64,000 bases of DNA from contig JAFAZF010000040.1 in assembly GCA_019239915.1 (NCBI GenBank), forward strand, positions 1 to 64,000. Reading direction: 5' to 3'. The stretch is from Sphingomonadaceae bacterium (GTDB lineage: Bacteria; Pseudomonadota; Alphaproteobacteria; Sphingomonadales; Sphingomonadaceae). This document shows, piece after piece, positions 1-64,000 of the stretch; positions within the stretch are counted from its first letter, which is position 1, and each line of letters begins with the position of its first letter. The notes below the pieces were generated by a model. That model saw only the letters and a program-made list of their open reading frames with translations, did no database searches and was not told the DNA's origin. Position numbers and translations under genes: made by a program.

Positions 1-1
1 A

Positions 2-133
2 ATACGACCCGAGCGGCACGTCACCAACTCGATCGCGACACTCCGCCGCACGATCACCATCGCGCTCGCCAAGCGGCTGCTCCGATGTCCCTGCTGCGGT
101 CAGATCAACCGCTCACCAAGATGGCTTTTGTGA
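2..133 (+). CDS. possible 3' end of a small zinc-ribbon-like protein
   Basis: An open frame enters from the left edge and ends at TGA 131-133, giving about 43 residues. It carries a CPCCGQ motif close to its C-terminus, which could be half of a zinc site, preceded by a basic helix-like stretch. Another frame is also open to 141, so composition alone does not single this one out. I do not recognise a family and the 5' end is outside the window. The following gene starts at 158 on the same strand. Confidence 0.2.
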   Translation: MRPERHVTNSIATLRRTITIALAKRLLRCPCCGQINRSPRWLL

Positions 134-157
134 CGCAGTAAGACTAACAGGCCGGGG

Positions 158-1030
158 ATGAGCGAGACGGCTGCCCCTGCCCGTGGATCGGCCCGAGCCT
201 TCGCGGCGGTGATGGTAGCGAACATCTGCCTCGCGTTCGGACCATGGCTGGTGCGCCTTGCCGACATGGGTTCGGAAGCATCGGCGTTCTGGCGCATGAC
301 GCTGGGCGCGCCGCTGCTGCTTGCCGCCACGGCCGCCACGCGACAGCCGCTGCCGGCGCTCACGCGCCCGCTCCTGCTGACGCTAATCGCTGCGGCGCTG
401 TTCTTCGCAGTCGATCTCGCGGCTTGGCATATCGGTATCCACCACACCCGCATCGCCAACGCATCGCTGTTCGGGAACATCACGAGCATCACCTTCTCGA
501 CCTATGGTTTCCTCGCCGCGCGGCGCTGGCCGGCACGCAACCAGACGATCGCGATGCTGCTTGCCGTCGCCGGCGTCCTGCTGCTCGCCGGCCGCTCGTA
601 CGAGCTCAGCGTCGCCAATCTCGGTGGCGATCTCATGTGCATCCTCGCCGGGCTGGCCTACACCGGCTATCTCGTTCTGCTCGAGCGCGTGCGCGGCCGC
701 GTCGCTCCGCTGCCGCTGCTCGCGCTGGTGACGATCGCGACGGTGCCGATGCTGGGCCTGTTCGCGCTCTTCCGCGGGCGTCCGATCCTGCCGCATGACT
801 GGACGCCGCTCGTGCTGCTCGCGATCGGCAGCCAGCTGATCGGACAAGGGCTGACCATTTATGCGCTCGGCGAGCTGCCGCCGGTGGTCATCGGGCTCGC
901 GCTGATGATCCAGCCGGTGGTCGGATCAACGATCGGCTGGCTGTTTTACGACGAGCGGCTGACACCGCTCGATCTCGTCGGCGCGGTCGCGATCGCGGCG
1001 GCGCTGGTGCTGGTGCGCCGGCGGGAGTAG
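158..1030 (+). CDS. DMT-superfamily (EamA) inner-membrane transporter
   Basis: A 290-residue, very hydrophobic protein with about ten membrane segments arranged as two tandem EamA repeats of roughly 140 residues each. The first repeat includes the AFGPWLVRLADMG segment near residue 30 and the second ends in WLFYDERLTPLDLVGA. This is the architecture and length of drug/metabolite transporters that move small solutes across the cytoplasmic membrane. The substrate cannot be read from sequence. The ATG at 158 follows a G-rich stretch. COQ9 begins 10 bases downstream, so the two may be co-transcribed, although no functional link is evident. Confidence 0.85.
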   Translation: MSETAAPARGSARAFAAVMVANICLAFGPWLVRLADMGSEASAFWRMTLGAPLLLAATAATRQPLPALTRPLLLTLIAAALFFAVDLAAWHIGIHHTRIANASLFGNITSITFSTYGFLAARRWPARNQTIAMLLAVAGVLLLAGRSYELSVANLGGDLMCILAGLAYTGYLVLLERVRGRVAPLPLLALVTIATVPMLGLFALFRGRPILPHDWTPLVLLAIGSQLIGQGLTIYALGELPPVVIGLALMIQPVVGSTIGWLFYDERLTPLDLVGAVAIAAALVLVRRRE

Positions 1031-1039
1031 CAGGACGGC

Positions 1040-1699
1040 ATGTCGCTCCCGCCCGATCCGACGCTCGACGAGATGCGCGCCGCGCTCGGCCCGCGCCTGC
1101 CGGCGCACGCCGTCTTCGATGGCTGGAGCGATGCCGCGCTCGCGCGCGCCGCCGAGGAGATCGGGGTCGATCCCGCCGAAGCGCGACTCGCCTTCGGCGG
1201 CGATCGCGTGGCGATGATCGATGCCTGGTTCGCGAGCATCGATGCGGCAATGGCGGAAGCGTTCACGTCCGAGCGCATCGCGACGATGAAGATCCGCGCG
1301 CGTATCCGCGAGCTTGTGCTGTTCCGCCTCGCTGCGGCGCAGCCGCATCGCGAGGCGGCACGCTCCGCGCTCGCCATCCTCGCCATGCCCCGGCATGCCG
1401 CGGCCGCAACGCGGCTCGGCTGGCGCGCCGCCGATGCGATGTGGCGCGCCGCGGGCGACACCTCGGCCGACATCGCCTGGTATACGAAGCGGACAACGCT
1501 TGCGGCGGTCTATGTGGCGACGCTGCTCGTGTGGTTGAACGACGACAGCGAAGGCCAGACGGAGACGCGTGCCTTTCTCGATCGCCGCATCGACAACGTC
1601 ATGCAGTTCGAGAAGCTCAAGGCGCGGCTGCGCCCCGACCCCGAGCGCCGGTTCTCGATCGCGCGGTTTCTCGGCCGGCTGCGCTACCCACCGGCATGA
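1040..1699 (+). CDS. COQ9 family protein (ubiquinone biosynthesis accessory factor)
   Basis: A 219-residue protein with the COQ9 signature in its C-terminal half: a DTSADIAWYTKRTTLAAVY segment followed by a WLNDDSE motif and RRIDNVMQFEKLKAR. COQ9 proteins have a TetR-like fold, bind lipid or isoprenoid and assist the COQ7 hydroxylation step of ubiquinone synthesis. In alphaproteobacteria a single gene like this is usual and the length is normal. A UbiH-type hydroxylase for the same pathway lies far away in the window at 53 kb. A Fur-regulated gene pair follows after 63 bases, so this gene probably ends its own transcription unit. Confidence 0.85.
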   Translation: MSLPPDPTLDEMRAALGPRLPAHAVFDGWSDAALARAAEEIGVDPAEARLAFGGDRVAMIDAWFASIDAAMAEAFTSERIATMKIRARIRELVLFRLAAAQPHREAARSALAILAMPRHAAAATRLGWRAADAMWRAAGDTSADIAWYTKRTTLAAVYVATLLVWLNDDSEGQTETRAFLDRRIDNVMQFEKLKARLRPDPERRFSIARFLGRLRYPPA

Positions 1700-1730
1700 C
1701 GTCATCGAACTGACATTGCCAGCCTGACGC

Positions 1731-1749
1731 GCTAATGATAATCGCTCGC
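1731..1749. promoter_or_regulatory. Fur box upstream of feoAB
   Basis: The 19-mer GCTAATGATAATCGCTCGC matches the classical Fur operator GATAATGATAATCATTATC at 14 of 19 positions, with the left heptamer TGATAAT perfect. It lies 13 bases before the feoA ATG and overlaps a possible -10 element (GATAAT, 1737-1742). It is therefore well placed for iron-dependent repression of ferrous iron uptake. Confidence 0.6.
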
Positions 1750-1762
1750 ATAAGAAGCGAGG

Positions 1763-2062
1763 ATGATCCGATTGCGTCTTGATTCCCTCCCGATGCGCAG
1801 GCCGGCCCGTATCGTCGCGATCGATTGGGAGGCGTTACGCCCGGCCGAGGCACGTCGCCTCCGCGAGCTCGGGTTCGACGAGCATGTCACGATCGAGCTC
1901 GTCCACCAGGGGCCGTTCGGCCGCGACCCGATCGCAGCGCGCGTCGGCCGCATGACGATCGCGATCCGTCGCGCCGTCGCCGCCGCCATCACGATCGAAC
2001 CGCTCACCGCGCAGGGCGCCGCGCACGTCCATACCCGGCATGCGGCGATCGCCGCCGAATGA
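1763..2062 (+). CDS. feoA: ferrous iron transport protein A
   Basis: A 99-residue SH3-like protein with the FeoA layout: ARRLRELGFDEHVTIELVHQGPFGRDPIAARV followed by a basic C-terminal strand. FeoA is a small cytosolic partner of the FeoB Fe2+ permease. The N-terminus is slightly longer than in many FeoA proteins. The ATG at 1763 is preceded by a GCGAGG ribosome-binding site and a Fur box. feoB starts 13 bases after the stop, so the pair is a standard feoAB operon, presumably induced by iron limitation. Confidence 0.9.
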   Translation: MIRLRLDSLPMRRPARIVAIDWEALRPAEARRLRELGFDEHVTIELVHQGPFGRDPIAARVGRMTIAIRRAVAAAITIEPLTAQGAAHVHTRHAAIAAE

Positions 2063-2075
2063 ACCCGATGACGCC

Positions 2076-3950
2076 ATGAACCCGATGCCAATGGTCGCGC
2101 TGGTCGGCAATCCCAATGCCGGCAAGAGCGCGCTGTTCAATGCGCTGACCGGCGCGCGGCAGAAGGTCGGCAATTACCCGGGCGTCACGGTCGAGCGCAA
2201 GTCGGGGCGGATGAGCCTGGCGGACGGCCGCCCGCTCGAGATCGTCGATCTGCCCGGCACCTACAGCCTCGAGCCCGGCAGCCCCGACGAGGCGGTGACG
2301 CGCGATGTCATCCTTGGGCGTCAGGAGGGCGAGCGCCTGCCTTCGGCGATGGTGATCGTCGTCGACGCCACCAACCTCGACAATCATCTCCGTTTCGCGC
2401 TGCAGCTGATCGCGCTCGGCTTGCCGGTCGTGATCGCGCTGAACATGGTCGATCTCGCGCGGCGCGACGGCCTCATCATCGATCCCGATCGGTTGTCAGC
2501 CGAACTCGGCGTGCCGGTGATCCCGACGGTGGCGGTGCGCAAGCAGGGCATCGACGATCTCAAGGAGCGGATCGGCCTGCTCGTCGGCGACGGCGCGCAG
2601 CGCATCTCCGCCGGACGCGCGATCGTCCATGAGGACATCGTCGTCGTCCAGCGCCGCGCCCGCGCGATCGCGCTCGCCGCGACCACCGAGGAGCATGGCG
2701 CCCGGCAATGGAGTCACCGCATCGATGCGATCGCGCTGCATCCGGTGCTCGGCCCGATCCTGCTCGCCGGATTGATGTTCCTGATGTTCCAGGGGGTGTT
2801 CGCCTGGGCGCAGGCGCCGATGGACGCGATCGGCGCGCTGATGGCGGACACGCAGGCCTGGGTGACGGCGCACATGGCCGACGGCGTGCTGCGCTCGCTG
2901 ATCACCGACGGGCTCATCGCCGGCGTCGGCGCGGTCATCACCTTCCTGCCGCAGATCCTGATCCTGTTCTTCTTCATCCTGCTGCTCGAGGCCTCGGGCT
3001 ACATGGTCCGCGCCGCCTTCATCATGGATCGGCTGATGGCGCGTGTCGGGCTATCCGGCCGCGCCTTCATCCCGCTGCTCTCGAGTTTCGCCTGCGCCGT
3101 GCCCGGGATCATGGCGACGCGCACGATCGACGATCCCAAGGACCGCCTCACCACCATCCTGATCGCGCCGCTGATGACCTGCTCGGCGCGGCTGCCGGTC
3201 TATGCCGTGATCATCGCCGCGTTCATCCCGGCGAAGACGGTCGGCCCCGGCATCGGCCTGCAGGGATTGGTGCTGTTCGCGCTCTACATGATGGGGATCG
3301 TCGGCGCGATGGTCGCGGCGCTAGTGCTCCGCCGCACCGTCACCAAGGGCCAGAGCCCCGGCTTCATGATGGAGATGCCGAAATATCAGCTCCCTTCCTG
3401 GCGCGACGTCGCGCTCGGCCTGTGGACGCGTGCGCTGATCTTTCTCAAGCGCGCCGGCACGATCATCGCCTTCACCACGGTCGTGCTCTGGGCGCTGCTG
3501 AGCTTCCCGAAGCCGCCCGCGGACAGCAAGGCCAACCCGGTCGATTATTCCATCGCCGGCCGCATCGCCGACGGGCTCGCGCCGGCGTTCAAGCCGATCG
3601 GCTTCGATCGCGACATCGTGCTCGCGCTCATCCCGGCGATGGCGGCGCGCGAGGTGGCGGTCTCGGCGCTCGCAACGACCTATTCGCTGCAGGCGAAGGG
3701 CACCGCCGCCGACGATCCGGCGCTCGACCGCAACCTCGCCCAGCGCCTCCACGGTCACTGGTCGCTCGCCACCGCGCTCGCCTTCCTCGTCTGGTTCGTG
3801 TTCGCGCCGCAATGCATCTCGACGATCGCGGTGACGCGGCGCGAAACCAACGGCTGGCGCTGGCCGGGCTTCATGGTTGGCTATCTGTTCGTGCTCGCCT
3901 ACCTTGCCGCCGGAATCACCTTCTGGGCGTCCTCCGCGCTCGGGCTTTAA
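2076..3950 (+). CDS. feoB: Fe2+ transporter permease subunit with GTPase domain
   Basis: A 624-residue FeoB. The N-terminal G domain shows G1 GNPNAGKS (residues 11-18), the G2 threonine in GVTVE (T38), G3 DLPG (58-61) and G4 NMVD near residue 125. A membrane part follows with two gate domains, including the conserved CAVPGIMATR and the mirrored CSARLPVY element. It imports Fe2+ across the cytoplasmic membrane. I chose ATG 2076 because it lies just after the feoA stop. An in-frame ATG at 2040 would add 12 residues and overlap feoA. No separate feoC is seen and the C-terminus lacks a long cysteine tail. Confidence 0.95.
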   Translation: MNPMPMVALVGNPNAGKSALFNALTGARQKVGNYPGVTVERKSGRMSLADGRPLEIVDLPGTYSLEPGSPDEAVTRDVILGRQEGERLPSAMVIVVDATNLDNHLRFALQLIALGLPVVIALNMVDLARRDGLIIDPDRLSAELGVPVIPTVAVRKQGIDDLKERIGLLVGDGAQRISAGRAIVHEDIVVVQRRARAIALAATTEEHGARQWSHRIDAIALHPVLGPILLAGLMFLMFQGVFAWAQAPMDAIGALMADTQAWVTAHMADGVLRSLITDGLIAGVGAVITFLPQILILFFFILLLEASGYMVRAAFIMDRLMARVGLSGRAFIPLLSSFACAVPGIMATRTIDDPKDRLTTILIAPLMTCSARLPVYAVIIAAFIPAKTVGPGIGLQGLVLFALYMMGIVGAMVAALVLRRTVTKGQSPGFMMEMPKYQLPSWRDVALGLWTRALIFLKRAGTIIAFTTVVLWALLSFPKPPADSKANPVDYSIAGRIADGLAPAFKPIGFDRDIVLALIPAMAAREVAVSALATTYSLQAKGTAADDPALDRNLAQRLHGHWSLATALAFLVWFVFAPQCISTIAVTRRETNGWRWPGFMVGYLFVLAYLAAGITFWASSALGL

Positions 3951-3965
3951 AACAAGGCAAGCATC

Positions 3966-4481
3966 ATGGCCGGCAGCGTCAACAAGGTCATCATCGTCGG
4001 CAATCTCGGGCGCGATCCCGAATCGCGCAGCTTCCAGAACGGCGGCAAGGTCGTGAACCTGCGCATCGCCACCTCCGAGAGCTGGAAGGATCGCAACTCG
4101 GGCGAGCGCAAGGAAAAGACCGAGTGGCATTCGGTTGCGATCTTCAACGAAGGTCTCGCCAACACCGCCGAGCGCTATCTGCGCAAGGGTTCGAAAGTCT
4201 ATCTCGAGGGCCAGCTACAGACGCGGAAGTGGCAGGACCAGTCCGGCGCCGACCGTTACTCGACGGAGGTCGTGCTGCAGGGCTTCGACGCCAAGCTTGT
4301 GATGCTCGACGGCCGCGGCGAAGGCGGCGGAGCGGGCGGCGGCGTCGGCTCCGGCCGGGACGATTTCGGCGATTTCGATCAGCGTTCGTCGTCGAACCGT
4401 CCGGCGTTCAGCGGCGGCGGCCGCAGCGGCGGCGGCTCCAGCGCCTTCGATTCCGACCTCGACGACGACGTGCCGTTCTGA
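3966..4481 (+). CDS. ssb: single-stranded DNA-binding protein
   Basis: A 171-residue SSB. The OB fold spans residues 1 to about 110 ([41 protein letters not shown]). A glycine-rich disordered linker follows, and the acidic tip DLDDDVPF closes the protein and serves as the docking site for replication and repair partners. Length and tail are normal for alphaproteobacteria. It follows feoB by 15 bases without a visible terminator. No LexA box is seen in the short upstream gap. A palindromic repeat separates it from the convergent DUF177 gene. Confidence 0.95.
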
Positions 4482-4515
4482 CGGCGCAAGGATCCCATCG
4501 AGCGCTGAATCAACG

Positions 4516-4599
4516 CCGTTCGTGCTGAGCGAAGTCGAAGCAGGTACAACGTGCGATGCCGTTTGCTGCACGCCCTTCGACCTCGCTCAGGACGAACGG
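4516..4599. repeat. dispersed palindromic repeat, copy 1 (GAGCGAAGTCGAAG type)
   Basis: An 84-base imperfect palindrome bounded by CCGTTCGTGCTGAGCGAAG at the left and the complementary CTCGCTCAGGACGAACGG at the right. It lies between the convergent ends of ssb and the DUF177 gene. Eight more copies with the same ends occur in this window, all intergenic. Confidence 0.85.
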
Positions 4600-4603
4600 A
4601 GCG

Positions 4604-5131
4604 CTATTTGAATTTGGCCTTCAGCGCGGCGGCGAGCGGCGAGACGTTGGCGGCCTCGGCTTCCTCCTCGCCGAGCACGCCGGCCTCGCGCAGCGCGGCG
4701 TCCGCGCTCGCGCAGCGTGGAAACGGATCGAGCGCGAGCAGCAGGCTCTGCGCGACCGCCTCGCCGACATCGATTGCATTGCCCTCGTAGCCGAGTACGT
4801 CGAGCGCCTGCTGGTCGAGCTCGACCTCGTCGCCTGACGCCGCCTCCGGTTCGAAGCGCAACACGAGCGGCTCTTCGACATGCGTATCGATCGGGACGCC
4901 GGTCGCGACGCAGCTCTGCGTCACGTCGGCACGGAGATCGCCGTTCAACGCGACCGCCGCACCGGAACGCGTCAGCGCGACATCCGCTGCGAGCGAGGCA
5001 ATCGCCGGCAGACCGAAGCGGGCGGCAAGCGCCGCGCGCTCGGCTTCGCTCGCGACCAGCGCCAGGCGGCGCGGCGCCGCGCCCAGTTCATCGAGCCGCA
5101 CAAGGCGGGAGAATTCGGCCGCCGCGCTCAA
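4604..5131 (-). CDS. YceD/DUF177 family protein
   Basis: A 175-residue DUF177 protein. It has the typical order of an N-terminal beta-rich part (EFSRLVRLDEL), a central VTQSCVATGVPIDTHVEEPLVLRF motif and an acidic stretch DEVELDQQALDVLGYEGNAIDVGEAVAQSLLLALDPFPRC. In many bacteria this family precedes rpmF-plsX and affects 23S rRNA levels. That neighbourhood is absent here, where it is instead translationally coupled (4-base overlap) to the bc1 chaperone gene upstream, an arrangement common in alphaproteobacteria. The cysteine of the PRCASAD segment replaces the usual PxCxxxC knuckle, so metal binding is doubtful. Confidence 0.85.
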   Translation of the reverse strand: MSAAAEFSRLVRLDELGAAPRRLALVASEAERAALAARFGLPAIASLAADVALTRSGAAVALNGDLRADVTQSCVATGVPIDTHVEEPLVLRFEPEAASGDEVELDQQALDVLGYEGNAIDVGEAVAQSLLLALDPFPRCASADAALREAGVLGEEEAEAANVSPLAAALKAKFK

Positions 5132-5652
5132 GAAAGATCACCCGCGAACAGAGCCCCGAGCGCACGATCGCCGAGCCCGGCGGCCAGCGCCCGCATCCGC
5201 GCCGCGGCATGCGCGACGGCGGCATTCGGCGGTTCGGCACCGCGATAGAGATTGCGCCGGAGCGCGCCTTCCAGATCGCCGCCCGGCTGCAGGCCGTCGC
5301 GATAGGCGCCGAGCCGGCCGCCCAGGGCCGACATCATGCGGCCGATATGCTTGCCGACGACGATGTCGCCGATGCCGCGCTCGCGCAGTTGCCCGTCCAT
5401 GTCGGTCACGAACAGCTCGGCGAGCCGCGCCGCCGGCTCGCGCCCCGCCTCGCCTTCCCGATCGAGACGCAGCAGCACGAGCGCCATCACCGCCGCCACC
5501 ATGTCAAAGCGCCCGTCGAGCGTATCGGGCACCGCGCCATCCCGATACCAGTCCGGCCGCCGCGCCTCGGCTACGATCGCAGCATAGAGCGCGTGCGGCG
5601 GCGGCGAGGCTTCGCGGCGGCGGAAGAGACGCTGGACTATCGACATGCTCAT
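5128..5652 (-). CDS. ubiquinol-cytochrome c chaperone (CBP3-like)
   Basis: A 174-residue member of the ubiquinol-cytochrome c chaperone family. It shows the conserved RPDWYRDGAVPDTLDGRFDMVAAVMALVLLRLDR region, then LFVTDMDGQLRERGIGDIVVGKHIGRMMSALGGRLGAY. By homology to mitochondrial Cbp3 it assists assembly of cytochrome b in the bc1 complex. ATG 5652 gives the listed length. ATG 5646 two codons in is equally possible. Its stop overlaps the DUF177 start by 4 bases, so the two form one unit. Confidence 0.85.
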   Translation of the reverse strand: MSMSIVQRLFRRREASPPPHALYAAIVAEARRPDWYRDGAVPDTLDGRFDMVAAVMALVLLRLDREGEAGREPAARLAELFVTDMDGQLRERGIGDIVVGKHIGRMMSALGGRLGAYRDGLQPGGDLEGALRRNLYRGAEPPNAAVAHAAARMRALAAGLGDRALGALFAGDLS

Positions 5653-5768
5653 CGCACCAAAATGCTCCGGAGGCTCCGAATGCCGCAGCCGCCTTGCCTC
5701 GGGTGCGCGGGCCGCATATTGAGCGAGGATCGCCGGCTTGCAAGCTGCGGCCGGCGCAGGAGAAGTCG

Positions 5769-6278
5769 ATGACCGAGTATCGGCGCCGCCCGTTCGCGGC
5801 CGCCCTCCTGGCGATGCTAGCGGGATCCGCGATCGCCGGCTGCACCTCCATCAAGGGCCATCAGGGCTATGTCGCCGATCGCGCGCTGGTCGCGACCGTG
5901 GCGCCGGGCGTCGACAATCGCGATTCCGTGCAGAAGACGCTCGGCCGGCCAAGCTTCGCGGACGAGTTCGCGCCCGACAGCACCTGGTACTACGTCTCGC
6001 GCGACACGCGGCAATATTCGTTCGGTACGCCGAAGCCGACCAAGCAGAGCGTGCTGATCGTCCATTTCGACAAGGACGGCACCGTCACCTCGGTGGACCA
6101 TAGCGGCATGGAGAAGGTCGCCCGCATCGATCCGGTGAAGGACAAGACGCCGACGCGCGGCGCGCACACCAACCTCTTCCAGGCGCTGTTCGGCAATATC
6201 GGCACGATGGGCAGTGCGCAGGGCGGCACCACCGCCGACAACCCGACCGGCGGCGGCGGAAGCGGCAGCGGACGGTAA
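5769..6278 (+). CDS. BamE/OmlA-type outer-membrane lipoprotein
   Basis: A 169-residue lipoprotein. The signal peptide ends in the lipobox IAGC (Cys25). The SmpA/OmlA domain covers roughly residues 35-120 and includes NRDSVQKTLGRPSFADEF and WYYVSRDTRQYSF. The C-terminus is a low-complexity glycine/serine tail. BamE stabilises the beta-barrel assembly complex at the outer membrane. ATG 5769 gives the clean signal peptide, while an upstream in-frame start would add an unlikely basic leader. It is divergent from the bc1 chaperone gene and the 116-base gap must hold both promoters. A palindromic repeat follows it. Confidence 0.88.
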   Translation: MTEYRRRPFAAALLAMLAGSAIAGCTSIKGHQGYVADRALVATVAPGVDNRDSVQKTLGRPSFADEFAPDSTWYYVSRDTRQYSFGTPKPTKQSVLIVHFDKDGTVTSVDHSGMEKVARIDPVKDKTPTRGAHTNLFQALFGNIGTMGSAQGGTTADNPTGGGGSGSGR

Positions 6279-6338
6279 GCCCGGCTTCGGATCGCCGTAC
6301 TCCTGCGAAAAGCAGGGGCCTTTGCCAGACCCACAACT

Positions 6339-6426
6339 CCGTTCGTGCTGAGCTTGTCGAAGCGCTGTTCTTCGTTCTTCGGCGAAAAGAAGAAGAACGG
6401 CCGTGCGACAAGCTCAGGGCGAACGG
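6339..6426. repeat. dispersed palindromic repeat, copy 2 (GAGCTTGTCGAAG subfamily)
   Basis: An 88-base imperfect palindrome with ends CCGTTCGTGCTGAGCTTGTC and GACAAGCTCAGGGCGAACGG, between the convergent bamE-like and malic enzyme genes. Its reverse complement is nearly identical to copy 5 at both ends and shares the inner GGCCGTTCTTCTTCTT block, so the two are the same element in opposite orientation. Confidence 0.85.
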
Positions 6427-6439
6427 TTTGGCGTGCGCC

Positions 6440-8704
6440 TCAGCGCGCGATGCCGCCCGCGGCGAGCACCGCCAGCGTCACGAGCTCGGACGCCGTCGAG
6501 GTCATCGAGGCGATCTGCACCGGCGAGGCCATGTTGACGAGCATCGGCCCGATCATCGCATCGCCGCCGAGCTCGCTGAGCAGCTTGGCGGCGATGTTCG
6601 CCGATTGCAGCCCCGGCATCACCAGCACGTTTGCCGGACCGGACAGGCGGCTGAACGGATAGGCTTTCTGCAGCGCCGGATTGAGCGCGACGTCCGGTGC
6701 CATCTCGCCTTCATATTCGAAGGCGACGCCACGCGAGTCGAGGATCGCGACCGCGTCGCGGATGTTGCCGAGCCAGTTTCCGGGCGGGTTGCCGAAGGTC
6801 GAATAGCTGAGGAAGGCGACGCGCGGCTCATGGCCCATGCGGCGCGCGACGGCGGCCGTCTGCTCGGCGATGTCGGCGAGCTCCTGCGCCGTCGGCCGCT
6901 CGTTTACCGTCGTGTCGGCCATGAACACGGTGTGGCTCTGGCCGACGAGCACATGGATGCCGAACGGCACCTGCCCCGGCGCATTGTCGATGACCAGCGC
7001 GATATCGTTGAGCGTCTGGCGATATTGCCGGGTCACGCCGGTGATCATCACATCGGCCTCGCCCATCGCCAGCAGCAGCGCGCCAAACACATTGCGATCC
7101 TGGTTGACGATCCGCTCGCAATCGCGACGCAGATAGCCCTGCCGCTGCAGCCGCTGGTAGAGATGATCGACCATCTTCGGCACGAGCGGCGAAACGCGGC
7201 TGTTGTGCAGCTCGAAACTTTCGGGATCGGCAACTCCGAGCGCGCGCAGTTTGTCGGGCACGTCGTCGCGGCCGACGAGTACCGGAATGCCGAGCCCGCC
7301 GTCGCGGAACTGGACGGCGGCGCGCAGCACGACCTCCTCCTCGCCCTCGGCGAACAACACGCGCTTGGGATGCGCGCGCGCCGCCTCATAGGCGAGCGTC
7401 AGGATCGAGGTGGTCGGATTCAGCCGTGCCTTGAGGCTTTCGCGATAGGCGGGGAGGTCGAGGATCGGCTTGGTGGCGACGCCGGTGTCCATCGCCGCCT
7501 TGGCGACGGCGGCTGGCACCACCTCCATCAGCCGCGGATCGAACGGCGCCGGAATGATATAGTCGGTGCCGAAGGTGCGGCTCGATCCGCCATAGGCGGC
7601 GGCAACCTCCTCGGGCACCTGCTGGCGCGCGAGATCGGCAAGCGCACGCGCGGCAGCGATCTTCATCTCCTCGTTGATCCGCGTCGCGCGCACGTCGAGC
7701 GCGCCGCGGAAGATGAACGGGAAGCCGAGCACGTTGTTGACCTGATTGGGGTAGTCCGAACGGCCCGTGGCGATGATGCAGTCCGGCCGCACCGCCTTGG
7801 CGTCGGGCGGGCTGATCTCGGGATCGGGATTGGCCATCGCGAAGATGATCGGCTTGGGCGCCATCTTCTTGACCATCTCGGGCGTGAGCGAACCGGCGAC
7901 GGAGAGGCCGAAGAACACGTCGGCGCCCTCGATCGCCTCCTCCAGAGTGCGTGCGGTGGTCTCGACGGCATGCGCCGACTTCCACTGGTTCATGCCCTCG
8001 GTGCGGCCTTTGTAGATCACGCCCTTGGAATCGCACATGATCACGTTGTTCGGCCGCACACCGAGCCCCTTGGCGAGCTCGGTGCAGCTGATCGAAGCAG
8101 CGCCGGCGCCGTTAACCACCATCTTGATGTCGCCAAAATCGCGACCCGTGAGATAGGCGGCGTTGATCAGGCCGGCCGCCGAGATGATCGCGGTGCCGTG
8201 CTGATCGTCATGGAACACCGGGATGTTCATGCGCTCGCGGAGCGTCTGCTCGATCACGAAGCATTCGGGCGCCTTGATGTCCTCGAGGTTGATGCCGCCG
8301 AAGCTCGGCTCCATCAGCTCGACGGCGGCGATGAAGCGGTCGACATCCTCGGTGGCGAGCTCGAGGTCGATCGAGTCGATGTCGGCGAAGCGCTTGAACA
8401 GCACCGCCTTGCCCTCCATCACCGGCTTCGACGCAAGCGCGCCGAGATTGCCGAGGCCGAGGATCGCCGTTCCGTTCGAGATGACGGCGACGAGATTGCC
8501 CTTGGCGGTATAGTCATAGGCGGTGGCGGGATCTTTCGCGATTGCGCGCACCGGCACCGCGACGCCGGGCGAATAGGCGAGGCTGAGGTCGCGCTGCGTC
8601 GCCATCGGCTTGGTGGCGACGATCTCGATCTTTCCCGGCCGTCCCGTCGAGTGGAACAGCAGCGCCTCGCGCTCGGAAAACTGAACACTCGGACCCTGGC
8701 TCAT
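6440..8704 (-). CDS. maeB: NADP-dependent malic enzyme with phosphotransacetylase-like C-terminal domain
   Basis: A 754-residue two-domain protein. Residues 1 to about 430 form the malic enzyme part, with [33 protein letters not shown] and the dinucleotide-binding [11 protein letters not shown]. The rest is a phosphate acetyl/butyryltransferase-like domain, with [16 protein letters not shown] and [13 protein letters not shown], that in MaeB enzymes is regulatory. It converts malate to pyruvate with reduction of NADP+. I use ATG 8704 ([19 protein letters not shown]), which gives the family length. A longer frame to 8818 adds a low-quality leader. It is divergent from mutS, a frequent neighbour in sphingomonads. 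Confidence 0.93.
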
Positions 8705-8852
8705 TAGGCTTCCCCCAGCGCTATCGCTGCCCATGCCCCACGCATCGGCATCATCTTCTACGGAACCCCTGCTACCCGGGGATGACGCCGCGACCTTTGG
8801 TACATGCTGTATGAGCATGGCCGATGGCGCGGCAACCCGCTAATTCGCAGCG

Positions 8853-11465
8853 ATGGCCGATGCCGAGACCATAGCCGCCCCCGACACCCCCATGATGGCG
8901 CAATATCGCGCGCTGCACGCCGAGGCGCCGGAGTGCCTGCTGTTCTTCAGGATGGGCGATTTCTTCGAGCTCTTCTTCGAGGACGCGCTGACCGCATCCG
9001 CCTGCCTCGACATCGCGCTCACCAAGCGCGGCGATGGCGTGCCGATGTGCGGCGTGCCCGCGCATGCGGCCGATTCCTATCTCGCGCGGCTGATCAAGGC
9101 CGGCCACCGAGTCGCAATCGCCGATCAGGTCGAAACGCCGGCGGAGGCGAAGAAGCGCGGCGGCCACAAGGCGCTCGTGGAGCGCCGCATCGTGCGCGTC
9201 GTCACGGCCGGTACGCTGACCGAAGAGGTCCTGCTGGATGCGCGCGCCGCCAACTGGCTCGTCGCGATCGCGTTCGCGGCCGGCCATGCCGGCATCGCCG
9301 CCGCCGACATCTCGACGGGCCGATTCGAGCTGGCGAGCATACCGCCCGAACGGCTCGAAGCCGAGCGCGCACGGCTCGCCGCCGCCGAGACGATCGTGCC
9401 GAACACGCTCGATTCGCCGCCCGCCGGCAGCATCCCCTGCCCCGCCTCGGGGTTCGACAGCGCCACCGGCGAGCGTGCGCTCAAGCGCCGCTTCGGCGTC
9501 GCGACGCTCGACGGCTTCGGCAGCTTCGATCGCGCCGCGCTCGCCGCCGCGGGCGGGCTGCTCGCCTATCTCGATCGTGCCGGCCAGGGCGCGCCCGTCT
9601 TCCTGCAGCCGCCGCGCATGCACGCTGCCGACACCCATATGCTGATCGATGCGGCGACGCGCGAGAGCCTGGAACTGACCCGCACCGCCAGCGGCGAGCG
9701 CAAGGGCAGTCTGCTCGACGCGATCGACCGCACCGTAACCGGCGCCGGCGGCCGTCTCCTTGCCGCCGATCTCTCCGCGCCGCTCGCGCGACGCGCGGAG
9801 ATCGATGCGCGACTCGCGCTGGTCGCGCTGCTCGAAGCGGAGCCGGCGATTCGCGAGCGTCTGCGCGCGCGGCTGCGTGCCCTCCCGGACATCGGGCGTG
9901 CGCTGGCTCGATTGGTCGCCGGGCGTGGCTCTCCACGCGATCTCGGCGCGCTGCGTGACGGGCTCGACGGCGCCCGGGGGCTGCACGCCGATCTCACCCG
10001 CATCGACCAACCGCCGGCGCTGCTCGCCGAGCTGCTGCCCGCACTCACCGGCCACGGCGCGCTGACCGATCACCTGACCCGCGCGCTGGTGGCGCTGCCG
10101 CCGATCGATCGCGTCGCCGGCGGCTATATCGCCGAGGGCTACGACGCCGCGCTCGACGAGCTCCGCGGCACCAGCGGTGACGGCCGCCGCGCGATCGCGC
10201 TGCTCGAATCGCGCTATCGCGACGCGACCGGCATCGCCGCGCTCAAGATCCGCCACAACAACGTGCTCGGCTATCATGTCGAGGTGCCGGCCCGCTTCGC
10301 CGACAAGCTGATGGTGTCGGACAGCGGCTTCACCCATCGCCAGACGATGGCCGGCGTCGTCCGCTTCAACGCGCCCGAATTGCACGAACAGGCGATGCGG
10401 GTCGCTCAGGCCGGGGCGCACGCGCTCGCGGCCGAGGAGGCGCATTTCGAGGAACTGTGCGCGGCCGCCTGCGCCCGGGCCGGTGGGATTGCTGCAACCG
10501 CCGATGCGCTCGCGCGGCTTGACGTCGCTGCCGGCCTCGCCGAACGCGCGAGCGAGGACGGCTGGTGCCGCCCCAGTCTCGTCGATCATGGCTGCCTCGA
10601 CATCGTCGGCGGTCGTCACCCCGTCGTCGAGGCGGCGGTGAAGACGTCGGGCGAGCGCTTCGTCGCCAACGACTGCCGACTCTCCGAGGATTCACGCCTG
10701 TGGCTCGTCACCGGCCCGAACATGGGCGGCAAATCGACGTTCCTCAGGCAGAACGCTTTGATCGCCGTGCTCGCACAGGCGGGCAGCTTCGTGCCGGCGA
10801 CGTCGGCAACGCTCGGGCTCGTCGATCGCCTGTTCAGCCGCGTCGGCGCCTCGGACAATCTCGCGCGCGGCCGCTCGACCTTCATGGTCGAGATGATCGA
10901 GACCGCGGCGATCCTCGCGCAAGCGACACCGAGCAGCCTCGTCATCCTCGACGAAGTCGGCCGCGGCACCTCGACCTATGACGGGCTCGCGATCGCCTGG
11001 GCGGTGGTCGAGGCGGTGCACGACATCAACCACTGCCGCTGCCTGTTCGCCACCCACTATCATGAGCTGACGCGGCTCGCGGGGCGGCTCGACGCCCTCT
11101 CCCTCCATCACGTCCGCGCCCGCGAATATAAGGGCGACCTGGTGCTGCTCCACGAGCTGGCGCAGGGGCCCGCCGATCGCAGCTACGGGCTTGCCGTCGC
11201 GCAGCTCGCGGGATTGCCGGCGCCGGTGCTCGCACGCGCCAAGGATGTGCTCCAGCGTCTCGAGAAAGGCCGCGACCGCACAGGCGGCATCGCTGCCGGA
11301 CTTGAAGACCTGCCACTGTTCGCTGCGGCCGCAGCCGCATCGCCGCCGCCAGTGGATCCGCTTCGCGAAGCGATCGACGCGATCGACGCCGACGCGCTCA
11401 GCCCGCGCGAAGCGCTGGAGGCACTCTATCGGCTGAAGCAGCTCGCCTCCGAGGGGCCGGGCTAA
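8853..11465 (+). CDS. mutS: DNA mismatch repair ATPase
   Basis: An 870-residue MutS of normal length. The mismatch-reading Phe-x-Glu motif is present in MGDFFELF (F37, E39). The connector and lever domains follow, then the ATPase with Walker A GPNMGGKST near residues 619-627, the signature region STFMVEMIE and Walker B LVILDEVGRGTS, and the His switch ATHYHEL. It recognises mismatches and recruits MutL. The start is ATG 8853 with only a weak ribosome-binding site, and the 148-base divergent gap with maeB holds a GGAACCCC/CCGGGG half-palindrome. The stop is 11 bases from the convergent nuclease-family gene. Confidence 0.96.
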   Translation: MADAETIAAPDTPMMAQYRALHAEAPECLLFFRMGDFFELFFEDALTASACLDIALTKRGDGVPMCGVPAHAADSYLARLIKAGHRVAIADQVETPAEAKKRGGHKALVERRIVRVVTAGTLTEEVLLDARAANWLVAIAFAAGHAGIAAADISTGRFELASIPPERLEAERARLAAAETIVPNTLDSPPAGSIPCPASGFDSATGERALKRRFGVATLDGFGSFDRAALAAAGGLLAYLDRAGQGAPVFLQPPRMHAADTHMLIDAATRESLELTRTASGERKGSLLDAIDRTVTGAGGRLLAADLSAPLARRAEIDARLALVALLEAEPAIRERLRARLRALPDIGRALARLVAGRGSPRDLGALRDGLDGARGLHADLTRIDQPPALLAELLPALTGHGALTDHLTRALVALPPIDRVAGGYIAEGYDAALDELRGTSGDGRRAIALLESRYRDATGIAALKIRHNNVLGYHVEVPARFADKLMVSDSGFTHRQTMAGVVRFNAPELHEQAMRVAQAGAHALAAEEAHFEELCAAACARAGGIAATADALARLDVAAGLAERASEDGWCRPSLVDHGCLDIVGGRHPVVEAAVKTSGERFVANDCRLSEDSRLWLVTGPNMGGKSTFLRQNALIAVLAQAGSFVPATSATLGLVDRLFSRVGASDNLARGRSTFMVEMIETAAILAQATPSSLVILDEVGRGTSTYDGLAIAWAVVEAVHDINHCRCLFATHYHELTRLAGRLDALSLHHVRAREYKGDLVLLHELAQGPADRSYGLAVAQLAGLPAPVLARAKDVLQRLEKGRDRTGGIAAGLEDLPLFAAAAAASPPPVDPLREAIDAIDADALSPREALEALYRLKQLASEGPG

Positions 11466-11476
11466 GGTCGGAGCAG

Positions 11477-12175
11477 CTAAGAGGTGTGAGGCTGCACCCG
11501 CGCCCAGATCGGCAGATGATCACTGGCGCGCGCGGCGCGTTCGCTGTGATGCACGCCGCTCGCCACGACATGCAGATCGGGCGAGTGGATGATGCGGTCG
11601 AGCGCGGCGAGCGGCCGGCGGCTGTGATAGCTGCGCCCGGTCGGTGCGATACGATGATCATGGGTGAACTCGCGCAGGCACCCGCCGTGCAGCGACCATT
11701 CGTTGAGATCGCCCATCAAGATTGTCGGCAGCTTGCGGTGGCGCGTGCGCAGCTGGGTAAGCAGGCTGCGCACCTGCCGCCGCCGCCACAGCCCCGAAAG
11801 ATCGAGGTGCATACCGACTACCCGCAGCTCCTGGCCGTGGACGCGCACCTCCGCCATCACCGCGCCGCGCGGCTCGAGCGTCGGCAGCTCGAGCACGCAG
11901 CGATCGATCAGCTCGGCCGACTTGCGGATCAGGATCGCGTTGCCGTGCCAGCCGAGCCCGCCGGGCCGCACCTCGAACGGCACCGGCACCCATGGGCTAT
12001 GCTCGATCAGCTCGTGCGGGATCGCGCTCTGCTTGGCACCGAAGCGGCGATCCGCCTCCTGCAGCGCGACGACGTCGGCATCGACCTCGCGCAGCACATC
12101 TACGATGCGCTCCGGCCGCCGCTGCCGGTCGGTGCCGATGCCCTTGCGGATATTGTAGCTGGCGACGACGATCAT
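11477..12175 (-). CDS. endonuclease/exonuclease/phosphatase (EEP) family protein
   Basis: A 232-residue EEP-fold protein with all the family landmarks: SYNIRKGIG at the N-terminus, the catalytic glutamate in ALQEADRRFG, GMHLDLSG, the metal/nucleophile region ILMGDLNEW and C-terminal ARASDHLPIWA. Members hydrolyse phosphodiester bonds in nucleic acids, lipids or small phosphates, and the substrate here cannot be assigned. ATG 12175 directly precedes the first beta-strand. A longer frame would run through a palindromic repeat and is unlikely. It sits downstream of the TlpA-like gene on the same strand, separated by repeat copy 3. Confidence 0.85.
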   Translation of the reverse strand: MIVVASYNIRKGIGTDRQRRPERIVDVLREVDADVVALQEADRRFGAKQSAIPHELIEHSPWVPVPFEVRPGGLGWHGNAILIRKSAELIDRCVLELPTLEPRGAVMAEVRVHGQELRVVGMHLDLSGLWRRRQVRSLLTQLRTRHRKLPTILMGDLNEWSLHGGCLREFTHDHRIAPTGRSYHSRRPLAALDRIIHSPDLHVVASGVHHSERAARASDHLPIWARVQPHTS

Positions 12176-12216
12176 GACCGGCGCAAACGCATAAGTTGGC
12201 GCCCGAGACTCTTTTC

Positions 12217-12300
12217 CCGTTCGCACGGAGCGCAGTCGAAGTGCGTGCCAAGCAGGGTAGCGTCCGCGACACATCCTTCGACTGCGCTCAGGACGAACGG
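12217..12300. repeat. dispersed palindromic repeat, copy 3
   Basis: An 84-base copy with left end CCGTTCGCACGGAGCGCAG and right end CTGCGCTCAGGACGAACGG. It shares the internal TGCGTGCCAAGCAG block with copy 4. It lies between the TlpA-like gene and the EEP gene, both on the minus strand. Confidence 0.85.
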
Positions 12301-12328
12301 AGGTTGGCTTGACAAGCGTGAAGGCCCC

Positions 12329-12916
12329 TCAGCTCTTGCTGCCGATCGCGCCGTCGATCAGCGTCTGCGCCTTGGTGCCCGACCAATCCATCGCGCCGAT
12401 CACGCGCCACTGCTCCTTGCCATTCGCGTCATAGAAGATGGTCGTCGGCAGCGTATCCATCTTGAGCGCTTCCATCAGCACGTTCTGCTTGTCGAGATAG
12501 GGCTTGAGCGTCTTGAAGCCGTTCTTGGCGAAGAACGGCGCGACCTCCTTCTGCCCGGCCATGTCCTGGCTCACCGCGACGATCTGGAAGCGTCCATCCT
12601 TGGCGGCGAGCGCATCGAGCGTCGGCATCTCCTTGACGCAGGGGCCGCACCAGGTCGCCCAGAGATTGACCATCAGCGGCTTGCCGCGCCACGTCGCGAG
12701 CGTTGCCGGCGATCCGTCGGGCGCGACGAACGGCACCGCGGGCGCGGTCTCGCCGCGATGCGTGATGTCGACATGGCCGATCGTGTCGGTCGGCATCGCG
12801 TCGCTCGCCGTCAGGTCGGTGACCTTTCCTTGAACGTCGGAGGGCTTGGCCTTATCGCAGCCGGCGAGCGCGAGGCTCAGGAAGGCGACGGGGAGAAGAG
12901 CGATCACGGGGCGCAC
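12329..12916 (-). CDS. TlpA/ResA-like thiol-disulfide oxidoreductase lipoprotein
   Basis: A 195-residue exported thioredoxin-fold protein. It begins at GTG 12916, behind a GGAG site, with a lipoprotein signal ending LAGC (Cys20). The redox centre WCGPC lies at residues 89-93, followed by LPTTIFYD with the cis-proline expected for thioredoxins. TlpA-like proteins keep periplasmic thiols reduced, for instance for cytochrome c or copper-site maturation. The GTG choice gives the only sensible signal peptide. It is divergent from argH with only 16 bases between the start codons, so each promoter must lie inside the other gene's coding sequence. Confidence 0.88.
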
Positions 12917-12932
12917 GACAGGCTCCAATTCG

Positions 12933-14306
12933 ATGTGGGGCGGGCGCTTCGCGGAAGGCCCGGCTGCGGTGATGCGCGAGATAAACGCCTCGATCCCGTT
13001 CGACAAACGGCTTTGGCAGCAGGACATCGCCGGCAGCCGCGCGCATGTTGCCATGCTCGGCGCGCAGGGCATCGTCTCGCCCGCGGATGCCGCGGCGATC
13101 GCGCAGGGGCTGAACGACGTCGCCGCCGAATATGAGGCGAACGGCGTCGCCGAAAACCTCGCGCTCGAAGACATCCATATGGCGACCGAGGCGCGGCTCG
13201 CCGAGCTGATCGGCCCGACCGCCGGCCGCCTGCACACCGCGCGCTCGCGCAACGATCAGGTCGCAACAGATTTCCGGCTCTGGGTGCGCGATGCGGTCGA
13301 CCAGGTCGATCTTGGACTGGCCGCGTTCCAGCGCGCACTTGTGGGCCGCGCGGACGAGCATGCCGCGAGCGTGATGCCCGGCTTCACCCATCTCCAGGTC
13401 GCGCAGCCGGTGACGCTCGGCCATCATCTCATGGCCTATTACGAGATGGTCCGGCGCGACCGCTCGCGCTTCGCGGCGGCGCGGGGGCGGCTGAACGAAT
13501 GTCCGCTCGGATCCGCGGCGCTCGCCGGCACCGGCTTCCCGATCGATCGCTTCGCGACGGCCGAAGCGCTCGGTTTCGACCGGCCGACCGCCAACTCGCT
13601 CGACGCCGTCTCCGATCGCGACTTTGCGCTGGATTATTTGATGGCCGCCGCCCAGGCCGCGTTGCATCTCTCGCGGCTGGCCGAGGAAATCATCATCTGG
13701 GCAAGCCAACCCTATGGCTTCGTAAGGCTGCCCGACGCCTATTCGACCGGCTCCTCGATCATGCCGCAGAAGCGCAATCCAGATGCTGCCGAACTGGTGC
13801 GCGGCCATTCTGGACGCATTACCGGCTGCTTGATGGCGCTGATGATGACGATGAAGGGGCTGCCGCTCGCCTATTCGAAGGACATGCAGAACGACAAGCC
13901 GCCAGTGTTCGAGGCGCACGACCTGCTCGCCCTCTCGATCGCGGCGATGACCGGGATGATCGAGACCATCGCCTTCGTGCCGGAGCGGATGCGCGCCGCG
14001 GCGGAAGCGGGCTTCTCGACCGCGACGGACCTCGCCGACTGGCTGGTGCGCGAGGGCGGCATCCCCTTCCGGGAGGCACACCACATCACCGGCGCGGCGG
14101 TGAAGCGCGCCGAGGCCGACGGCATCGCGCTCGCCGCGCTGTCCGACGCGGCACTGAACACGATCGACCCGCGGCTCGACGGCCGGGTGCGTGCGGCGCT
14201 GACCGTCGATGCCTCGGTGGCGAGCCGGCAAAGCCATGGCGGCACCGCGCCCGCGCGCGTGCGCGGGGCGATCGCCGAGGCGAAGCAGCAACTGGGGTTG
14301 GCGTGA
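12933..14306 (+). CDS. argH: argininosuccinate lyase
   Basis: A 457-residue enzyme of the fumarase/aspartase superfamily. It begins with the family start MWGGRFAEG and contains [32 protein letters not shown] and the signature loop [12 protein letters not shown] near residue 275. It releases arginine and fumarate from argininosuccinate, the last arginine synthesis step. ATG 12933 is chosen from the conserved N-terminus. An upstream in-frame start at 12846 would run through the divergent tlpA gene. A class B palindrome and the lysA-linked lipoprotein follow. Confidence 0.95.
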
Positions 14307-14328
14307 TGCTTCGCGCGGCCACTCACCT

Positions 14329-14410
14329 CGTCATACCCGCGAAAGCTGGCATCTCGCGCGGCAAACGACGGGCGCCGTCGAACGAGACCTCAGCTTACGC
14401 TGGGTTGACG
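14329..14410. repeat. class B palindromic repeat abutting a start codon
   Basis: An 82-base imperfect inverted repeat. The left arm CGTCATACCCGCGAAAGCTG (14329-14348) pairs with the right arm CAGCTTACGCTGGGTTGACG (14391-14410). It is unrelated to the nine-copy family. The right arm ends exactly at the base before the ATG of the downstream lipoprotein gene, leaving no room for a Shine-Dalgarno sequence outside the repeat. Confidence 0.7.
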
Positions 14411-14650
14411 ATGAAGCTGGGCATCGGCATCGCCGCCGCGCTGCTCCTCGCCGGCTGCGGCAAGGTCTACGATCTCAAGCCCGCCGAGGGTCATGCATTG
14501 CCCGCGAAGCCGGCGGAGTCGCTCAAGGCACCGACGGTCGATCAGCTGATCGCGCCGCCATCGCAGGCGCGGCCCGAGCGCGTCGACGATCTGCTCCATC
14601 GATCCGAAGAGCGGCGCGACGACAAGTTCGACCTGCCGCCGCCGGGCTGA
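14411..14650 (+). CDS. small lipoprotein encoded upstream of lysA (LptM-like position)
   Basis: A 79-residue lipoprotein with a short signal and lipobox LAGC (Cys16). A polar, proline- and charge-rich mature part follows, starting CGKVYDLKPAEGHALP. Many proteobacteria carry a small lipoprotein (LptM/YifL/LppL) just upstream of lysA or dapF, with a C-G-x-K-x-x-L-like N-terminus. Position and size fit that pattern, but similarity is confined to the first residues, so the LPS-transport role is only a suggestion. It is 21 bases upstream of lysA and presumably co-transcribed. Its start codon touches a palindromic repeat. Confidence 0.75.
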   Translation: MKLGIGIAAALLLAGCGKVYDLKPAEGHALPAKPAESLKAPTVDQLIAPPSQARPERVDDLLHRSEERRDDKFDLPPPG

Positions 14651-14671
14651 TCGCCGCACCACACCAAGCTC

Positions 14672-15952
14672 ATGGACCATTTTCTCTATCGCGACGGCGT
14701 GATGCACGCCGAGGACGTGCCGCTGACGCTGATCGCCGAGGCGGTCGGCACGCCGACCTACGTCTATTCCACCGCCACGATCGAGCGGCACGCGCGTGTC
14801 TTCAAGGAGGCGCTGGCGGACGTCGAGTCCGGGCCGGACGGCCCGCTTGTCGCCTACGCTGTGAAAGCCAACCCCAACGCCGCCGTTCTGGCGACGCTGG
14901 CGCGGCTGGGGCTCGGCGCCGACGTCGTCTCCGGCGGCGAGCTCGTTCGCGCGCGCCGCGCCGGTATCGCGGCCGAGAAGATCATCTTTTCCGGCGTCGG
15001 CAAGACTGCCGACGAGATGGCGCTGGCGCTGCGCGAAGGCATCGGTCAGTTCAATCTCGAATCGGAAGAAGAGGCCGAGACGCTGTCGGCGGTCGCGACA
15101 AGCCTCGGCATGGAAGCGCGCGTCGCCTTCCGGATCAATCCCGACGTCGATGCCGGCACTCACGCCAAGATCTCGACGGGCAAGAGCGAGAACAAGTTCG
15201 GCATCCCCTATGCCGGCGCGATCGCAGCCTATGCGCGTGCCGCGGAGCGGCCGGGCGTTCGGGTTCAAGGTATCGCGGTCCACATCGGCAGCCAACTCAC
15301 CGATCTCACTCCGCTCGAAGCGGCCTTCGGACGCATCGGCGCGCTGATCGCGGAGCTCCGCGCCGCCGGCCACGCAATCGCCACCGCCGATCTCGGCGGC
15401 GGCCTCGGCGTGCCTTACGATCCGAGCCAGCCGGCACCACCTCCGCCCGCGCTCTATGGCGCGATGGTCGCCAAGGCGACAAAGGGCTGGAACGCACGGC
15501 TGATCTTCGAGCCCGGACGCGTCATCATCGGCAACGCGGGCGTGCTGCTCACCCGCGTCATCCGCGTGAAACCAGGTGCCGCCAATCCGTTCGTGATCGT
15601 CGATGCCGCGATGAACGACCTGATGCGCCCTGCCCTCTACGATGCCTGGCACGATATCCGGGCGATCGTCCCGCGCGGGCCGCGCGTCGCCGCCAACGTC
15701 GTCGGCCCGGTCTGCGAGACCGGCGACACGTTCGCGATGGGCCGCGCGATGGATCGGGTTGAAGCCGGCGATCTCGTCGCGTTCATGACCGCGGGCGCCT
15801 ACGCTGCAACGATGGCGAGCACCTACAACAGCCGGCCGCTGACACCCGAAATAGTGGTAAACGGCGCCGATTGGTCTGTCGTGCGGCCGCGCCAATCGCT
15901 AGAGCAGCTGATCGGAGAGGAACGCCTGCCGAACTGGCTGCAAGGGGATTAG
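14672..15952 (+). CDS. lysA: diaminopimelate decarboxylase
   Basis: A 426-residue fold-III PLP enzyme. The Schiff-base lysine is in YAVKANPN (K65). The HIGSQLTD and GGGLGVPYD glycine-rich phosphate loop follow, then the EPGR motif and the C-terminal active-site element GPVCETGD. It makes L-lysine from meso-diaminopimelate. The length is normal and the frame intact. galU starts one base after the stop, which suggests an operon of lipoprotein, lysA and galU. Confidence 0.95.
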   Translation: MDHFLYRDGVMHAEDVPLTLIAEAVGTPTYVYSTATIERHARVFKEALADVESGPDGPLVAYAVKANPNAAVLATLARLGLGADVVSGGELVRARRAGIAAEKIIFSGVGKTADEMALALREGIGQFNLESEEEAETLSAVATSLGMEARVAFRINPDVDAGTHAKISTGKSENKFGIPYAGAIAAYARAAERPGVRVQGIAVHIGSQLTDLTPLEAAFGRIGALIAELRAAGHAIATADLGGGLGVPYDPSQPAPPPPALYGAMVAKATKGWNARLIFEPGRVIIGNAGVLLTRVIRVKPGAANPFVIVDAAMNDLMRPALYDAWHDIRAIVPRGPRVAANVVGPVCETGDTFAMGRAMDRVEAGDLVAFMTAGAYAATMASTYNSRPLTPEIVVNGADWSVVRPRQSLEQLIGEERLPNWLQGD

Positions 15953-15953
15953 C

Positions 15954-16817
15954 ATGGCACGCGTTCGCAAGGCGGTATTCCCGGTCGCGGGCTTCGGCAC
16001 GCGCTTCCTGCCGGCCACCAAGGCCGTGCCCAAGGAGTTGCTGCCGATCGTCGATCGGCCGCTCATCCAATATGCGATCGACGAGGCGCTCGCCGCCGGC
16101 ATCGAGCAGATGATCTTCGTCACCGGGCGCGGCAAGCACGCGATCGAGGACTATTTCGACAGCGCTTTCGAGATCGAGAGCGACCTTATTGCCAAGAACA
16201 AGAAGGCGATCCTCGAGGCGCTGGCACCGACCCGGCTCGCGCCCGGCCAGGCCGCGTTCGTGCGCCAGCAGCAGATGGCCGGCCTCGGCCACGCGGTCTG
16301 GTGCGCCCGCCACCTGATCGGCGACGAGCCGTTCGCCGTGCTGCTGCCCGACGAGTTGCTGTGGAACGAGGCGAATCCCTGCCTCAAGCAGATGGTCGGC
16401 GCGTTCGATCAGAAGGGCGGCAACGTCGTCGCGGTGCTCGAGGTGCCGGCTGCGCACACCGATCGCTACGGCATCGTCGATCCCGGCGCGATCGATGGGC
16501 GGATCACCGAGCTCAAGGGCATGGTCGAGAAGCCGAAGGAGAACCCGCCCTCGCAGCTCGCCATCGTCGGCCGCTACATCCTTCAGCCCGAGGTGCTCGA
16601 CATCCTTACCGAGGGCAAGAAGGGCGCCGGCGGCGAAATCCAGCTCACCGACGCGATGGCGCAGCTGATCGGCCGCCAGCCGTTCCACGCCTGGACGTTC
16701 GACGGCGTTCGCCACGATTGCGGCGAGAAGGCCGGCTTTATCCAGGCGAACGTCGCGCTGGCGCTGGAACGTGCGGACATCGGGCCGGCGATCCGGGATT
16801 ATCTGAGAGGACTCTAG
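15954..16817 (+). CDS. galU: UTP-glucose-1-phosphate uridylyltransferase
   Basis: A 287-residue nucleotidyltransferase. Its N-terminal nucleotide-binding loop GFGTRFLPATKAVPKE is perfect and later elements include FAVLLPDELLW, YGIVDPG and a GEIQLTDAM motif. It produces UDP-glucose for envelope polysaccharides and glycolipids. The ATG lies immediately after the lysA stop, so translation is probably coupled. Copy 4 of the dispersed palindrome follows the stop. Confidence 0.94.
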   Translation: MARVRKAVFPVAGFGTRFLPATKAVPKELLPIVDRPLIQYAIDEALAAGIEQMIFVTGRGKHAIEDYFDSAFEIESDLIAKNKKAILEALAPTRLAPGQAAFVRQQQMAGLGHAVWCARHLIGDEPFAVLLPDELLWNEANPCLKQMVGAFDQKGGNVVAVLEVPAAHTDRYGIVDPGAIDGRITELKGMVEKPKENPPSQLAIVGRYILQPEVLDILTEGKKGAGGEIQLTDAMAQLIGRQPFHAWTFDGVRHDCGEKAGFIQANVALALERADIGPAIRDYLRGL

Positions 16818-16840
16818 ACTGGCGTAGCCAAACCGAAAGG

Positions 16841-16922
16841 CCTTCGCACTGAGCGCAGTCGAATGCGTGCCAAGCAGTGCAGCGCTTTCGACGCGTCCTT
16901 CGACTTCGCTCAGGACGAACGG
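16841..16922. repeat. dispersed palindromic repeat, copy 4
   Basis: An 82-base copy between galU and the siroheme synthase gene, both on the plus strand. Its left end (CCTTCGCACTGAGCGCAGTC) is slightly degraded, while the right end CTTCGCTCAGGACGAACGG is intact. It shares an internal TGCGTGCCAAGCAG block with copy 3. Confidence 0.8.
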
Positions 16923-16946
16923 GGTATTTGCTGGCAAGGATGAGCC

Positions 16947-17705
16947 GTGCACAGCCTGCCGGTCTTCCTGCGCCTCGCCAGACGCCCCGTCATCCTGATC
17001 GGCGACGGCGATGCGGCAACGGCAAAACGCCGGTTGCTGGAGCGCGCCGGCGCGATGGTCGTCGGCGAGGATGCGGTCGCCGCGTTCGCGATCGTCGCCA
17101 TCGACGACGATGCCCAAGCGGAGGCAACGGTCGCGCGGCTCCGGGCCCGCGGTATTCTCGTCAATGCAACCGACCGGTCCGCGCTCTGTGACTTCACGCT
17201 GCCCGCGATCATCGATCGCGATCCGGTGCTGATCGCGATCGGGACCGGCGGCGCCTCGGCCGGCCTGGCGGCGGCGCTGCGCCAGCGGCTGGAGGCACTG
17301 TTCCCGCCGCGGCTTGGCGATCTCGCCACCGCGCTCGATGCCGCGCGGTCGGCGATCCGGCGGCGCTGGCCCGACGCGGCGGCGCGTCGTCGCGCGATCG
17401 CATCCGCGCTTGCGGAAGGCGGTGCGCTCGACCCGCTGGGCAGCGGTCCGCGCGACATCCCTGGTTGGCTTTCCGGCAGCGACGCCGACGCACCGCGTCG
17501 CGTCATCACGATCCACCTGCGTTCGCCCGATCCCGACGAGCTCACGCTGCGCGAGGCACGGCTGCTCGCGACGGCCGATCGCGTCCACCATTCCGCCGGC
17601 GTGCCGATCGCAATCCTGGATCGCGCGCGCGCCGACGCGCCGCGCGTGCCGTCAGCACCGCAGGGCGTGCCCGATGGCCTCTGGATCGATCTCCGGCTCG
17701 AGTGA
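16947..17705 (+). CDS. precorrin-2 dehydrogenase / sirohydrochlorin ferrochelatase (CysG N-terminal type)
   Basis: A 252-residue protein built like Met8p and the N-terminal half of CysG. It has a Rossmann NAD-binding loop (ILIGDGDAATAKRRLL), the conserved VNATDRSALCDFTLPAII and the dimerisation/active-site region IAIGTGGASAGLAAALRQRLE. It oxidises precorrin-2 and inserts iron to make siroheme, the cofactor of sulfite and nitrite reductases. The C-terminal ~90 residues (RVITIHLRSPDPDELTLREARLL) resemble a truncated SUMT segment and do not form a full methyltransferase. The start is GTG 16947 behind AAGGA. No cysteine-synthesis gene is adjacent. Confidence 0.82.
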   Translation: MHSLPVFLRLARRPVILIGDGDAATAKRRLLERAGAMVVGEDAVAAFAIVAIDDDAQAEATVARLRARGILVNATDRSALCDFTLPAIIDRDPVLIAIGTGGASAGLAAALRQRLEALFPPRLGDLATALDAARSAIRRRWPDAAARRRAIASALAEGGALDPLGSGPRDIPGWLSGSDADAPRRVITIHLRSPDPDELTLREARLLATADRVHHSAGVPIAILDRARADAPRVPSAPQGVPDGLWIDLRLE

Positions 17706-17747
17706 CCGGCATTGACGCGCGCCGATCGGCACCCCAGATTTCGGGAC

Positions 17748-18146
17748 ATGACCGACACGAAGACCTCCGACGGCGAGTGGCGCCAGAAGCTCGATCCGAT
17801 GCAATATCACGTCCTCCGCGAGGCGGGCACGGAGCGCGCCTTCACCGGCAAATATTGGGACAATCACGATGCCGGCACCTATCGCTGCGCCGGCTGCGGC
17901 GAGCCGCTGTTCGCAAGCGATACCAAGTTCGACAGCGGCAGCGGCTGGCCGAGCTTCACCGATCCGATGGATGGCGACGCGGTGAGCGAACACAGCGACG
18001 TGAGCCACGGCATGCGCCGCACCGAGGTGCGCTGCGCCAAGTGCGAGGGCCATCTCGGTCACGTCTTTCCCGACGGCCCCGGGCCGAACGGCTTGCGCTA
18101 TTGCATCAACAGCGCCTCGCTCGAGTTCGACCCGAAGAAGGGCTGA
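17748..18146 (+). CDS. msrB: peptide methionine (R)-S-oxide reductase
   Basis: A 132-residue MsrB. It has the two zinc-binding CxxC pairs (CAGC and CAKC), the [10 protein letters not shown] substrate pocket and the catalytic cysteine in RYCINSASL. It repairs oxidised methionine in the cytoplasm. ATG 17748 gives the family length, and an in-frame TTG at 17712 would add an unsupported leader. A short copy of another repeat type follows it. Confidence 0.94.
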
Positions 18147-18150
18147 GCTT

Positions 18151-18204
18151 TCGTCGTCGCTGCGAGCGAAGCGAAGCGAAGCAATCCAGTCGCAAGGACG
18201 ACGG
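18151..18204. repeat. class C repeat fragment (GCGAAGCGAAGCAATCCAG type)
   Basis: A stretch with TCGTCGTCGCTGCGAGCG, then GAAGCGAAGCGAAGCAATCC and a returning GGACGACGGA arm. This resembles the widespread alphaproteobacterial element TGCGAGCGAAGCGAAGCAAT, here apparently truncated. It occupies the gap between msrB and the PBP gene and no second copy was found in the window. Confidence 0.45.
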
Positions 18205-18303
18205 AGGTCGCCGCGGTGCGGCCCGTCTCAGGATAGCAACGGCCTGATACAGATCAGCAGATGCTTGTAGCGCGACTCGCCAGCGTCTAATGCGCGCGGG
18301 TCC

Positions 18304-20406
18304 ATGGCGCGTTCCCCGTCCGTTCAGCCAATAGCGCCTAAGCTCCGCGGACGGCTCATGCGCACGCTCGTAACGCTCTTCAAGATCGGCATCGGCCTCG
18401 CGCTGATGGGTTTGATCGCGGTCTGCGTCGCGGTCGGCGTGGCGATGTCGTCGCTCCCGAGCTTCGACCAGCTCAAGACGTCCCCCAATGGTCAGATGGT
18501 ACGCGTCCGCGCCGCCGACGGCACGATACTGATCACGCTCGGGCCGAGCTACGGCGAGTGGCTGGACTTCGATCGGATACCGCAGCCGATGAAGGATGCG
18601 ATGGTCGCGGTCGAGGATCGCCGCTTCTATCATCATCTCGGCGTCGATCCGATCGGCATCGCTCGCTCGGTCGAGGTGCGTGCCAAGCGCGGCTATTGGG
18701 CGCAGGGCGGCTCGACGATCACGCAGCAGCTCGCCCGCAACGTCTTCCTCAACAATTCGAAGACGTTCGGTCGGAAGATTCGCGAGATCATCCTGTCGCT
18801 GGCGATCGAACGGAAATTCTCGAAGGATCAGATCCTCGATCTTTACCTGAACAAGGTCTATTTCGGTGGCGGCGCCTACGGCATCGATGCCGCCTCGCGT
18901 CGCTTCTTCGGCCATGGCGCCGATCGTCTCAGCCTTGCCGAGTCCGCGATCATCGCCGGTCTCGTGAAGGCGCCCTCCAACTATTCGCCGACCGCCGATG
19001 CGCAGGCGGCCGCCGGCCGCGCCGGCGTCGTCATCCAGACGATGGAGGAGACCGGCAAGATCACGCCCGCGCAGGCGCAGGCCGCCGACGTCCAGCATGT
19101 GCGGTTCGCGCCGGAACCGCACCAGAACAGCGTCCGCTACTTCACCGACTGGGCGCTCGCGCAGCTCGATACGCTGATCGACGATCAAACCGATCCGATC
19201 GATGTCTGGACGACGCTCGATCTCGCCATGCAGCGAGCCGCCGACGCCGCCATCCGCAAGGACGCGCCCGCCAACGCGCAGGGTGCGCTCGTCGCGATCG
19301 ACAATGACGGCGCAGTGCGCGCGATGGTCGGCGGCAAGGATTATGTCGCGTCGATCTACAATCGTGCCACGCAGGCGATGCGTCAGCCGGGATCGGCGTG
19401 GAAGCTCTTCGTCTATCTCGCCGCGCTCGAAGCCGGCCACAAGCCGAGCGATTCGATTGTCGACGAGCCGGTGACGATCGACGGCTGGAGCCCGCGCAAC
19501 AGCTCGCGCACCTATGCCGGCACGATCGATCTGCGCACCGCCTTCGCCTTCTCGATCAACACCGTCGCTGCCAAGCTCGGGCAGGAGGTCGGCTTCCAGA
19601 CCGTCGCCGACATGGCCCGGCGCTTCGGCATCAACACGCCGATCGACACCTCGCCTTCGATGGTGCTCGGCGCCAACGACGTCCGCCTGATCGACATGAC
19701 GCGCGCCTTCGCGGAAATCGAATCGAAGGGCATCGCGGTGACGCCGTACGCGATTGTGAAGGTGACGGGGCCGGACAACCGCATTCTCTACCAGCAGCCG
19801 GCCCACGATCCGCGTGTGCTGGTCGCGCCCTGGGTCGCAGCGCAGATGACCGATCTGCTCCAGACCGCCGTCAACACCGGTACCGCCCGCGCCGCGCAGA
19901 TCGGCCGCCCGGTGGCCGGCAAGACCGGAACGACCTCATCGAGCAAGGATGGCTGGTTCATCGGGTTCTCGAGCGGGCTCACCGCGGGCGTGTGGATGGG
20001 GCGCGACGACGCCAAGCCGATCCCCGGCCTCTCCGGTGGCCACGCGCCCGCGCACGCCTTCGCCGACTTCATGAGCGCCGCCGTCGCCAACCGCCCGGTC
20101 GCGCCGTTCGATACCCAGGTGACGCTGCCGCAGTGGCAGCTCGAGCCCGACGACGAGGCCTATTTCGGCAATCAGGATGACGGGGCCGACGACAGCGCCG
20201 GGCCGACCGCGCCGCCGGGATCTTTCGTGGATCAGGACGGCATGCCGCTCCCCGCCGGACAGCAGCCGCAAGCAGCCCGGCCGACGCGTCCCGCGCGCGG
20301 CCAGGACGGCGATCCCGGCACGCCACCTTCCGATCAGCAGCAGCCCAACGCGCCGCTCGACCAGCAATGGTTCGATCAGGCAACCGGGCGGCAGCGAGGG
20401 CGCTAG
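18304..20406 (+). CDS. class A penicillin-binding protein (PBP1A family)
   Basis: A 700-residue bifunctional peptidoglycan synthase. One membrane anchor lies near residues 20-50. The GT51 transglycosylase carries VEDRRFYHH (near residue 104) and GGSTITQQLARN. The transpeptidase carries the SxxK nucleophile in QPGSAWKLF (near residue 362), SIN in the SxN position and KTGTTSSSKDGW (near residue 539). The tail from about residue 620 is proline/glutamine rich. It polymerises and cross-links murein. ATG 18304 is listed, and ATG 18358 just before the membrane segment is an alternative. Confidence 0.93.
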   Translation: MARSPSVQPIAPKLRGRLMRTLVTLFKIGIGLALMGLIAVCVAVGVAMSSLPSFDQLKTSPNGQMVRVRAADGTILITLGPSYGEWLDFDRIPQPMKDAMVAVEDRRFYHHLGVDPIGIARSVEVRAKRGYWAQGGSTITQQLARNVFLNNSKTFGRKIREIILSLAIERKFSKDQILDLYLNKVYFGGGAYGIDAASRRFFGHGADRLSLAESAIIAGLVKAPSNYSPTADAQAAAGRAGVVIQTMEETGKITPAQAQAADVQHVRFAPEPHQNSVRYFTDWALAQLDTLIDDQTDPIDVWTTLDLAMQRAADAAIRKDAPANAQGALVAIDNDGAVRAMVGGKDYVASIYNRATQAMRQPGSAWKLFVYLAALEAGHKPSDSIVDEPVTIDGWSPRNSSRTYAGTIDLRTAFAFSINTVAAKLGQEVGFQTVADMARRFGINTPIDTSPSMVLGANDVRLIDMTRAFAEIESKGIAVTPYAIVKVTGPDNRILYQQPAHDPRVLVAPWVAAQMTDLLQTAVNTGTARAAQIGRPVAGKTGTTSSSKDGWFIGFSSGLTAGVWMGRDDAKPIPGLSGGHAPAHAFADFMSAAVANRPVAPFDTQVTLPQWQLEPDDEAYFGNQDDGADDSAGPTAPPGSFVDQDGMPLPAGQQPQAARPTRPARGQDGDPGTPPSDQQQPNAPLDQQWFDQATGRQRGR

Positions 20407-20422
20407 CCTCACGCCCAGACCA

Positions 20423-20507
20423 CCGTTCGCCCTGAGCTTGTCGAAGGGCCGTTCTTCTTCTTGGCTGCGGAGAAAGTTCAGTGCTTCGACAAGCTCAGCA
20501 CGAACGG
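20423..20507. repeat. dispersed palindromic repeat, copy 5 (GAGCTTGTCGAAG subfamily)
   Basis: An 85-base copy with ends CCGTTCGCCCTGAGCTTGTC and CAAGCTCAGCACGAACGG, located between the convergent PBP and YgjP genes. Its inner GGCCGTTCTTCTTCTT block recurs in copy 2 on the other strand. Confidence 0.85.
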
Positions 20508-20527
20508 GTTGCGCTGAGAGCCTAAGG

Positions 20528-21235
20528 CTACTCCTCCCGTCCTACCCAGTGCAGCGCGGCGCCGTTGCGCTTGAGCCAGTCCCGCGCGGGCGCCGGATCC
20601 TCGCCGAGCAGGCGCCGCACCGCCGCGTGGAAGGCGCGGCTATGATCCATGTGCAGTCGGTGCGCCACCTCGTGCGCGACGGTCGCGCGGCGGACATAGG
20701 GCGGCGTCATGATCAGCCGCCATGAGTAGCGGATCGCGCCATCCGCCGCGCAGCTCCCCCAGCGCGTTCGCGGATCGCCGACCGCCACGGCCGCGATCGC
20801 CACCTCCGCCTCGATGGCGGTCGCACGCGTTTCGGCATCGAGCACATCAAGCGCCCGCCGCTTGAGCCAGCGCAGCACGCGCGCGCCGACGCTCGCTTCG
20901 GGGCCGCCGAGCTCCAGCCGCCCATCGGTCAAGCGCGGGGCGCGCGGCAGCGCCGGCGCCCAATCGATCAGCAGCGGCTCGCCTTCATACGGCACGGTGC
21001 CGCCCGGACGGATCGGCCGCGGCACCGGCAGCTTCGCGAGCCCGGCTTCGACCCAGCCCCGCTGCTTCTCCGCCCACGCCAACGCCGGGCCGAGCGCGGC
21101 ACGCTTGGGCAGCGTCAGCTTCACCGCGCCGTCGCGCGGATCGACAACCAGCCGGAAGCCGCGCGCGCCGGCGACGCGGCGCACCGTCAGCGCGCGCGTC
21201 CGGCCGCCGCCGCTAAAGCTCGCGCTCGACGACAT
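20528..21235 (-). CDS. YgjP/SprT-like zinc metallopeptidase
   Basis: A 235-residue protein of the YgjP (DUF45) metallopeptidase group. It has a beta-rich N-terminus, the family motif [23 protein letters not shown] and then the zinc site [17 protein letters not shown] with HExxH and a third downstream histidine. The biological substrate is unknown for the family. ATG 21235 is chosen because longer frames would overlap almost the whole end of the YcgN gene. As it is, the overlap is 23 bases, which suggests coupling to the upstream gene. Confidence 0.85.
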
Positions 21236-21659
21236 GCAGCTCGAGATCGCCCGCTTCGAGCTCGGATACCGTCCACCCGCGCACCGACTGCCCAGCGGCG
21301 TGGACCGTTTCCGGATCACCGGTGAGGAGCGGATGCCAGTCGGGCAACGGCTCGTCGTTCGCCAACAGGCGATAGGCGCAGGTCCCCGGCAGCCAGTCGA
21401 GCGCGCCCGCCTTGGCCGGCGTCAGCCGCACGCAATCGGGAACGAGCGCCTTGCGGTTGGCATAGTCGGTGCACCGTCCCGAGCGACGATCGAGCAGCCG
21501 GCAGGCGACGTTGGTCGGATAGAGCTCGCCGGTTTCCTCGTCCTCGAGCTTGTGGACGCAGCATTTGCCGCAGCCGTCGCAGAGCGACTCCCACTCGGCG
21601 CGGCTCATCTCGCCGAGCCGCTTCGCCTCCCAGAAGCGCGGCGCGGTCACTGCACCCAT
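21213..21659 (-). CDS. YcgN family cysteine-cluster protein (UPF0260)
   Basis: A 148-residue protein with the family's cysteine cluster: [47 protein letters not shown] and LPGTCAYR. The spacing suggests a metal or Fe-S binding module, but no biochemical function is established. Its start overlaps the end of the SCO gene by 13 bases and its end overlaps the YgjP gene. The three therefore read as an operon, SCO-YcgN-YgjP. Confidence 0.88.
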
Positions 21660-22246
21660 CGGGCAAGTTCCTGCTTCACCGCATCCGCACCCTGATCGGT
21701 CGGCAGCAGCACGATCGGCGCGCCGCTGGGATCGAACAGCACCGCCTGGCTCGAATGATCGACGAGATACGCACCGCCGTTCTTCGGCGGCTGCGCCTGA
21801 TAATAGACGCCGAATTCCTTGGCCACCTTGGCGATCTCCTGCGGCGTTCCCGTAAGGCCAACGAGACCCGTTCCGAACGCCGCGACATATTGCTTCATCA
21901 CCGCCGGCGTATCGCGCGCCGGATCGACCGAGATGAAGATGGGGACGATCTTGCCCGCTGCCGAGGGGCGATCCGCCACAAAGCCATGGAGGGCGCGCAT
22001 CACCGTCTGCAGCGTCGTCGGGCAGACGTCCGGACAGAAGGTGTAGCCGAAATAGACGATGCGGTAGCGGCCGGCATAGGTCCGGCCGGTAACGGCGCGC
22101 CCATCCTGGTCCGTCAGGGCGAACGGGCCACCGATCGCGGCACCGGCAAGAGGCGGTGCCCCTCCCTCGCTGCCCGCCTTGCCGCAGCTCGCGAGAAGCA
22201 GCAGCGCCGCGACGCAGGCGGCAAGACGGTGCGAGGCATCGTTCAT
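21647..22246 (-). CDS. SCO1/SenC family copper chaperone lipoprotein
   Basis: A 199-residue thioredoxin-fold protein with a lipoprotein signal (LLLLASC). It has the copper-binding CPDVCP motif in [14 protein letters not shown] and the third ligand histidine in [11 protein letters not shown] proteins deliver copper to the CuA site of cytochrome c oxidase or act as periplasmic thiol reductases. ATG 22246 (MNDASHRL) gives the compact signal peptide. An ATG five codons upstream is possible. It is divergent from the ankyrin gene. Confidence 0.9.
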
Positions 22247-22306
22247 GGCGTCGCCAGCCATGCTTTGCTAGAGCCTCGCGCGCAAGCAGCGGGAGAGTGG
22301 GTGGCG

Positions 22307-22915
22307 ATGGCGAGGCGCGGCGACAGGATCATGACCGGTATCGCGGCGCTGACAGCGCTGATCGCTGCCGCACCCTCCGCCGCACAATTCTCCGATCCCT
22401 ATAATTTCCTCAAGGCGGTGCGCGATCGCGACATCAACAAAGCGACCGAGCTGGTCAACAAGCCCGGCACCACGATTATCAACACGCACGATGCGGCCAC
22501 CGGCGAGACGGCGCTGCACATTGCCGTCCGTCGCCACGATGCGCCCTGGGAGGCGTTCGCGCTGGTCCACGGTGCCGACACCGGCGCGCGCGACAAGCAG
22601 GGCGACACCGCGCTCATCGCCGCGACGCGGATCGGCGATGACGATTGCGCCGAGATGCTGCTGAAGGTCGGCGCCTCGCCCGATCTGGCCGATGCGCGCG
22701 GGGAGACGCCGCTCATCCTCGCCGTGCAGACCCGCAACCTCGCGATCGCGCGGCTGCTGGTCGCCTATGGCGGCAATCCGCACATCACCGATCATGTCAC
22801 CGGCCAATCGGCGCTCGATTATGCCAAGGCCGATCCCCGCGCGAGCCTGATCCTTTCGGTGCTCCAGCAGGCGAAACCGCGCGGCGCTGCGACGGTGATC
22901 GGGCCGCAGCCCTGA
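22307..22915 (+). CDS. exported ankyrin-repeat protein
   Basis: A 202-residue protein with an N-terminal signal peptide ending near APSAAQ. About four ankyrin repeats follow, clearest in [67 protein letters not shown] and [10 protein letters not shown]. It is probably a periplasmic protein-interaction scaffold with unknown partner. ATG 22307 follows GGGAGAG, with an in-frame GTG at 22301 also possible. It faces the convergent mmcB gene with only 3 bases between the stops. Confidence 0.8.
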
Positions 22916-22918
22916 GCG

Positions 22919-23398
22919 TCACTCGGCCGGCAGGCCCGGATCGGTCTCGCCGAGCAGCCGCCGCGCGGCGCGCCGCGCGAAGCGGAGCGTCTCCGCGCGG
23001 CGGCGTGAGGAGGCAAGCGGCGTATCGACCGCCTCACGGACCACAGCGGCATCGTAGCGATCGGCGACGATCAGGCCTGCGCGATCCGGCATGAACCAGG
23101 CCTCCTCGAACGGCGCCGGATCGAAGCCCGGGGGCACCGCCCAATAATAGCGATCGCAATAGTCGAGATATTCCGGCCATTTCAGGTCACCGCGGAGATC
23201 GGCGCGCGAGACCTTGATCTCCACGATCGTGACGCAGCCTTTCGGCCCCAGCGCCATGATGTCGGCGCGGCGTCCATTGCCGAGCGGCACTTCGCAGAGC
23301 GCCAGGAGCTCGCGCCGGAACAGCAGCCGCGAAACACCGCGCGCGACATCGCGCGCGACCGGAACGTTATCGAGGCAAGGTTTGGCGAGCGAGGCCAT
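22919..23398 (-). CDS. mmcB: MmcB family DNA-repair protein
   Basis: A 159-residue protein with a PD-(D/E)xK-like core: the invariant acidic residues of GRRADIMALG and the EIKVSRADLRGDLKWPEYLDYCDRYYWAVP segment are typical of MmcB. In Caulobacter, mmcB is an SOS-induced gene needed for mitomycin C resistance and is thought to act as a nuclease in cross-link repair. A LexA-type box lies 12 bases before the start codon here, supporting the same regulation. Its stop is 3 bases from the ankyrin gene on the other strand. Confidence 0.9.
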   Translation of the reverse strand: MASLAKPCLDNVPVARDVARGVSRLLFRRELLALCEVPLGNGRRADIMALGPKGCVTIVEIKVSRADLRGDLKWPEYLDYCDRYYWAVPPGFDPAPFEEAWFMPDRAGLIVADRYDAAVVREAVDTPLASSRRRAETLRFARRAARRLLGETDPGLPAE

Positions 23399-23410
23399 GC
23401 GCTCGTTTTA

Positions 23411-23425
23411 GAACATCCCGCGAAC
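23411..23425 (-). promoter_or_regulatory. LexA (SOS) box for mmcB
   Basis: Reading the minus strand, the site is GTTCGCGGGATGTTC, an exact match to the alphaproteobacterial SOS operator GTTC-N7-GTTC. It ends 12 bases upstream of the mmcB ATG, where a bound repressor would block transcription. A 6-bp hairpin (CGGACG/CGTCCG, 23425-23442) lies just upstream and could end the sleB-type transcript. Confidence 0.75.
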
Positions 23426-23451
23426 GGACGAAAGCCCGTCCGATGGTCATG

Positions 23452-24108
23452 TCAGCGATAGAAGATCTGCGCGCCGATCTGCGCGACGCGGGTCAGCCCC
23501 GGGGCGGGGCGATGGCCGCTGTTGAAATAGAGTGCATCGTGCGCGACCGCGCTCCATGCATTCTTGAGCGCGATCGAAGCGATCGCGACCGCCTCGCGCC
23601 ACTGCTGCCCCGCGCGCGCGATCGCCGGATAGCTGCCGTGGCGAACGAAACCGAACTGGTGCGGCTGCTTCACGACGCCGCAGACGGTGCTGGGGAAACG
23701 ACCGGATTTGGTGCGGTTGATGATGGTCTGGGCCACCGCGAGCTGGCCGCGATAGGGCTGCCCCTTCGATTCGAAGTAAACGGACGCGGCCAGGCATTCA
23801 TGCTCGTCGCTGCTCGTCGCCGAAGAAAGCCGATCGCTGACCATCCCATCAAGCGAGCCACCGGTGGCGGCGCCATCGTCACTCGCCGCGGGCTTCGCGA
23901 CGGGGGTCAGCACAGGGGCCGGAATGCCGAGGGTCAGAATGCGGGCGGAAGGTTGCGAAACCGCCGGTGCGGCCGGGGCCGCGAGAAGCAGAGAACCAGA
24001 TGTGCCTGCCGGGATCGCGATCTCCGCCGCCATGGCGGCGCTGCCGAGACCGGGCAGCAGGCAAAGGAGGGCCGCCGCCGCAGCGACGACACGGGCTGGT
24101 ACTCGCAT
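23452..24108 (-). CDS. cell wall hydrolase, SleB family
   Basis: A 218-residue exported protein. A signal peptide (cleavage near SAAMA) and a low-complexity alanine/proline spacer precede the Hydrolase_2 domain from about residue 95. That domain contains LAASVYFESKGQPYRGQLAVAQTIINR with the catalytic glutamate, then TVCGVVKQPHQFGF. Relatives are lytic amidase/glycosylase-like enzymes that cleave peptidoglycan. In Gram-negatives these act in the periplasm during growth. It lies upstream of mmcB on the same strand, separated by the LexA box. Confidence 0.88.
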   Translation of the reverse strand: MRVPARVVAAAAALLCLLPGLGSAAMAAEIAIPAGTSGSLLLAAPAAPAVSQPSARILTLGIPAPVLTPVAKPAASDDGAATGGSLDGMVSDRLSSATSSDEHECLAASVYFESKGQPYRGQLAVAQTIINRTKSGRFPSTVCGVVKQPHQFGFVRHGSYPAIARAGQQWREAVAIASIALKNAWSAVAHDALYFNSGHRPAPGLTRVAQIGAQIFYR

Positions 24109-24258
24109 GGCATCCAGATCATTGCGGCCGAGCGCAGATCACGGAGGCACAAAATACCCTAAGCCCCGTTCCCGCTCGTCCGACTCCGCGCAACCCCCGG
24201 AACAAATGTTGTTGCGCGTCGTTGAACAACCTCGTCTTCCCGGCACCGCGCCGCAGCG

Positions 24259-24600
24259 TCAACCTTCAGCGACTATTTCAGCGGCGAACCGTTCGACTCC
24301 CGCGATATCCAGTTCCAGGATCCACAAATCCGGATCGGAGCGGCGGCGGCGCGTTAAATAGTCGCTAACCACGGCCTCTTGATTAGGCAGATCAGGGCCG
24401 ACATCTGCCCAGCGATAAACGCCGGCGAGATCCAGAACCCGCTCGATAAGACGGCGTGTTACGCCACGCTCGCAACAGCTTAGCAGGAGCGCGCCGGCCG
24501 TCGCGTCGCCCTTCGCGACGACCGTGCCGATGCCGCCTGCAGCGCCGACTCGCCGGATCAGCGCGTTCACGACGAGGGAAGAAACCAAGCGCGGCGTCAT
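24259..24600 (-). CDS. DUF1491 family protein
   Basis: A 113-residue protein matching the DUF1491 pattern: an N-terminal LVVNALIRRVGAAGGIGTVVAKGDATAGALLL, then the basic segment YLTRRRRSDPDLWILELDIAGVERF. The family is restricted largely to alphaproteobacteria and has no known function. Small size and absence of signal or membrane segments indicate a cytosolic protein. It lies downstream of ptsN on the same strand with a 125-base gap. Confidence 0.75.
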   Translation of the reverse strand: MTPRLVSSLVVNALIRRVGAAGGIGTVVAKGDATAGALLLSCCERGVTRRLIERVLDLAGVYRWADVGPDLPNQEAVVSDYLTRRRRSDPDLWILELDIAGVERFAAEIVAEG

Positions 24601-24725
24601 TCCGCCCGTCTTGAAGCCGATCGCTCAAGTACGCAATTCACGTCAACGCCTGCGATCGGCCGACACCGCCGATCGCCGCCATGACAGCCAACTGGCATTG
24701 GAACGGCGTTCGCAAACGCAGCAAA

Positions 24726-25193
24726 TCACGCGGCGTCGCGCGATTCTCCGCTGGCGAAAAGCGCGTAGAGGGCATCGGGAGAGCCGGCGCCGCGCAGCTT
24801 CGCGACGAACTCGCGGTCACGCATGCGCCGGCTGACACGGGCCAGCGCCTTGAGGTGATCGACGCCTGCTTCCGGCGGCGAGAGCAGCACGAACACCAGG
24901 TCGATCGGCAGCGCATCGATCGCGGCGAAGTCGATCGGCGCCGCGAGGTTCGCGAACAGCCCGACGACGTGATCGAGGCCTTCGATCTTGCCGTGGGGAA
25001 TGGCGATACCGCCGCCGAAACCGGTCGATCCCAGCCGCTCGCGCTCACCCAGCCGCTCGACGACGAGCTTGGCGTCGACGCCCGCTGCATTCGCAGCGAG
25101 CGTTCCGAGCTGCTGGAAGAGCTGCTTCTTGCTCGCCACGGCAAGGCCCGCGACAATCCCTGCTGGCGAGAGGATGTCGCTGAAATCCTCCAT
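24726..25193 (-). CDS. ptsN: nitrogen-PTS EIIA protein
   Basis: A 155-residue PtsN (EIIA-Ntr). The phosphorylatable histidine is H67 in GGIAIPHGKI, preceded by RERLGSTGFG. The protein accepts phosphate from NPr and regulates potassium, carbon and stress pathways. It is 20 bases downstream of hpf, the usual hpf-ptsN arrangement. The lptB-rpoN genes that often precede this pair are 29 kb away, on the other side of the presumed origin. Confidence 0.93.
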   Translation of the reverse strand: MEDFSDILSPAGIVAGLAVASKKQLFQQLGTLAANAAGVDAKLVVERLGERERLGSTGFGGGIAIPHGKIEGLDHVVGLFANLAAPIDFAAIDALPIDLVFVLLSPPEAGVDHLKALARVSRRMRDREFVAKLRGAGSPDALYALFASGESRDAA

Positions 25194-25213
25194 GAGAACT
25201 CGCCCCCCGCGCC

Positions 25214-25795
25214 TCAGGCGGCGCGCTGCGGCTCGACCCAGCCGATCGTTCCGTCGCCGCGGCGATACACCATGTTGTAGGCACCGGTGCCCGAATTCAT
25301 GAACAGGAGTGCGTTGGTGTTGCGCAGATCGAGCATCATCACCGCATCCGAAACGCTCGCGCTCGGCACGTCGACCCGCGTCTCGGCGACGATGAGCGGG
25401 TTGTCGGCACCGTCCTGCTCATCCTCGTCGTCGATGCGGAAGACAGTGTAGCCGGCATCGGCGTCGATCTCGCCGGGCGCCTCGCCATTCGGTGCATGGC
25501 GTCCCTTCAGCCGCGCCACGTAACGCCGCAGCTGTTTCTCGATCTTGCCCGATGCTTCGTCGAAGGCGGGGTGCGCGTCCATCGCGCTGCCCGAGCCTTT
25601 CAGGATCACGCCCTGCATGACATGGGCGACGATGTCGCAATTGAAGCCGTTGTCGTGCGGTCCGCGTCCAAAGGTGACGTGCGCGGCGATCGCGCGCGCG
25701 AAATACTTATCGGCCATGCCGCCGAGCCTGTCGCTGACATGCTGCCGCAGCGCATCGCCGGTATCGACCTGATGACCCGAGACGCGAATATCCAT
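25214..25795 (-). CDS. hpf: long-form ribosome hibernation promoting factor
   Basis: A 193-residue long HPF. The N-terminal ribosome-binding domain begins MDIRVSGHQVDTGDALRQHV. The variable linker contains DEDEQDGADN. The C-terminal dimerisation domain has the typical DAVMMLDLRNTNALLFMNSGTGAYNMVYRRGDGTIGWVEP. It joins 70S ribosomes into inactive 100S dimers in starved cells. It forms an operon with ptsN. Confidence 0.94.
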   Translation of the reverse strand: MDIRVSGHQVDTGDALRQHVSDRLGGMADKYFARAIAAHVTFGRGPHDNGFNCDIVAHVMQGVILKGSGSAMDAHPAFDEASGKIEKQLRRYVARLKGRHAPNGEAPGEIDADAGYTVFRIDDEDEQDGADNPLIVAETRVDVPSASVSDAVMMLDLRNTNALLFMNSGTGAYNMVYRRGDGTIGWVEPQRAA

Positions 25796-25815
25796 TGAAA
25801 GGGCCTCCTGACGAG

Positions 25816-25841
25816 CGGGGGGTGGCCCTTACGGACCACCC
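25816..25841 (-). terminator. hairpin between dnaQ and hpf
   Basis: An inverted repeat GGGTGG (25820-25825) / CCACCC (25836-25841) with a 10-base loop lies just downstream of the dnaQ stop on the minus strand. There is no T-run after it, so it may slow or partly terminate dnaQ transcripts rather than act as an intrinsic terminator. Confidence 0.3.
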
Positions 25842-25850
25842 GGTGGAGCG

Positions 25851-26558
25851 TCAACCGCAGGCGGCGAGTGCCGGCCAGAGCGGATCGACGAGCGTCGCTA
25901 CGAACGCGGCGTGGCGTGCCAGTTCGTCGGCGCTGGCGCTATGAACGCGCGGCGGCCGGACCGGTCGCACCGGAGCCGAACTGATCGACATCGCCACGTT
26001 CGCGGCAACCGGTGCCGGTGCCGTGGGTGCGAGCGCGAGCCCGATCTGGCGACCGCCGCGCAACTCGATATAGACCTGCGCGAGCAGCTGCGCGTCAAGC
26101 AGGGCGCCGTGCTTGACGCGTTGGCTGCGATCGATGCCGTAGCGCGTGCAGAGCGCATCGAGGCTGTGCTTCGCGCCGGGATGGCGCGCGCGCGCGAGCG
26201 CCACGGTGTCAATCGCGCGGCTCGCCACGAGCGGCGCCAAACCACAATCGCCGAGATGCCAGTTCAGGAACGCCATGTCGAAGCCGGCATTGTGCGCGAT
26301 CAAGGGCGCATCGCCCATGAAGGCGAGCAGCTCCTCGACCTTGTCGCCGAAGCGCGGCTTGTCCGCGAGGAAGACCGAGGAGAGCCCGTGCACCGCCTCC
26401 GCCTCGCTCGGCATCGAGCGACCAGGATTGAAATAGGCATGGAAGACGGCGCCGGTCTCGACCCGATTGATCAGCTCGACACATCCGATCTCGACCAGAC
26501 GGTGCCCGTCGACAGGGCTCAGGCCCGTCGTCTCGGTATCGAAAACGATCTCGCGCAT
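25851..26558 (-). CDS. dnaQ: DNA polymerase III epsilon subunit (proofreading exonuclease)
   Basis: A 235-residue DnaQ. It has DEDDh exonuclease motifs DTETTG (Exo I), HNAGFD (Exo II) and HGALLDAQLL (Exo III). The C-terminal ~60 residues hold the alpha-binding segment. It removes misincorporated bases during replication. Its start overlaps the coaE end by 40 bases on the same strand, tying the two genes in one transcript. The coaE-dnaQ pairing is common in alphaproteobacteria. Confidence 0.94.
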   Translation of the reverse strand: MREIVFDTETTGLSPVDGHRLVEIGCVELINRVETGAVFHAYFNPGRSMPSEAEAVHGLSSVFLADKPRFGDKVEELLAFMGDAPLIAHNAGFDMAFLNWHLGDCGLAPLVASRAIDTVALARARHPGAKHSLDALCTRYGIDRSQRVKHGALLDAQLLAQVYIELRGGRQIGLALAPTAPAPVAANVAMSISSAPVRPVRPPRVHSASADELARHAAFVATLVDPLWPALAACG

Positions 26559-27160
26559 CGCCGTTTATATCGGCCGGGAGCGGCGCGGAGTAAAGCGACC
26601 AGCGCGTGCAATTGGGCGCGCGTTTCGGTGCGCGTGGCGCCGGTATCGATCACGAAATCGGCGTGGCGGCGCTTGGTGCGGTCGGGCGTCTGCAGCCGCA
26701 AGATGGCGGCGAAGCGCTGCGGCGTCATGCCCGGTCGTGCCAGCACGCGGCGGCGCTGCTGGCCGGCAGAAGCCGAGACGACGACGACGACATCCACACG
26801 CCGCCAACCGCGCTTCTCGAACAGCAACGGAATATCGAGGACGACGAGCTTGCGTGCGCGATGCCGCCGCAGGAAGCGCCGCTGCGCCGCCGCGACCGCC
26901 GGCAGCACCAGCCGCTCGAGCTGGGTGAGCTGCGCGCGATCGCCGAGCACGCGCTGGCCGAGCAGCTGGCGATCGACCCCGCGCGGGCCGGTGGTGCCCG
27001 GCCATATCGCCTCGATCGCCGCCACAAGCAGGCCGCCGGGCCCCTGCAGCTTGTGAACCTCGGCGTCGGCATCGAACACCGGCACCCCGGCTTCGCGGAA
27101 CATCTTCGCAACCGTCGACTTGCCCATGCCGATCGAGCCGGTGAGACCGATGATGATCAT
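26519..27160 (-). CDS. coaE: dephospho-CoA kinase
   Basis: A 213-residue P-loop kinase: IIIGLTGSIGMGKSTVAKMF (Walker A), FDADAEVHKL and LDIPLLFEKRGW are the family markers. It performs the last step of coenzyme A synthesis. The C-terminus is extended by a basic, probably disordered tail because the frame runs 40 bases into dnaQ. The expected upstream partner aroE is separated from it by a palindromic repeat. Confidence 0.93.
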   Translation of the reverse strand: MIIIGLTGSIGMGKSTVAKMFREAGVPVFDADAEVHKLQGPGGLLVAAIEAIWPGTTGPRGVDRQLLGQRVLGDRAQLTQLERLVLPAVAAAQRRFLRRHRARKLVVLDIPLLFEKRGWRRVDVVVVVSASAGQQRRRVLARPGMTPQRFAAILRLQTPDRTKRRHADFVIDTGATRTETRAQLHALVALLRAAPGRYKRRCARSFSIPRRRA

Positions 27161-27180
27161 CGCGCCCCAGCCGATATGAT

Positions 27181-27264
27181 CCGTTCACACTGAGCGCAGT
27201 CGAAGTGCGTACCCCGAGCATCGGCGTTTGCGGCACGTCCTTCGACTGCGCTCAGGACAAACGG
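27181..27264. repeat. dispersed palindromic repeat, copy 6
   Basis: An 84-base copy with ends CCGTTCACACTGAGCGCAG and CTGCGCTCAGGACAAACGG. It lies between aroE and coaE, genes usually tightly linked in this cluster, so it interrupts an otherwise compact operon. Confidence 0.85.
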
Positions 27265-27278
27265 GTTTCGGGAGGTGA

Positions 27279-28133
27279 TCATGCCGTCAGCAGCGCCCGC
27301 AACGCCGCGTCGCTCTCGGAATCGTCCGGCGCATCGGCACCGAAGAAGTGCCGGAACGCGATGCGCGCTTGACCGATCAGCATCGCCAGGCCGTCGATCG
27401 TTGGCAGCCCGGCCGCCTTCGCCTGCGAAAGCAGCGGTGTTTCGAGCGGGGCATAGACAATGTCGTAGACGATCGAGCCGGGCGGCGCGTGGCTGAGATC
27501 GCAAACCAGCGGCGGCTGCCCGGTCATGCCGAGCGTGGTGGCGTTGACGAACAGATCGAGCACGCCGGCGCGATCGTCGAACGCGAAGTCGGTAGGGCCG
27601 GCGAAATGATCGAGCGCGACGGCGTAACCTTTGGAGGCCGCCTCGTCGCGCAACGCTTCGGCCTTCGAAAGATCGCGGCCGGCGATCACGAGCGTGAAAC
27701 CCTCTGCTGCCAGCGCGTGCGCGATCGCGCGCGCCGCCCCACCGGTACCGAGGATGCGCGCCATCCGGAACAGATGCCGACGCGCGAGCACCGGTCGCAG
27801 CGGTTCGAGGAAGCCCGGCGCATCGCTGTTGTAGCCGACCAGTGCGCCATGCTCGGGCACGACGGTGTTCACCGCGCCGATCTTCGCCGCGAGCGGATCG
27901 AGGCGATCGAGCAATGGGATCACCGCCTGCTTATGCGGGACGGTGACGTTGCACCCGCGCCAGTAGAGGCTTTCGCGACGCTCGGCGAAGAAGGCGGCAA
28001 GATCGCCGGCAACGACATGCGTCTTGTTGTAGGCTGCATCCAGGCCAAGCCGCGCCAGCCAGAAGCCATGGATCAACGGCGATTTGGAATGCGCGATCGG
28101 ATCGCCGATCACCTCCGCAAAGGACAGGCTCAT
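27279..28133 (-). CDS. aroE: shikimate dehydrogenase
   Basis: A 284-residue AroE. The substrate-binding AHSKSPLIHGFWL is near the N-terminus and the catalytic lysine is in NVTVPHKQAVI. The NADP-binding loop lies in ILGTGGAARAIAHAL, and the C-terminal GLAMLIGQARIAFRHF is conserved. It reduces 3-dehydroshikimate in aromatic amino acid synthesis. Its ATG overlaps the maf stop by 4 bases (coupled translation). Confidence 0.94.
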   Translation of the reverse strand: MSLSFAEVIGDPIAHSKSPLIHGFWLARLGLDAAYNKTHVVAGDLAAFFAERRESLYWRGCNVTVPHKQAVIPLLDRLDPLAAKIGAVNTVVPEHGALVGYNSDAPGFLEPLRPVLARRHLFRMARILGTGGAARAIAHALAAEGFTLVIAGRDLSKAEALRDEAASKGYAVALDHFAGPTDFAFDDRAGVLDLFVNATTLGMTGQPPLVCDLSHAPPGSIVYDIVYAPLETPLLSQAKAAGLPTIDGLAMLIGQARIAFRHFFGADAPDDSESDAALRALLTA

Positions 28134-28729
28134 CGCGCGATCACGTCGCGTTCACGCAGCCAGGCCAGCAGCGGCAGCAGCGGCAGGCCCATCACCGTGA
28201 AATGGCTGCCCTCGATGCGCTCGAACAGCTGCGCGCCCATGCCCTCCAGCCGATAGCAGCCGACACAAGCGAGGATAGTCTCCCCCTCCGCATCAAGGTA
28301 GGATTCGAGAAAGGCGTCCGTAAAGGCGCGGACATGAAGCTTGGTGGCGTCGACATGCCGCCACACCGGCACGCCGTTCTGGCATGCCACCGCCGCGCTG
28401 ATCAGCTTATGCGGCCTTCCCCACAGCTGCCGGAGCTGCATCGCGGCTTCGGTTCGATCCTCGGCTTTGTCCAGCATGGTGCCGTCTTCGAGTTCGAGCG
28501 TCGAATCGCAGCCGAGCACGAGCGCGCCTGGCAACCGCCGCGACAACGACAACGCCTTCAGCTCGGCGAGCGCGTCGGCGAGCTGCCGCGCGTCATGCCC
28601 TTCCGCGCGCAGCGAGGCTTTCGCGGCATCCTCGTCGACGCTCGGCCGCACCGCCTCGAATGGCACCGCGGCGGCGGTCAGCATCGCACGCCGGCTGGCG
28701 CTGCCGGATGCGAGCACCAGGCGCGTCAC
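28130..28729 (-). CDS. Maf-like nucleotide pyrophosphatase
   Basis: A 199-residue Maf/HAM1-like protein beginning LVLASGSASRRAML, with VLGCDSTLELEDG and the acidic substrate-contact residues in AVACQNGVPVW. Maf proteins hydrolyse non-canonical or modified NTPs to prevent their incorporation. The length is typical for the YceF group. It overlaps both ppsR and aroE by 4 bases and is thus the middle gene of a tightly coupled trio. Confidence 0.92.
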   Translation of the reverse strand: MTRLVLASGSASRRAMLTAAAVPFEAVRPSVDEDAAKASLRAEGHDARQLADALAELKALSLSRRLPGALVLGCDSTLELEDGTMLDKAEDRTEAAMQLRQLWGRPHKLISAAVACQNGVPVWRHVDATKLHVRAFTDAFLESYLDAEGETILACVGCYRLEGMGAQLFERIEGSHFTVMGLPLLPLLAWLRERDVIAR

Positions 28730-29565
28730 GCCGTTTCCGCCGCTTCGTCTTGCACGGGGCTGCGCCGCTCGTTGACGAGGTTGATGATCGCCGCCGCCGT
28801 TTCCTCGATCGAACGACGCGTGACGTCGATCACCGGCCAGCCATTGTCGGAGAACAACCGTCGCGCATAGGCGACCTCGCTCATCACCCGCTCCTGATCG
28901 ACATAGGCGGTTTCCGGCACCTGGTTGAGCGAGAGCAGTCGGTTGCGGCGCACCTGGATCAGTCGATCGGGGCTTGTGGTGAGTCCGACGACGAGCGGAT
29001 GCTGCAGCCGGAACAGCGACGGCGGCGGCGGCGCCTCCACCACCAGCGGGATGTTGGCGACCTTGTAGCCGCGGTTGGCGAGGTAGATCGATGTCGGCGT
29101 CTTGGACGAGCGCGAGACTCCGGCAAGCACGATATCCGCTTCCTCCCAGTCCTCGGCGCCGACGCCGTCGTCGTGCGCAATCGTGAACTGGATCGCCTCG
29201 ACGCGGGCGAAATAGGCGGCATCGAGCGCATGCTGCCGCCCCGGGCGGGTATGCGCGGTGCGGCCGAGCATCCGCGACAGGGCTTCGATCACCGGATCCA
29301 GCGCCGACACCAAGGGAATACCGAGGGATTGGCAGCCGATCTCGAGCCGCTCGCGCAGCTTCGTCTCCGCGAGCGTGAAGATGACGATCCCTGGCCGCTG
29401 GCCGATCTCGACGAGCACGCGCTCGAGATGCCCCTCCGAGCGCACCATTGGCCAGAAATGCTTGATCGTCTCGACGCCTTCGAACCGCGCCAGCCCCGCC
29501 TTCACGACCATGTCGAGCGTCTCGCCCGTCGAATCCGACAGCAGATGGAGGTGGTGAACCGCCAT
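28726..29565 (-). CDS. ppsR: pyruvate/phosphate dikinase regulatory protein (kinase-pyrophosphorylase)
   Basis: A 279-residue DUF299 protein. It has HLHLLSDSTGETLDMVV at the N-terminus, the P-loop-like GVSRSSKTPTSIYLAN near the middle and the AYARRLFSDNGWPVIDVTRRSIEETAA tail. It reversibly phosphorylates PEP synthase or PPDK using ADP and removes the phosphate with Pi. The gene points away from the DnaA-box gap. A homologue of this gene next to hemE flanks the known origins of Caulobacter and Rickettsia. Confidence 0.92.
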   Translation of the reverse strand: MAVHHLHLLSDSTGETLDMVVKAGLARFEGVETIKHFWPMVRSEGHLERVLVEIGQRPGIVIFTLAETKLRERLEIGCQSLGIPLVSALDPVIEALSRMLGRTAHTRPGRQHALDAAYFARVEAIQFTIAHDDGVGAEDWEEADIVLAGVSRSSKTPTSIYLANRGYKVANIPLVVEAPPPPSLFRLQHPLVVGLTTSPDRLIQVRRNRLLSLNQVPETAYVDQERVMSEVAYARRLFSDNGWPVIDVTRRSIEETAAAIINLVNERRSPVQDEAAETA

Positions 29566-29858
29566 GTCTCAGGCGTGGACGAGGCTGTGGATGATCATTG
29601 CCGAAACGCTAGCGGAACCTGCCGCTCGCCGAAAGGCACGCGATTCCGTGCCCACGATTGAGGGTAGCGTTCCCGCTCTATCCACATCGAACGGTCTATC
29701 CCCAGCGGATGTGGATAACGGGGAAGGCGCAGCCGACTCCGCGAGACTCCTGGATCGATGCGCGGTCAAGCTGTTGGCAAAAAAGGCCGGGCCGCCTAAA
29801 CCCCGCTGCCAAGCGCCCTACTATCTTCCTCAAAACTTGAATCTATGAATCTAAGGTG
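29566..29858. other. putative chromosomal replication origin (ppsR-hemE intergenic region)
   Basis: A 293-base gap between divergent ppsR and hemE. It contains a perfect DnaA box TTATCCACA (29710-29718, minus strand), CTATCCACA (29678-29686, one mismatch), CTATCCCCA (29696-29704, two) and TCATCCACA (29586-29594, minus strand, one). An AT-richer tract ends in TTGAATCTATGAATCTAAGG before hemE and could be the unwinding element. Five GANTC sites are present. Position next to hemE is the established origin location in Caulobacter and Rickettsia. Neighbouring genes run outward on both sides. Confidence 0.75.
29678..29718. promoter_or_regulatory. DnaA box cluster
   Basis: Three DnaA-box-like 9-mers lie within 41 bases: CTATCCACA at 29678-29686, CTATCCCCA at 29696-29704 and, on the opposite strand, the perfect TTATCCACA at 29710-29718. 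The first two are in direct orientation and the last is inverted relative to them. Confidence 0.7.
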
Positions 29859-30929
29859 ATGACGAGCAGCCTGTCCGCGATGCCAGCGATCGAAACGCAT
29901 CGTTCCTTGCTCGCGGTGCTGCGCGGCGAGCGGCGTGATCCTCCGCCGGTCTGGCTCATGCGCCAGGCCGGGCGTTATCTGCCGGAATATCGTGCGTTGC
30001 GAGCGACCAAGGGCGGATTTCTCGAGCTCTGCTACGATCCGCAAGCCGCTGCCGAGGTGACGCTCCAGCCGATCCGGCGGTTCGGCTTTGACGGTGCGAT
30101 CCTGTTTTCGGACATCCTCGTGATTCCCCACGCGCTCGGGCAGGATCTCGCGTTCGAGGCCGGCGAAGGCCCACGTCTCTCCCCGCCTCTGCTCGATGGC
30201 CTGCTCGATGGTCTTGCCGCTGCGCCGGAACGCCTGTCGCCGGTATACGAGACGGTGCGCCGGGTTGCTGCGGCGCTACCGGCGGAGACGACCTTCCTCG
30301 GATTCGCGGGTTCGCCCTGGACGGTCGCCACCTACATGGTCGCGGGTCAGGGCTCCAAGGATCATGCCGCCGCCCGCCGCCTCGCGTACAAAGACCGCGA
30401 TGCCTTCGCGGCGCTGATCGAGCGCATCGTCGCAGCGACGATCGACTATCTTCTTGGTCAGATCGATGCCGGCGTGCACGCCGTGCAGTTGTTCGACAGT
30501 TGGGCGGGAAGTCTCGCGCCGGCGGAGTTCGAGCGCTGGGTGATCGAGCCCAACGCCGCGATCACAGCGGCGATCCACGCCAGGCGGCCGGGAATACCGG
30601 TGATCGGCTTTCCGAAGGGCGCAGGCGCCAAGCTGCTCGATTATGCCCGCGGCACCGGTGTCGATGCGATCGGCCTCGACGAGACGATCGATCCGGTTTG
30701 GGCGGCCGAGTGGCTGCCGGGAGACATGCCGCTGCAAGGCAATCTCGATCCGCTCGCGCTCGTCGAGGGCGGCGAGCCGCTGCGCAACGCGATTGGGCGC
30801 ATTCTCGCGGCGCTCGCCGGGCGGCCACACGTCATGAACCTCGGCCACGGCATCATCCCGGAAACGCCGGTTGCCCATGTCGAAGAGGCGCTCGACCTGA
30901 TCCGCGGCGCTCGCTTCGCGCGGGATTGA
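29859..30929 (+). CDS. hemE: uroporphyrinogen decarboxylase
   Basis: A 356-residue HemE with the family motif PVWLMRQAGRYLPEYR and FGFDGAILFSDILVIPHALG, followed by GFAGSPWTVATYM and the C-terminal NLGHGIIPETP. It decarboxylates uroporphyrinogen III in haem synthesis. Start choice is uncertain: ATG 29859 has AAGG immediately before it, and GTG 29856 and ATG 29880 are in frame. It is the first gene to the right of the presumed origin. Confidence 0.95.
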   Translation: MTSSLSAMPAIETHRSLLAVLRGERRDPPPVWLMRQAGRYLPEYRALRATKGGFLELCYDPQAAAEVTLQPIRRFGFDGAILFSDILVIPHALGQDLAFEAGEGPRLSPPLLDGLLDGLAAAPERLSPVYETVRRVAAALPAETTFLGFAGSPWTVATYMVAGQGSKDHAAARRLAYKDRDAFAALIERIVAATIDYLLGQIDAGVHAVQLFDSWAGSLAPAEFERWVIEPNAAITAAIHARRPGIPVIGFPKGAGAKLLDYARGTGVDAIGLDETIDPVWAAEWLPGDMPLQGNLDPLALVEGGEPLRNAIGRILAALAGRPHVMNLGHGIIPETPVAHVEEALDLIRGARFARD

Positions 30930-30946
30930 GCGAGGGAGATCATATT

Positions 30947-31033
30947 CTGTTTGTCCTGAGCGAAGGCGAAGGACGTGCGGCGGCAGGCGCTGTTCTGTTT
31001 GGCACGTGCTTCGACTACGCTCGGCACGAACGG
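30947..31033. repeat. dispersed palindromic repeat, copy 7
   Basis: An 87-base copy between hemE and hemJ with ends CTGTTTGTCCTGAGCGAAGG and CTACGCTCGGCACGAACGG. It shares the GAAGGACGTGCGGCG and GCACGTGCTTCGACT blocks with copy 8. It ends 19 bases before the hemJ GTG. Confidence 0.8.
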
Positions 31034-31052
31034 ATCTGGTGGAGCGGACGGC

Positions 31053-31508
31053 GTGACAGGCTTTCTCGGCAGCGCCTATCTCTGGGTGAAGGCGGCACAC
31101 CTCATCTTCGTGATCTTCTGGATCGCGGGGCTGCTGATGCTGCCGCGCTACTATGTCTATCACCGCGCGGTTGCGTCCGGCGCGCCTGAGGATGCGCTGT
31201 GGATCGAGCGCGAGCGGCGGCTGCGCAAGGTGATCATCACGCCCGCGATGATCATCGTCTGGGTGCTGGGGCTGCTGCTCGCCGCCAATATTGGCTTGTT
31301 CGATGGCCAGGCGGGTCTCGGCTGGCTGCACGCGAAGCTAGCCATCGTGATCTTGCTGTCGGGCTATCACGGCTGGATGATCGGCTATGGCAAGAAACTG
31401 GCGCGTGGCGAGCGGCCGAGCTCGGACCGGACGCTGCGGATCATGAACGAGGTGCCGACGCTGGCGACGGCGATCATCGTGATCCTCGTGATCGTGAGGC
31501 CGTTCTGA
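31053..31508 (+). CDS. hemJ: protoporphyrinogen IX oxidase HemJ (CopD-like)
   Basis: A 151-residue protein with four membrane segments. The conserved histidine and arginine residues of KAAHLIFVIFWIAG, MLPRYYVYH, RLRKVIITPAMI and WLHAKLAIVILLSGYHGW match HemJ. It oxidises protoporphyrinogen IX in the membrane of bacteria lacking HemY/HemG. The start is GTG 31053 with GGAG nine bases upstream. A longer frame would start in the palindromic repeat. hemE-hemJ-rho order is a regular alphaproteobacterial origin-side arrangement. Confidence 0.92.
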   Translation: MTGFLGSAYLWVKAAHLIFVIFWIAGLLMLPRYYVYHRAVASGAPEDALWIERERRLRKVIITPAMIIVWVLGLLLAANIGLFDGQAGLGWLHAKLAIVILLSGYHGWMIGYGKKLARGERPSSDRTLRIMNEVPTLATAIIVILVIVRPF

Positions 31509-31846
31509 TGCTGCTCGCCAGCTTGGTTCTCGCTACCGCTTTGCCCGCAGCGGCGGACGCGGATCTGCGCTGCTTCATCACCACCGCGGTGATCGCCGGC
31601 AATGCCGATGCCGGCTCGCAGCCGGTCGCGATGGAGTCGCTGCTCTACTGGCTCGGTCGCTTGGACGCGCAGATGGACGACGAAACGTTGAAGCGGCGCG
31701 TCGCCGCCGAAGTCGGCAAGATGACGCAGGCGGAATTTCAGGCCGACGCGCAGCGCTGCGGTACCGAGATCAAGACGCGCGGCGCCGCTGTGCAGGACCT
31801 CGGTCAGGCGATCCAGAACAGCGCCAAATCGCCGGTTGGAAAATAG
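31508..31846 (+). CDS. small exported protein of unknown function coupled to hemJ
   Basis: A 112-residue protein with a signal peptide (MLLASLVLATALPAAADA). The mature helical domain contains two cysteines (DLRCFITTA and AQRCGTEIK) that could form a disulfide. No family was recognised. Its ATG overlaps the hemJ TGA by one base (TGATG), so it is translationally coupled to the haem enzyme. A periplasmic role near haem or redox metabolism is possible but only suggested by position. Confidence 0.7.
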   Translation: MLLASLVLATALPAAADADLRCFITTAVIAGNADAGSQPVAMESLLYWLGRLDAQMDDETLKRRVAAEVGKMTQAEFQADAQRCGTEIKTRGAAVQDLGQAIQNSAKSPVGK

Positions 31847-31854
31847 CGGCCGGC

Positions 31855-31883
31855 TTGACTTGAGCGGGAGCGAATCCTAATTC
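31855..31883 (+). promoter_or_regulatory. possible rho promoter
   Basis: TTGACT at 31855-31860 is a good -35 hexamer, and CCTAAT (31876-31881) or TAATTC (31878-31883) could be the -10. It lies 105-130 bases upstream of the rho ATG, leaving a leader of about 100 bases, as expected for autoregulated rho genes. The -10 matches are mediocre. Confidence 0.3.
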
Positions 31884-31988
31884 GATCAAAGTGCGCCCGC
31901 TTCCCTGCGGACAGCGCCTCTTTTCACAGCACCGCTTGCGCCGTTCCGTCGCCCGCTGTCACACTCTCCCCGCCAGGAAGCTCACTTT

Positions 31989-33245
31989 ATGCATCTGAAA
32001 GAGCTCAAGACGAAGTCACCCGCCGAACTGGTCGGGATGGCGGAGGAGCTCGGCGTCGAAAGCGCCTCCACCCTGCGCAAGCAGGACCTCATGTTCGCGA
32101 TCCTCAAGGTCCAGGCCGAGAATGGCGAGCAGATCATGGGCGTCGGCACGATCGAGGTGCTGCCCGACGGTTTCGGTTTCCTGCGCTCGCCCGAAGCCAA
32201 TTATCTCGCCGGCCCCGACGACATCTACGTTTCGCCCAATCAGGTCCGCAAATTCGGACTGCGCACCGGCGATACGGTCGAGGGCGAGGTCCGCGGCCCC
32301 AAGGATGGCGAGCGCTATTTCGCGCTGACCCGCCTCGTCTCGGTCAATTTCGACGATCCCGACGTCGTTCGCCATCGCGTCAACTTCGACAACCTCACGC
32401 CGCTCTACCCGGACGAGAAGCTGCGGCTCGACACGCTCGACCCCACCGTCAAGGACAAGTCGGCGCGGGTGATCGACATCGTCTCGCCGCAGGGCAAGGG
32501 CCAGCGCGCGCTGATCGTCGCGCCGCCGCGCGTCGGCAAGACCGTTCTGCTCCAGAACATCGCCAAGGCGATCACCGACAATCATCCCGAGGTGTTCCTG
32601 ATCGTGCTGCTCATCGACGAGCGGCCCGAGGAAGTCACCGACATGGAGCGTTCGGTGAACGGCGAGGTGATCTCCTCGACCTTCGACGAGCCAGCCCAGC
32701 GCCACGTCCAGGTCGCCGAGATGGTGATCGAGAAGGCCAAGCGCCTCGTCGAACACAAGAAGGATGTCGTGATCCTGCTCGATTCGATCACCCGCCTCGG
32801 TCGCGCCTACAACACGGTGGTGCCGAGCTCGGGCAAGGTGCTCACTGGCGGCGTCGACGCCAACGCGCTGCAGCGGCCGAAGCGCTTCTTCGGCGCGGCG
32901 CGCAACATCGAGGAAGGCGGCTCGCTCTCGATCATCGCCACCGCGCTGATCGACACCGGCAGCCGCATGGACGAGGTCATCTTCGAGGAGTTCAAGGGCA
33001 CCGGCAATTCCGAGATCATCCTCGACCGCAAGGTGGCCGACAAGCGCGTCTTCCCGGCGATGGACGTCGGCAAGTCAGGCACTCGCAAGGAGGAGCTGCT
33101 CGTCGAGAAGGCGAAGCTCACCAAGATGTGGGTGCTGCGCCGCATCCTCATGCAGATGGGCACCATCGATGCGATGGAGTTCCTGCTCGACAAGATGAAG
33201 GACTCGAAGACCAACGAGGACTTCTTCGATTCGATGAACCAGTAA
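31989..33245 (+). CDS. rho: transcription termination factor Rho
   Basis: A 418-residue Rho. The N-terminal helical and cold-shock-like RNA-binding domains contain [23 protein letters not shown]. The RecA-like ATPase contains Walker [12 protein letters not shown] (near residue 178), Walker B-region [17 protein letters not shown], the Q-loop GGVDANALQ and the R-loop segment [11 protein letters not shown]. It unwinds RNA to end transcription. Length is normal with no insertion domain. It follows hemJ in the canonical origin-side order. Confidence 0.97.
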
Positions 33246-33254
33246 CGGGCGCCG

Positions 33255-33566
33255 ATGATCGTCGAACATGCCATCTTGCGCGTGCGCGACGGACAGGGAT
33301 CGGATTTCGAAGACGCGATGCGTCGCGCGGTTCCGCTGATCGCCGCGTCTCCCGGCTTTCAGGGTATCGAGGTTCGTCCCGCGGCTGAAATGGCGGGAAG
33401 CTACCTGCTGCTGGTCTGGTGGAACGATGTCGCCAGCCATCGCGATGGTTTCCGCAAGTCCGATCGCTATCAGCAGTGGCGTGCTTTGCTCCACGGCTTC
33501 TATGAACCGATGCCTGAGGTCGGCTATTACGGTCCCTCAGTGATCAACTACCTGCAAGAAAGCTAA
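33255..33566 (+). CDS. antibiotic biosynthesis monooxygenase (ABM) domain protein
   Basis: A 103-residue ferredoxin-like ABM protein. It has a MIVEHAILRVRDGQGSDFE start, a central SPGFQGIEVRP and a SYLLLVWWNDVASHRDGFRKSDRYQQWRALLHGFYEP region that defines the dimeric alpha/beta barrel. Related small proteins act as haem-degrading or quinone monooxygenases, or have unknown roles. It follows rho by 9 bases and precedes a membrane protein by 9 bases, so it may be part of the rho transcript. Confidence 0.78.
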   Translation: MIVEHAILRVRDGQGSDFEDAMRRAVPLIAASPGFQGIEVRPAAEMAGSYLLLVWWNDVASHRDGFRKSDRYQQWRALLHGFYEPMPEVGYYGPSVINYLQES

Positions 33567-33575
33567 TTGCATGCC

Positions 33576-34220
33576 ATGATCGCGATCTGGCAGCATATCG
33601 TCAGCGATTTCGCCAATATCGGCTCGTCCGAAGCGCTCGCGGCCTTCGGTCAGGTCCTGATGATCGACGTGATGCTCGCCGGCGATAATGCGATCGTCGT
33701 CGGGGCGCTCGCATCGGGGCTCTCTCCCGTCGCGCGGCGGCGCGTGATCCTGATCGGCATTCTCGCCGCGCTCGTCCTGCGGATCATCTTCGCGCTCGCC
33801 GTGAGCCAGTTGCTTCAGCTCGTCGGGCTCGTATTCGCCGGCGGGCTGCTGCTGCTGTGGGTGGCCTGGAAGATGTGGCGCGAGCTCCGCCAGCCGCACG
33901 CACAGGATGCCGCGCAGGTCAAACCGGCGAAAAGCTTCGCGGCGGCCGCCTGGTCGGTGGCGCTCGCCGATATCAGCATGAGCCTCGATAATGTGCTGGG
34001 CGTCGCCGGCGCGGCGCGCGAGCATCCCGGTATCCTGATCGTGGGCTTGCTGCTCTCGGTGGTGCTGATGGGCGTCGCCGCGAACCTGCTCGCGCGCGTG
34101 ATCGGCCGTTATCGCTGGATCGCCTATTTCGGCCTGGCCGTGATCGTCTACGTCGCCGGCAAGATGATCTACGAGGGCCTCTATGCCCACGATACGGGAC
34201 TGATCCCCTATCTGAGCTGA
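33576..34220 (+). CDS. TerC/YjbE family integral membrane protein
   Basis: A 214-residue protein with about seven membrane segments and the conserved acidic motif MIDVMLAGDNAIVVGALA, repeated in ADISMSLDNVLGVAGAA. The family has been linked to metal, especially manganese, export and protein metalation at the membrane. ATG 33576 is preferred to an in-frame TTG at 33567 directly after the previous stop. Its 3' end overlaps the convergent HAD gene by 13 bases. Confidence 0.85.
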   Translation: MIAIWQHIVSDFANIGSSEALAAFGQVLMIDVMLAGDNAIVVGALASGLSPVARRRVILIGILAALVLRIIFALAVSQLLQLVGLVFAGGLLLLWVAWKMWRELRQPHAQDAAQVKPAKSFAAAAWSVALADISMSLDNVLGVAGAAREHPGILIVGLLLSVVLMGVAANLLARVIGRYRWIAYFGLAVIVYVAGKMIYEGLYAHDTGLIPYLS

Positions 34221-34885
34221 TCGATCGCGAGAAGCCTCGCCGCGGTACCGAAATCCGGCGCGATCTCGGTCACACCGATGGCGCGCAGCGTATCGGCGTG
34301 TTCGGGTGCGCAATGATTGCCCGCCGTAAGCCCGATCACGCGCGCACCGGAGGCGAGCGCGCCTGTCGCGCCGACCGGTGAATCCTCAATGATCGCGCAG
34401 TCACCGATCGGGACGCCGAGCGCGTTCGCTGCAAACAGGTAGATGTCAGGCGCCGGCTTGCCGCGTGTGACATGTTCGCGGCCGCTGTATAGGTGATCGC
34501 CGAAGGCTAAGGCGAGGCCGATATGGTCGAGATGCGCGCGGATCCATTCCGTCGAACTCGACGAGCAGATCGCGCGCGGCAGCTCCGGCGGCAGCGACTG
34601 GACGAAGGCGATTGCACCGGCGACCGCCTCCACCCCTTCCTCCATCGTGCGGCGGTTTTCCGCGGTCCGCGCGGCCTGGAAATCTTCAGGCACGGCACGC
34701 CCGATCCAGCGCTCGACCGCGCCGATGAAGTCCGCGCCGGCCAGCCCCATGAAGTTCGCCATCGATTGCTCGGGCGTCGTCGGGTGGCCGATCGCGGTCA
34801 GATAGTCGGCGATCTGCTTGTTGCCGGCATATTCGCTCTCGATCAGCACGCCGTCAAAATCGAAGATGAGCGCCTGCGGCCTCAT
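34208..34885 (-). CDS. HAD-superfamily phosphatase (beta-phosphoglucomutase-like)
   Basis: A 225-residue HAD hydrolase with the nucleophile/acid pair in ALIFDFDGVLIESE (D9, D11). It also has the cap domain, motif II in RAICSSSS, motif III lysine in RGKPAPDIYLFAA and motif IV in CAIIEDSPVGATGALASG. The cap type and GKPAPDIY suggest a sugar- or phosphoglycolate-type phosphatase, but the substrate is not determinable. It is coupled to yggS upstream by a 4-base overlap. Confidence 0.87.
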   Translation of the reverse strand: MRPQALIFDFDGVLIESEYAGNKQIADYLTAIGHPTTPEQSMANFMGLAGADFIGAVERWIGRAVPEDFQAARTAENRRTMEEGVEAVAGAIAFVQSLPPELPRAICSSSSTEWIRAHLDHIGLALAFGDHLYSGREHVTRGKPAPDIYLFAANALGVPIGDCAIIEDSPVGATGALASGARVIGLTAGNHCAPEHADTLRAIGVTEIAPDFGTAARLLAIDQLR

Positions 34886-35559
34886 GCCCGTGCGCCGAAC
34901 AGGGCGGTGCCGATGCGGACATGCGTCGCGCCGAGCATCACTGCCGTCTCGTAGTCGCCCGACATGCCCATGCTGCGCACCGGCAAGCCATTGCGATCTG
35001 CAAGTTCGCCGAGGAGCGCGAAATAGGGCGCGGGCTCCAGCGCCGTCGGCGGCACGCACATCAACCCCGATACGGTAAGCCCAGCCCCCCTCGCCTCTTC
35101 GATCAGCGTGGGCAGCGCGGCGATGGCGCAGCCGCCCTTTTGCGGCTCGGCGCCGATGTTCACCTGCGCGAACAGCAGCGGTTGCCGCCCTGCCCGCTCG
35201 CACGCCCGTGCCAGTGCCGCCGTCAGCGAGGGTCGATCGAGCGAATGGATCGCGTCGAACAGCGCCACCGCGTCGGCGGCCTTGTTGCTCTGAAGCTGGC
35301 CGACGAGGTGGAGCTCGATGTCGGCATGCCGTTCGCGCAGCGCGGGCCATTTGTCCTGCGCTTCCTGCACGCGATTCTCGCCGAAACGGCGCTGCCCAGC
35401 CGCGATCAGCGGCACGATCGCATCCGCCGCGCAGTTCTTGGAAACCGCGATCAGCGCGACGTCTTCCGGTCGGCGGCGTGCGAGCGCCGCGGCGTGCGCG
35501 ATGCGGCTATGGATTTCCGCCAGACGCGTCGCCGGGTTGTGATCTTCGCTGTCTGCCAT
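34882..35559 (-). CDS. YggS family PLP homeostasis protein
   Basis: A 225-residue YggS/PLPBP protein. The PLP lysine is in LIAVSKNCAAD, followed by RRFGENRVQEAQDKW, ELHLVGQLQSNKAADA, SLDRPSLTAAL, GLMCVPP and the phosphate-binding MGMSGDYETAVMLGATHVRIGTALFG. It buffers pyridoxal phosphate. ATG 35559 has AGGA at correct spacing, and ATG 35565 two codons upstream lacks room for it. It is divergent from the ThiE-like gene with a 21-base gap. Confidence 0.93.
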   Translation of the reverse strand: MADSEDHNPATRLAEIHSRIAHAAALARRRPEDVALIAVSKNCAADAIVPLIAAGQRRFGENRVQEAQDKWPALRERHADIELHLVGQLQSNKAADAVALFDAIHSLDRPSLTAALARACERAGRQPLLFAQVNIGAEPQKGGCAIAALPTLIEEARGAGLTVSGLMCVPPTALEPAPYFALLGELADRNGLPVRSMGMSGDYETAVMLGATHVRIGTALFGARA

Positions 35560-35580
35560 GGTCATCCTATAGGAAGCGCG

Positions 35581-36165
35581 ATGCGCCGGCGCCACGCCCT
35601 CCCCTCGCTGATCCTGATGACTGATCAACGTCAGGGTGAGGCGCTGTGGGCGGCGCTGGCGGCGCTGCCGCGTGGTGCCGCCGTGATCGTGCGCGATTAT
35701 GAGCGATCGCCGGCGGAGCGGCGCACCCGGTTCGAGCGGGTGCGCCGAATCGCGCGGCGGCGTGGCCTCGTGGTGCTGCTCGCGGGCACGCCGGCGGAAG
35801 CGGTGCGCGTTCGCGCCGATGGCTGCCACGGTCCGGCGGCGGGGCGGCGTCACCCGCGCCCGATGCTGCGGAGCATGGCGGCGCACGATCGCTGCGAGTT
35901 GATCGCCGCGCGGCGTGCCGGCGCCGATCTCGTCCTCGTCTCACCCGTTCATGCGACCCGATCGCATCCGGGCGCGCGGTATCTCGGCCGGGTACGGATC
36001 GGGCTGATGCTCGGTCGAGGATCGCGTGAACGTATCGTCGTGCTCGGCGGCATGACGGCCGGTCGCGCACGGGCACTGTCGAAGCTGGGGGTGAAGCGCT
36101 GGGCGGCGATCGACGGGCTCACGCCCGCCGGACAGCATCAGAAGCGGAAGGCCGTACCGATATAG
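35581..36165 (+). CDS. degenerate thiamine phosphate synthase/TenI-like protein
   Basis: A 194-residue TIM-barrel-like protein with an N-terminal PSLILMTDQRQGEALWAAL and VIVRDYE strand resembling ThiE. A GADLVLVSPVHATRSHPGA segment sits at the position of the phosphate-site strand, and IVVLGGMTAGRA at the last beta/alpha unit. The classical GVHLGQ substrate loop is replaced by ADGCHGPAAGRR, so ordinary thiamine phosphate synthase activity is doubtful. No other thi gene or TPP riboswitch is near. Its last 28 bases overlap the convergent beta-barrel gene. Confidence 0.7.
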   Translation: MRRRHALPSLILMTDQRQGEALWAALAALPRGAAVIVRDYERSPAERRTRFERVRRIARRRGLVVLLAGTPAEAVRVRADGCHGPAAGRRHPRPMLRSMAAHDRCELIAARRAGADLVLVSPVHATRSHPGARYLGRVRIGLMLGRGSRERIVVLGGMTAGRARALSKLGVKRWAAIDGLTPAGQHQKRKAVPI

Positions 36166-36854
36166 ACCGACTGGCTGTCGCGGCGATCATCGACGATATC
36201 GAGCTGGTCGCGCTGGATCTTGTAGCGCACGCCGCCGGTGACATCGAGGTTATGCGCCAGCGCATAGGAGCCGGCGAGATCGAGCGCGACGCTCTGTTCG
36301 CTCCCGATCATGCGGTTCGTATCGATCGTGCGCTCACCGGCCAGGGCGAGACGCGTGCTCCACGAGTGACCGCCATAGCTCAGCGCGACATCCGCCGAGT
36401 CGCGGCTGCCCGGCATCAGCCCGGCATCGAAATGATTCAGGTCGCCCGTGACGGCGAAGCGCTTCCAGCCGATCGCTGCGCCGAGGCTGTAAGCCGACGG
36501 CGCGACGCCGAGCGTGGGCGCGGCTGCGGCGATCGCCGGCATGCGCTCCGCATCGAACTTCGTCGTCGATCGCGCGCGAACCGCGACGGTCACGGCGCGG
36601 CGACTTCCCGGCGTCGCCGAAGGAGTGAAGCGGAAACCGTCGCTGGAGGCACCCAGCCGGCCGAAGCTGCCCGAAAGCTTGGGATCGCCCGCCGCCGGCG
36701 TAAACGAGCCGATCATGTCGTCGGCGAGCTCGGCGGCGCGCGGAGCCGGATGCTTCTTGTGGATTTGCGTCGCGGCGGTTGCGGGCGCAACGAGCACCAC
36801 GGCAAGCGCCAGCGCGCCCCCCATGTGCCTCATCGACTCACGAAACTTCGCCAT
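36138..36854 (-). CDS. putative outer-membrane beta-barrel protein of unknown function
   Basis: A 238-residue exported protein with a signal peptide ending near APATA. A low-complexity spacer follows, then alternating hydrophobic/polar strands of about ten residues (YSLGAAIGWKRFAVTGDLNHF, SADVALSYGGHSWSTRLALAGE, VTGGVRYKIQRDQL). It ends in the aromatic signature YIGTAFRF, a BAM recognition C-terminus. It probably forms a small outer-membrane barrel of eight or so strands. No family was recognised. Confidence 0.65.
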   Translation of the reverse strand: MAKFRESMRHMGGALALAVVLVAPATAATQIHKKHPAPRAAELADDMIGSFTPAAGDPKLSGSFGRLGASSDGFRFTPSATPGSRRAVTVAVRARSTTKFDAERMPAIAAAAPTLGVAPSAYSLGAAIGWKRFAVTGDLNHFDAGLMPGSRDSADVALSYGGHSWSTRLALAGERTIDTNRMIGSEQSVALDLAGSYALAHNLDVTGGVRYKIQRDQLDIVDDRRDSQSVYIGTAFRF

Positions 36855-37008
36855 GACTCGCGCAATTCCCTCCCGTAAGGAACGGCCTACCAGCCGATAA
36901 CGCTGCTGTCATCTCGGGGCTGCAACGGACCGCAGCAAATCGGTGCGCTGTTGCAACGCGGCCACGATTCGGCCGTATTCCTCCGATCGCTCCAGCCTCG
37001 CGCGACGC

Positions 37009-37036
37009 TTGCGGGCGGGTGGCGAGCCTCTATAGA
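37009..37036 (+). promoter_or_regulatory. candidate promoter for the DUF3576-leuS-lptE-holA unit
   Basis: TTGCGG (37009-37014) and TATAGA (37031-37036) are spaced 16 bases apart and lie 31 bases before the ATG at 37068, which has the strong ribosome-binding site GAGGAAAGAG. Hexamer matches are partial. Confidence 0.35.
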
Positions 37037-37067
37037 TGCGCTGCCGACCTGTTTCGAGGAAAGAGTG

Positions 37068-37523
37068 ATGCTTCGCCTGCCCCGCACCGCGCCGCGCGCG
37101 GCTCTCGTGCTGATGCTCGCCGGCGCGCTCGGCGGCTGCGGCCACAAGGACAAGGATCGGCCGGCGAAGATGGCCGACATCGCCGCGTCCAAGGTCACCA
37201 ATATCGGCGTAAACTCCTATCTGTGGCGCGCGGCGCTCGACACGCTGTCGTTCATGCCGCTCGCGCAGGTCGATTCGAACGGCGGCGTCATCGTCACCGA
37301 CTGGTATACCAACCCGGCCGCGCCGAACGATCGCATGAAGCTCACCGTGACGATTCTGGATCAGGATTTGCGCGCCGATGCGCTCAACGTCGCCGCCGCG
37401 CGACAGGTGTCGCAGGGCGGGCAGTGGGTCGAGGCGCCGGTGCAGGCCGCGACGGTGCAGAAACTGGAGGAAATCATCCTCAACAAGGCTCGCGACCTGC
37501 GCCGCGCCGCCATCTCGGGCTGA
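37068..37523 (+). CDS. DUF3576 family lipoprotein
   Basis: A 151-residue lipoprotein (lipobox LGGC, Cys24). The DUF3576 domain is visible as IGVNSYLWRAALDTLSFMPLAQVDSNGGVIVTDWYTNP, followed by TVTILDQDLRADAL and a helical C-terminus. The domain is found mostly in alphaproteobacteria, nearly always upstream of leuS and lptE, which suggests an envelope role. ATG 37068 has a strong ribosome-binding site. leuS starts 12 bases downstream. Confidence 0.85.
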   Translation: MLRLPRTAPRAALVLMLAGALGGCGHKDKDRPAKMADIAASKVTNIGVNSYLWRAALDTLSFMPLAQVDSNGGVIVTDWYTNPAAPNDRMKLTVTILDQDLRADALNVAAARQVSQGGQWVEAPVQAATVQKLEEIILNKARDLRRAAISG

Positions 37524-37535
37524 CGCCCGCCACAC

Positions 37536-40040
37536 ATGACGAGCCGGTTCGATCCCGCTGAGGCGGATGCGCGGTGGCAGCGAGCGTGGGAGCATGCGGA
37601 GAGCTTCCGCGCCGACGATCATAGCCCTAAGCCGAAGAGCTATGTCCTTGAGATGTTTCCCTATCCTTCGGGGCGCATCCACATGGGGCATGTTCGCAAC
37701 TATACGATGGGAGACGTGCTCGCCCGCTATCGGCGGATGACGGGGCACGAGGTGCTCCACCCGATGGGGTGGGATGCGTTCGGCATGCCGGCCGAGAATG
37801 CCGCGATGGAGAAGGGCGTCCATCCCGGCGCTTGGACGCGCGACAACATCGCGGCGATGAAGGCGCAGCTGAAGCGGATCGGCTTCGCACTCGATTGGAG
37901 CCGCGAGCTCGCGACCTGCGAACCCGAATATTACGGCCACGAGCAGGCGCTGTTCCTGGATCTGCTCGCGGCGGGGCTGGTCTACCGCAAGGAAAGCTAC
38001 GTCAACTGGGATCCGGTCGACATGACCGTTCTCGCCAACGAGCAGGTGATCGACGGGCGCGGCTGGCGATCGGGCGCGCTCGTCGAGCGGCGCAAGCTCA
38101 GCCAGTGGTTCCTCAAGATCACCGCCTTTGCGGAGGCGCTGCTGGACGGCCTGGAGGGGCTCGAGCACTGGCCCGACAAGGTCAAGCTGATGCAGGCCAA
38201 CTGGATCGGCAAGAGCAAGGGGCTCGAGTTCAGCTTCGCGCTGGAGGGCAGGGGGGATCGCGTCGCCGTCTTCTCGACGCGTCCCGATACGATCTTCGGG
38301 GCAAGCTTCGTCGCCATCGCGGCCGATCATCCGTTGGCTCTCAGGCTTGCCGAGAGCGACCCGGCGCTCGCCGAGTTCGCGGAGAGCTGCCGCCACACCG
38401 GCACGGCGGCCGCCGAGCTCGAGACGGCCGAGAAGCGCGGCTACGATACCGGACTTTCGGCGATCCATCCCCTCGATCCGGAGCGTATGCTGCCGCTGTT
38501 CGTCGCCAATTTCGTGTTGATGGATTACGGCACCGGCGCGGTGATGGGCGTGCCGGCGCACGACCAGCGCGATCTCGATTTCGCACGCAAATATATGCTG
38601 CCGGCCGAGCGCGTCGTCGCCGCGTCGCCCGAGGAGGCGGCCGCGCCGATCCACGACGAGGCCTATACCGGCCCAGGCAGACTGGTGAACTCGCGCTTCC
38701 TCGACGGCATGAGCGTCGAGGAGGCGAAGGCTGCCGTGATCGCGCGCGCCGAGGCGGAAGGCTGGGGGCAGGGGACCACGGTCTGGAGGCTGCGCGACTG
38801 GGGCGTCTCACGCCAGCGCTACTGGGGCACGCCGATCCCGATCATCCACTGCAATGCCTGCGGCGCCGTGCCGGTGCCGAAGGACCAGCTGCCCGTCGTG
38901 CTGCCCGAGGACGTTGGTTTCGATGTTCCCGGCAACCCGCTCGATCGCCATCCGAGCTGGAAGCATGTCGCCTGCCCAAGCTGCGGCCATGCCGCGCAGC
39001 GCGAGACCGACACGCTCGACACGTTCGTCGACTCCTCCTGGTATTTCCTACGCTTCGCCAGCCAGCCGAGCGATCGGCCGTTCGATGCCAAGATGGCGGA
39101 GCAATGGCTTCCCGTCGGCCAGTATATCGGCGGGGTGGAGCACGCGATCCTGCATCTGCTCTATGCACGTTTCTGGACGCGCGCGTTGCAGCACATCGGC
39201 AAGATCGGCGTCGCCGAGCCGTTTGCCGGCCTGTTCACCCAAGGCATGGTGACGCACGAGACGTATCGCGACGTCGCCGGAAATTGGCTCGCACCGGACG
39301 AGGTGCGTGACGGCAAGAAGATCGCGACCGGCGAGGCGATCGAAGTCGGCCGCGTCGAGAAGATGTCGAAGTCCAAGAAGAACACCGTCGATCCGGGGCC
39401 GATCATCGATCGCTACGGCGCGGATGCGGTGCGCTGGTTCATGCTGTCCGACAGCCCTCCGGAGCGCGATCTCGAATGGAGCGATGCCGGCATCGAGGGT
39501 GCGTGGCGGTTCGTGCAGCGGCTGTGGCGGCTCGTCGAGGGCGGCATCGGCGGGGCAGGGGAGGGCGCCGACGCTGCGCTCGATCGCAAGCTTCACCGCA
39601 CCATTGCCGGCGTCGCCGAGGATATCGAGGCGCTGTCGTTCAACAAGGCGGTGGCGAAGCTCTACGAGCTGGTTGCCGCCATCGAGAAGGCGCCGCCTTC
39701 TGCTTCGCGTGGCGCCGCCATCCGGACGATCGTGCTGCTCGCCGCGCCTATGGTGCCGCATCTCGCCGAGGAAGCCTGGTCGCGTCTCGGTCACGAAGGG
39801 CTGATCGCGGGCGCGGCGTGGCCGGCAGTCGATCCCGCATTGCTCGTCGACGACGAGGTGACCATCGCCATCCAGGTCAACGGGAAGCTGCGGGACACCG
39901 TTACGATGGCGAAAGGATCCGATCGGGAGACATTGGCGGCCGTTGCGGTTGCGAATACCAAGGTGCAGGCGATACTCGCCGGCAACGCGCCGAAGAAGGT
40001 GATCGTGGTGCCGGACCGGCTGGTAAACCTCGTCGCATGA
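37536..40040 (+). CDS. leuS: leucyl-tRNA synthetase
   Basis: An 834-residue class I synthetase. It has HMGH in [14 protein letters not shown] and the CP1 editing domain around [21 protein letters not shown] and the [10 protein letters not shown] motif. A zinc-ribbon-like part with CNACG and CPSCG pairs follows. The signature KMSKSKKN near residue 610 and the anticodon-binding C-terminus complete it. It charges tRNA-Leu. It is translationally coupled to lptE through an ATGA overlap. Confidence 0.97.
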
Positions 40041-40537
40041 AACGCATCGCCCTGCTTTGCGCAACGCTGGTCGCGCTCGCCGGCTGCGGGCTGCATCCGC
40101 TCTACGCGGGCGGAAGCAAGGGCGTCGTTGCGCAGGCGCTCGCGGGCATCGAGGTCGCGCCGATCGGTGGCAAGGCAGGCTGGCTGATGCACAACGCGCT
40201 CAGCGATCGCTTGAACGAAGGTGGGGCAGGGCAGACGCCGCGCTACCGCCTGGAGATCGAACTTGACGACAAGACCATCGGGCTTGGCATCCGCACCGAT
40301 AATACGGAGACCCGCGAGCGGCGCACGTTGCGTGCGCGGTACAAGCTTGTCGACGCTGAGAGCGGTACGATCGTTCTCGATGCGACGGCGGGATCCGATG
40401 TCGGCCTTGATGTCGTGCCGTCGGACTATGCCAATGTCGCCGCGGAGCAGACGGCACTAGAAAATCTCGTCAGCGCGGTGAGCGACCAGATCATGGCGCG
40501 GCTGGGGCTGTTCATGTCGCGCAACGCGGCACGCTGA
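40037..40537 (+). CDS. lptE: LPS-assembly lipoprotein LptE
   Basis: A 166-residue lipoprotein (lipobox LAGC, Cys17) with [11 protein letters not shown] immediately after acylation and the LptE-type beta-alpha fold ([48 protein letters not shown]). It plugs the LptD barrel that inserts LPS into the outer membrane. leuS-lptE-holA is the standard order in many proteobacteria and supports the call. holA starts one base after its stop. Confidence 0.9.
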
Positions 40538-40538
40538 G

Positions 40539-41561
40539 ATGAAGGCGACGCGCGCCCAGATCGAGCGCGCGCTGGATAAGCCCGATGCGGCGGTCCGTCT
40601 GTTTCTTCTCTATGGTCCCGACGAGTCGGGATCGCGTGCGCTCGCCGCGCGGATCGGGAAGGCCCTGGGCCCTGAGGCCGAGAGGACCGATATAGCGGCA
40701 GCGGCGCTACGCCAGGATCCGGCATTGCTTGCGTCCGAAGCGGCGGCAATCTCCATGTTCGGCAGCACGCGTTACGTGCGCGTGGAGGCGGTAGGCGAGG
40801 AGTCGCTGGCGGCGGTCGCGGCCTTGCTCGAGGCGCCGGCGGCGGGCAACCCCGTGGTGCTTATCGCGGGCGCGCTGCGAAAGGACTCCAAGCTTCTCAC
40901 TTTGGCGCTTGGCGCGCCGGCGGCGCTCGTCTTCGCAAGCTATCCGCCTGAAGCGGCCGACGCCGATCGCCAGATCGTCGAGCTCGCGCGCGCGCACGGC
41001 CTGCAGATCTCGCGCGAAGCGGCGCGCGCGATCACCAGCGACAGTGGCGGCGACATCGCGGTTGCGACGCGCGAGATCGAGAAGCTGGCGCTTTACTGCG
41101 ATGCTTCCGCCGACCACCCACGCGCCCTTGACGAGACGCAGGAATTGCTGGGTGCCGATGCCCGTGAAGGCAATCTCGATCGCATGGTCGATCTGGTGCT
41201 CGCCGGGCGTGCGGATATCGCCGCGGGCGAGCTTGCGCGTCTCGGCGGTGAGGGCAGGGAAGGCGTGCCGTTGCTCAACGCGGTGACGCGGCGGCTGCTT
41301 CAGCTCGCTACCGCGCGGGCAGCGGCGGATGGCGGCGAGAGCTCCGAAGCGGCGCTGCGCCGCGCGCGTATCTTCCCGAAGCGTGGCCAGGAAGCGCAGG
41401 CCGAACGTCAGCTCGCACAATGGCGCGGCGACCGCATCGAAGCAGCGATTGATCGTCTGGGAGCGGCTCAGCGCGCCCTGCGTGAGAGCGGCGGCCCCGG
41501 CGCGATCGCCGCGGAAGAGGCATTGCTTGCAATCGCGCGTGGCGTACGCCGGACGCGCTGA
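40539..41561 (+). CDS. holA: DNA polymerase III delta subunit
   Basis: A 340-residue clamp-loader delta subunit. It has FLLYGPDESGSRALAARIGKALG at the N-terminus, then a catalytically inactive AAA-like domain without a functional Walker A, and the helical collar domain. It opens the beta clamp. It ends 5 bases before the convergent parB stop. Confidence 0.92.
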   Translation: MKATRAQIERALDKPDAAVRLFLLYGPDESGSRALAARIGKALGPEAERTDIAAAALRQDPALLASEAAAISMFGSTRYVRVEAVGEESLAAVAALLEAPAAGNPVVLIAGALRKDSKLLTLALGAPAALVFASYPPEAADADRQIVELARAHGLQISREAARAITSDSGGDIAVATREIEKLALYCDASADHPRALDETQELLGADAREGNLDRMVDLVLAGRADIAAGELARLGGEGREGVPLLNAVTRRLLQLATARAAADGGESSEAALRRARIFPKRGQEAQAERQLAQWRGDRIEAAIDRLGAAQRALRESGGPGAIAAEEALLAIARGVRRTR

Positions 41562-41566
41562 AGGAC

Positions 41567-42462
41567 TTAAATCGCTTCGCCGCTTAAGCGCTGGCAGATC
41601 ATATCAAGCTGATCGAGCGAGGCGTAGGCGAGGGTGACGCTACCGCCGACACCGTCATGCGCTATCGCGACCTTGAGCCCGAGCAGATCGCCAATCTGCC
41701 GCTCGAGCGCCAGAATATCGGGATCGGCGCTTTTATACTCGAGCTTGGGTTTGGGCTGGCTGCGTCCCGGTGCTCTGACGTTGCGCGCCAGCGCTTCCGT
41801 TTCTCGTACAGAAAGTCCGCGCGCGATCACCTGACGTGCCAGCGCTTCAGGGTCGGGTGCATTGGCGATAGCGCGGGCATGACCCATGGTCAGTTCGCCG
41901 CCGATCACCGACCTCCGAACCGCGTCTGGAAGATCCAGCAATCTCAAGAGGTTGGTAACGTGGCTCCGCGACTTGCCGACGAGTCTGCCGACCTCCTCCA
42001 TGCTGTGGCCATATTCGCGCACGAGCCGCTGATAAGCTTCGGCCTCCTCGATCGCGTTGAGATCGGCGCGCTGGACATTCTCAACAATCGCAATCTCGAG
42101 CGTCTCTTCATCCCCCAGCGCGCGAATGATCACCGGCACTTCATGTAGCCGCGCCTGCTGGGCGGCACGCCACCGCCGCTCACCCGCGACAATCTGGTAG
42201 GCTTCGCCGACAGGCCGCACGAAGATAGGCTGGATCAGTCCTCGTGTCGCGATAGATGCCGCGAGTTCTTCCAACGCCTCCGGATCGAAGTGGCGTCGTG
42301 GCTGGTGTGGGTTCGGTGCAATCGACGCCACCGGCAGCATTTGCACGCCTTGCGAACGCGCCGTGGCGGCGGCGATCGGCTGCTCCTGCCCCATTTCGCC
42401 AAGGAGCGCCGAAAGGCCGCGGCCGAGCCCCGTGCGCCGCCGCAGCGGCCCGCTATCCTCGC

Positions 42463-42466
<4 letters not shown>
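41567..42466 (-). CDS. parB: chromosome partitioning protein ParB (CTP-dependent parS clamp)
   Basis: A 299-residue ParB. It has an RRTGLGRGLSALLGE start, the CTPase/box II motif QIVAGERRWRAAQQARL, the helix-turn-helix GRLVGKSRSHVTNLLRLL and a C-terminal dimerisation domain. The conserved ENVQRADLNAIEEAEAYQRL segment is intact. It loads at parS and spreads to segregate the origin. ATG 42466 overlaps the parA stop by 4 bases. Two parS sites lie 1.3 and 3.2 kb upstream of it. Confidence 0.96.
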
Positions 42467-43241
<775 letters not shown>

Positions 43242-43245
<4 letters not shown>

Positions 43246-43859
43246 CGTTTCGCCTTGGGTCTTACCCTCCGGGCGATGATGATCACCGCGTCCGGATCCG
43301 TGATGCTCGGGATGGTCTCGAAGTCACCATGCCACGCCCTGCGCGCGTTTTCCAGTTCAGCCGGCCCACTGCGTCCCTTCGGAAGAACCCAACGCGTTCC
43401 GTGATGGGCCAGATGAGCAACCGACGCGAAGACGCGATCGAGGGGGGCGTATGCGCGCGCGACAATCGTATCGAAGGGACTGTCCGTCACGCGTTCAACG
43501 CGGATCGGCAAAACACGGGCCTCGAGGCCGAGCTGCTCCACCGTTCCCAGGAGGAAGTCAGCACGTCTTCGCCGCGGCTCGACCAGCGTGACGCAAAAAC
43601 CGAGTATGGCAAGGGGAATCCCCGGCAGACCGGCTCCGGATCCGACATCTAGGACGTTGCCGCACGCGAGTGGTGCCAGCTGGCACGAGTCGGCGAAATG
43701 CCGCGACCAGATGATGCGCTCTGAAGCTGAGGCGATAAGGTTCTGCGCCTGATTTTCCGCGATCAAACGAGCGGCGTAACGGTCCAAACGATCCAGCGTT
43801 TCACGTGAAACACCCGGCAAGCTGGCGATCCATGCGCGGGCGGCGTCTTCATCCATCAA
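43242..43859 (-). CDS. rsmG: 16S rRNA (guanine527-N7)-methyltransferase
   Basis: A 205-residue methyltransferase with the SAM loop [18 protein letters not shown], the conserved N-terminal [22 protein letters not shown] and a [14 protein letters not shown] motif. It methylates G527 of 16S rRNA. The stretch [10 protein letters not shown] near residue 16 is encoded by a parS palindrome, so the DNA serves two functions. It overlaps mnmG and parA by 4 bases each. Confidence 0.95.
43797..43812. promoter_or_regulatory. parS centromere site 1 (inside rsmG)
   Basis: CGTTTCACGTGAAACA matches the universal parS TGTTTCACGTGAAACA at 15 of 16 positions. It lies within the 5' part of rsmG, encoding V-S-R-E-T, about 14 kb from the presumed origin. 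Confidence 0.9.
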
Positions 43860-45601
43860 CGGCTGCTGGCAACGAGCAGCGCCGAGATCGCCGCCGGTGT
43901 CATCCCGCGAATTCTTGCCGCATCCGCAAGCGTGGCTGGACGCGCGGCCTCGAGACGCTCGCGCATCTCATGAGAAAGGCCCGGGACGGAGCCGAAGTTG
44001 AATGCGGTGGGAAGCGGCTTCGTGCTCACGCGTTGCGCGGCAACTTCGGCCCGCTGCCGCTCCACATATGGCGCGTACCGCGCGTCCTCGACTAGCTCCT
44101 CGGCGATGTCAGCATCGATACCAGACGCGAACTCGAACGTCGTAGTGAACGGCATCTGCGCGGGTGAGGCTTCGGCAGCAGCGGCGCGAACAGCCATGCG
44201 CCGCAAGAGATGATCTTCGCGCGATCGGCTGAGGCAGCCTGCGTGCATTGCAGCCGCTGCCAGCCTTGCTTCTGCGTTGTCGGCCCGAAGGTAGAGCCGG
44301 TGCTCGGCGCGCGACGTGAGCATACGATAAGGTTCAGTTACGCCCTGCAGCGTAAGGTCATCGAGTAGAACACCGACATAGCTCATGCTGCGATCGAACG
44401 TCACGTCAGACAGATCTCGCGCCGACGCAGCAGCGTTGAGCCCGGCAACCAAACCTTGCGCCGCAGCCTCCTCGTACCCTGTCGTTCCATTGATTTGTCC
44501 CGCGAGAAAGAGGCCGGGGATTGCGCCAAGTTCAAGTCGACCGTCGAGGGCGCGGGGGTCAATGTAATCATATTCAACCGCATAGCCGGGCGTCACGATC
44601 GCGGCGCGTTCCAGTCCGACGATGGTGCGCACCAAGCTCTCTTGGATATGCGTAGGCAACGACGTCGAGATCCCGTTGGGGTAAACTAGCGCGGTATTCA
44701 GCCCCTCCGGCTCCAGGAATATCTGGTGGCCCTCGCGATCGCCGAAGCGACGAACCTTGTCCTCGATCGAAGGGCAATAACGGGGACCCTGGCCTTCGAT
44801 CGCGCCGGTGTGCAGCGGCGATGACTCCGCGTTTGCGCGGATAAGGTCGTGAGTTTCGGTGTTGGTTCGCGTCACCGCACAGAAGAGCTGCGGCAGCGGG
44901 CGTGCGGAGACTATCGGAGACATCGTCCATCGGGCACGGTCCGAACGCTGCAATGACAGCCGCGACCAGTCGATCGACCGTCCATCCAAACGGGGAGGGG
45001 TTCCCGTTTTCAAGCGGCCCATGGGAAGCTGAAGGTCGCGAAGCTGGCGCGCCAGCGTCGATGAGGACAGCTCGCCGATGCGGCCCCCACTGAACACCTC
45101 CGTGCCTCTAAAGAGCTTGCCACCAAGGAAGGTGCCGGTGGCGAGGACGACAGCCGAGGCTGCAAGCGCGTCGTCAGTGGCCAATTTTATCCCCGCGACG
45201 CACCCGCCTGCCAGGACGAGCGATGCGGCCTCGCCCTCTAGAACGTCGAGGTTGGGAGTAGATCGAAGTATGTCTTGGACGGCCGCCCTGAATCTGTCGC
45301 GATCTGCCTGCACGCGAGGCCCCTGGACGGCCTTACCCTTGCTCGCATTGAGCATCCGGTAGTGAATGGCAGCGCGATCCGCCGCGACGCCGATCACACC
45401 ATCGAAAACATCCACCTCGCGGACGAGGTGTCCCTTCCCGATGCCGCCGACCGCCGGGTTGCACGACATCGCGCCGATGAACCGGCCGTCTAAGGTGAGC
45501 AAGGCCGTGCGTGCGCCCCGGCGTGCCGCTGCGGCCGCCGCCTCGCAGCCTGCGTGCCCACCCCCTACGACGATAACATCATATTGCGGCATCGGCGGCA
45601 T
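43856..45601 (-). CDS. mnmG: tRNA uridine-5-carboxymethylaminomethyl modification enzyme MnmG
   Basis: A 581-residue FAD protein with the Rossmann motif [16 protein letters not shown] near the N-terminus, [20 protein letters not shown] and a [10 protein letters not shown] motif. The C-terminal helical domain ends in [15 protein letters not shown]. With MnmE it modifies wobble U34 of several tRNAs. ATG 45601 is chosen. ATG 45592 is an alternative, and a GTG at 45637 would place the start inside parS site 2. It is a little shorter than the usual ~620 residues without an obvious gap in motifs. Confidence 0.93.
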
Positions 45602-45629
45602 GTAGGAGGAGCTGCGACGTTCGAAAAGC

Positions 45630-45645
45630 CGTTTCACGTGAAACG
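45630..45645. promoter_or_regulatory. parS centromere site 2 (mnmG-mnmE junction)
   Basis: CGTTTCACGTGAAACG is a perfect palindrome matching the parS core at 14 of 16 positions. It fits exactly between the end of mnmE (45646) and the mnmG start region. Confidence 0.9.
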
Positions 45646-46926
45646 CTACTTACCGAGGCAGAAGCTGCCAAAAAGCGCGTCGAGCATGTCCTCTGTCGAG
45701 CTTGCCCCGGATGCGCGATCGAGCGCCGCCAGCGCATGCTGAAGATGATCGGCAACGATCAACTCGTCGTCGGCAGCCCCCGCCTCGTGCAGGGCGCCGC
45801 TAACGATTGCCAGTTCACCACGCTGCCGCACATTGAGCGCGATCTCATCGGGTTTCGGTAACAGGGCTCCTGCCGCATGGAGCAACATATCGCGGAGAGC
45901 AGTCATACCGAACCCCGTAACCGCGGAGACGAGCATTTCGCCGTCCGAAGCCTGCCCGGTAAGATCCGCCTTTGGGCGAACAACCGAGGCGTTAGCGGGA
46001 GCGGAAGCACTCTCCCCAAGCCAAAGTACGATGTCGGCAGCCTCACAGCTTAGGCGGGCGCGTCTGATACCCTCCTGCTCGATCGGCTCGGCGGTGCCTC
46101 GGATCCCGGCGGTATCGCTCAAGAGAAATGGCATGCCGCCGATGATCACCGGAGCTTCAACCACGTCACGCGTAGTACCCGGTACCTCGGAAACGATCGC
46201 CACGTCTCGCTCCGCGAGCGCGTTCAGCAATGTCGACTTCCCGGCATTCGGCGGGCCGGCAATGACGACACGCACGCCATCGCGAAGGCGCTCGGCCGGC
46301 GGCGACCGCAGTGCTTCGTCGATCCCGGTTGCGAGCGCGGCGATTGCGGCACGCGGCAGCTCGACGTCCGCCAGCGCCAGCGCGTCCTCTTCGCCATATT
46401 CGATGCGCGCTTCCACCTGCGCCGCCAGAGCCAGCAACCGGTCCCGCCAACCCGCTACCATTCGTCCGAATGCGCCGCCGACATGCTGCAGCGCGTTGCG
46501 CCGCTGCGCCTCGGTCTCCGCGGTGAGCAGATCGGCCAGCCCTTCCGCTTCGTTGAGGTCGATTCGGCCGCTGGCGAATGCGCGGCGCGTGAACTCGCCC
46601 GGTTCGGCATGCCGTACCGCGGGTCGGCCTGCGAGCGTGGCGAGCACGGCGCTTACGACGGCGCGACCGCCGTGGAGGTGCAGCTCCGCAATATCCTCGC
46701 CGGTCGCGGTGTGAGGACCGGGCGTCCACAATACCAGCGCGCGGTCGAGCACATCCCCGCGGTCATCGCGGAGCGTGCGCATCGATGCGCGCCGCTCACT
46801 AGGCAATCCGCCCGAGAGTGCTTGGAGCGTAGGACCGGCGGCCGCGCCGCTCACCCGCACGATCGCGATAGCCGCGGGGGGCGCGCCGCTCGATAGCGCG
46901 AAGATCGTATCCTCGCGACGGCTCAC
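45646..46926 (-). CDS. mnmE: tRNA modification GTPase MnmE
   Basis: A 426-residue GTPase. The N-terminal formyl-THF-binding domain contains [21 protein letters not shown] and LHLHGG. The embedded G domain has [13 protein letters not shown], a VPGTTRD switch I and the DTAG motif. The C-terminal active cysteine is in GSFCLGK, the end of the protein. It works with MnmG on wobble uridines. The start is GTG 46926, overlapping the DUF6489 stop as GTGA, and a longer upstream frame is ruled out by that gene. Confidence 0.95.
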
Positions 46927-47159
46927 GTCTTGCCGGCACCGCGCATTTGGTCGAACAGCTGCCGCCACATCGCCATGCCTGCCTCGCCCATCGGCGCCCA
47001 GCTCCGCATCATGCCATCGATCATGTCGGGGGTGACGCCGCTATCGATCGCCGTGCGAACCTTCTCAAGATAGCTGTCGTGGACGGCGGTGAGGTCCGGA
47101 AGCCCCATGAAACGGCGCGCCTCCTCAGGCGTGCAGTCGATGTTGATGGTGATGTTCAT
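46923..47159 (-). CDS. DUF6489 family protein
   Basis: A 78-residue protein matching the DUF6489 pattern: MNITINIDCTPEEARRFMGLPDL at the start and a helical, methionine-rich second half (DMIDGMMRSWAPMGEAGMAMWRQLFDQM). Its function is unknown. It has a good GGAG ribosome-binding site and is coupled to mnmE by a 4-base overlap. Its regular association with mnmE in sphingomonads makes it a genuine gene. Confidence 0.8.
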   Translation of the reverse strand: MNITINIDCTPEEARRFMGLPDLTAVHDSYLEKVRTAIDSGVTPDMIDGMMRSWAPMGEAGMAMWRQLFDQMRGAGKT

Positions 47160-47228
47160 CCCAAGGCTCCATGTGAAGCATCAGCTTAGGTAATGCGCGC
47201 AGCGGCAGTCGTCCACGCAGCGTGGGCT

Positions 47229-47735
47229 TCAGGCGACAGTCAGCATGTCGCCTGGCGCTAGCAAGTCCAGCAATTCCAGCAACGCATCACGCGGCACCGC
47301 TAGACAGCCCTCGGTCGAACCAGACTCTGGCCGGACGTGAAGGAAAATGGCGCTGCCGCGACCGGCCAGCGGGGGCGTGTCATTCTGGCCCAGCACGATA
47401 ATCACGTCGTATAGCGCATCGTCACGCCAAAGCCGTTCCGCGCTTCCCCTGTGAGGGTTAACGACCGGCCGGTTGTAGCTCGCGTCTCCCGGCTCATCGC
47501 ACCAGCCGTCGGCAGGGCGCAGCCAACGCCAAGGCAGCGCGGTGCTCGGCGACGCGAAGCCCCGATCAGAGCGCAATAATGCACCACGGATCGGCCAAGA
47601 GCCGCAGGGCGTCGCGCCGTCACCCTCGCGCTTGACGTTGGCAGCGACGATGCCGTTGCGCCCGATCGCACACGGGATCGGGCCGAGCGGCGTGTCCATT
47701 AGTCCAGCCGCAGCGTCGACGCGCAGCAGGATCAT
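47229..47735 (-). CDS. L,D-transpeptidase (YkuD) family protein
   Basis: A 168-residue YkuD-domain protein. The catalytic motif is complete: IFLHVRPESGSTEGCLAVP gives H-x6-S-x2-G-C with the nucleophile cysteine. The domain forms or edits 3-3 peptidoglycan cross-links or anchors proteins. No signal peptide is visible, so it may be cytosolic or the start may be incomplete. It overlaps ribA by 4 bases and ends the xth-ribA-ldt unit. Confidence 0.85.
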   Translation of the reverse strand: MILLRVDAAAGLMDTPLGPIPCAIGRNGIVAANVKREGDGATPCGSWPIRGALLRSDRGFASPSTALPWRWLRPADGWCDEPGDASYNRPVVNPHRGSAERLWRDDALYDVIIVLGQNDTPPLAGRGSAIFLHVRPESGSTEGCLAVPRDALLELLDLLAPGDMLTVA

Positions 47736-48805
47736 AGCAGGTGCCCGGCCCGCACTCGCTTCGTGTCGAGATAGTCGCGATTGTGCGGATTGGCCGGAAG
47801 CGCGTGGGGAACGCGTTCGACCACCTCGATGCCGGCACGAACGAGGCCCGCGACCTTCTCGGGGTTATTGGTGAGCAGGCGCACGCGATCCTGGCCAAGC
47901 AGCGCCAGCATGCGTGCCGCTACGGCGAAGTCCCGCGCGTCGGTCGCGAAGCCGAGGCGCGTATTCGCATCGATCGTATCGAACCCCTGATCCTGCAATG
48001 CATAAGCGCGGAGCTTGTTGATGAGCCCGATGCCACGACCTTCCTGGCGCAGGTAGAGCAGGATGCCCCAGCTTGACGCAGCGAGCGCGGCCAATGCGGC
48101 ATGAAGCTGCGGCCCACAGTCGCACTTGAGCGAGCCGAGCACGTCACCGGTGAGGCATTCGCTGTGCAGCCGCACGAGCGGCGGCGTGCCGTTCGGCGAT
48201 CCGATCAGCAGCGCGACATGCTCCGCCGCTTCGTCGAGATTGCGGAAAGCGACGATCTCGGCATGCTCGGCAGCATCGACGGGCAAGCGCGCATGCGCGG
48301 CAATCCGTAGCCGGGCAGGCTCTTCGTAACCGTCGACTGCGGCTCGCGTAATCTCGACTTCCGCTGCCCCGTCATCGCGGATGAAGAATGCGGGTAGCAA
48401 ACCGGCCAGCCGCGCCAGCGTAATCGCCGCCCTCTGCTCGTCGATCGCCCCGTCGACAATCGTGCGGTAAGGGCCCTTCAGTGGCGTGTCGAGATCATGC
48501 GCCGGATCGGCAAGCGCCGTTGCAGCGTCGAGATCGAGCCAGGGTACGCGCGCGATGCGGACCGGCGCATCCGCCGCCGCCGGTAGTTGATTGGCGAGAT
48601 GCAGCGTCACAGCGCGCTGGTGCGAGATCAGAACGCCGGCGCTGCCGTCAGGATCGAAAGCGGCGAGACGATGCCGATCGGTGGTCTCGACCGCCAGTAA
48701 CAAGCGTCGCGCTGCACCGCTCCCGATTGCGACGGGCCAGCCGCGTCGCAGCGCATCGATGGCGCGCGCGACCGCGCGGCTTTCATTCGCGGTCGTGTCG
48801 CTCAC
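47732..48805 (-). CDS. ribA: GTP cyclohydrolase II
   Basis: A 357-residue protein with a C-terminal GTP cyclohydrolase II domain. The zinc cysteines are in HSECLTGDVLGSLKCDCG, followed by YLRQEGRGIGLINKLRAYALQD and a LTNNPEKVAGL motif. The N-terminal ~150 residues have the size of a DHBP synthase domain but lack its catalytic motifs, so only the GTP-opening step of riboflavin synthesis can be assigned. It overlaps both xth and the L,D-transpeptidase gene by 4 bases. Confidence 0.9.
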   Translation of the reverse strand: MSDTTANESRAVARAIDALRRGWPVAIGSGAARRLLLAVETTDRHRLAAFDPDGSAGVLISHQRAVTLHLANQLPAAADAPVRIARVPWLDLDAATALADPAHDLDTPLKGPYRTIVDGAIDEQRAAITLARLAGLLPAFFIRDDGAAEVEITRAAVDGYEEPARLRIAAHARLPVDAAEHAEIVAFRNLDEAAEHVALLIGSPNGTPPLVRLHSECLTGDVLGSLKCDCGPQLHAALAALAASSWGILLYLRQEGRGIGLINKLRAYALQDQGFDTIDANTRLGFATDARDFAVAARMLALLGQDRVRLLTNNPEKVAGLVRAGIEVVERVPHALPANPHNRDYLDTKRVRAGHLL

Positions 48806-49599
48806 ACCTCGAACTCAGTGATGAGCGGAACGTGATCGGAGGGGCGCAGCCAGCTTCGACACGATTCGAGAACACGGTGTGCAACAGCCTTTTCGGCGAC
48901 GGCAGGGCTCGCCCACATGTGATCGAGCCGGCGGCCGCGATCGCTGGCGGCCCAATCCTTGGCGCGATAGCTCCACCAGGTATAATTCCGTTGCGGCGCC
49001 GGTACGAATCGCCGACCGAGATCTATCCAGTCGTGGCTGGTCTGCAGCTGTCCCAGCGTCTCCACCTCGATCGGCGTATGGCTGACGACGTCGAGCAGCT
49101 GCTTGTGGCTCCAGACGTCGCACTCGAGCGGCGCGATGTTGAAATCGCCGACCAGCAGCGTGGGCTCGCGGAGGCTCTCCGACCAGCGGGTCATGCGACC
49201 GAGGAAATCGAGCTTCTGGCCGAACTTGGCGTTCTGCGCGCGATCCGGAATGTCGCCGCCGGCGGGAACATAGACGTTCTCGAGCCGGATGCCGTTCGGC
49301 AGCCGCACGCCGATGTGGCGCGCTTCGCCATTGTCCTGCCAGTCGTGCCGCGCCGGCGTCTCCGCATCGAGCGGGATGCGGCTGAGGATGGCGACGCCAT
49401 GATGCATCGGCTGGCCGTGTAGGATGCGTTGATCATAGCCATGGCGCGCGAACATCTCGTGCGGAAAGGTTTCGTCGACGACTTTCGTCTCCTGCAGGCA
49501 GAGGATTTCCGGCGTCTCCTCGATCAGCAAGCGCTCAACGATGTCGAGCCGCGCACGCACCGAATTGATGTTCCACGAAGCGATCTTGAGGTTGGCCAT
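48802..49599 (-). CDS. xth: exodeoxyribonuclease III
   Basis: A 265-residue AP endonuclease/3' exonuclease of the EEP fold. It has LKIASWNINSVRARL, the catalytic ILCLQETKVVD, the GGDIPD region, LVGDFNIAPLECDVW and SDHVPLITEF at the C-terminus. It repairs abasic sites and blocked 3' ends. ATG 49599 is preferred because it starts the conserved strand. ATG 49608 adds three residues. No SOS box precedes it. Confidence 0.94.
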   Translation of the reverse strand: MANLKIASWNINSVRARLDIVERLLIEETPEILCLQETKVVDETFPHEMFARHGYDQRILHGQPMHHGVAILSRIPLDAETPARHDWQDNGEARHIGVRLPNGIRLENVYVPAGGDIPDRAQNAKFGQKLDFLGRMTRWSESLREPTLLVGDFNIAPLECDVWSHKQLLDVVSHTPIEVETLGQLQTSHDWIDLGRRFVPAPQRNYTWWSYRAKDWAASDRGRRLDHMWASPAVAEKAVAHRVLESCRSWLRPSDHVPLITEFEV

Positions 49600-49936
49600 C
49601 GGCGCCATGTAGCGATGGACCAGTCAATTCACCAGATTAGCGACCCTATTCCCGGAAGCGAGTGTCGGCCAAAGGCGCGGAAGCGCAAACGCGCTCCGCA
49701 CTTATGCGCGGAAAGCCAAGCCGCAGGATAGCGGCGCCGTGCGCTTGAGGACCCAACAAACGGAATGGCCCCCGCTCCGGGGGCGTGGAGCGAGGGCCGA
49801 CCAGCGTCTGTCACGCGGGTGGGTCGCGCTTCATGATCCAGGCAACAGGGGGAATCCCGGATGCGGAGCGCGACCGCGAAAACCGGTATAGGCTTCGCAA
49901 CCTGTCACGCGGATGAATGGCCGAGCTGTAATCCGC
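49600..49936. other. intergenic region between lolA and xth
   Basis: This 337-base gap on the minus-strand side shows no convincing gene, tRNA or repeat copy. Its only clear structure is the GCCCC/GGGGC hairpin at 49768-49784. Upstream elements for xth should lie in its first half. Confidence 0.6.
49768..49784 (-). terminator. hairpin downstream of lolA
   Basis: On the minus strand a GC hairpin GCCCCCGGAGCGGGGGC is followed by CATTCCGTTTGTT, a moderately T-rich stretch. It lies 153 bases beyond the lolA stop and may end the ftsK-lolA transcript. Confidence 0.4.
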
Positions 49937-50548
49937 TCAGTGACGTGGTCCTTGCGGGCGTGGATCGCGCCAGGCGAACGCTTCGTCGGAAACGGGTACG
50001 TTGAAGCGCTGGTTCGAGAGCCGCACTGTCGAGCGATTGTTTTGAGCATCGACCACGGTCCAGCCGGCCATCGTCAGCCCACCCAGTGCCGCCGGGGAAT
50101 GCGCGAACACGATTGAGATCGTCCCGAACTCCGGATGCCGCGAATCGCGACCTTCCACCGTGATCGTGCCCGGATCGTAGGACGGCACTACCTTGGCCAC
50201 CCGCGACAGGTCGGCATTGGGATCGAGCAACACGCCGAGTGGGGAGTGGCCGATCGGCCAGCGAGAGACCTGCGAGACCTGGTAATCGATCATCGTCAGC
50301 GCCTTGCCGTCGCCCACGATCAGCAGCGGCACGCCGGCCTGATATTGGAAGCGCACCTTGCCGGGCCGCTTGAGCGTGAGCGTGCCGGTGAGCGTGCGGC
50401 CGTTGCGGTCGGTCTGTGCGAAATCGGCGATCATCGTCGTGACCGCACGGAGATGCGCCTGCACCTGCGCGAGCTCGGGGGATGCGGCCGGCGCCGCCAG
50501 CGCCGGCATCGCGAAGGCGGCAAGGGACGCGACGATCAGCGCACGCAT
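49937..50548 (-). CDS. lolA: outer-membrane lipoprotein carrier protein
   Basis: A 203-residue periplasmic protein with a signal peptide (cleavage near ALAAPA) and the LolA fold. It has ADFAQTDRNGRTLTGTLTLKRPGKVRFQY, a VGDGKALTMIDYQVSQVSRWPI segment and the C-terminal RFNVPVSDEAFAWRDPRP. It carries lipoproteins from LolCDE to the outer membrane. A GGAG site precedes the start. It follows ftsK by 80 bases, a conserved ftsK-lolA pairing. Confidence 0.92.
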   Translation of the reverse strand: MRALIVASLAAFAMPALAAPAASPELAQVQAHLRAVTTMIADFAQTDRNGRTLTGTLTLKRPGKVRFQYQAGVPLLIVGDGKALTMIDYQVSQVSRWPIGHSPLGVLLDPNADLSRVAKVVPSYDPGTITVEGRDSRHPEFGTISIVFAHSPAALGGLTMAGWTVVDAQNNRSTVRLSNQRFNVPVSDEAFAWRDPRPQGPRH

Positions 50549-50628
50549 CGTTATCTCCGTTCAGGAACGCGGTGTCCTTGCCGCGCGCGGGTTTAACGCG
50601 TTCTGAACCCGCGCGGAAATGCGGAGGA

Positions 50629-52959
50629 TCAGATCGCGTGCCCCTCGCGGTCGATCAGCACTTCGCGACGGCCGACATGATCGGGGGAGCCGACGACGCC
50701 TTCCTTTTCCATCCGCTCGATAAGGCGCGCGGCCGAGTTGTAGCCGACGCGGAGCTGGCGCTGGACGTAGCTGGTCGAGGCCTTCTGGCTCTCCGCGACG
50801 ATCTGCACTGCCTTGCGATAGAGCTGCTCCTCGGGGCTGTCGTCGGAAGGCGGCGCGCCGTCGAGCGCGAAACCGCCGTCCTCGGGCTCCTCGGTGACTG
50901 CGGTGACGTAATCGGGCACGCCTTGCGCGCGCCAATGGTCGGCTACGGCGCGAACCTCGTCGTCGCCGACGAAGGGGCCGTGGACGCGGGCGAGGCCGCG
51001 GCCGCCGGGCATGTAGAGCATGTCGCCCTTGCCGAGCAGCTGTTCGGCGCCCTGCTCGCCGAGAATGGTGCGCGAATCGATCTTCGACGTGACGTGGAAG
51101 CTGATCCGCGTCGGCAGGTTGGCCTTGATCACGCCAGTGATGACGTCGACCGACGGACGCTGCGTCGCCATGATCAGGTGGATGCCGGCCGCACGCGCCT
51201 TCTGGGCGAGGCGCTGGATCAGGAACTCGACCTCCTTGCCGGCGGTCATCATCAGGTCGGCGAGCTCGTCGACGACGATGACGATCTGCGGCAGAACGTC
51301 ATATTCGAGCTGCTCTTCCTCGTAGATCGGCTGGCCGCTCTCGGCATCGTAGCCTGTCTGGACCTTGCGGCCGAGCGGCTGGCCCTTGGCCTTGGCCGCG
51401 CGGACCTTGTCGTTGAACGAGGAGAGGCCGCGCACGCCGACCGATGCCATCATGCGATAGCGCTCCTCCATCTGCTCGACCGCCCACTTGAGCGCACGCA
51501 CCGCCTTCGAAGGCTCGGTGACGACCGGCGAGAGCAGGTGGGGGATGTCGTCGTAGATGCTGAGTTCGAGCATCTTCGGATCGATCATGATCATGCGGCA
51601 CTGGAGCGGCGTCAGCCGGTAGAGCAGCGACAGGATCATGCAATTGAGGCCGACCGACTTGCCCGAGCCGGTGGTGCCGGCGACGAGCAGGTGCGGCATC
51701 GGCGCGAGATCGGCGACGACCGGATCGCCGGCGATGTTCTTGCCGAGGATGAGCGGCAGCTGTGCCGCCTTGTCCTCAAACGATTCGCTGCCGATCAGCT
51801 CCGACAGCACGACCGACTCGCGATCGCGGTTCGGCAGCTCGATGCCGATCACGCTGCGTCCGGGGATGGTCGCAACGCGCGCGGAAAGCGCCGACATGTT
51901 GCGCGCGATATCGTCGGCGAGCGCGATCACGCGGCTCGCCTTGATCCCGCTCGCCGGCTCGAGCTCGTACATCGTCACGACGGGGCCGGGGCGGACCTCG
52001 ACGACCTGGCCTTTGACATGGAAATCCTCGAGGACGTGCTCGAGCAGCCGGGCATTGCGTTCGAGCGCGGCCTTGTCGAGCGCCTGACCGTTGCGCTTAG
52101 GGGGCTGCGACAGCAGATCGAGCGTCGGCAGGACGTAGGAGTCGCCGAGTTCGAACTGCCGCTGCCGCTCGCGCTCGGAACGCTTGCCGCCGAGATTGGG
52201 GCGCTGGCGCTCGGTGATGATCGGTGCCGGGCGGGCGCTCTCCGCGGTGACCTCATCCAGCTCGGGCTCGACAGCCGTGAGCGGACCGACCGCGCGAGCG
52301 GATCGATCGAGACCGGGTGCCTTCCTCGCACGGCTGATCCGCACGCTCGTGCCGCGTCGACGCCCCAGCCAGCCGCTCTCCGCGAAGTGCGGCCGCAGCC
52401 CGCCCACGGCAAACCAGAGCCCGCCCGCACCGAGCGCGAGCGTCAGCACGAGCCTCACCCAATGGAGAATCGATACGTTGGAGACGAAGCCGAGCCCGTA
52501 ATCCGCGACCGCACCGCCGGCGAGGCCGAGCAGACCACCCCAGCCGGCGGGCATCTTCATGCTGGCGGCGTTGAAATGGACGGCGAGCGCGGTGCCACCG
52601 AGCAGGCAGGCGACAAGCAGCAGGAACGTTGCACGACCCCAGCGGCCGGCATCGGCACCACGCGTGCGGCGGACGCCCGCCAACAGGATCAGCGGCACGA
52701 ACAATCCCGCAAGCGGCCCGAACAGGCTCAGCAGCAGATCCGCGATCCAGGCGCCCGGCATCCCCGCGATATTGCGCGGCGGCCCGGCGGCGGCGGTGTT
52801 CAGCGCCGGATCGCTGACATGATAGCTGATCAGCGCGGTGGCAAGGAACAATGCGAGGACGATGAGCCCGACACCGGTGAGCGCGTCGCGCCCGCGCAAC
52901 GCGCCTCGTCGCACGCCGTCCCGCCACGCGGGCACCCGCGCCATCACATTCGTCGCCAT
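50629..52959 (-). CDS. ftsK: DNA translocase FtsK
   Basis: A 776-residue FtsK. There are four to five membrane helices in the first ~190 residues and a short linker. The motor domain follows with Walker A LVAGTTGSGKSVGLN and Walker B IVIVVDELADLM. The C-terminal gamma winged helix (STSYVQRQLRVGYNSAARLIERMEKEGVVG) reads KOPS. It clears and decatenates the terminus at the septum. ATG 52959 is listed, with upstream and downstream in-frame ATGs possible. The linker is short compared with E. coli, as is normal here. Confidence 0.95.
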   Translation of the reverse strand: MATNVMARVPAWRDGVRRGALRGRDALTGVGLIVLALFLATALISYHVSDPALNTAAAGPPRNIAGMPGAWIADLLLSLFGPLAGLFVPLILLAGVRRTRGADAGRWGRATFLLLVACLLGGTALAVHFNAASMKMPAGWGGLLGLAGGAVADYGLGFVSNVSILHWVRLVLTLALGAGGLWFAVGGLRPHFAESGWLGRRRGTSVRISRARKAPGLDRSARAVGPLTAVEPELDEVTAESARPAPIITERQRPNLGGKRSERERQRQFELGDSYVLPTLDLLSQPPKRNGQALDKAALERNARLLEHVLEDFHVKGQVVEVRPGPVVTMYELEPASGIKASRVIALADDIARNMSALSARVATIPGRSVIGIELPNRDRESVVLSELIGSESFEDKAAQLPLILGKNIAGDPVVADLAPMPHLLVAGTTGSGKSVGLNCMILSLLYRLTPLQCRMIMIDPKMLELSIYDDIPHLLSPVVTEPSKAVRALKWAVEQMEERYRMMASVGVRGLSSFNDKVRAAKAKGQPLGRKVQTGYDAESGQPIYEEEQLEYDVLPQIVIVVDELADLMMTAGKEVEFLIQRLAQKARAAGIHLIMATQRPSVDVITGVIKANLPTRISFHVTSKIDSRTILGEQGAEQLLGKGDMLYMPGGRGLARVHGPFVGDDEVRAVADHWRAQGVPDYVTAVTEEPEDGGFALDGAPPSDDSPEEQLYRKAVQIVAESQKASTSYVQRQLRVGYNSAARLIERMEKEGVVGSPDHVGRREVLIDREGHAI

Positions 52960-53104
52960 AGAAGCCCGCCCCGAAGCCAAACAACGCGTACAAACCGGTC
53001 CGCATCGACCATGAATCCCGGCGAGTCGCCGGTCAAGCGCCGGGCCGAAAGCGGATGCGCCCGCTGCGCCGAAGCGCTAGGAACGCGCGCCAAAGGAGTG
53101 ATTC

Positions 53105-54325
53105 ATGGCCGAAACCCAGCGATCGGACGTGATCGTGCTCGGCGCGGGCCTCGTCGGGATGACGCTCGCGCTCGCGTTGGAGGCGGGCGGGCTGTCGGTG
53201 GCGATGATCGATCCCGCCGATCCGGCGGCACAGCTCGCGGCGGGGTTCGATGGGCGGGCCTCGGCGGTATCGTCGAGTTCCTGGCGGATGCTGGAGGCGC
53301 TGGGGTTGGGTTCGTCGCTCGGATGGCAGGGCGACCCGATCGAGCGCATCCGTGTCGCGGAAGGAACGAGCGGCGGCGCGCTCAGCTTCGTGCCCGATCT
53401 CGAAGGCGACGGGCCGCTCGGCCTGATGTTCGAGAACCGCCTGTTGCGCACCGTGCTGCGCGAAGCGTGCGAGGCACGAAGCGGAATCCGTCTGCTGATG
53501 CCGGCGCGTGCCGCCGATGTGGCACGCGACGCTGCCGGCGTGCATGTCACCCTGGCGGACGGCCGCAGCCTGACGGCGCCGCTGCTCGTCGCGGCCGAGG
53601 GGCGCAACTCGCCGATGCGGGAGGCAGCCGGAATCAAGGTGGCACGCTGGCGCTACGATCATTCGGCGATCGTGACGATGCTCGATCATGACAAACCGCA
53701 CGGCAACGTCGCCCATGAGATCTTCTATCCGGCCGGTCCGTTCGCGCTGCTGCCGCTGAAGGGCGGCCACCGTTCGGCGCTGGTCTGGAGCATGAAAGCC
53801 GAGGACGCGCCGGCGATGGTCACGCTCAACGCCCGCGCCTTTGCCGCGGAAGCGGAGAAGCGGTCCGGCGGGATCGTCGGCACGCTGACGCTCACCGCGC
53901 CACGCTCCACCTATCCGCTCGGCTTCCACCATGCCGCGCAGATCATCGCGGAACGGCTCGCGCTGATCGGCGACGCCGCGCACGGCATTCACCCGATTGC
54001 GGGGCAGGGGCTCAATCTCGGCTTTCGCGATGCCGCCGCGCTCGCCGAGGTGCTGATCGAAGGTGCGCGGAGCGGGCTCGATCTCGGCGATCCACAACTG
54101 CTCGCCCGCTACCAGCGCTGGCGGTCGCTCGACACGCTGATGGTTGCCGGTGCGACCGACGGGCTGACGCGGCTGTTCGGCGTCTCCGGGCGCGCGGCGA
54201 CGGCGGTGCGGCGCTTCGGGTTAGGTGTCGTCGAGCGCGTCAGCCCGCTCAAGGCGTTCTTCATGGCGGAGGCGCGCGGTGAAAGCGGTGCGCTGCCGCG
54301 TCTGCTCAAGGGGCTGCCGGTCTAA
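53105..54325 (+). CDS. UbiH/UbiF/COQ6-family ubiquinone hydroxylase
   Basis: A 406-residue FAD monooxygenase with the N-terminal dinucleotide motif VIVLGAGLVGMTLALAL and an FDGRASAVSSSSWRMLEALGL segment. The second FAD motif is LALIGDAAHGIHPIAGQGLNLGFRDAAALAEVL. These enzymes hydroxylate the quinone ring in ubiquinone synthesis, but regiospecificity (UbiH, UbiF or UbiI-like) cannot be assigned. It is divergent from ftsK with a 145-base gap. Confidence 0.9.
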   Translation: MAETQRSDVIVLGAGLVGMTLALALEAGGLSVAMIDPADPAAQLAAGFDGRASAVSSSSWRMLEALGLGSSLGWQGDPIERIRVAEGTSGGALSFVPDLEGDGPLGLMFENRLLRTVLREACEARSGIRLLMPARAADVARDAAGVHVTLADGRSLTAPLLVAAEGRNSPMREAAGIKVARWRYDHSAIVTMLDHDKPHGNVAHEIFYPAGPFALLPLKGGHRSALVWSMKAEDAPAMVTLNARAFAAEAEKRSGGIVGTLTLTAPRSTYPLGFHHAAQIIAERLALIGDAAHGIHPIAGQGLNLGFRDAAALAEVLIEGARSGLDLGDPQLLARYQRWRSLDTLMVAGATDGLTRLFGVSGRAATAVRRFGLGVVERVSPLKAFFMAEARGESGALPRLLKGLPV

Positions 54326-54424
54326 CTTAGAGCACGCGTTAACCCTTCATCACTTGATCCCCATGCATGAACCCTGCCAAATGGCCAGCGACGCGCATTG
54401 CGCTGCCGAACAGGTGTGGATGAA

Positions 54425-55204
54425 ATGAATGACGCCGCCGCGATCGATCTGCGCGAGCCGCAGCCCGAGGCCGGGCTGGCGCAGCGCGGCCTGTCGATCG
54501 TCTCGATCGCGAAGGCCTATGATCGCCGCGCGGTGCTGCAGGATGTCAGCCTCGATGTCGCGCGCGGCGAGGTCGTCGGGCTGCTGGGTCCCAACGGTGC
54601 CGGCAAGACGACCTGCTTCTACTCGGTAATGGGGCTGGTGAAGCCGGATGCCGGCCGCATCCTTCTCGACGGCGAAGACATCACTGGGCTGCCGATGTAT
54701 CGGCGCGCCATTCTCGGACTCGGGTATCTGCCGCAGGAGACCTCGATCTTCCGCGGCCTCACCGTCGAGCAGAACGTGATGGCGGTGCTCGAGATGGTCG
54801 AACCCGATCCTGCCGAGCGCGAGCGGCGCCTGGAAACGCTGCTCGGCGAGTTCCACATCAATCATCTGCGCACATCCGCGGCGACTGCGCTCTCGGGCGG
54901 CGAACGGCGCCGCGCCGAGATCGCGCGCGCGCTTGCCGCCGAACCGTCGATCATGCTGCTCGACGAGCCGTTCGCGGGCATCGATCCGATTTCCATCGCG
55001 GACATTCGCGATCTCGTCTGCGATCTCAAGAATCGCGGCATCGGCGTGCTGATCACCGATCATAATGTCCGCGAGACGCTCGACATCGTCGACCGCGCCT
55101 GCATCATCTACGATGGCCGCGTGCTCTTCCAGGGCAGCCCCGAAGCGCTGGTCGCCGATCCGAACGTCCGGCGCCTTTACCTGGGCGAAGGCTTCGCGTT
55201 GTGA
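54425..55204 (+). CDS. lptB: LPS export ABC transporter ATP-binding protein
   Basis: A 259-residue ABC ATPase with Walker A LLGPNGAGKTTCFY, the signature LSGGERRRAEIARAL and Walker B IMLLDEPFAGIDP followed by the LITDHNVRETL switch. It energises LPS extraction from the inner membrane with LptFG. ATG 54425 gives a short N-terminal extension of about 30 residues before the ABC domain. lptA and lptC are not adjacent within the window. rpoN follows after a palindromic repeat. Confidence 0.94.
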   Translation: MNDAAAIDLREPQPEAGLAQRGLSIVSIAKAYDRRAVLQDVSLDVARGEVVGLLGPNGAGKTTCFYSVMGLVKPDAGRILLDGEDITGLPMYRRAILGLGYLPQETSIFRGLTVEQNVMAVLEMVEPDPAERERRLETLLGEFHINHLRTSAATALSGGERRRAEIARALAAEPSIMLLDEPFAGIDPISIADIRDLVCDLKNRGIGVLITDHNVRETLDIVDRACIIYDGRVLFQGSPEALVADPNVRRLYLGEGFAL

Positions 55205-55219
55205 TTCGCCACGGGCGGT

Positions 55220-55302
55220 CCGTTCGTCCTGAGCGTAGTCGAAGGACGTGCGGCGAGCGCGGTCCTTCCGACACGTGCTTCGACTGCGCTCAGCACGAAC
55301 GG
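55220..55302. repeat. dispersed palindromic repeat, copy 8
   Basis: An 83-base copy with ends CCGTTCGTCCTGAGCGTAG and CTGCGCTCAGCACGAACGG, between lptB and rpoN on the plus strand. It ends 21 bases before the rpoN ATG and so lies in the mRNA leader of rpoN if the genes are co-transcribed. Confidence 0.85.
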
Positions 55303-55323
55303 ATTTCTGTCTGGTAGGCTGAG

Positions 55324-56844
55324 ATGAGCCTCGCCCCCCGCCTCGATCTGCGCCAGTCGCAGTCGCTGGTGATGACGCCGCAGCTCCAGCAGGCGATCAA
55401 ACTGCTGGCGCTCTCCAATCTCGAGATCGAAACCTTCATCGCCGAGGAGCTCGACAAGAACCCTCTGCTCGAGACGGCGGCCGACGATTTCGGCGGCGAC
55501 GATCCCGCGCCGGCGGAAACGACGCCCGCCGCTGCGATCGAGACTGCGGGCGCCGACCAGTTGATCGGCAGCGGCGACGGGATCGCGGACGCACCGCTCG
55601 ACGTCGACTATGCGGCGGAGACCTTTCACCACGACAGTGCCGCCGACGGCATCGCGGAGCCGAGCGGGCAAGGAATGGACGGGGCGCTCGGGCTCGGCGC
55701 GATCACCGGCAGCGGCGGCGAGGCGCCCGACCTCGATGCCTTCGCCGCCGAGGAGACGAGCCTACAGGATCATCTGCTCGGCCAGGCAGGCACGACGCTT
55801 TCCGGCGGCGATCTCGTCATCGCCCACCACCTGATCGACCTGATCGACGAAGCCGGTTATCTGCGCGCGCATTTGCTCGACATCGCCAATCGCCTGGGCG
55901 TCCCGCTCGTGCGCGTCGAGCAGGTGCTCGGCATGGTGCAGGGTTTCGATCCCACCGGCGTGGGCGCACGCGATCTCGCCGAATGCCTCGCGCTGCAGGC
56001 GAAGGAGGCGGATCGCTACGATCCCTGCATGGCGCGGCTGATCGACAATCTCGAGCTGCTCGGAAAGGGCAACCTGCCTGCGCTTCGTCGCCTCTGCCAG
56101 GTCGATGACGAGGATCTCGCTGACATGATCCGCGAGCTCAGAGCCTATGATCCCAAGCCGGGGCTGCGCTTCGGCGGGGAGCGCGCCGCGCCGGTGGTGC
56201 CTGACATTCTCGTCGCCCGCACGCGCGGCGGCTGGGCGATTGAGCTCAACACCGCGACGCTGCCGCGCCTGCTCGTCAACCGCGCCTATTATGTCGAGCT
56301 CGGGCAAGGCGCTCAGGACAAGGCGAGCAAGGCGTGGCTCAACGAATGCCTCGCCAGCGCCAATTGGCTGGTCAAGGCGCTCGATCAACGCGCACGTACG
56401 ATCGTCAAGGTGGCGACCGAGCTGGTCAAGCAGCAGGAGGCCTTCTTCCTTCACGGCGTCGAGCAGCTCCGGCCACTGACGCTGCGCGCCGTTGCCGACG
56501 CGATCGGCATGCACGAGTCGACGGTCAGTCGAGTCACCTCGAACAAGTATCTCGCCTGCGATCGCGGCCTGTTTGAGCTCAAATATTTCTTCACGAGTGC
56601 GATCCAGGCTGCGGATGGCGGCGACGCGGTGTCGGCCGAGGCGGTGAAGAGTCACATCGCCCGGCTGATCGGCGAAGAGGAGCCGGACGCGATCCTCTCC
56701 GACGATAAGCTCGTCGAGCTGCTCAATGCGCGCGGGTTCGATATCGCGCGACGCACCGTCGCCAAATATCGCGAGGCGCTGGGGCTGGGTTCGTCGGTCC
56801 AGCGCCGACGGCAAAAGGCGATAGCGGGCGCGAGGGCGGCGTAG
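55324..56844 (+). CDS. rpoN: RNA polymerase sigma-54 factor
   Basis: A 506-residue sigma-54. The region I glutamine-rich activator-interacting segment (QSQSLVMTPQLQQAIKLLALSNLEIETFI) is followed by an acidic region II. The core-binding and helix-turn-helix part includes DAIGMHESTVSRVTSNKYL. The RpoN box appears as IARRTVAKYREALGL near the C-terminus. It directs nitrogen and other activator-dependent promoters. The usual downstream hpf-ptsN genes are not here but at 25 kb. Confidence 0.95.
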   Translation: MSLAPRLDLRQSQSLVMTPQLQQAIKLLALSNLEIETFIAEELDKNPLLETAADDFGGDDPAPAETTPAAAIETAGADQLIGSGDGIADAPLDVDYAAETFHHDSAADGIAEPSGQGMDGALGLGAITGSGGEAPDLDAFAAEETSLQDHLLGQAGTTLSGGDLVIAHHLIDLIDEAGYLRAHLLDIANRLGVPLVRVEQVLGMVQGFDPTGVGARDLAECLALQAKEADRYDPCMARLIDNLELLGKGNLPALRRLCQVDDEDLADMIRELRAYDPKPGLRFGGERAAPVVPDILVARTRGGWAIELNTATLPRLLVNRAYYVELGQGAQDKASKAWLNECLASANWLVKALDQRARTIVKVATELVKQQEAFFLHGVEQLRPLTLRAVADAIGMHESTVSRVTSNKYLACDRGLFELKYFFTSAIQAADGGDAVSAEAVKSHIARLIGEEEPDAILSDDKLVELLNARGFDIARRTVAKYREALGLGSSVQRRRQKAIAGARAA

Positions 56845-56963
56845 CCCATGCTGCGATGCGGCATTCAGAGCCGCGCTTTTGGGCGCGTTCGCGGTTGCGA
56901 AAGGTCTGCGTCGGCAATCGTATCGGCTCACTGCTATCCGCAGGGGGAGCTCAATCACCTAAA

Positions 56964-57000
56964 CAGATAAAAAACGGGCCGATCCCGAAGGACCGGCCCG
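56964..57000 (-). terminator. strong Rho-independent terminator
   Basis: On the minus strand, CGGGCCGGTCC pairs with GGATCGGCCCG around a TTCG loop (56975-57000, one mismatch) and is followed directly by TTTTTTATCTG (to 56964). It is the clearest intrinsic terminator in the window. Confidence 0.8.
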
Positions 57001-57045
57001 AAAGTTTAGGAGAGGATGCCTGAAAGGCACAAGCTTTATGCTGCT
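56964..57045 (-). ncRNA. candidate small RNA with anti-Shine-Dalgarno-like loop
   Basis: Reading the minus strand, a -10-like AATAAT (57051-57056) precedes an ~80-base stretch. It contains a small hairpin GCCT-TTC-AGGC (57018-57028), an unpaired linker with ATCCTCTCCTAAAC (57004-57017) and a GC-rich terminator hairpin followed by six T. This order (5' hairpin, C/U-rich single strand, terminator) is typical of trans-acting alphaproteobacterial sRNAs that pair with ribosome-binding sites. No target is proven. Confidence 0.5.
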
Positions 57046-57172
57046 CCGCGATTATTTGTGCAAGTGCGAAAGTCAGGTATAGGATTGCGGAAAGTGCAAC
57101 CGCATAAACCAGCTTTGGACAGTCTGCGTACGCAACCGATCGGCGCGGCAGGCGTGGCGTGTCGGCGTCGCT

Positions 57173-57577
57173 TCAAATGAGAGCGAGCGCCGCGAGCTCC
57201 TTCGCGAGGCTTGGCGGCAAGGCTGCCAGTTCGTCGGCCTCCGCGCCGCCGAGATCCGTCGGAACATGGGCGCTCTCCAGATATCGCCAGCCCTGATGCG
57301 CGCGGCGTGGGATCGAGCGAACCAGGATCAGCCGATCCGCAAGCCGGATGCCGGTGCGGCCGCTTTCCACATCCTCGAAGCCGAGGATCGGCGAACGCGC
57401 CACCAGATGGTGCTTGATGATCCAGTAGAGCGAGCCGCCCGTGATCTCGTCGGCGCGCTTGGGGCGGTAGCGCGTCGTGATCGTCGCCACCCCATCCGTT
57501 CCGCGTTGGGCAAGCCGCTCGGCGAGCGCGTCGACGCTGGGGCAGGCGAATGCGACCTTGGTGATGTTGAGGGGCAT
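57173..57577 (-). CDS. DUF1489 family protein
   Basis: A 134-residue protein matching DUF1489: it opens MPLNITKVAFACPSVDALAERLA. It then carries the RYRPKRADEITGGSLYWIIKHHLVARSPILGFEDVESGRTGIRLADRLILVRSIPRRAHQGWRYLE core that defines the family. The function is unknown and the distribution is mainly alphaproteobacterial. No signal or membrane segment is present. It stands alone between mgtE and the sRNA candidate. Confidence 0.8.
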   Translation of the reverse strand: MPLNITKVAFACPSVDALAERLAQRGTDGVATITTRYRPKRADEITGGSLYWIIKHHLVARSPILGFEDVESGRTGIRLADRLILVRSIPRRAHQGWRYLESAHVPTDLGGAEADELAALPPSLAKELAALALI

Positions 57578-57723
57578 GGCGAGGATGTGGAGAGCACCTC
57601 TTCCCAGTCAAGCCGCTATCCGTGCTCCCGCGAAGGCCCGAACGTTGCCGGCCAGCGTCGTCCTCGAGCCTCCAGCGCTCCGGCCTTCGCCGCAGCACGG
57701 CGCTCTGCCGTTAGAGCGTGCGC

Positions 57724-59157
57724 TCAATGGACGCCGAACACCGTCGCCAACCCCAGCAGCGCGAAGAAGCCCATGCAGTCGGTCATCGTCGTCACGAAGA
57801 TCGTCGACGTGATGGCGGGGTCGATGCCGACGCGATCCAGCCCCAACGGGATCAGCACGCCGGAGAGACCGGCATTCAGGCTGTTGATGATCATGGCCGC
57901 GAAGAGGATCGCCGACAAACCGGCATCGTGATAATAAAGCTGGCAGCCGATCGCCATCAGCACCCCGAGCCCGATTCCGTTTGCCAGCGCGATCCACCAT
58001 TCGCGCAGGATCATCCGCCAGCTGTTCGACGAGGTCAGCTGGTTCGTCGCGAGCGCGCGCACCGTCACCGCCATCGTCTGCGTTGCGGCGTTGCCGCCCA
58101 TGCCCGAGACGATCGTCATCAGCGCGGAGAGCGCGACCAGCTTCTCGATCGTGTCCGAGAAGGCGCCGATCACGCTCGCGGCGAGGATCGCGGTGCCGAG
58201 GTTGATGAGCAGCCACCACATGCGCGTGCGGATGGTGCTCGGCAGCGGCTCGTTGATGTCGCCGTCGCCCGCCAGGCTGAGGCGCAGCGCGTCCTCGCCG
58301 GCCTCTTCCTGGATGATGTGGACGACGTCGTCGACGGTGATCATGCCGACCAGCCGTCCCGCGGCGTCGACCACCGCGGCCGAGATCAGCGCATATTTCT
58401 GGAAGCGGAGCGCGACCTCCTCCTGATCCATGTCGACCGGGATCAGCGTCTGCTCGCGCTGCATCACGTCGGCGATCGCGACGCCGCGCGGCGTCCGCAT
58501 CACCCAGCTCAGCTTGCACGTGCCGACGGGATGATGCCGCTCGTCGACGACGAAGATCTCCCAAAAATCGGTGGTGAGGTCCTCGTTCGAGCGCAGGTAA
58601 TCGAGCACGTCGCCGACGGTCCAATGCTCCGGCACCGCGATCAGGTCGCGCTGCATCAGGCGGCCGGCGGATTCTTCCGGATAGGAGAGCGCTTCCTCGA
58701 TCGCGGCGCGATCTTCCGGCTCCATCGCGCGGAGCACCTCGCGCCGATCGTCGGCGTCCAGTTCCTCGATGATCGCGACGGCGTCGTCCGTATCGAGTTC
58801 GCCGGCGAGGCTCGCAACCTCGTGCGGCTCGAGCTCGTCAATGACCTCGTCGCGCACCCAGTCGTTCATCTCGGCGAGGACATCGCCGTCGAGCAGGCCT
58901 GAGAGCGCGTGGGCGAGCGGTCCGCGCCTTTCGCCGGGCACGATCTCGAACAGATCGGCGATGTCGGCAGGGTGAAGCGGCGCGACCATCTCGCGCACGC
59001 GCTCCGCGTTGCCGGCATCGAGGCAATCGAGGATCGAATCGACGAAGCCAGAGGCGAGCCGATTGTCTTCGTCGTGCGACGGCTCGTAACTTTCGAGGGC
59101 GTCCTCGGCTTCGGCGAGCGCGGCGCCGCCGGCGCCCTCTTCCTCGGCTTCGCTCAT
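57724..59157 (-). CDS. mgtE: magnesium transporter MgtE
   Basis: A 477-residue MgtE. It has an N-terminal superhelical acidic Mg2+-sensing domain (ALEELDADDRREVLRAME-like repeats) and two CBS domains near residues 150-280. Five C-terminal membrane helices include NAATQTMAVTVRALA and the pore region IILGLDRVGIDPAI-like segment. It is a Mg2+-gated channel. No M-box riboswitch could be recognised in the short leader. A palindromic repeat lies in the region upstream of it. Confidence 0.93.
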   Translation of the reverse strand: MSEAEEEGAGGAALAEAEDALESYEPSHDEDNRLASGFVDSILDCLDAGNAERVREMVAPLHPADIADLFEIVPGERRGPLAHALSGLLDGDVLAEMNDWVRDEVIDELEPHEVASLAGELDTDDAVAIIEELDADDRREVLRAMEPEDRAAIEEALSYPEESAGRLMQRDLIAVPEHWTVGDVLDYLRSNEDLTTDFWEIFVVDERHHPVGTCKLSWVMRTPRGVAIADVMQREQTLIPVDMDQEEVALRFQKYALISAAVVDAAGRLVGMITVDDVVHIIQEEAGEDALRLSLAGDGDINEPLPSTIRTRMWWLLINLGTAILAASVIGAFSDTIEKLVALSALMTIVSGMGGNAATQTMAVTVRALATNQLTSSNSWRMILREWWIALANGIGLGVLMAIGCQLYYHDAGLSAILFAAMIINSLNAGLSGVLIPLGLDRVGIDPAITSTIFVTTMTDCMGFFALLGLATVFGVH

Positions 59158-59295
59158 AACGCCCTCACGACCGGCTGATGTGTTTCAGCGCCTTAGACGA
59201 GAGGCGCCGCAGGGCAACCCATCAAAGCCGTCATGTCTCCGCAAGAAGCGGTGCTATCGGCAGGACGGGAAGCAGACGGAGCATCCATCCGACAT

Positions 59296-59368
59296 CCGTT
59301 CGGCCTGAGCGAAGTCGAAGGCTAAGCGCGTGTGCCGACCGCACTTCGACTTCGCTCAGTGCGAACGG
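59296..59368. repeat. dispersed palindromic repeat, copy 9
   Basis: A 73-base copy, the shortest, with ends CCGTTCGGCCTGAGCGAAG and CTTCGCTCAGTGCGAACGG, between the start of mgtE and the end of tldD (both minus strand). Confidence 0.85.
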
Positions 59369-59392
59369 AGCAGGTTGAAGGAAATCCTGAGG

Positions 59393-60817
59393 TCACGCCG
59401 TGCCGCCCACCGTTAGCCCATCGATCAGCAGCGTCGGCTGGCCGACGCCGGCGGGAACCGACTGGCCGCCCTTGCCGCAGATGCCGACACCCTCGTCGAG
59501 CGCCATGTCGTTGCCGATCGCGCGGACGCGGGTGAGCACGGTCGGGCCGTCACCGATCAGCGTCGCGCCCTTGATCGGCGCGCCCAGCTTGCCGTTCTCG
59601 ATCTTGTACGCCTCCGTGCAGGAGAAAACGAACTTGCCGCTGGTGATGTCGACCTGGCCGCCGCCGAAGCTGCGCGCATAGATGCCGTTCTTCGCGCGGC
59701 CGATGATCTCGTCCGGATCGTCGTTGCCGCCAAGCATGAAAGTGTTGGTCATGCGCGGCATCGGCGCGTGCGCGAAGCTCTCCCGCCTGCCGTTGCCGGT
59801 GGGGGCGACGCCCATCAGCCGGGCGTTGAGGCGATCCTGAATATAGCCCTTGAGGATGCCGTCCTCGATCAGGATGTTCTCCTGTGTCGGCGTGCCTTCG
59901 TCATCGATCGAGAGCGAGCCGCGGCGCTCGCCGATCGAACCGTCGTCGATCACCGTCACGCCCGGAGCCGCGACGCGCTCGCCGAGGCGGCCGGAAAAGG
60001 CGCTCGTGCCCTTGCGGTTGAAATCGCCCTCGAGCCCATGGCCGACCGCTTCGTGGAGCAGTACGCCGGGCCAGCCCGGGCCGCACACGACCGTCATCTC
60101 GCCCGCCGGCGCGGCTACGGATTCGAGATTGACGAGGCCCTGACGGATCGCCTCGTTCACCGCCCGTTGCCAAGTCTCGTCGGCGAACAGCTTATCGTAG
60201 AGATAGCGGCCGCCGAGCCCGAAATAGCCGCTCTCGCGCCGCCCGTTCTGCTCGACGACGATCTGGACGTTGAGGCGGACGAGCGGGCGCACGTCGGTGG
60301 CGACGAAACCGTCGGGCCGCACGATCTCGACGACGCTCCACGATCCGACCAGCGCGCACGTCACCTGCGCGACGCGCGGATCGCGGCCGCGCGCGAAGGC
60401 GTCGATCTTCTGGCAGAGTGCGACCTTCTCGGCGAACGGGATCAGGGTCAGCGGATCGGCGTCGGTGTAGAGCCGCGCGTTCGTTCGGCGCGGCGGCGGT
60501 GCGATTCCGGCAGCGGCCGGATCGAGCAGCGTCAGCGTCTGCGCGGCGCGGCGGATCGCCGCTTCGGAAAGCTCGTTGGCATGCGCGAACGCGGTCGTCT
60601 CGCCCGAGAGCCCGCGCAGGCCGAAGCCCGCCTGCGTGTTGAAGTCGGCGTTCTTCAATCGGCCGTCGTCGAAGGTGAAGCTCTCGCTCGCCATGTACTG
60701 GAGGTAAAGTTCGCCGTCGTCGCAGCGCTGCAGGGCCTCGCGCGTCAAACGGAGCGCGGCATCGGGGTCGAGCCCCTCGCGATAGAGGAAGGCACGCGGA
60801 TCGGGGCTGCTTGTCAT
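59393..60817 (-). CDS. tldD: metalloprotease TldD
   Basis: A 474-residue TldD with the zinc motif LLHEAVGHGLEGDF (HExxxH) and the downstream IDDEGTPTQENILIEDGILKGYIQDRLNARLMG. The N-terminal beta-rich half is complete. The protein forms a protease with TldE/PmbA that processes modified peptides and degrades unfolded chains. PmbA is not in the window. ATG 60817 gives the normal length. It is divergent from ggt with a 53-base gap. Confidence 0.93.
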   Translation of the reverse strand: MTSSPDPRAFLYREGLDPDAALRLTREALQRCDDGELYLQYMASESFTFDDGRLKNADFNTQAGFGLRGLSGETTAFAHANELSEAAIRRAAQTLTLLDPAAAGIAPPPRRTNARLYTDADPLTLIPFAEKVALCQKIDAFARGRDPRVAQVTCALVGSWSVVEIVRPDGFVATDVRPLVRLNVQIVVEQNGRRESGYFGLGGRYLYDKLFADETWQRAVNEAIRQGLVNLESVAAPAGEMTVVCGPGWPGVLLHEAVGHGLEGDFNRKGTSAFSGRLGERVAAPGVTVIDDGSIGERRGSLSIDDEGTPTQENILIEDGILKGYIQDRLNARLMGVAPTGNGRRESFAHAPMPRMTNTFMLGGNDDPDEIIGRAKNGIYARSFGGGQVDITSGKFVFSCTEAYKIENGKLGAPIKGATLIGDGPTVLTRVRAIGNDMALDEGVGICGKGGQSVPAGVGQPTLLIDGLTVGGTA

Positions 60818-60870
60818 TACTCCGATATAGAGGTTGAGAGGCGCGAGGGAAGGTCGCGAGGAGGAATGCG

Positions 60871-62553
60871 GTGGTGAAGAGGCTGGTCGCGATCCTGCTG
60901 CTGCTCGTCGCGGCGCCGCTGGCGGCCCAGTCCGTCCCGCCGATGCGCGGGATGGTCTCGTGCGCCGATCCCCGTGCTGCCGAAGCGGGCCGCGAGATTC
61001 TGCGCGCGGGCGGCAGCGCTGCCGACGCGGCGATCGCGACGATGCTGGCACTCACCGTCGTCGAGCCGCAATCCTCCGGGATCGGCGGCGGCGGCTACTT
61101 CCTCCATGAGGACGGCAAGAGCCGCACCCTGGACGCCTATGATGGTCGCGAGACCGCGCCCGCCGCCGCGACGCCGGGCTGGTTCTACGCGCCGGACGGC
61201 ACGCCGCTCAGCCATGCCGACGCGGTACCCGGCGGGCGCAGCGTCGGCGTGCCCGGCAACCTGCGGATGTGGGCGATGGTCCATGCCGGCCATGGCCGGC
61301 TGCCGTGGGCGAAGCTGTTCGCGCCGGCGATCCGGCTGGCGCGCGACGGCTTCGCGATCACGCCGCGGCTGGAGACCTCGCTTACGACCTCGGCCGCCCA
61401 TGTCACCGGCAGCTGGGCGCGCGCGCACTTCTGGCAGGCGGACGGCACGCCGAAGCCAGTCGGCACGGTGCTGCGCGATCCGGAGCTCGCTGCCCTGTTG
61501 ACCAAGATCGCCGCGCATGGGCCCAATTATTTTTATGTCGGACCGCCCGCGCGCGCGCTCGTCGCAACCGCGAACGGCGCCACGCGCAACCCCTCCAAGC
61601 TGACGCTCGGCGATCTCGCCGCCTACGAGCCGAAGCGCCACCCGGCGCTGTGCGGCAGCTATCGCGGCTATCGCGTCTGCGGCGTCGGCCCCTCCACCTC
61701 GGGCGGTATCGCGGTGTTCGCGATCCTCAAGCAGCTCGAACGCTTCGATCTCGCGAGCATGAGCCCGAACGATCCCCGCACCTGGCATCTGATCGCCGAA
61801 TCGATGCGCCTCGCTTATGCCGACCGCGACCTCTACGTCGGCGATCCTGACTTTGTGTACGTGCCGACCGCCGGCATGACCGATCCCGCTTATCTCGCCC
61901 AACGCGCAATGCTGATCGCGCCCGACCATGTCATACCGCACGTCGTCGCGGGCACGCCGCCCGGAGCGCCGCCGCGCAAGCCGGTGCCGGCGAGCGAGGT
62001 GCCGGGAACGACGCACATCGTCGCGATCGACGGTGCAGGCGATGTCGCCAGCGTCACCTCAACGGTCGAGGGGCCGTTCGGATCGGGGCTGACCGCACAG
62101 GGCTATTTTCTCAACAACGAGCTTACCGACTTCGATATCGTGCCCGACAAGGACGGCTTCCTTGCCGCCAACCGCGTCGAGCCGGGCAAGCGTCCGCGCA
62201 GCGCGATGGCGCCGACGCTGGTTTTCGCGCCCGACGGTTCGCTGCGGCTCGCTGTCGGCGCGGCGGGCGGGGCGACGATCATCGCGCAAGTCGCCAAGGC
62301 GATCATCGGGGTGATCGACTGGCATCTCCCGGCGCGCGACGCGATCGCGTTGCCGCTCGTGATCGGGATGGGCGATCGCGTGCTGATCGAGAAGGGCAGC
62401 GCCGCCGAGGCGATCGCGCCCGCATTGACCGCGATGGGGCACGACGTCGCAATCGTGCCGATGGCGCTCAAGGCCAACGCGATCGAGCGCGTCGGCGGCA
62501 AGCTGGTCGGCGCCGCCGATCCCCGCAGCGAGGGGGTCGCGCTGGCGGAGTGA
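60871..62553 (+). CDS. ggt: gamma-glutamyltransferase
   Basis: A 560-residue exported N-terminal-nucleophile enzyme. The signal peptide runs to about AAPLAAQS. GIGGGGYFLHEDGK and PGNLRMWAMVH mark the large subunit. The autoprocessing threonine starts TTHIVAIDGAGDVAS near residue 380, and a GAAGGATIIAQVAKAI segment marks the small subunit. It transfers or hydrolyses the glutamyl group of glutathione in the periplasm. The start is GTG 60871 with GAGGAA just upstream. Confidence 0.92.
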   Translation: MVKRLVAILLLLVAAPLAAQSVPPMRGMVSCADPRAAEAGREILRAGGSAADAAIATMLALTVVEPQSSGIGGGGYFLHEDGKSRTLDAYDGRETAPAAATPGWFYAPDGTPLSHADAVPGGRSVGVPGNLRMWAMVHAGHGRLPWAKLFAPAIRLARDGFAITPRLETSLTTSAAHVTGSWARAHFWQADGTPKPVGTVLRDPELAALLTKIAAHGPNYFYVGPPARALVATANGATRNPSKLTLGDLAAYEPKRHPALCGSYRGYRVCGVGPSTSGGIAVFAILKQLERFDLASMSPNDPRTWHLIAESMRLAYADRDLYVGDPDFVYVPTAGMTDPAYLAQRAMLIAPDHVIPHVVAGTPPGAPPRKPVPASEVPGTTHIVAIDGAGDVASVTSTVEGPFGSGLTAQGYFLNNELTDFDIVPDKDGFLAANRVEPGKRPRSAMAPTLVFAPDGSLRLAVGAAGGATIIAQVAKAIIGVIDWHLPARDAIALPLVIGMGDRVLIEKGSAAEAIAPALTAMGHDVAIVPMALKANAIERVGGKLVGAADPRSEGVALAE

Positions 62554-62765
62554 GGCGATCACTAAAGGCGTGAGGCTCCGTCGTTCCGAGCTGATTGCCA
62601 GCGCATCTCGAATTCGCTCGACACGATCGCAGCCTTGAGCGCGAGGTCTTCCCACCATCGGCACCATTCCGATTCGGTGCTTACCAGGCTTCGCGAGCCC
62701 GGGCTGAGCCTGCGTCGCGGGCAGCGAGGAACGGTGCTCGGCAGGCGCGGCACGAGGGGTTGGAG

Positions 62766-62930
62766 TCAGCGTTCCTCGATCTCGCAGCCGTCCGGCTTGC
62801 CCGCAGACGCTTCGCGGTTGCTTGTCACGCCTTCGCGCGCCTGCGCCTTGCGGCGGCGGAGATTGTCGCGCAGCGCCTGCGCGAGGCGGCGCGCGCGCGC
62901 CTCCTTGCCGCCGTCACGCGGCTCAGCCAT
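62766..62930 (-). CDS. small basic protein (RRKAQAR motif)
   Basis: A 54-residue highly basic protein, MAEPRDGGKEARARRLAQAL followed by RDNLRRRKAQAREG and a short acidic end. Similar small RRKAQ proteins occur in many alphaproteobacteria, often near murA, but their role is unknown. No signal or domain is visible. AAGG lies nine bases upstream of the ATG. It is divergent from tRNA-Thr by 57 bases. Confidence 0.6.
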   Translation of the reverse strand: MAEPRDGGKEARARRLAQALRDNLRRRKAQAREGVTSNREASAGKPDGCEIEER

Positions 62931-62987
62931 GGTCGCGCGCCTTGACGGGAGAGCGCCCGATCTCCATAGGCCGCCCGCGCTGGCGAT

Positions 62988-63062
<75 letters not shown>

Positions 63063-63084
63063 TCCGCCCCGGCTGAAATCTGCG

Positions 63085-63103
63085 AAAAAATGCCCCTTCG
63101 GGG
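63085..63103 (-). terminator. intrinsic terminator facing the tRNA
   Basis: On the minus strand, CCCC-GAA-GGGG (63093-63103) is followed by CATTTTTTCG. It would stop transcripts coming from the right before they enter the tRNA gene. Its hairpin also follows the tRNA on the plus strand but without a T-run. Confidence 0.6.
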
Positions 63104-63114
63104 GTGTCCCGAGC

Positions 63115-63161
63115 TGGATACGAAAGCTCATGCAGGTTCTCTCGTCTCCAATTCGTATCCA
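63115..63161. repeat. 10-bp perfect inverted repeat beside tRNA-Thr
   Basis: TGGATACGAA (63115-63124) and TTCGTATCCA (63152-63161) form perfect 10-bp arms around a 27-base loop. They lie 53 bases past the tRNA end. This could be recombinase arm sites or an RNA stem. Confidence 0.6.
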
Positions 63162-63282
63162 CCCGGGAGTGCGCGCGCGGATAGTTTCGTCTGTGTTCGG
63201 CAACAAAAGCCCGATTTTCGTCCCGTGCAATAGGATCCGCGGCTAGGCGGGACCCATCAGATCGGACGCTCCGTCCCTCAAT

Positions 63283-63320
63283 AATTCGCTGACAGCGAAT
63301 TTTATTCGTTGACAGGCGAA
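63283..63320. promoter_or_regulatory. tandem operator-like palindromes
   Basis: A perfect 19-base palindrome AATTCGCTGACAGCGAATT (63283-63301) is followed at once by a related copy ATTCGTTGACAGGCGAA (63304-63320). The second contains the -35-like TTGACA. Two adjacent similar sites overlapping a promoter element suggest operator sites, plausibly for the XRE regulator encoded downstream. Confidence 0.5.
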
Positions 63321-63377
63321 GCTCGATAAGGCACGTAGTTCTCGTTCAGTTTGAAAGGGGATGTGTCGCCATTAATC

Positions 63378-63552
63378 GAGGGGGAAACCCCTCCTGGAGA
63401 AGGAACCTTCTCTGCTTTGTGGCTCCGTGCGTGCGAGCGAGCGGCGCCGCGGGCGGCCACCGGACGGCCCGGTGTCCGCCTTGGTGTTCAGGGTTAACGT
63501 GCTTCTACCCCACCCTCCGAAGCCTCGGCGGCGCTCCTGCATGGTGCAGGAG
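63378..63552. repeat. array of four short perfect hairpins
   Basis: The hairpins are GAGGGG-GAAA-CCCCTC (63378-63393), GAGAAGG-AA-CCTTCTC (63397-63412), CACCGG-ACGGC-CCGGTG (63458-63474) and CTCCTGCA-TGG-TGCAGGAG (63534-63552). All have arms of 6-8 bp and loops of 2-5 bases. The last ends 18 bases before the next ATG. They could form a structured leader or a separate RNA. Confidence 0.6.
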
Positions 63553-63570
63553 TTGGCAGAGGAGGACGCC

Positions 63571-63744
63571 ATGCGAAAGCTTGGTCTGAACGAGAAGCGT
63601 GCGCGAACGAAGACGGTGCGATGGCAGCACTGGGCACACCGCCTGGTCCGTCCGTCCACTTTGAAGACGATGGTGGCTCTGGGGCGACTGGTGGCGCAGG
63701 TGCTCCACCTCGTCCTCTCCATCATCAAGGTTTTCCGCCAGTAA
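63571..63744 (+). CDS. small basic amphipathic protein upstream of XRE regulator
   Basis: A 57-residue protein that I do not recognise. The N-terminal half is strongly basic (RKLGLNEKRARTKTVRWQHW) and the C-terminal half is a hydrophobic/amphipathic helix (ALGRLVAQVLHLVLSIIKVF). An excellent GGAGG site five bases before the ATG argues that it is translated. The same frame is open further upstream, but without such a site. It precedes an XRE regulator by 35 bases, so the two may be an operon. A membrane-active peptide is one possibility. Confidence 0.55.
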   Translation: MRKLGLNEKRARTKTVRWQHWAHRLVRPSTLKTMVALGRLVAQVLHLVLSIIKVFRQ

Positions 63745-63761
63745 TTCGCACCCTGAATAGC

Positions 63762-63774
63762 CTCCTGAAAGGAG
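63762..63774 (+). promoter_or_regulatory. hairpin sequestering the ribosome-binding site of the XRE gene
   Basis: CTCCT (63762-63766) pairs with AGGAG (63770-63774) around a GAA loop. AGGAG is the Shine-Dalgarno sequence of the gene starting at 63780, so the hairpin would mask it. Confidence 0.5.
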
Positions 63775-63779
63775 ATGGA

Positions 63780-64000
63780 ATGTTGGGTGAAGCTCTTCGC
63801 CTGATCCGAGTATACCACGACCTTAAGCAGAAGCAGGCGGCGGAGCGATTGGAAGTTTCGACTTCCTATCTGTCGGAAATCGAGCGCGGCGTGAAAACGC
63901 CGACGCTGGACATCATCCAGCGTTATGCGACGGTCTTCGATATGCCAGTGTCTTCGATCATGTTCTTTTCGGAGAACCTCGATCAAAAAAGCACGCTTGA
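63780..64000 (+). CDS. XRE-family helix-turn-helix regulator (3' end outside window)
   Basis: 73 residues of an open frame that runs off the right edge. It begins MLGEALRLIRVYHDLKQKQA and contains a clear helix-turn-helix (QKQAAERLEVSTSYLSEIERGVKTPTLDIIQRYATVFD), followed by a MPVSSIMFF segment. Such regulators govern mobile elements, toxin-antitoxin or defence loci. The ATG at 63780 follows AGGAG. The rest of the protein is not visible, so a C-terminal effector domain cannot be excluded. Confidence 0.8.
   Translation, partial: MLGEALRLIRVYHDLKQKQAAERLEVSTSYLSEIERGVKTPTLDIIQRYATVFDMPVSSIMFFSENLDQKSTL

Follow-up and report, generated by a model that had tools for sequence, protein, structure and literature searches.

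To address the question whether a Sphingomonas-like bacterium has its chromosomal replication origin in the intergenic gap between ppsR and hemE, we analysed a window comprising the first 64 kb (positions 1–64000) of a 79,385-bp contig, which belongs to a draft genome of 85 contigs and 3.6 Mb. Open reading frames and profile matches placed the gap at 29566–29855 (290 bp). The minus strand on its left carries ppsR (28726–29565), a kinase-PPPase gene homologous to COG1806/DUF299 (PF03618, E = 1.2e-91; NF003742 over cut-off), whose product finds its best named matches in Sphingomonas and related genera. The plus strand on its right carries hemE (29856–30929; PF01208, E = 3.3e-113; TIGR01464 over cut-off). 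Both genes of this divergent pair are transcribed away from the gap, and the open reading frames and profiles thereby confirmed what the sequence-only reading had stated about its flanks. Further to the left, the minus strand continues with maf, aroE, coaE and a 3′–5′ exonuclease gene; beyond hemE on the right, the plus strand carries a gene for a UPF0093 membrane protein as well as rho. An AT-richer tract had also been claimed and was found: the gap contains 59% G+C compared to 63–72% in 2-kb steps of the window, and the 24 bp adjoining hemE (29832–29855) consist of 75% A+T as counted by hand, which makes them a candidate duplex-unwinding segment. A sigma-70 promoter scan of 29400–30000 found no promoter. 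The only matches of an Rfam scan were a tRNA and an mmgR-type small RNA, both distant from the gap; the latter, a member of the suhB/mmgR family, lies on the minus strand at 56961–57035.

According to the available text of PMC1914354, the hemE/COG1806 pair is the setting of the Caulobacter and Rickettsia origins, in agreement with the earlier proposal that hemE and a ppsR homologue flank both of them. The window shows the same arrangement, an intergenic gap between divergent hemE and COG1806 (ppsR) genes. The Cori region of Caulobacter crescentus shares the flanking pair as well as the presence of DnaA boxes in the gap, while the gap of Caulobacter and Rickettsia exceeds 400 bp as compared to 290 bp in the window (PMC1914354, same portion). 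Within the Sphingomonadaceae, oriC of Sphingopyxis granuli TFA was assigned to the vicinity of hemE, where DoriC predicts it for most members of the family, and the Sphingopyxis oriC is described as having a putative unwinding element along with putative DnaA boxes that are conserved (accessible part of PMC4741004); for Novosphingobium, an origin near hemE was likewise predicted (PMC4059872, excerpt). The window gap resembles the predicted origin of S. granuli TFA and other Sphingomonadaceae in its proximity to hemE, the conserved gene organisation and the putative boxes, and has a candidate for the putative unwinding element. It differs in that it comes from a different species and in that box spacing, 16-mer, GANTC density and triplet tract, all described below, are absent from the accessible text of PMC4741004. 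The location of the origin near hemE is thus already published for this family, and the window gap adds one more case. The ppsR–hemE gap is the expected place of the origin in this group; some of its sequence details are less expected.

With TTATCCACA as the DnaA box consensus, a motif scan of the gap identified one perfect box (TTATCCACA, box 4, 29710–29718, minus strand) and two boxes with one mismatch each, namely box 1 (TCATCCACA, 29586–29594, minus strand) and box 2 (CTATCCACA, 29678–29686, plus strand). A further box was read from the sequence (box 3, CTATCCCCA, 29696–29704, plus strand) and carries two mismatches. Of the one perfect and three near-perfect boxes proposed earlier, the perfect box and two with one mismatch therefore stand, while the remaining one is weaker than had been assumed. 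Three boxes with at most one mismatch compare to an average of 0.03 in dinucleotide shuffles of the gap, none of which (0/2000) reached three; the gap thus contains a DnaA-box cluster beyond chance, as is characteristic of the alphaproteobacterial hemE/ppsR origin. The whole 64-kb window contains six sites (pattern TTATNCACA, at most one mismatch), close to the 6.7 expected by chance, and three of these six are located inside the gap with the others scattered. It is therefore the clustering and not the number of boxes that constitutes the signal.

Conservation of the locus was analysed in relatives. We fetched 110 ppsR loci, own included, 80 from a contig collection and 30 from whole genomes, and compared 105 distinct gaps, own included, after removal of L024, four duplicates and a second copy of the window gap. 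The family alignment comprised 100 gaps, since five gaps outside the range of 230–370 bp were excluded. Among 60 genomes searched, 56 contained ppsR, own included; loci were read from 30 and 20 genomes plus one reached via hemE (G048), with G014, G015, G029, G052 and G055 left out. The order set consisted of 20 loci from other families, out of 26 ppsR-containing genomes without an earlier locus. In 109 of the 110 fetched loci, own included, ppsR and hemE diverge around the gap, the exception (L024) ending before hemE. The pair is divergent in all 20 loci of the order set as well, and none of their gaps lacks a box.

The 105 distinct gaps contain on average 2.26 boxes (at most one mismatch) compared to 0.02 for the reversed motif and 0.02 for shuffles; at least one such box occurs in 101 of them and none in four. 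Boxes 1 and 4 form the best conserved box columns of the family alignment, and boxes 2 and 3 also align with boxes of relatives. Boxes 1 and 4, both on the minus strand, keep a distance of about 123 bp: it falls between 121 and 126 bp in 82 of the 105 gaps if two mismatches are allowed and in 51 if only one is. Four of the 60 genomes lacked a ppsR match. Upstream of hemE, 12 boxes with at most one mismatch were counted in one of them (G033) and three in another (G054); in G016, a genome 86% complete and 7% contaminated, no box was found in the 700 bp upstream of hemE, and G034 gave no hemE match either.

Apart from the boxes, several further elements recur. The motif GCTAGCG (29608–29614) is present in 52 of the 105 distinct family gaps, with about two expected from a rough composition estimate. 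A conserved 16-mer, GTCAAGCTGTTGGCAA (29765–29780, plus strand), which may represent the core of a hemE promoter or an origin element, is the sole match with up to two mismatches in its own genome and is found within three mismatches in 71 of the 105 gaps. In 58 of the 59 gaps having both, the next TAANCCC begins exactly 32 bp after the start of the 16-mer. As a clean tag across relatives, the 16-mer was rejected: at up to two mismatches, 60 genomes gave 175 matches versus 139 for the reversed control (summed by hand). At the conserved spacing to the 16-mer lies TAAACCCCG (29797–29805, plus strand), a candidate for either a promoter −10 element or a remnant of the first box in a DnaA-box tandem. 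TTGGCA inside the 16-mer together with TAAACC at 29797 could form the hemE promoter; TAANCCCCG could equally be a DnaA-box relic, because several gaps of other families carry TTAATCCCC or TAATCCACA where the window has TAAACCCCG.

The gaps were also scanned with the sequences that we take to be the CtrA and IHF consensus sites. Neither the 105 family gaps, window included, nor the 20 order gaps contained an exact match to the CtrA site TTAA-N7-TTAA or its half site, or to the IHF consensus, for which diverged sites would escape such a scan. The sphingomonad gaps differ in this respect from Caulobacter Cori, and we rejected a CtrA-controlled Cori as a model for the window gap, which has no exact CtrA site.

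Strand asymmetry provided a further view of the locus. As the own genome is a draft, skew was read on the own contig and in six single-contig relatives (G006, G024, G035, G039, G053 and G060), using GC skew and the octamer GGGNAGGG, which is presumably KOPS-like. In the single-contig congener G006, 20 spaced stretches of 20 kb were sampled: GC skew was positive in all 11 stretches between 0.1 and 2.3 Mb and negative in all nine remaining ones from 2.5 Mb to the end of the record. The best origin interval (4.32–0.11 Mb) includes ppsR at 0.009 Mb, and GGGNAGGG switches strand in the same interval; dnaA at 1.14 Mb lies 1.1 Mb off, within one arm. The switch from minus to plus is clear in G006, G035 and G039, where the best interval contains ppsR–hemE by both measures. 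In G060, the same interval is chosen by GGGNAGGG only, since GC skew prefers 5.16–5.44 Mb and ranks the ppsR–hemE interval second. In G024, GGGNAGGG gives a tie of two neighbouring intervals, one of them with ppsR–hemE, while the weak GC skew prefers 1.24–1.51 Mb; dnaA lies 0.36 Mb from ppsR in this genome, and the two-arm GGGNAGGG pattern taken at dnaA is only somewhat weaker. In G053, ppsR and dnaA share the best GC-skew interval and the few GGGNAGGG counts prefer 2.53–2.86 Mb. With dnaA taken as the origin, no two-arm pattern appears in G006 or G060.

The cumulative GC skew of the own contig is lowest at 30453, at a distance of 0.6 kb from the gap, a position that may partly reflect the divergence of genes here. 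GGGNAGGG occurs zero times on the plus and three times on the minus strand to the left, and eight times on the plus and four times on the minus strand to the right. The 80 kb scanned of the own contig carrying dnaA (C33) showed no clear skew switch at dnaA. An origin at dnaA, the alternative against which the sequence-only reading had set a skew minimum at the gap, was therefore rejected, as dnaA lies within one arm in G006 and lacks a clear switch in the own genome; as far as the draft allows, the skew agrees with the gap. In four relatives, the local cumulative-skew minima lie at a distance of 8–60 kb from the gap, with the G060 minimum falling on the edge of the stretch, so that skew alone cannot resolve the site; the boxes do.

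Partition genes are located nearby. The minus strand carries parB (41567–42544; TIGR00180 over cut-off) and a gene for a ParA-type ATPase (42463–43245), whose 25 best matches listed belong to the ParA/MinD superfamily with none over cut-off, and which is probably of the parA type because of its position beside parB. Two sites on the plus strand resemble what we take to be the parS consensus, with one mismatch (43797–43812) and two mismatches (45630–45645), respectively. The parABS system said to lie 12–16 kb from the gap is thus found at about that distance, and in the four relatives read, parS-like sites occur approximately 8–15 kb from ppsR.

The spaced box cluster, the ppsR/hemE setting, the asymmetry switch and the nearby par genes with parS-like sites together lead us to conclude with high confidence that the gap 29566–29855 represents the predicted chromosomal oriC. 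The initial proposal that the window spans the origin of its chromosome is supported by the boxes, the gene setting and the skew of the own contig and of relatives. During initiation, DnaA would load on boxes 1–4, and the DnaA oligomer would extend toward hemE over weak box relics onto a triplet and A+T-rich segment (29818–29855). Melting of this segment would permit loading of the helicase. Two forks would then depart in both directions, so that ppsR and hemE would each be read along the direction of their own fork, and ParABS would separate the new origins. The likely origin, and hence the replication arms, can in this way be fixed for a draft sphingomonad genome. Moreover, the 105 family and 20 order gaps reveal a recurring anatomy of box spacing, 16-mer, triplet tract and GANTC cluster in a well-studied family.

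The putative unwinding start contains CTACTA (29818–29823, plus strand), i.e. two DnaA-trio units reading 3′-GATGAT-5′ on the bottom strand. Defining a tract as at least three C-(A/T)-(not G) triplets on the top strand within the last 120 bp of the gap, a definition for which the CTACTA of the window is too short, we found tracts in 54 of the 105 family gaps compared to 9.4 in shuffles, two on the other strand and six in the rest of the gap. The order gaps gave 10 of 20, compared to 2.0, zero and two, respectively. Narrower patterns were matched by 23 and 58 of the 105 family gaps versus 2.2 and 9.1 in shuffles. Only half of the tracts (32 of 64) lie within 16 bp of a box-like core. On the strand presumed to be bound, T occupies the middle position in 123 and A in 58 family triplets, and T in 24 and A in 16 order triplets, counts that come from related sequences and are not independent. 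The triplets of relatives are accordingly more often 3′-GTN-5′ than the published 3′-NAN-5′. By eye, the clearest tract is that of G033, where two tandem boxes and GCCC are followed by CAACAACAGCAACAACC; the tract pattern excludes CAG, and this tract was therefore read from the sequence and does not enter the counts. The locus concerned (L293, G033:C7) belongs to a small-genome relative, in which the CAACAACAGCAACAACC tract is also positioned upstream of hemE.

DnaA-trios are defined by a middle A, and deviant ones lacking it have been suspected (PMC8287927, available portion); the sphingomonad tracts, in which a middle T is commoner, differ from the published element in this point and offer a testable case of such a non-standard DnaA-trio. 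They resemble the BUS of the Bacillus subtilis type (Pelliciari et al. 2021) in that triplets on one strand follow a box-like sequence and precede A+T-rich DNA, a likeness most evident in the relatives L164, L170, L173 and L293. In our own version of the first step of the published search, which asks for three or more 3′-NAN-5′ triplets no further than 16 bp from a box with up to two mismatches, this pattern was matched by 27 of the 105 gaps of the family, compared to 7.3 in shuffles, and by 15 of the 20 order gaps, compared to 6.1. The window gap gave no match to it, with no box within reach of CTACTA, and was therefore rejected as a canonical BUS.

Five GANTC sites, the target of the methyltransferase CcrM, start at 29642, 29735, 29745, 29839 and 29847 (29642–29851), a number reached by 17 of 2000 shuffles of the gap, which is the densest 290 bp of the window for this motif. 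Family gaps contain 5.02 GANTC per 290 bp versus 0.85 in the 10-kb loci containing them, and 5.22 per gap versus 1.34 in shuffles; in the same 75 loci, 5.10 sites in gaps compare to 1.33 upstream of rho. The 20 order gaps contain only 1.48 per 290 bp, which indicates that it is mainly the family that shows the excess. Of the five positions, 29735 is the stable one, with a site in 89 of the 100 aligned gaps; the others turn over. The own genome encodes a CcrM of 375 amino acids, with the CcrM of 6pbd as best solved match (E = 2e-156), and a GcrA match. The idea that GANTC clustering is unique to the origin was rejected, since the 300 bp upstream of ccrM contained 2–11 sites in all 30 loci read (L223–L252), a density equal to that of the origin gap, and isolated GANTC-rich stretches exist at other places. 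In an own 495-kb sample, the maximum is six GANTC in 290 bp (G000:C33, about 6.4 kb, L153); the gap of QA11 (G060) has four sites and its sample reaches seven, and the gap of G006 has ten with a maximum of seven in its 400-kb sample.

In general, GANTC is over-represented in intergenic DNA of Alphaproteobacteria bearing CcrM, and several GANTC motifs had already been noted in the Caulobacter origin, which in this respect resembles the window gap; deletion of ccrM left replication control normal in Caulobacter (accessible text of PMC3973325). The ori2 of Agrobacterium bears GANTC motifs, and replication from it is affected by CcrM, whose overproduction had no significant effect on ori1 (PMC11514494, in the part available).

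These data allow readings other than an origin. The gap might be a divergent promoter region under the control of DnaA and CcrM/GcrA, with replication starting elsewhere, for instance at dnaA. Such a view could draw on the regions upstream of ccrM, which are not taken as origins and have GANTC sites together with, in 10 of the 30 loci, a DnaA box, and on the 16-mer, whose fixed 32-bp spacing to TAANCCC could mark the core of a hemE promoter. We consider it very improbable, as the skew switches in the ppsR–hemE interval and not at dnaA (G006, G035 and G039 by both measures, G060 by GGGNAGGG), the own dnaA lacks a clear switch, and most family gaps contain several boxes at fixed spacing in contrast to the single box per ccrM locus in those 10 loci. 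A start within tens of kilobases but outside the gap, e.g. near the parS-like sites at 44–46 kb, would agree with the local skew minima of the four relatives 8–60 kb away. Nevertheless, the minimum of the own contig is only 0.6 kb from the gap, the gap holds three of the six window sites (at most one mismatch) with the other three scattered, and the box geometry is conserved across the family, so that we find a displaced origin of this kind scarcely credible.

The GANTC cluster taken alone is a different matter: we consider it somewhat more probable than not that it represents a GcrA/CcrM promoter signature for hemE/ppsR unrelated to the timing of replication. This is suggested by the equally GANTC-rich 300 bp upstream of ccrM (2–11 sites, 30 of 30 loci), by the stretch with six sites elsewhere in the own sample and the gap of QA11 with four sites against seven in its sample, and by the unaltered replication control of Caulobacter after ccrM deletion (PMC3973325, accessible text). 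It is opposed by the number of sites that the family maintains (5.02 per 290 bp, compared to 1.33 upstream of rho) while most positions turn over, and by the ten sites in the gap of G006 that exceed the maximum of seven in its 400-kb sample.

For the ppsR–hemE gap as oriC, one can tentatively speculate, with considerable doubt, that sphingomonads use a deviant DnaA-trio, in which weak tandem boxes beside hemE would guide DnaA onto single-stranded 3′-GTT/GAT-5′ with a middle T allowed or preferred, and that the CcrM cluster, kept in number though not in position, would make origin methylation a cell-cycle mark. If true, the proposed mark would parallel Dam/GATC at the E. coli origin. Among the listed results of a literature search outside supplements, most subscription papers and DoriC, no printed account was found of a triplet tract or GANTC density in Sphingomonadaceae; a search for DnaA-trios in Alphaproteobacteria matched only epsilonproteobacterial origins, and titles matched for GANTC, oriC, DnaA boxes and methylation included no sphingomonad.

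Some further observations concern GANTC sites and methyltransferase genes. Two genomes of one genus from another family (L164 and L165) have 13 GANTC in a ppsR–hemE gap of 418 bp, as compared to 0–3 in most other order gaps. In the own genome, a perfect DnaA box (G000:C12:31333–31341) precedes the start codon of ccrM by 27 bp. Counting the own locus, 10 of 30 loci have a box with at most one mismatch in the 300 bp before the aligned ccrM start, five of them within 45 bp; ccrM may be regulated by DnaA in sphingomonads. Finally, the own genome contains a PF01555 methyltransferase match with eight stop codons, apparently a dead gene (G000:C61:32758–33480).
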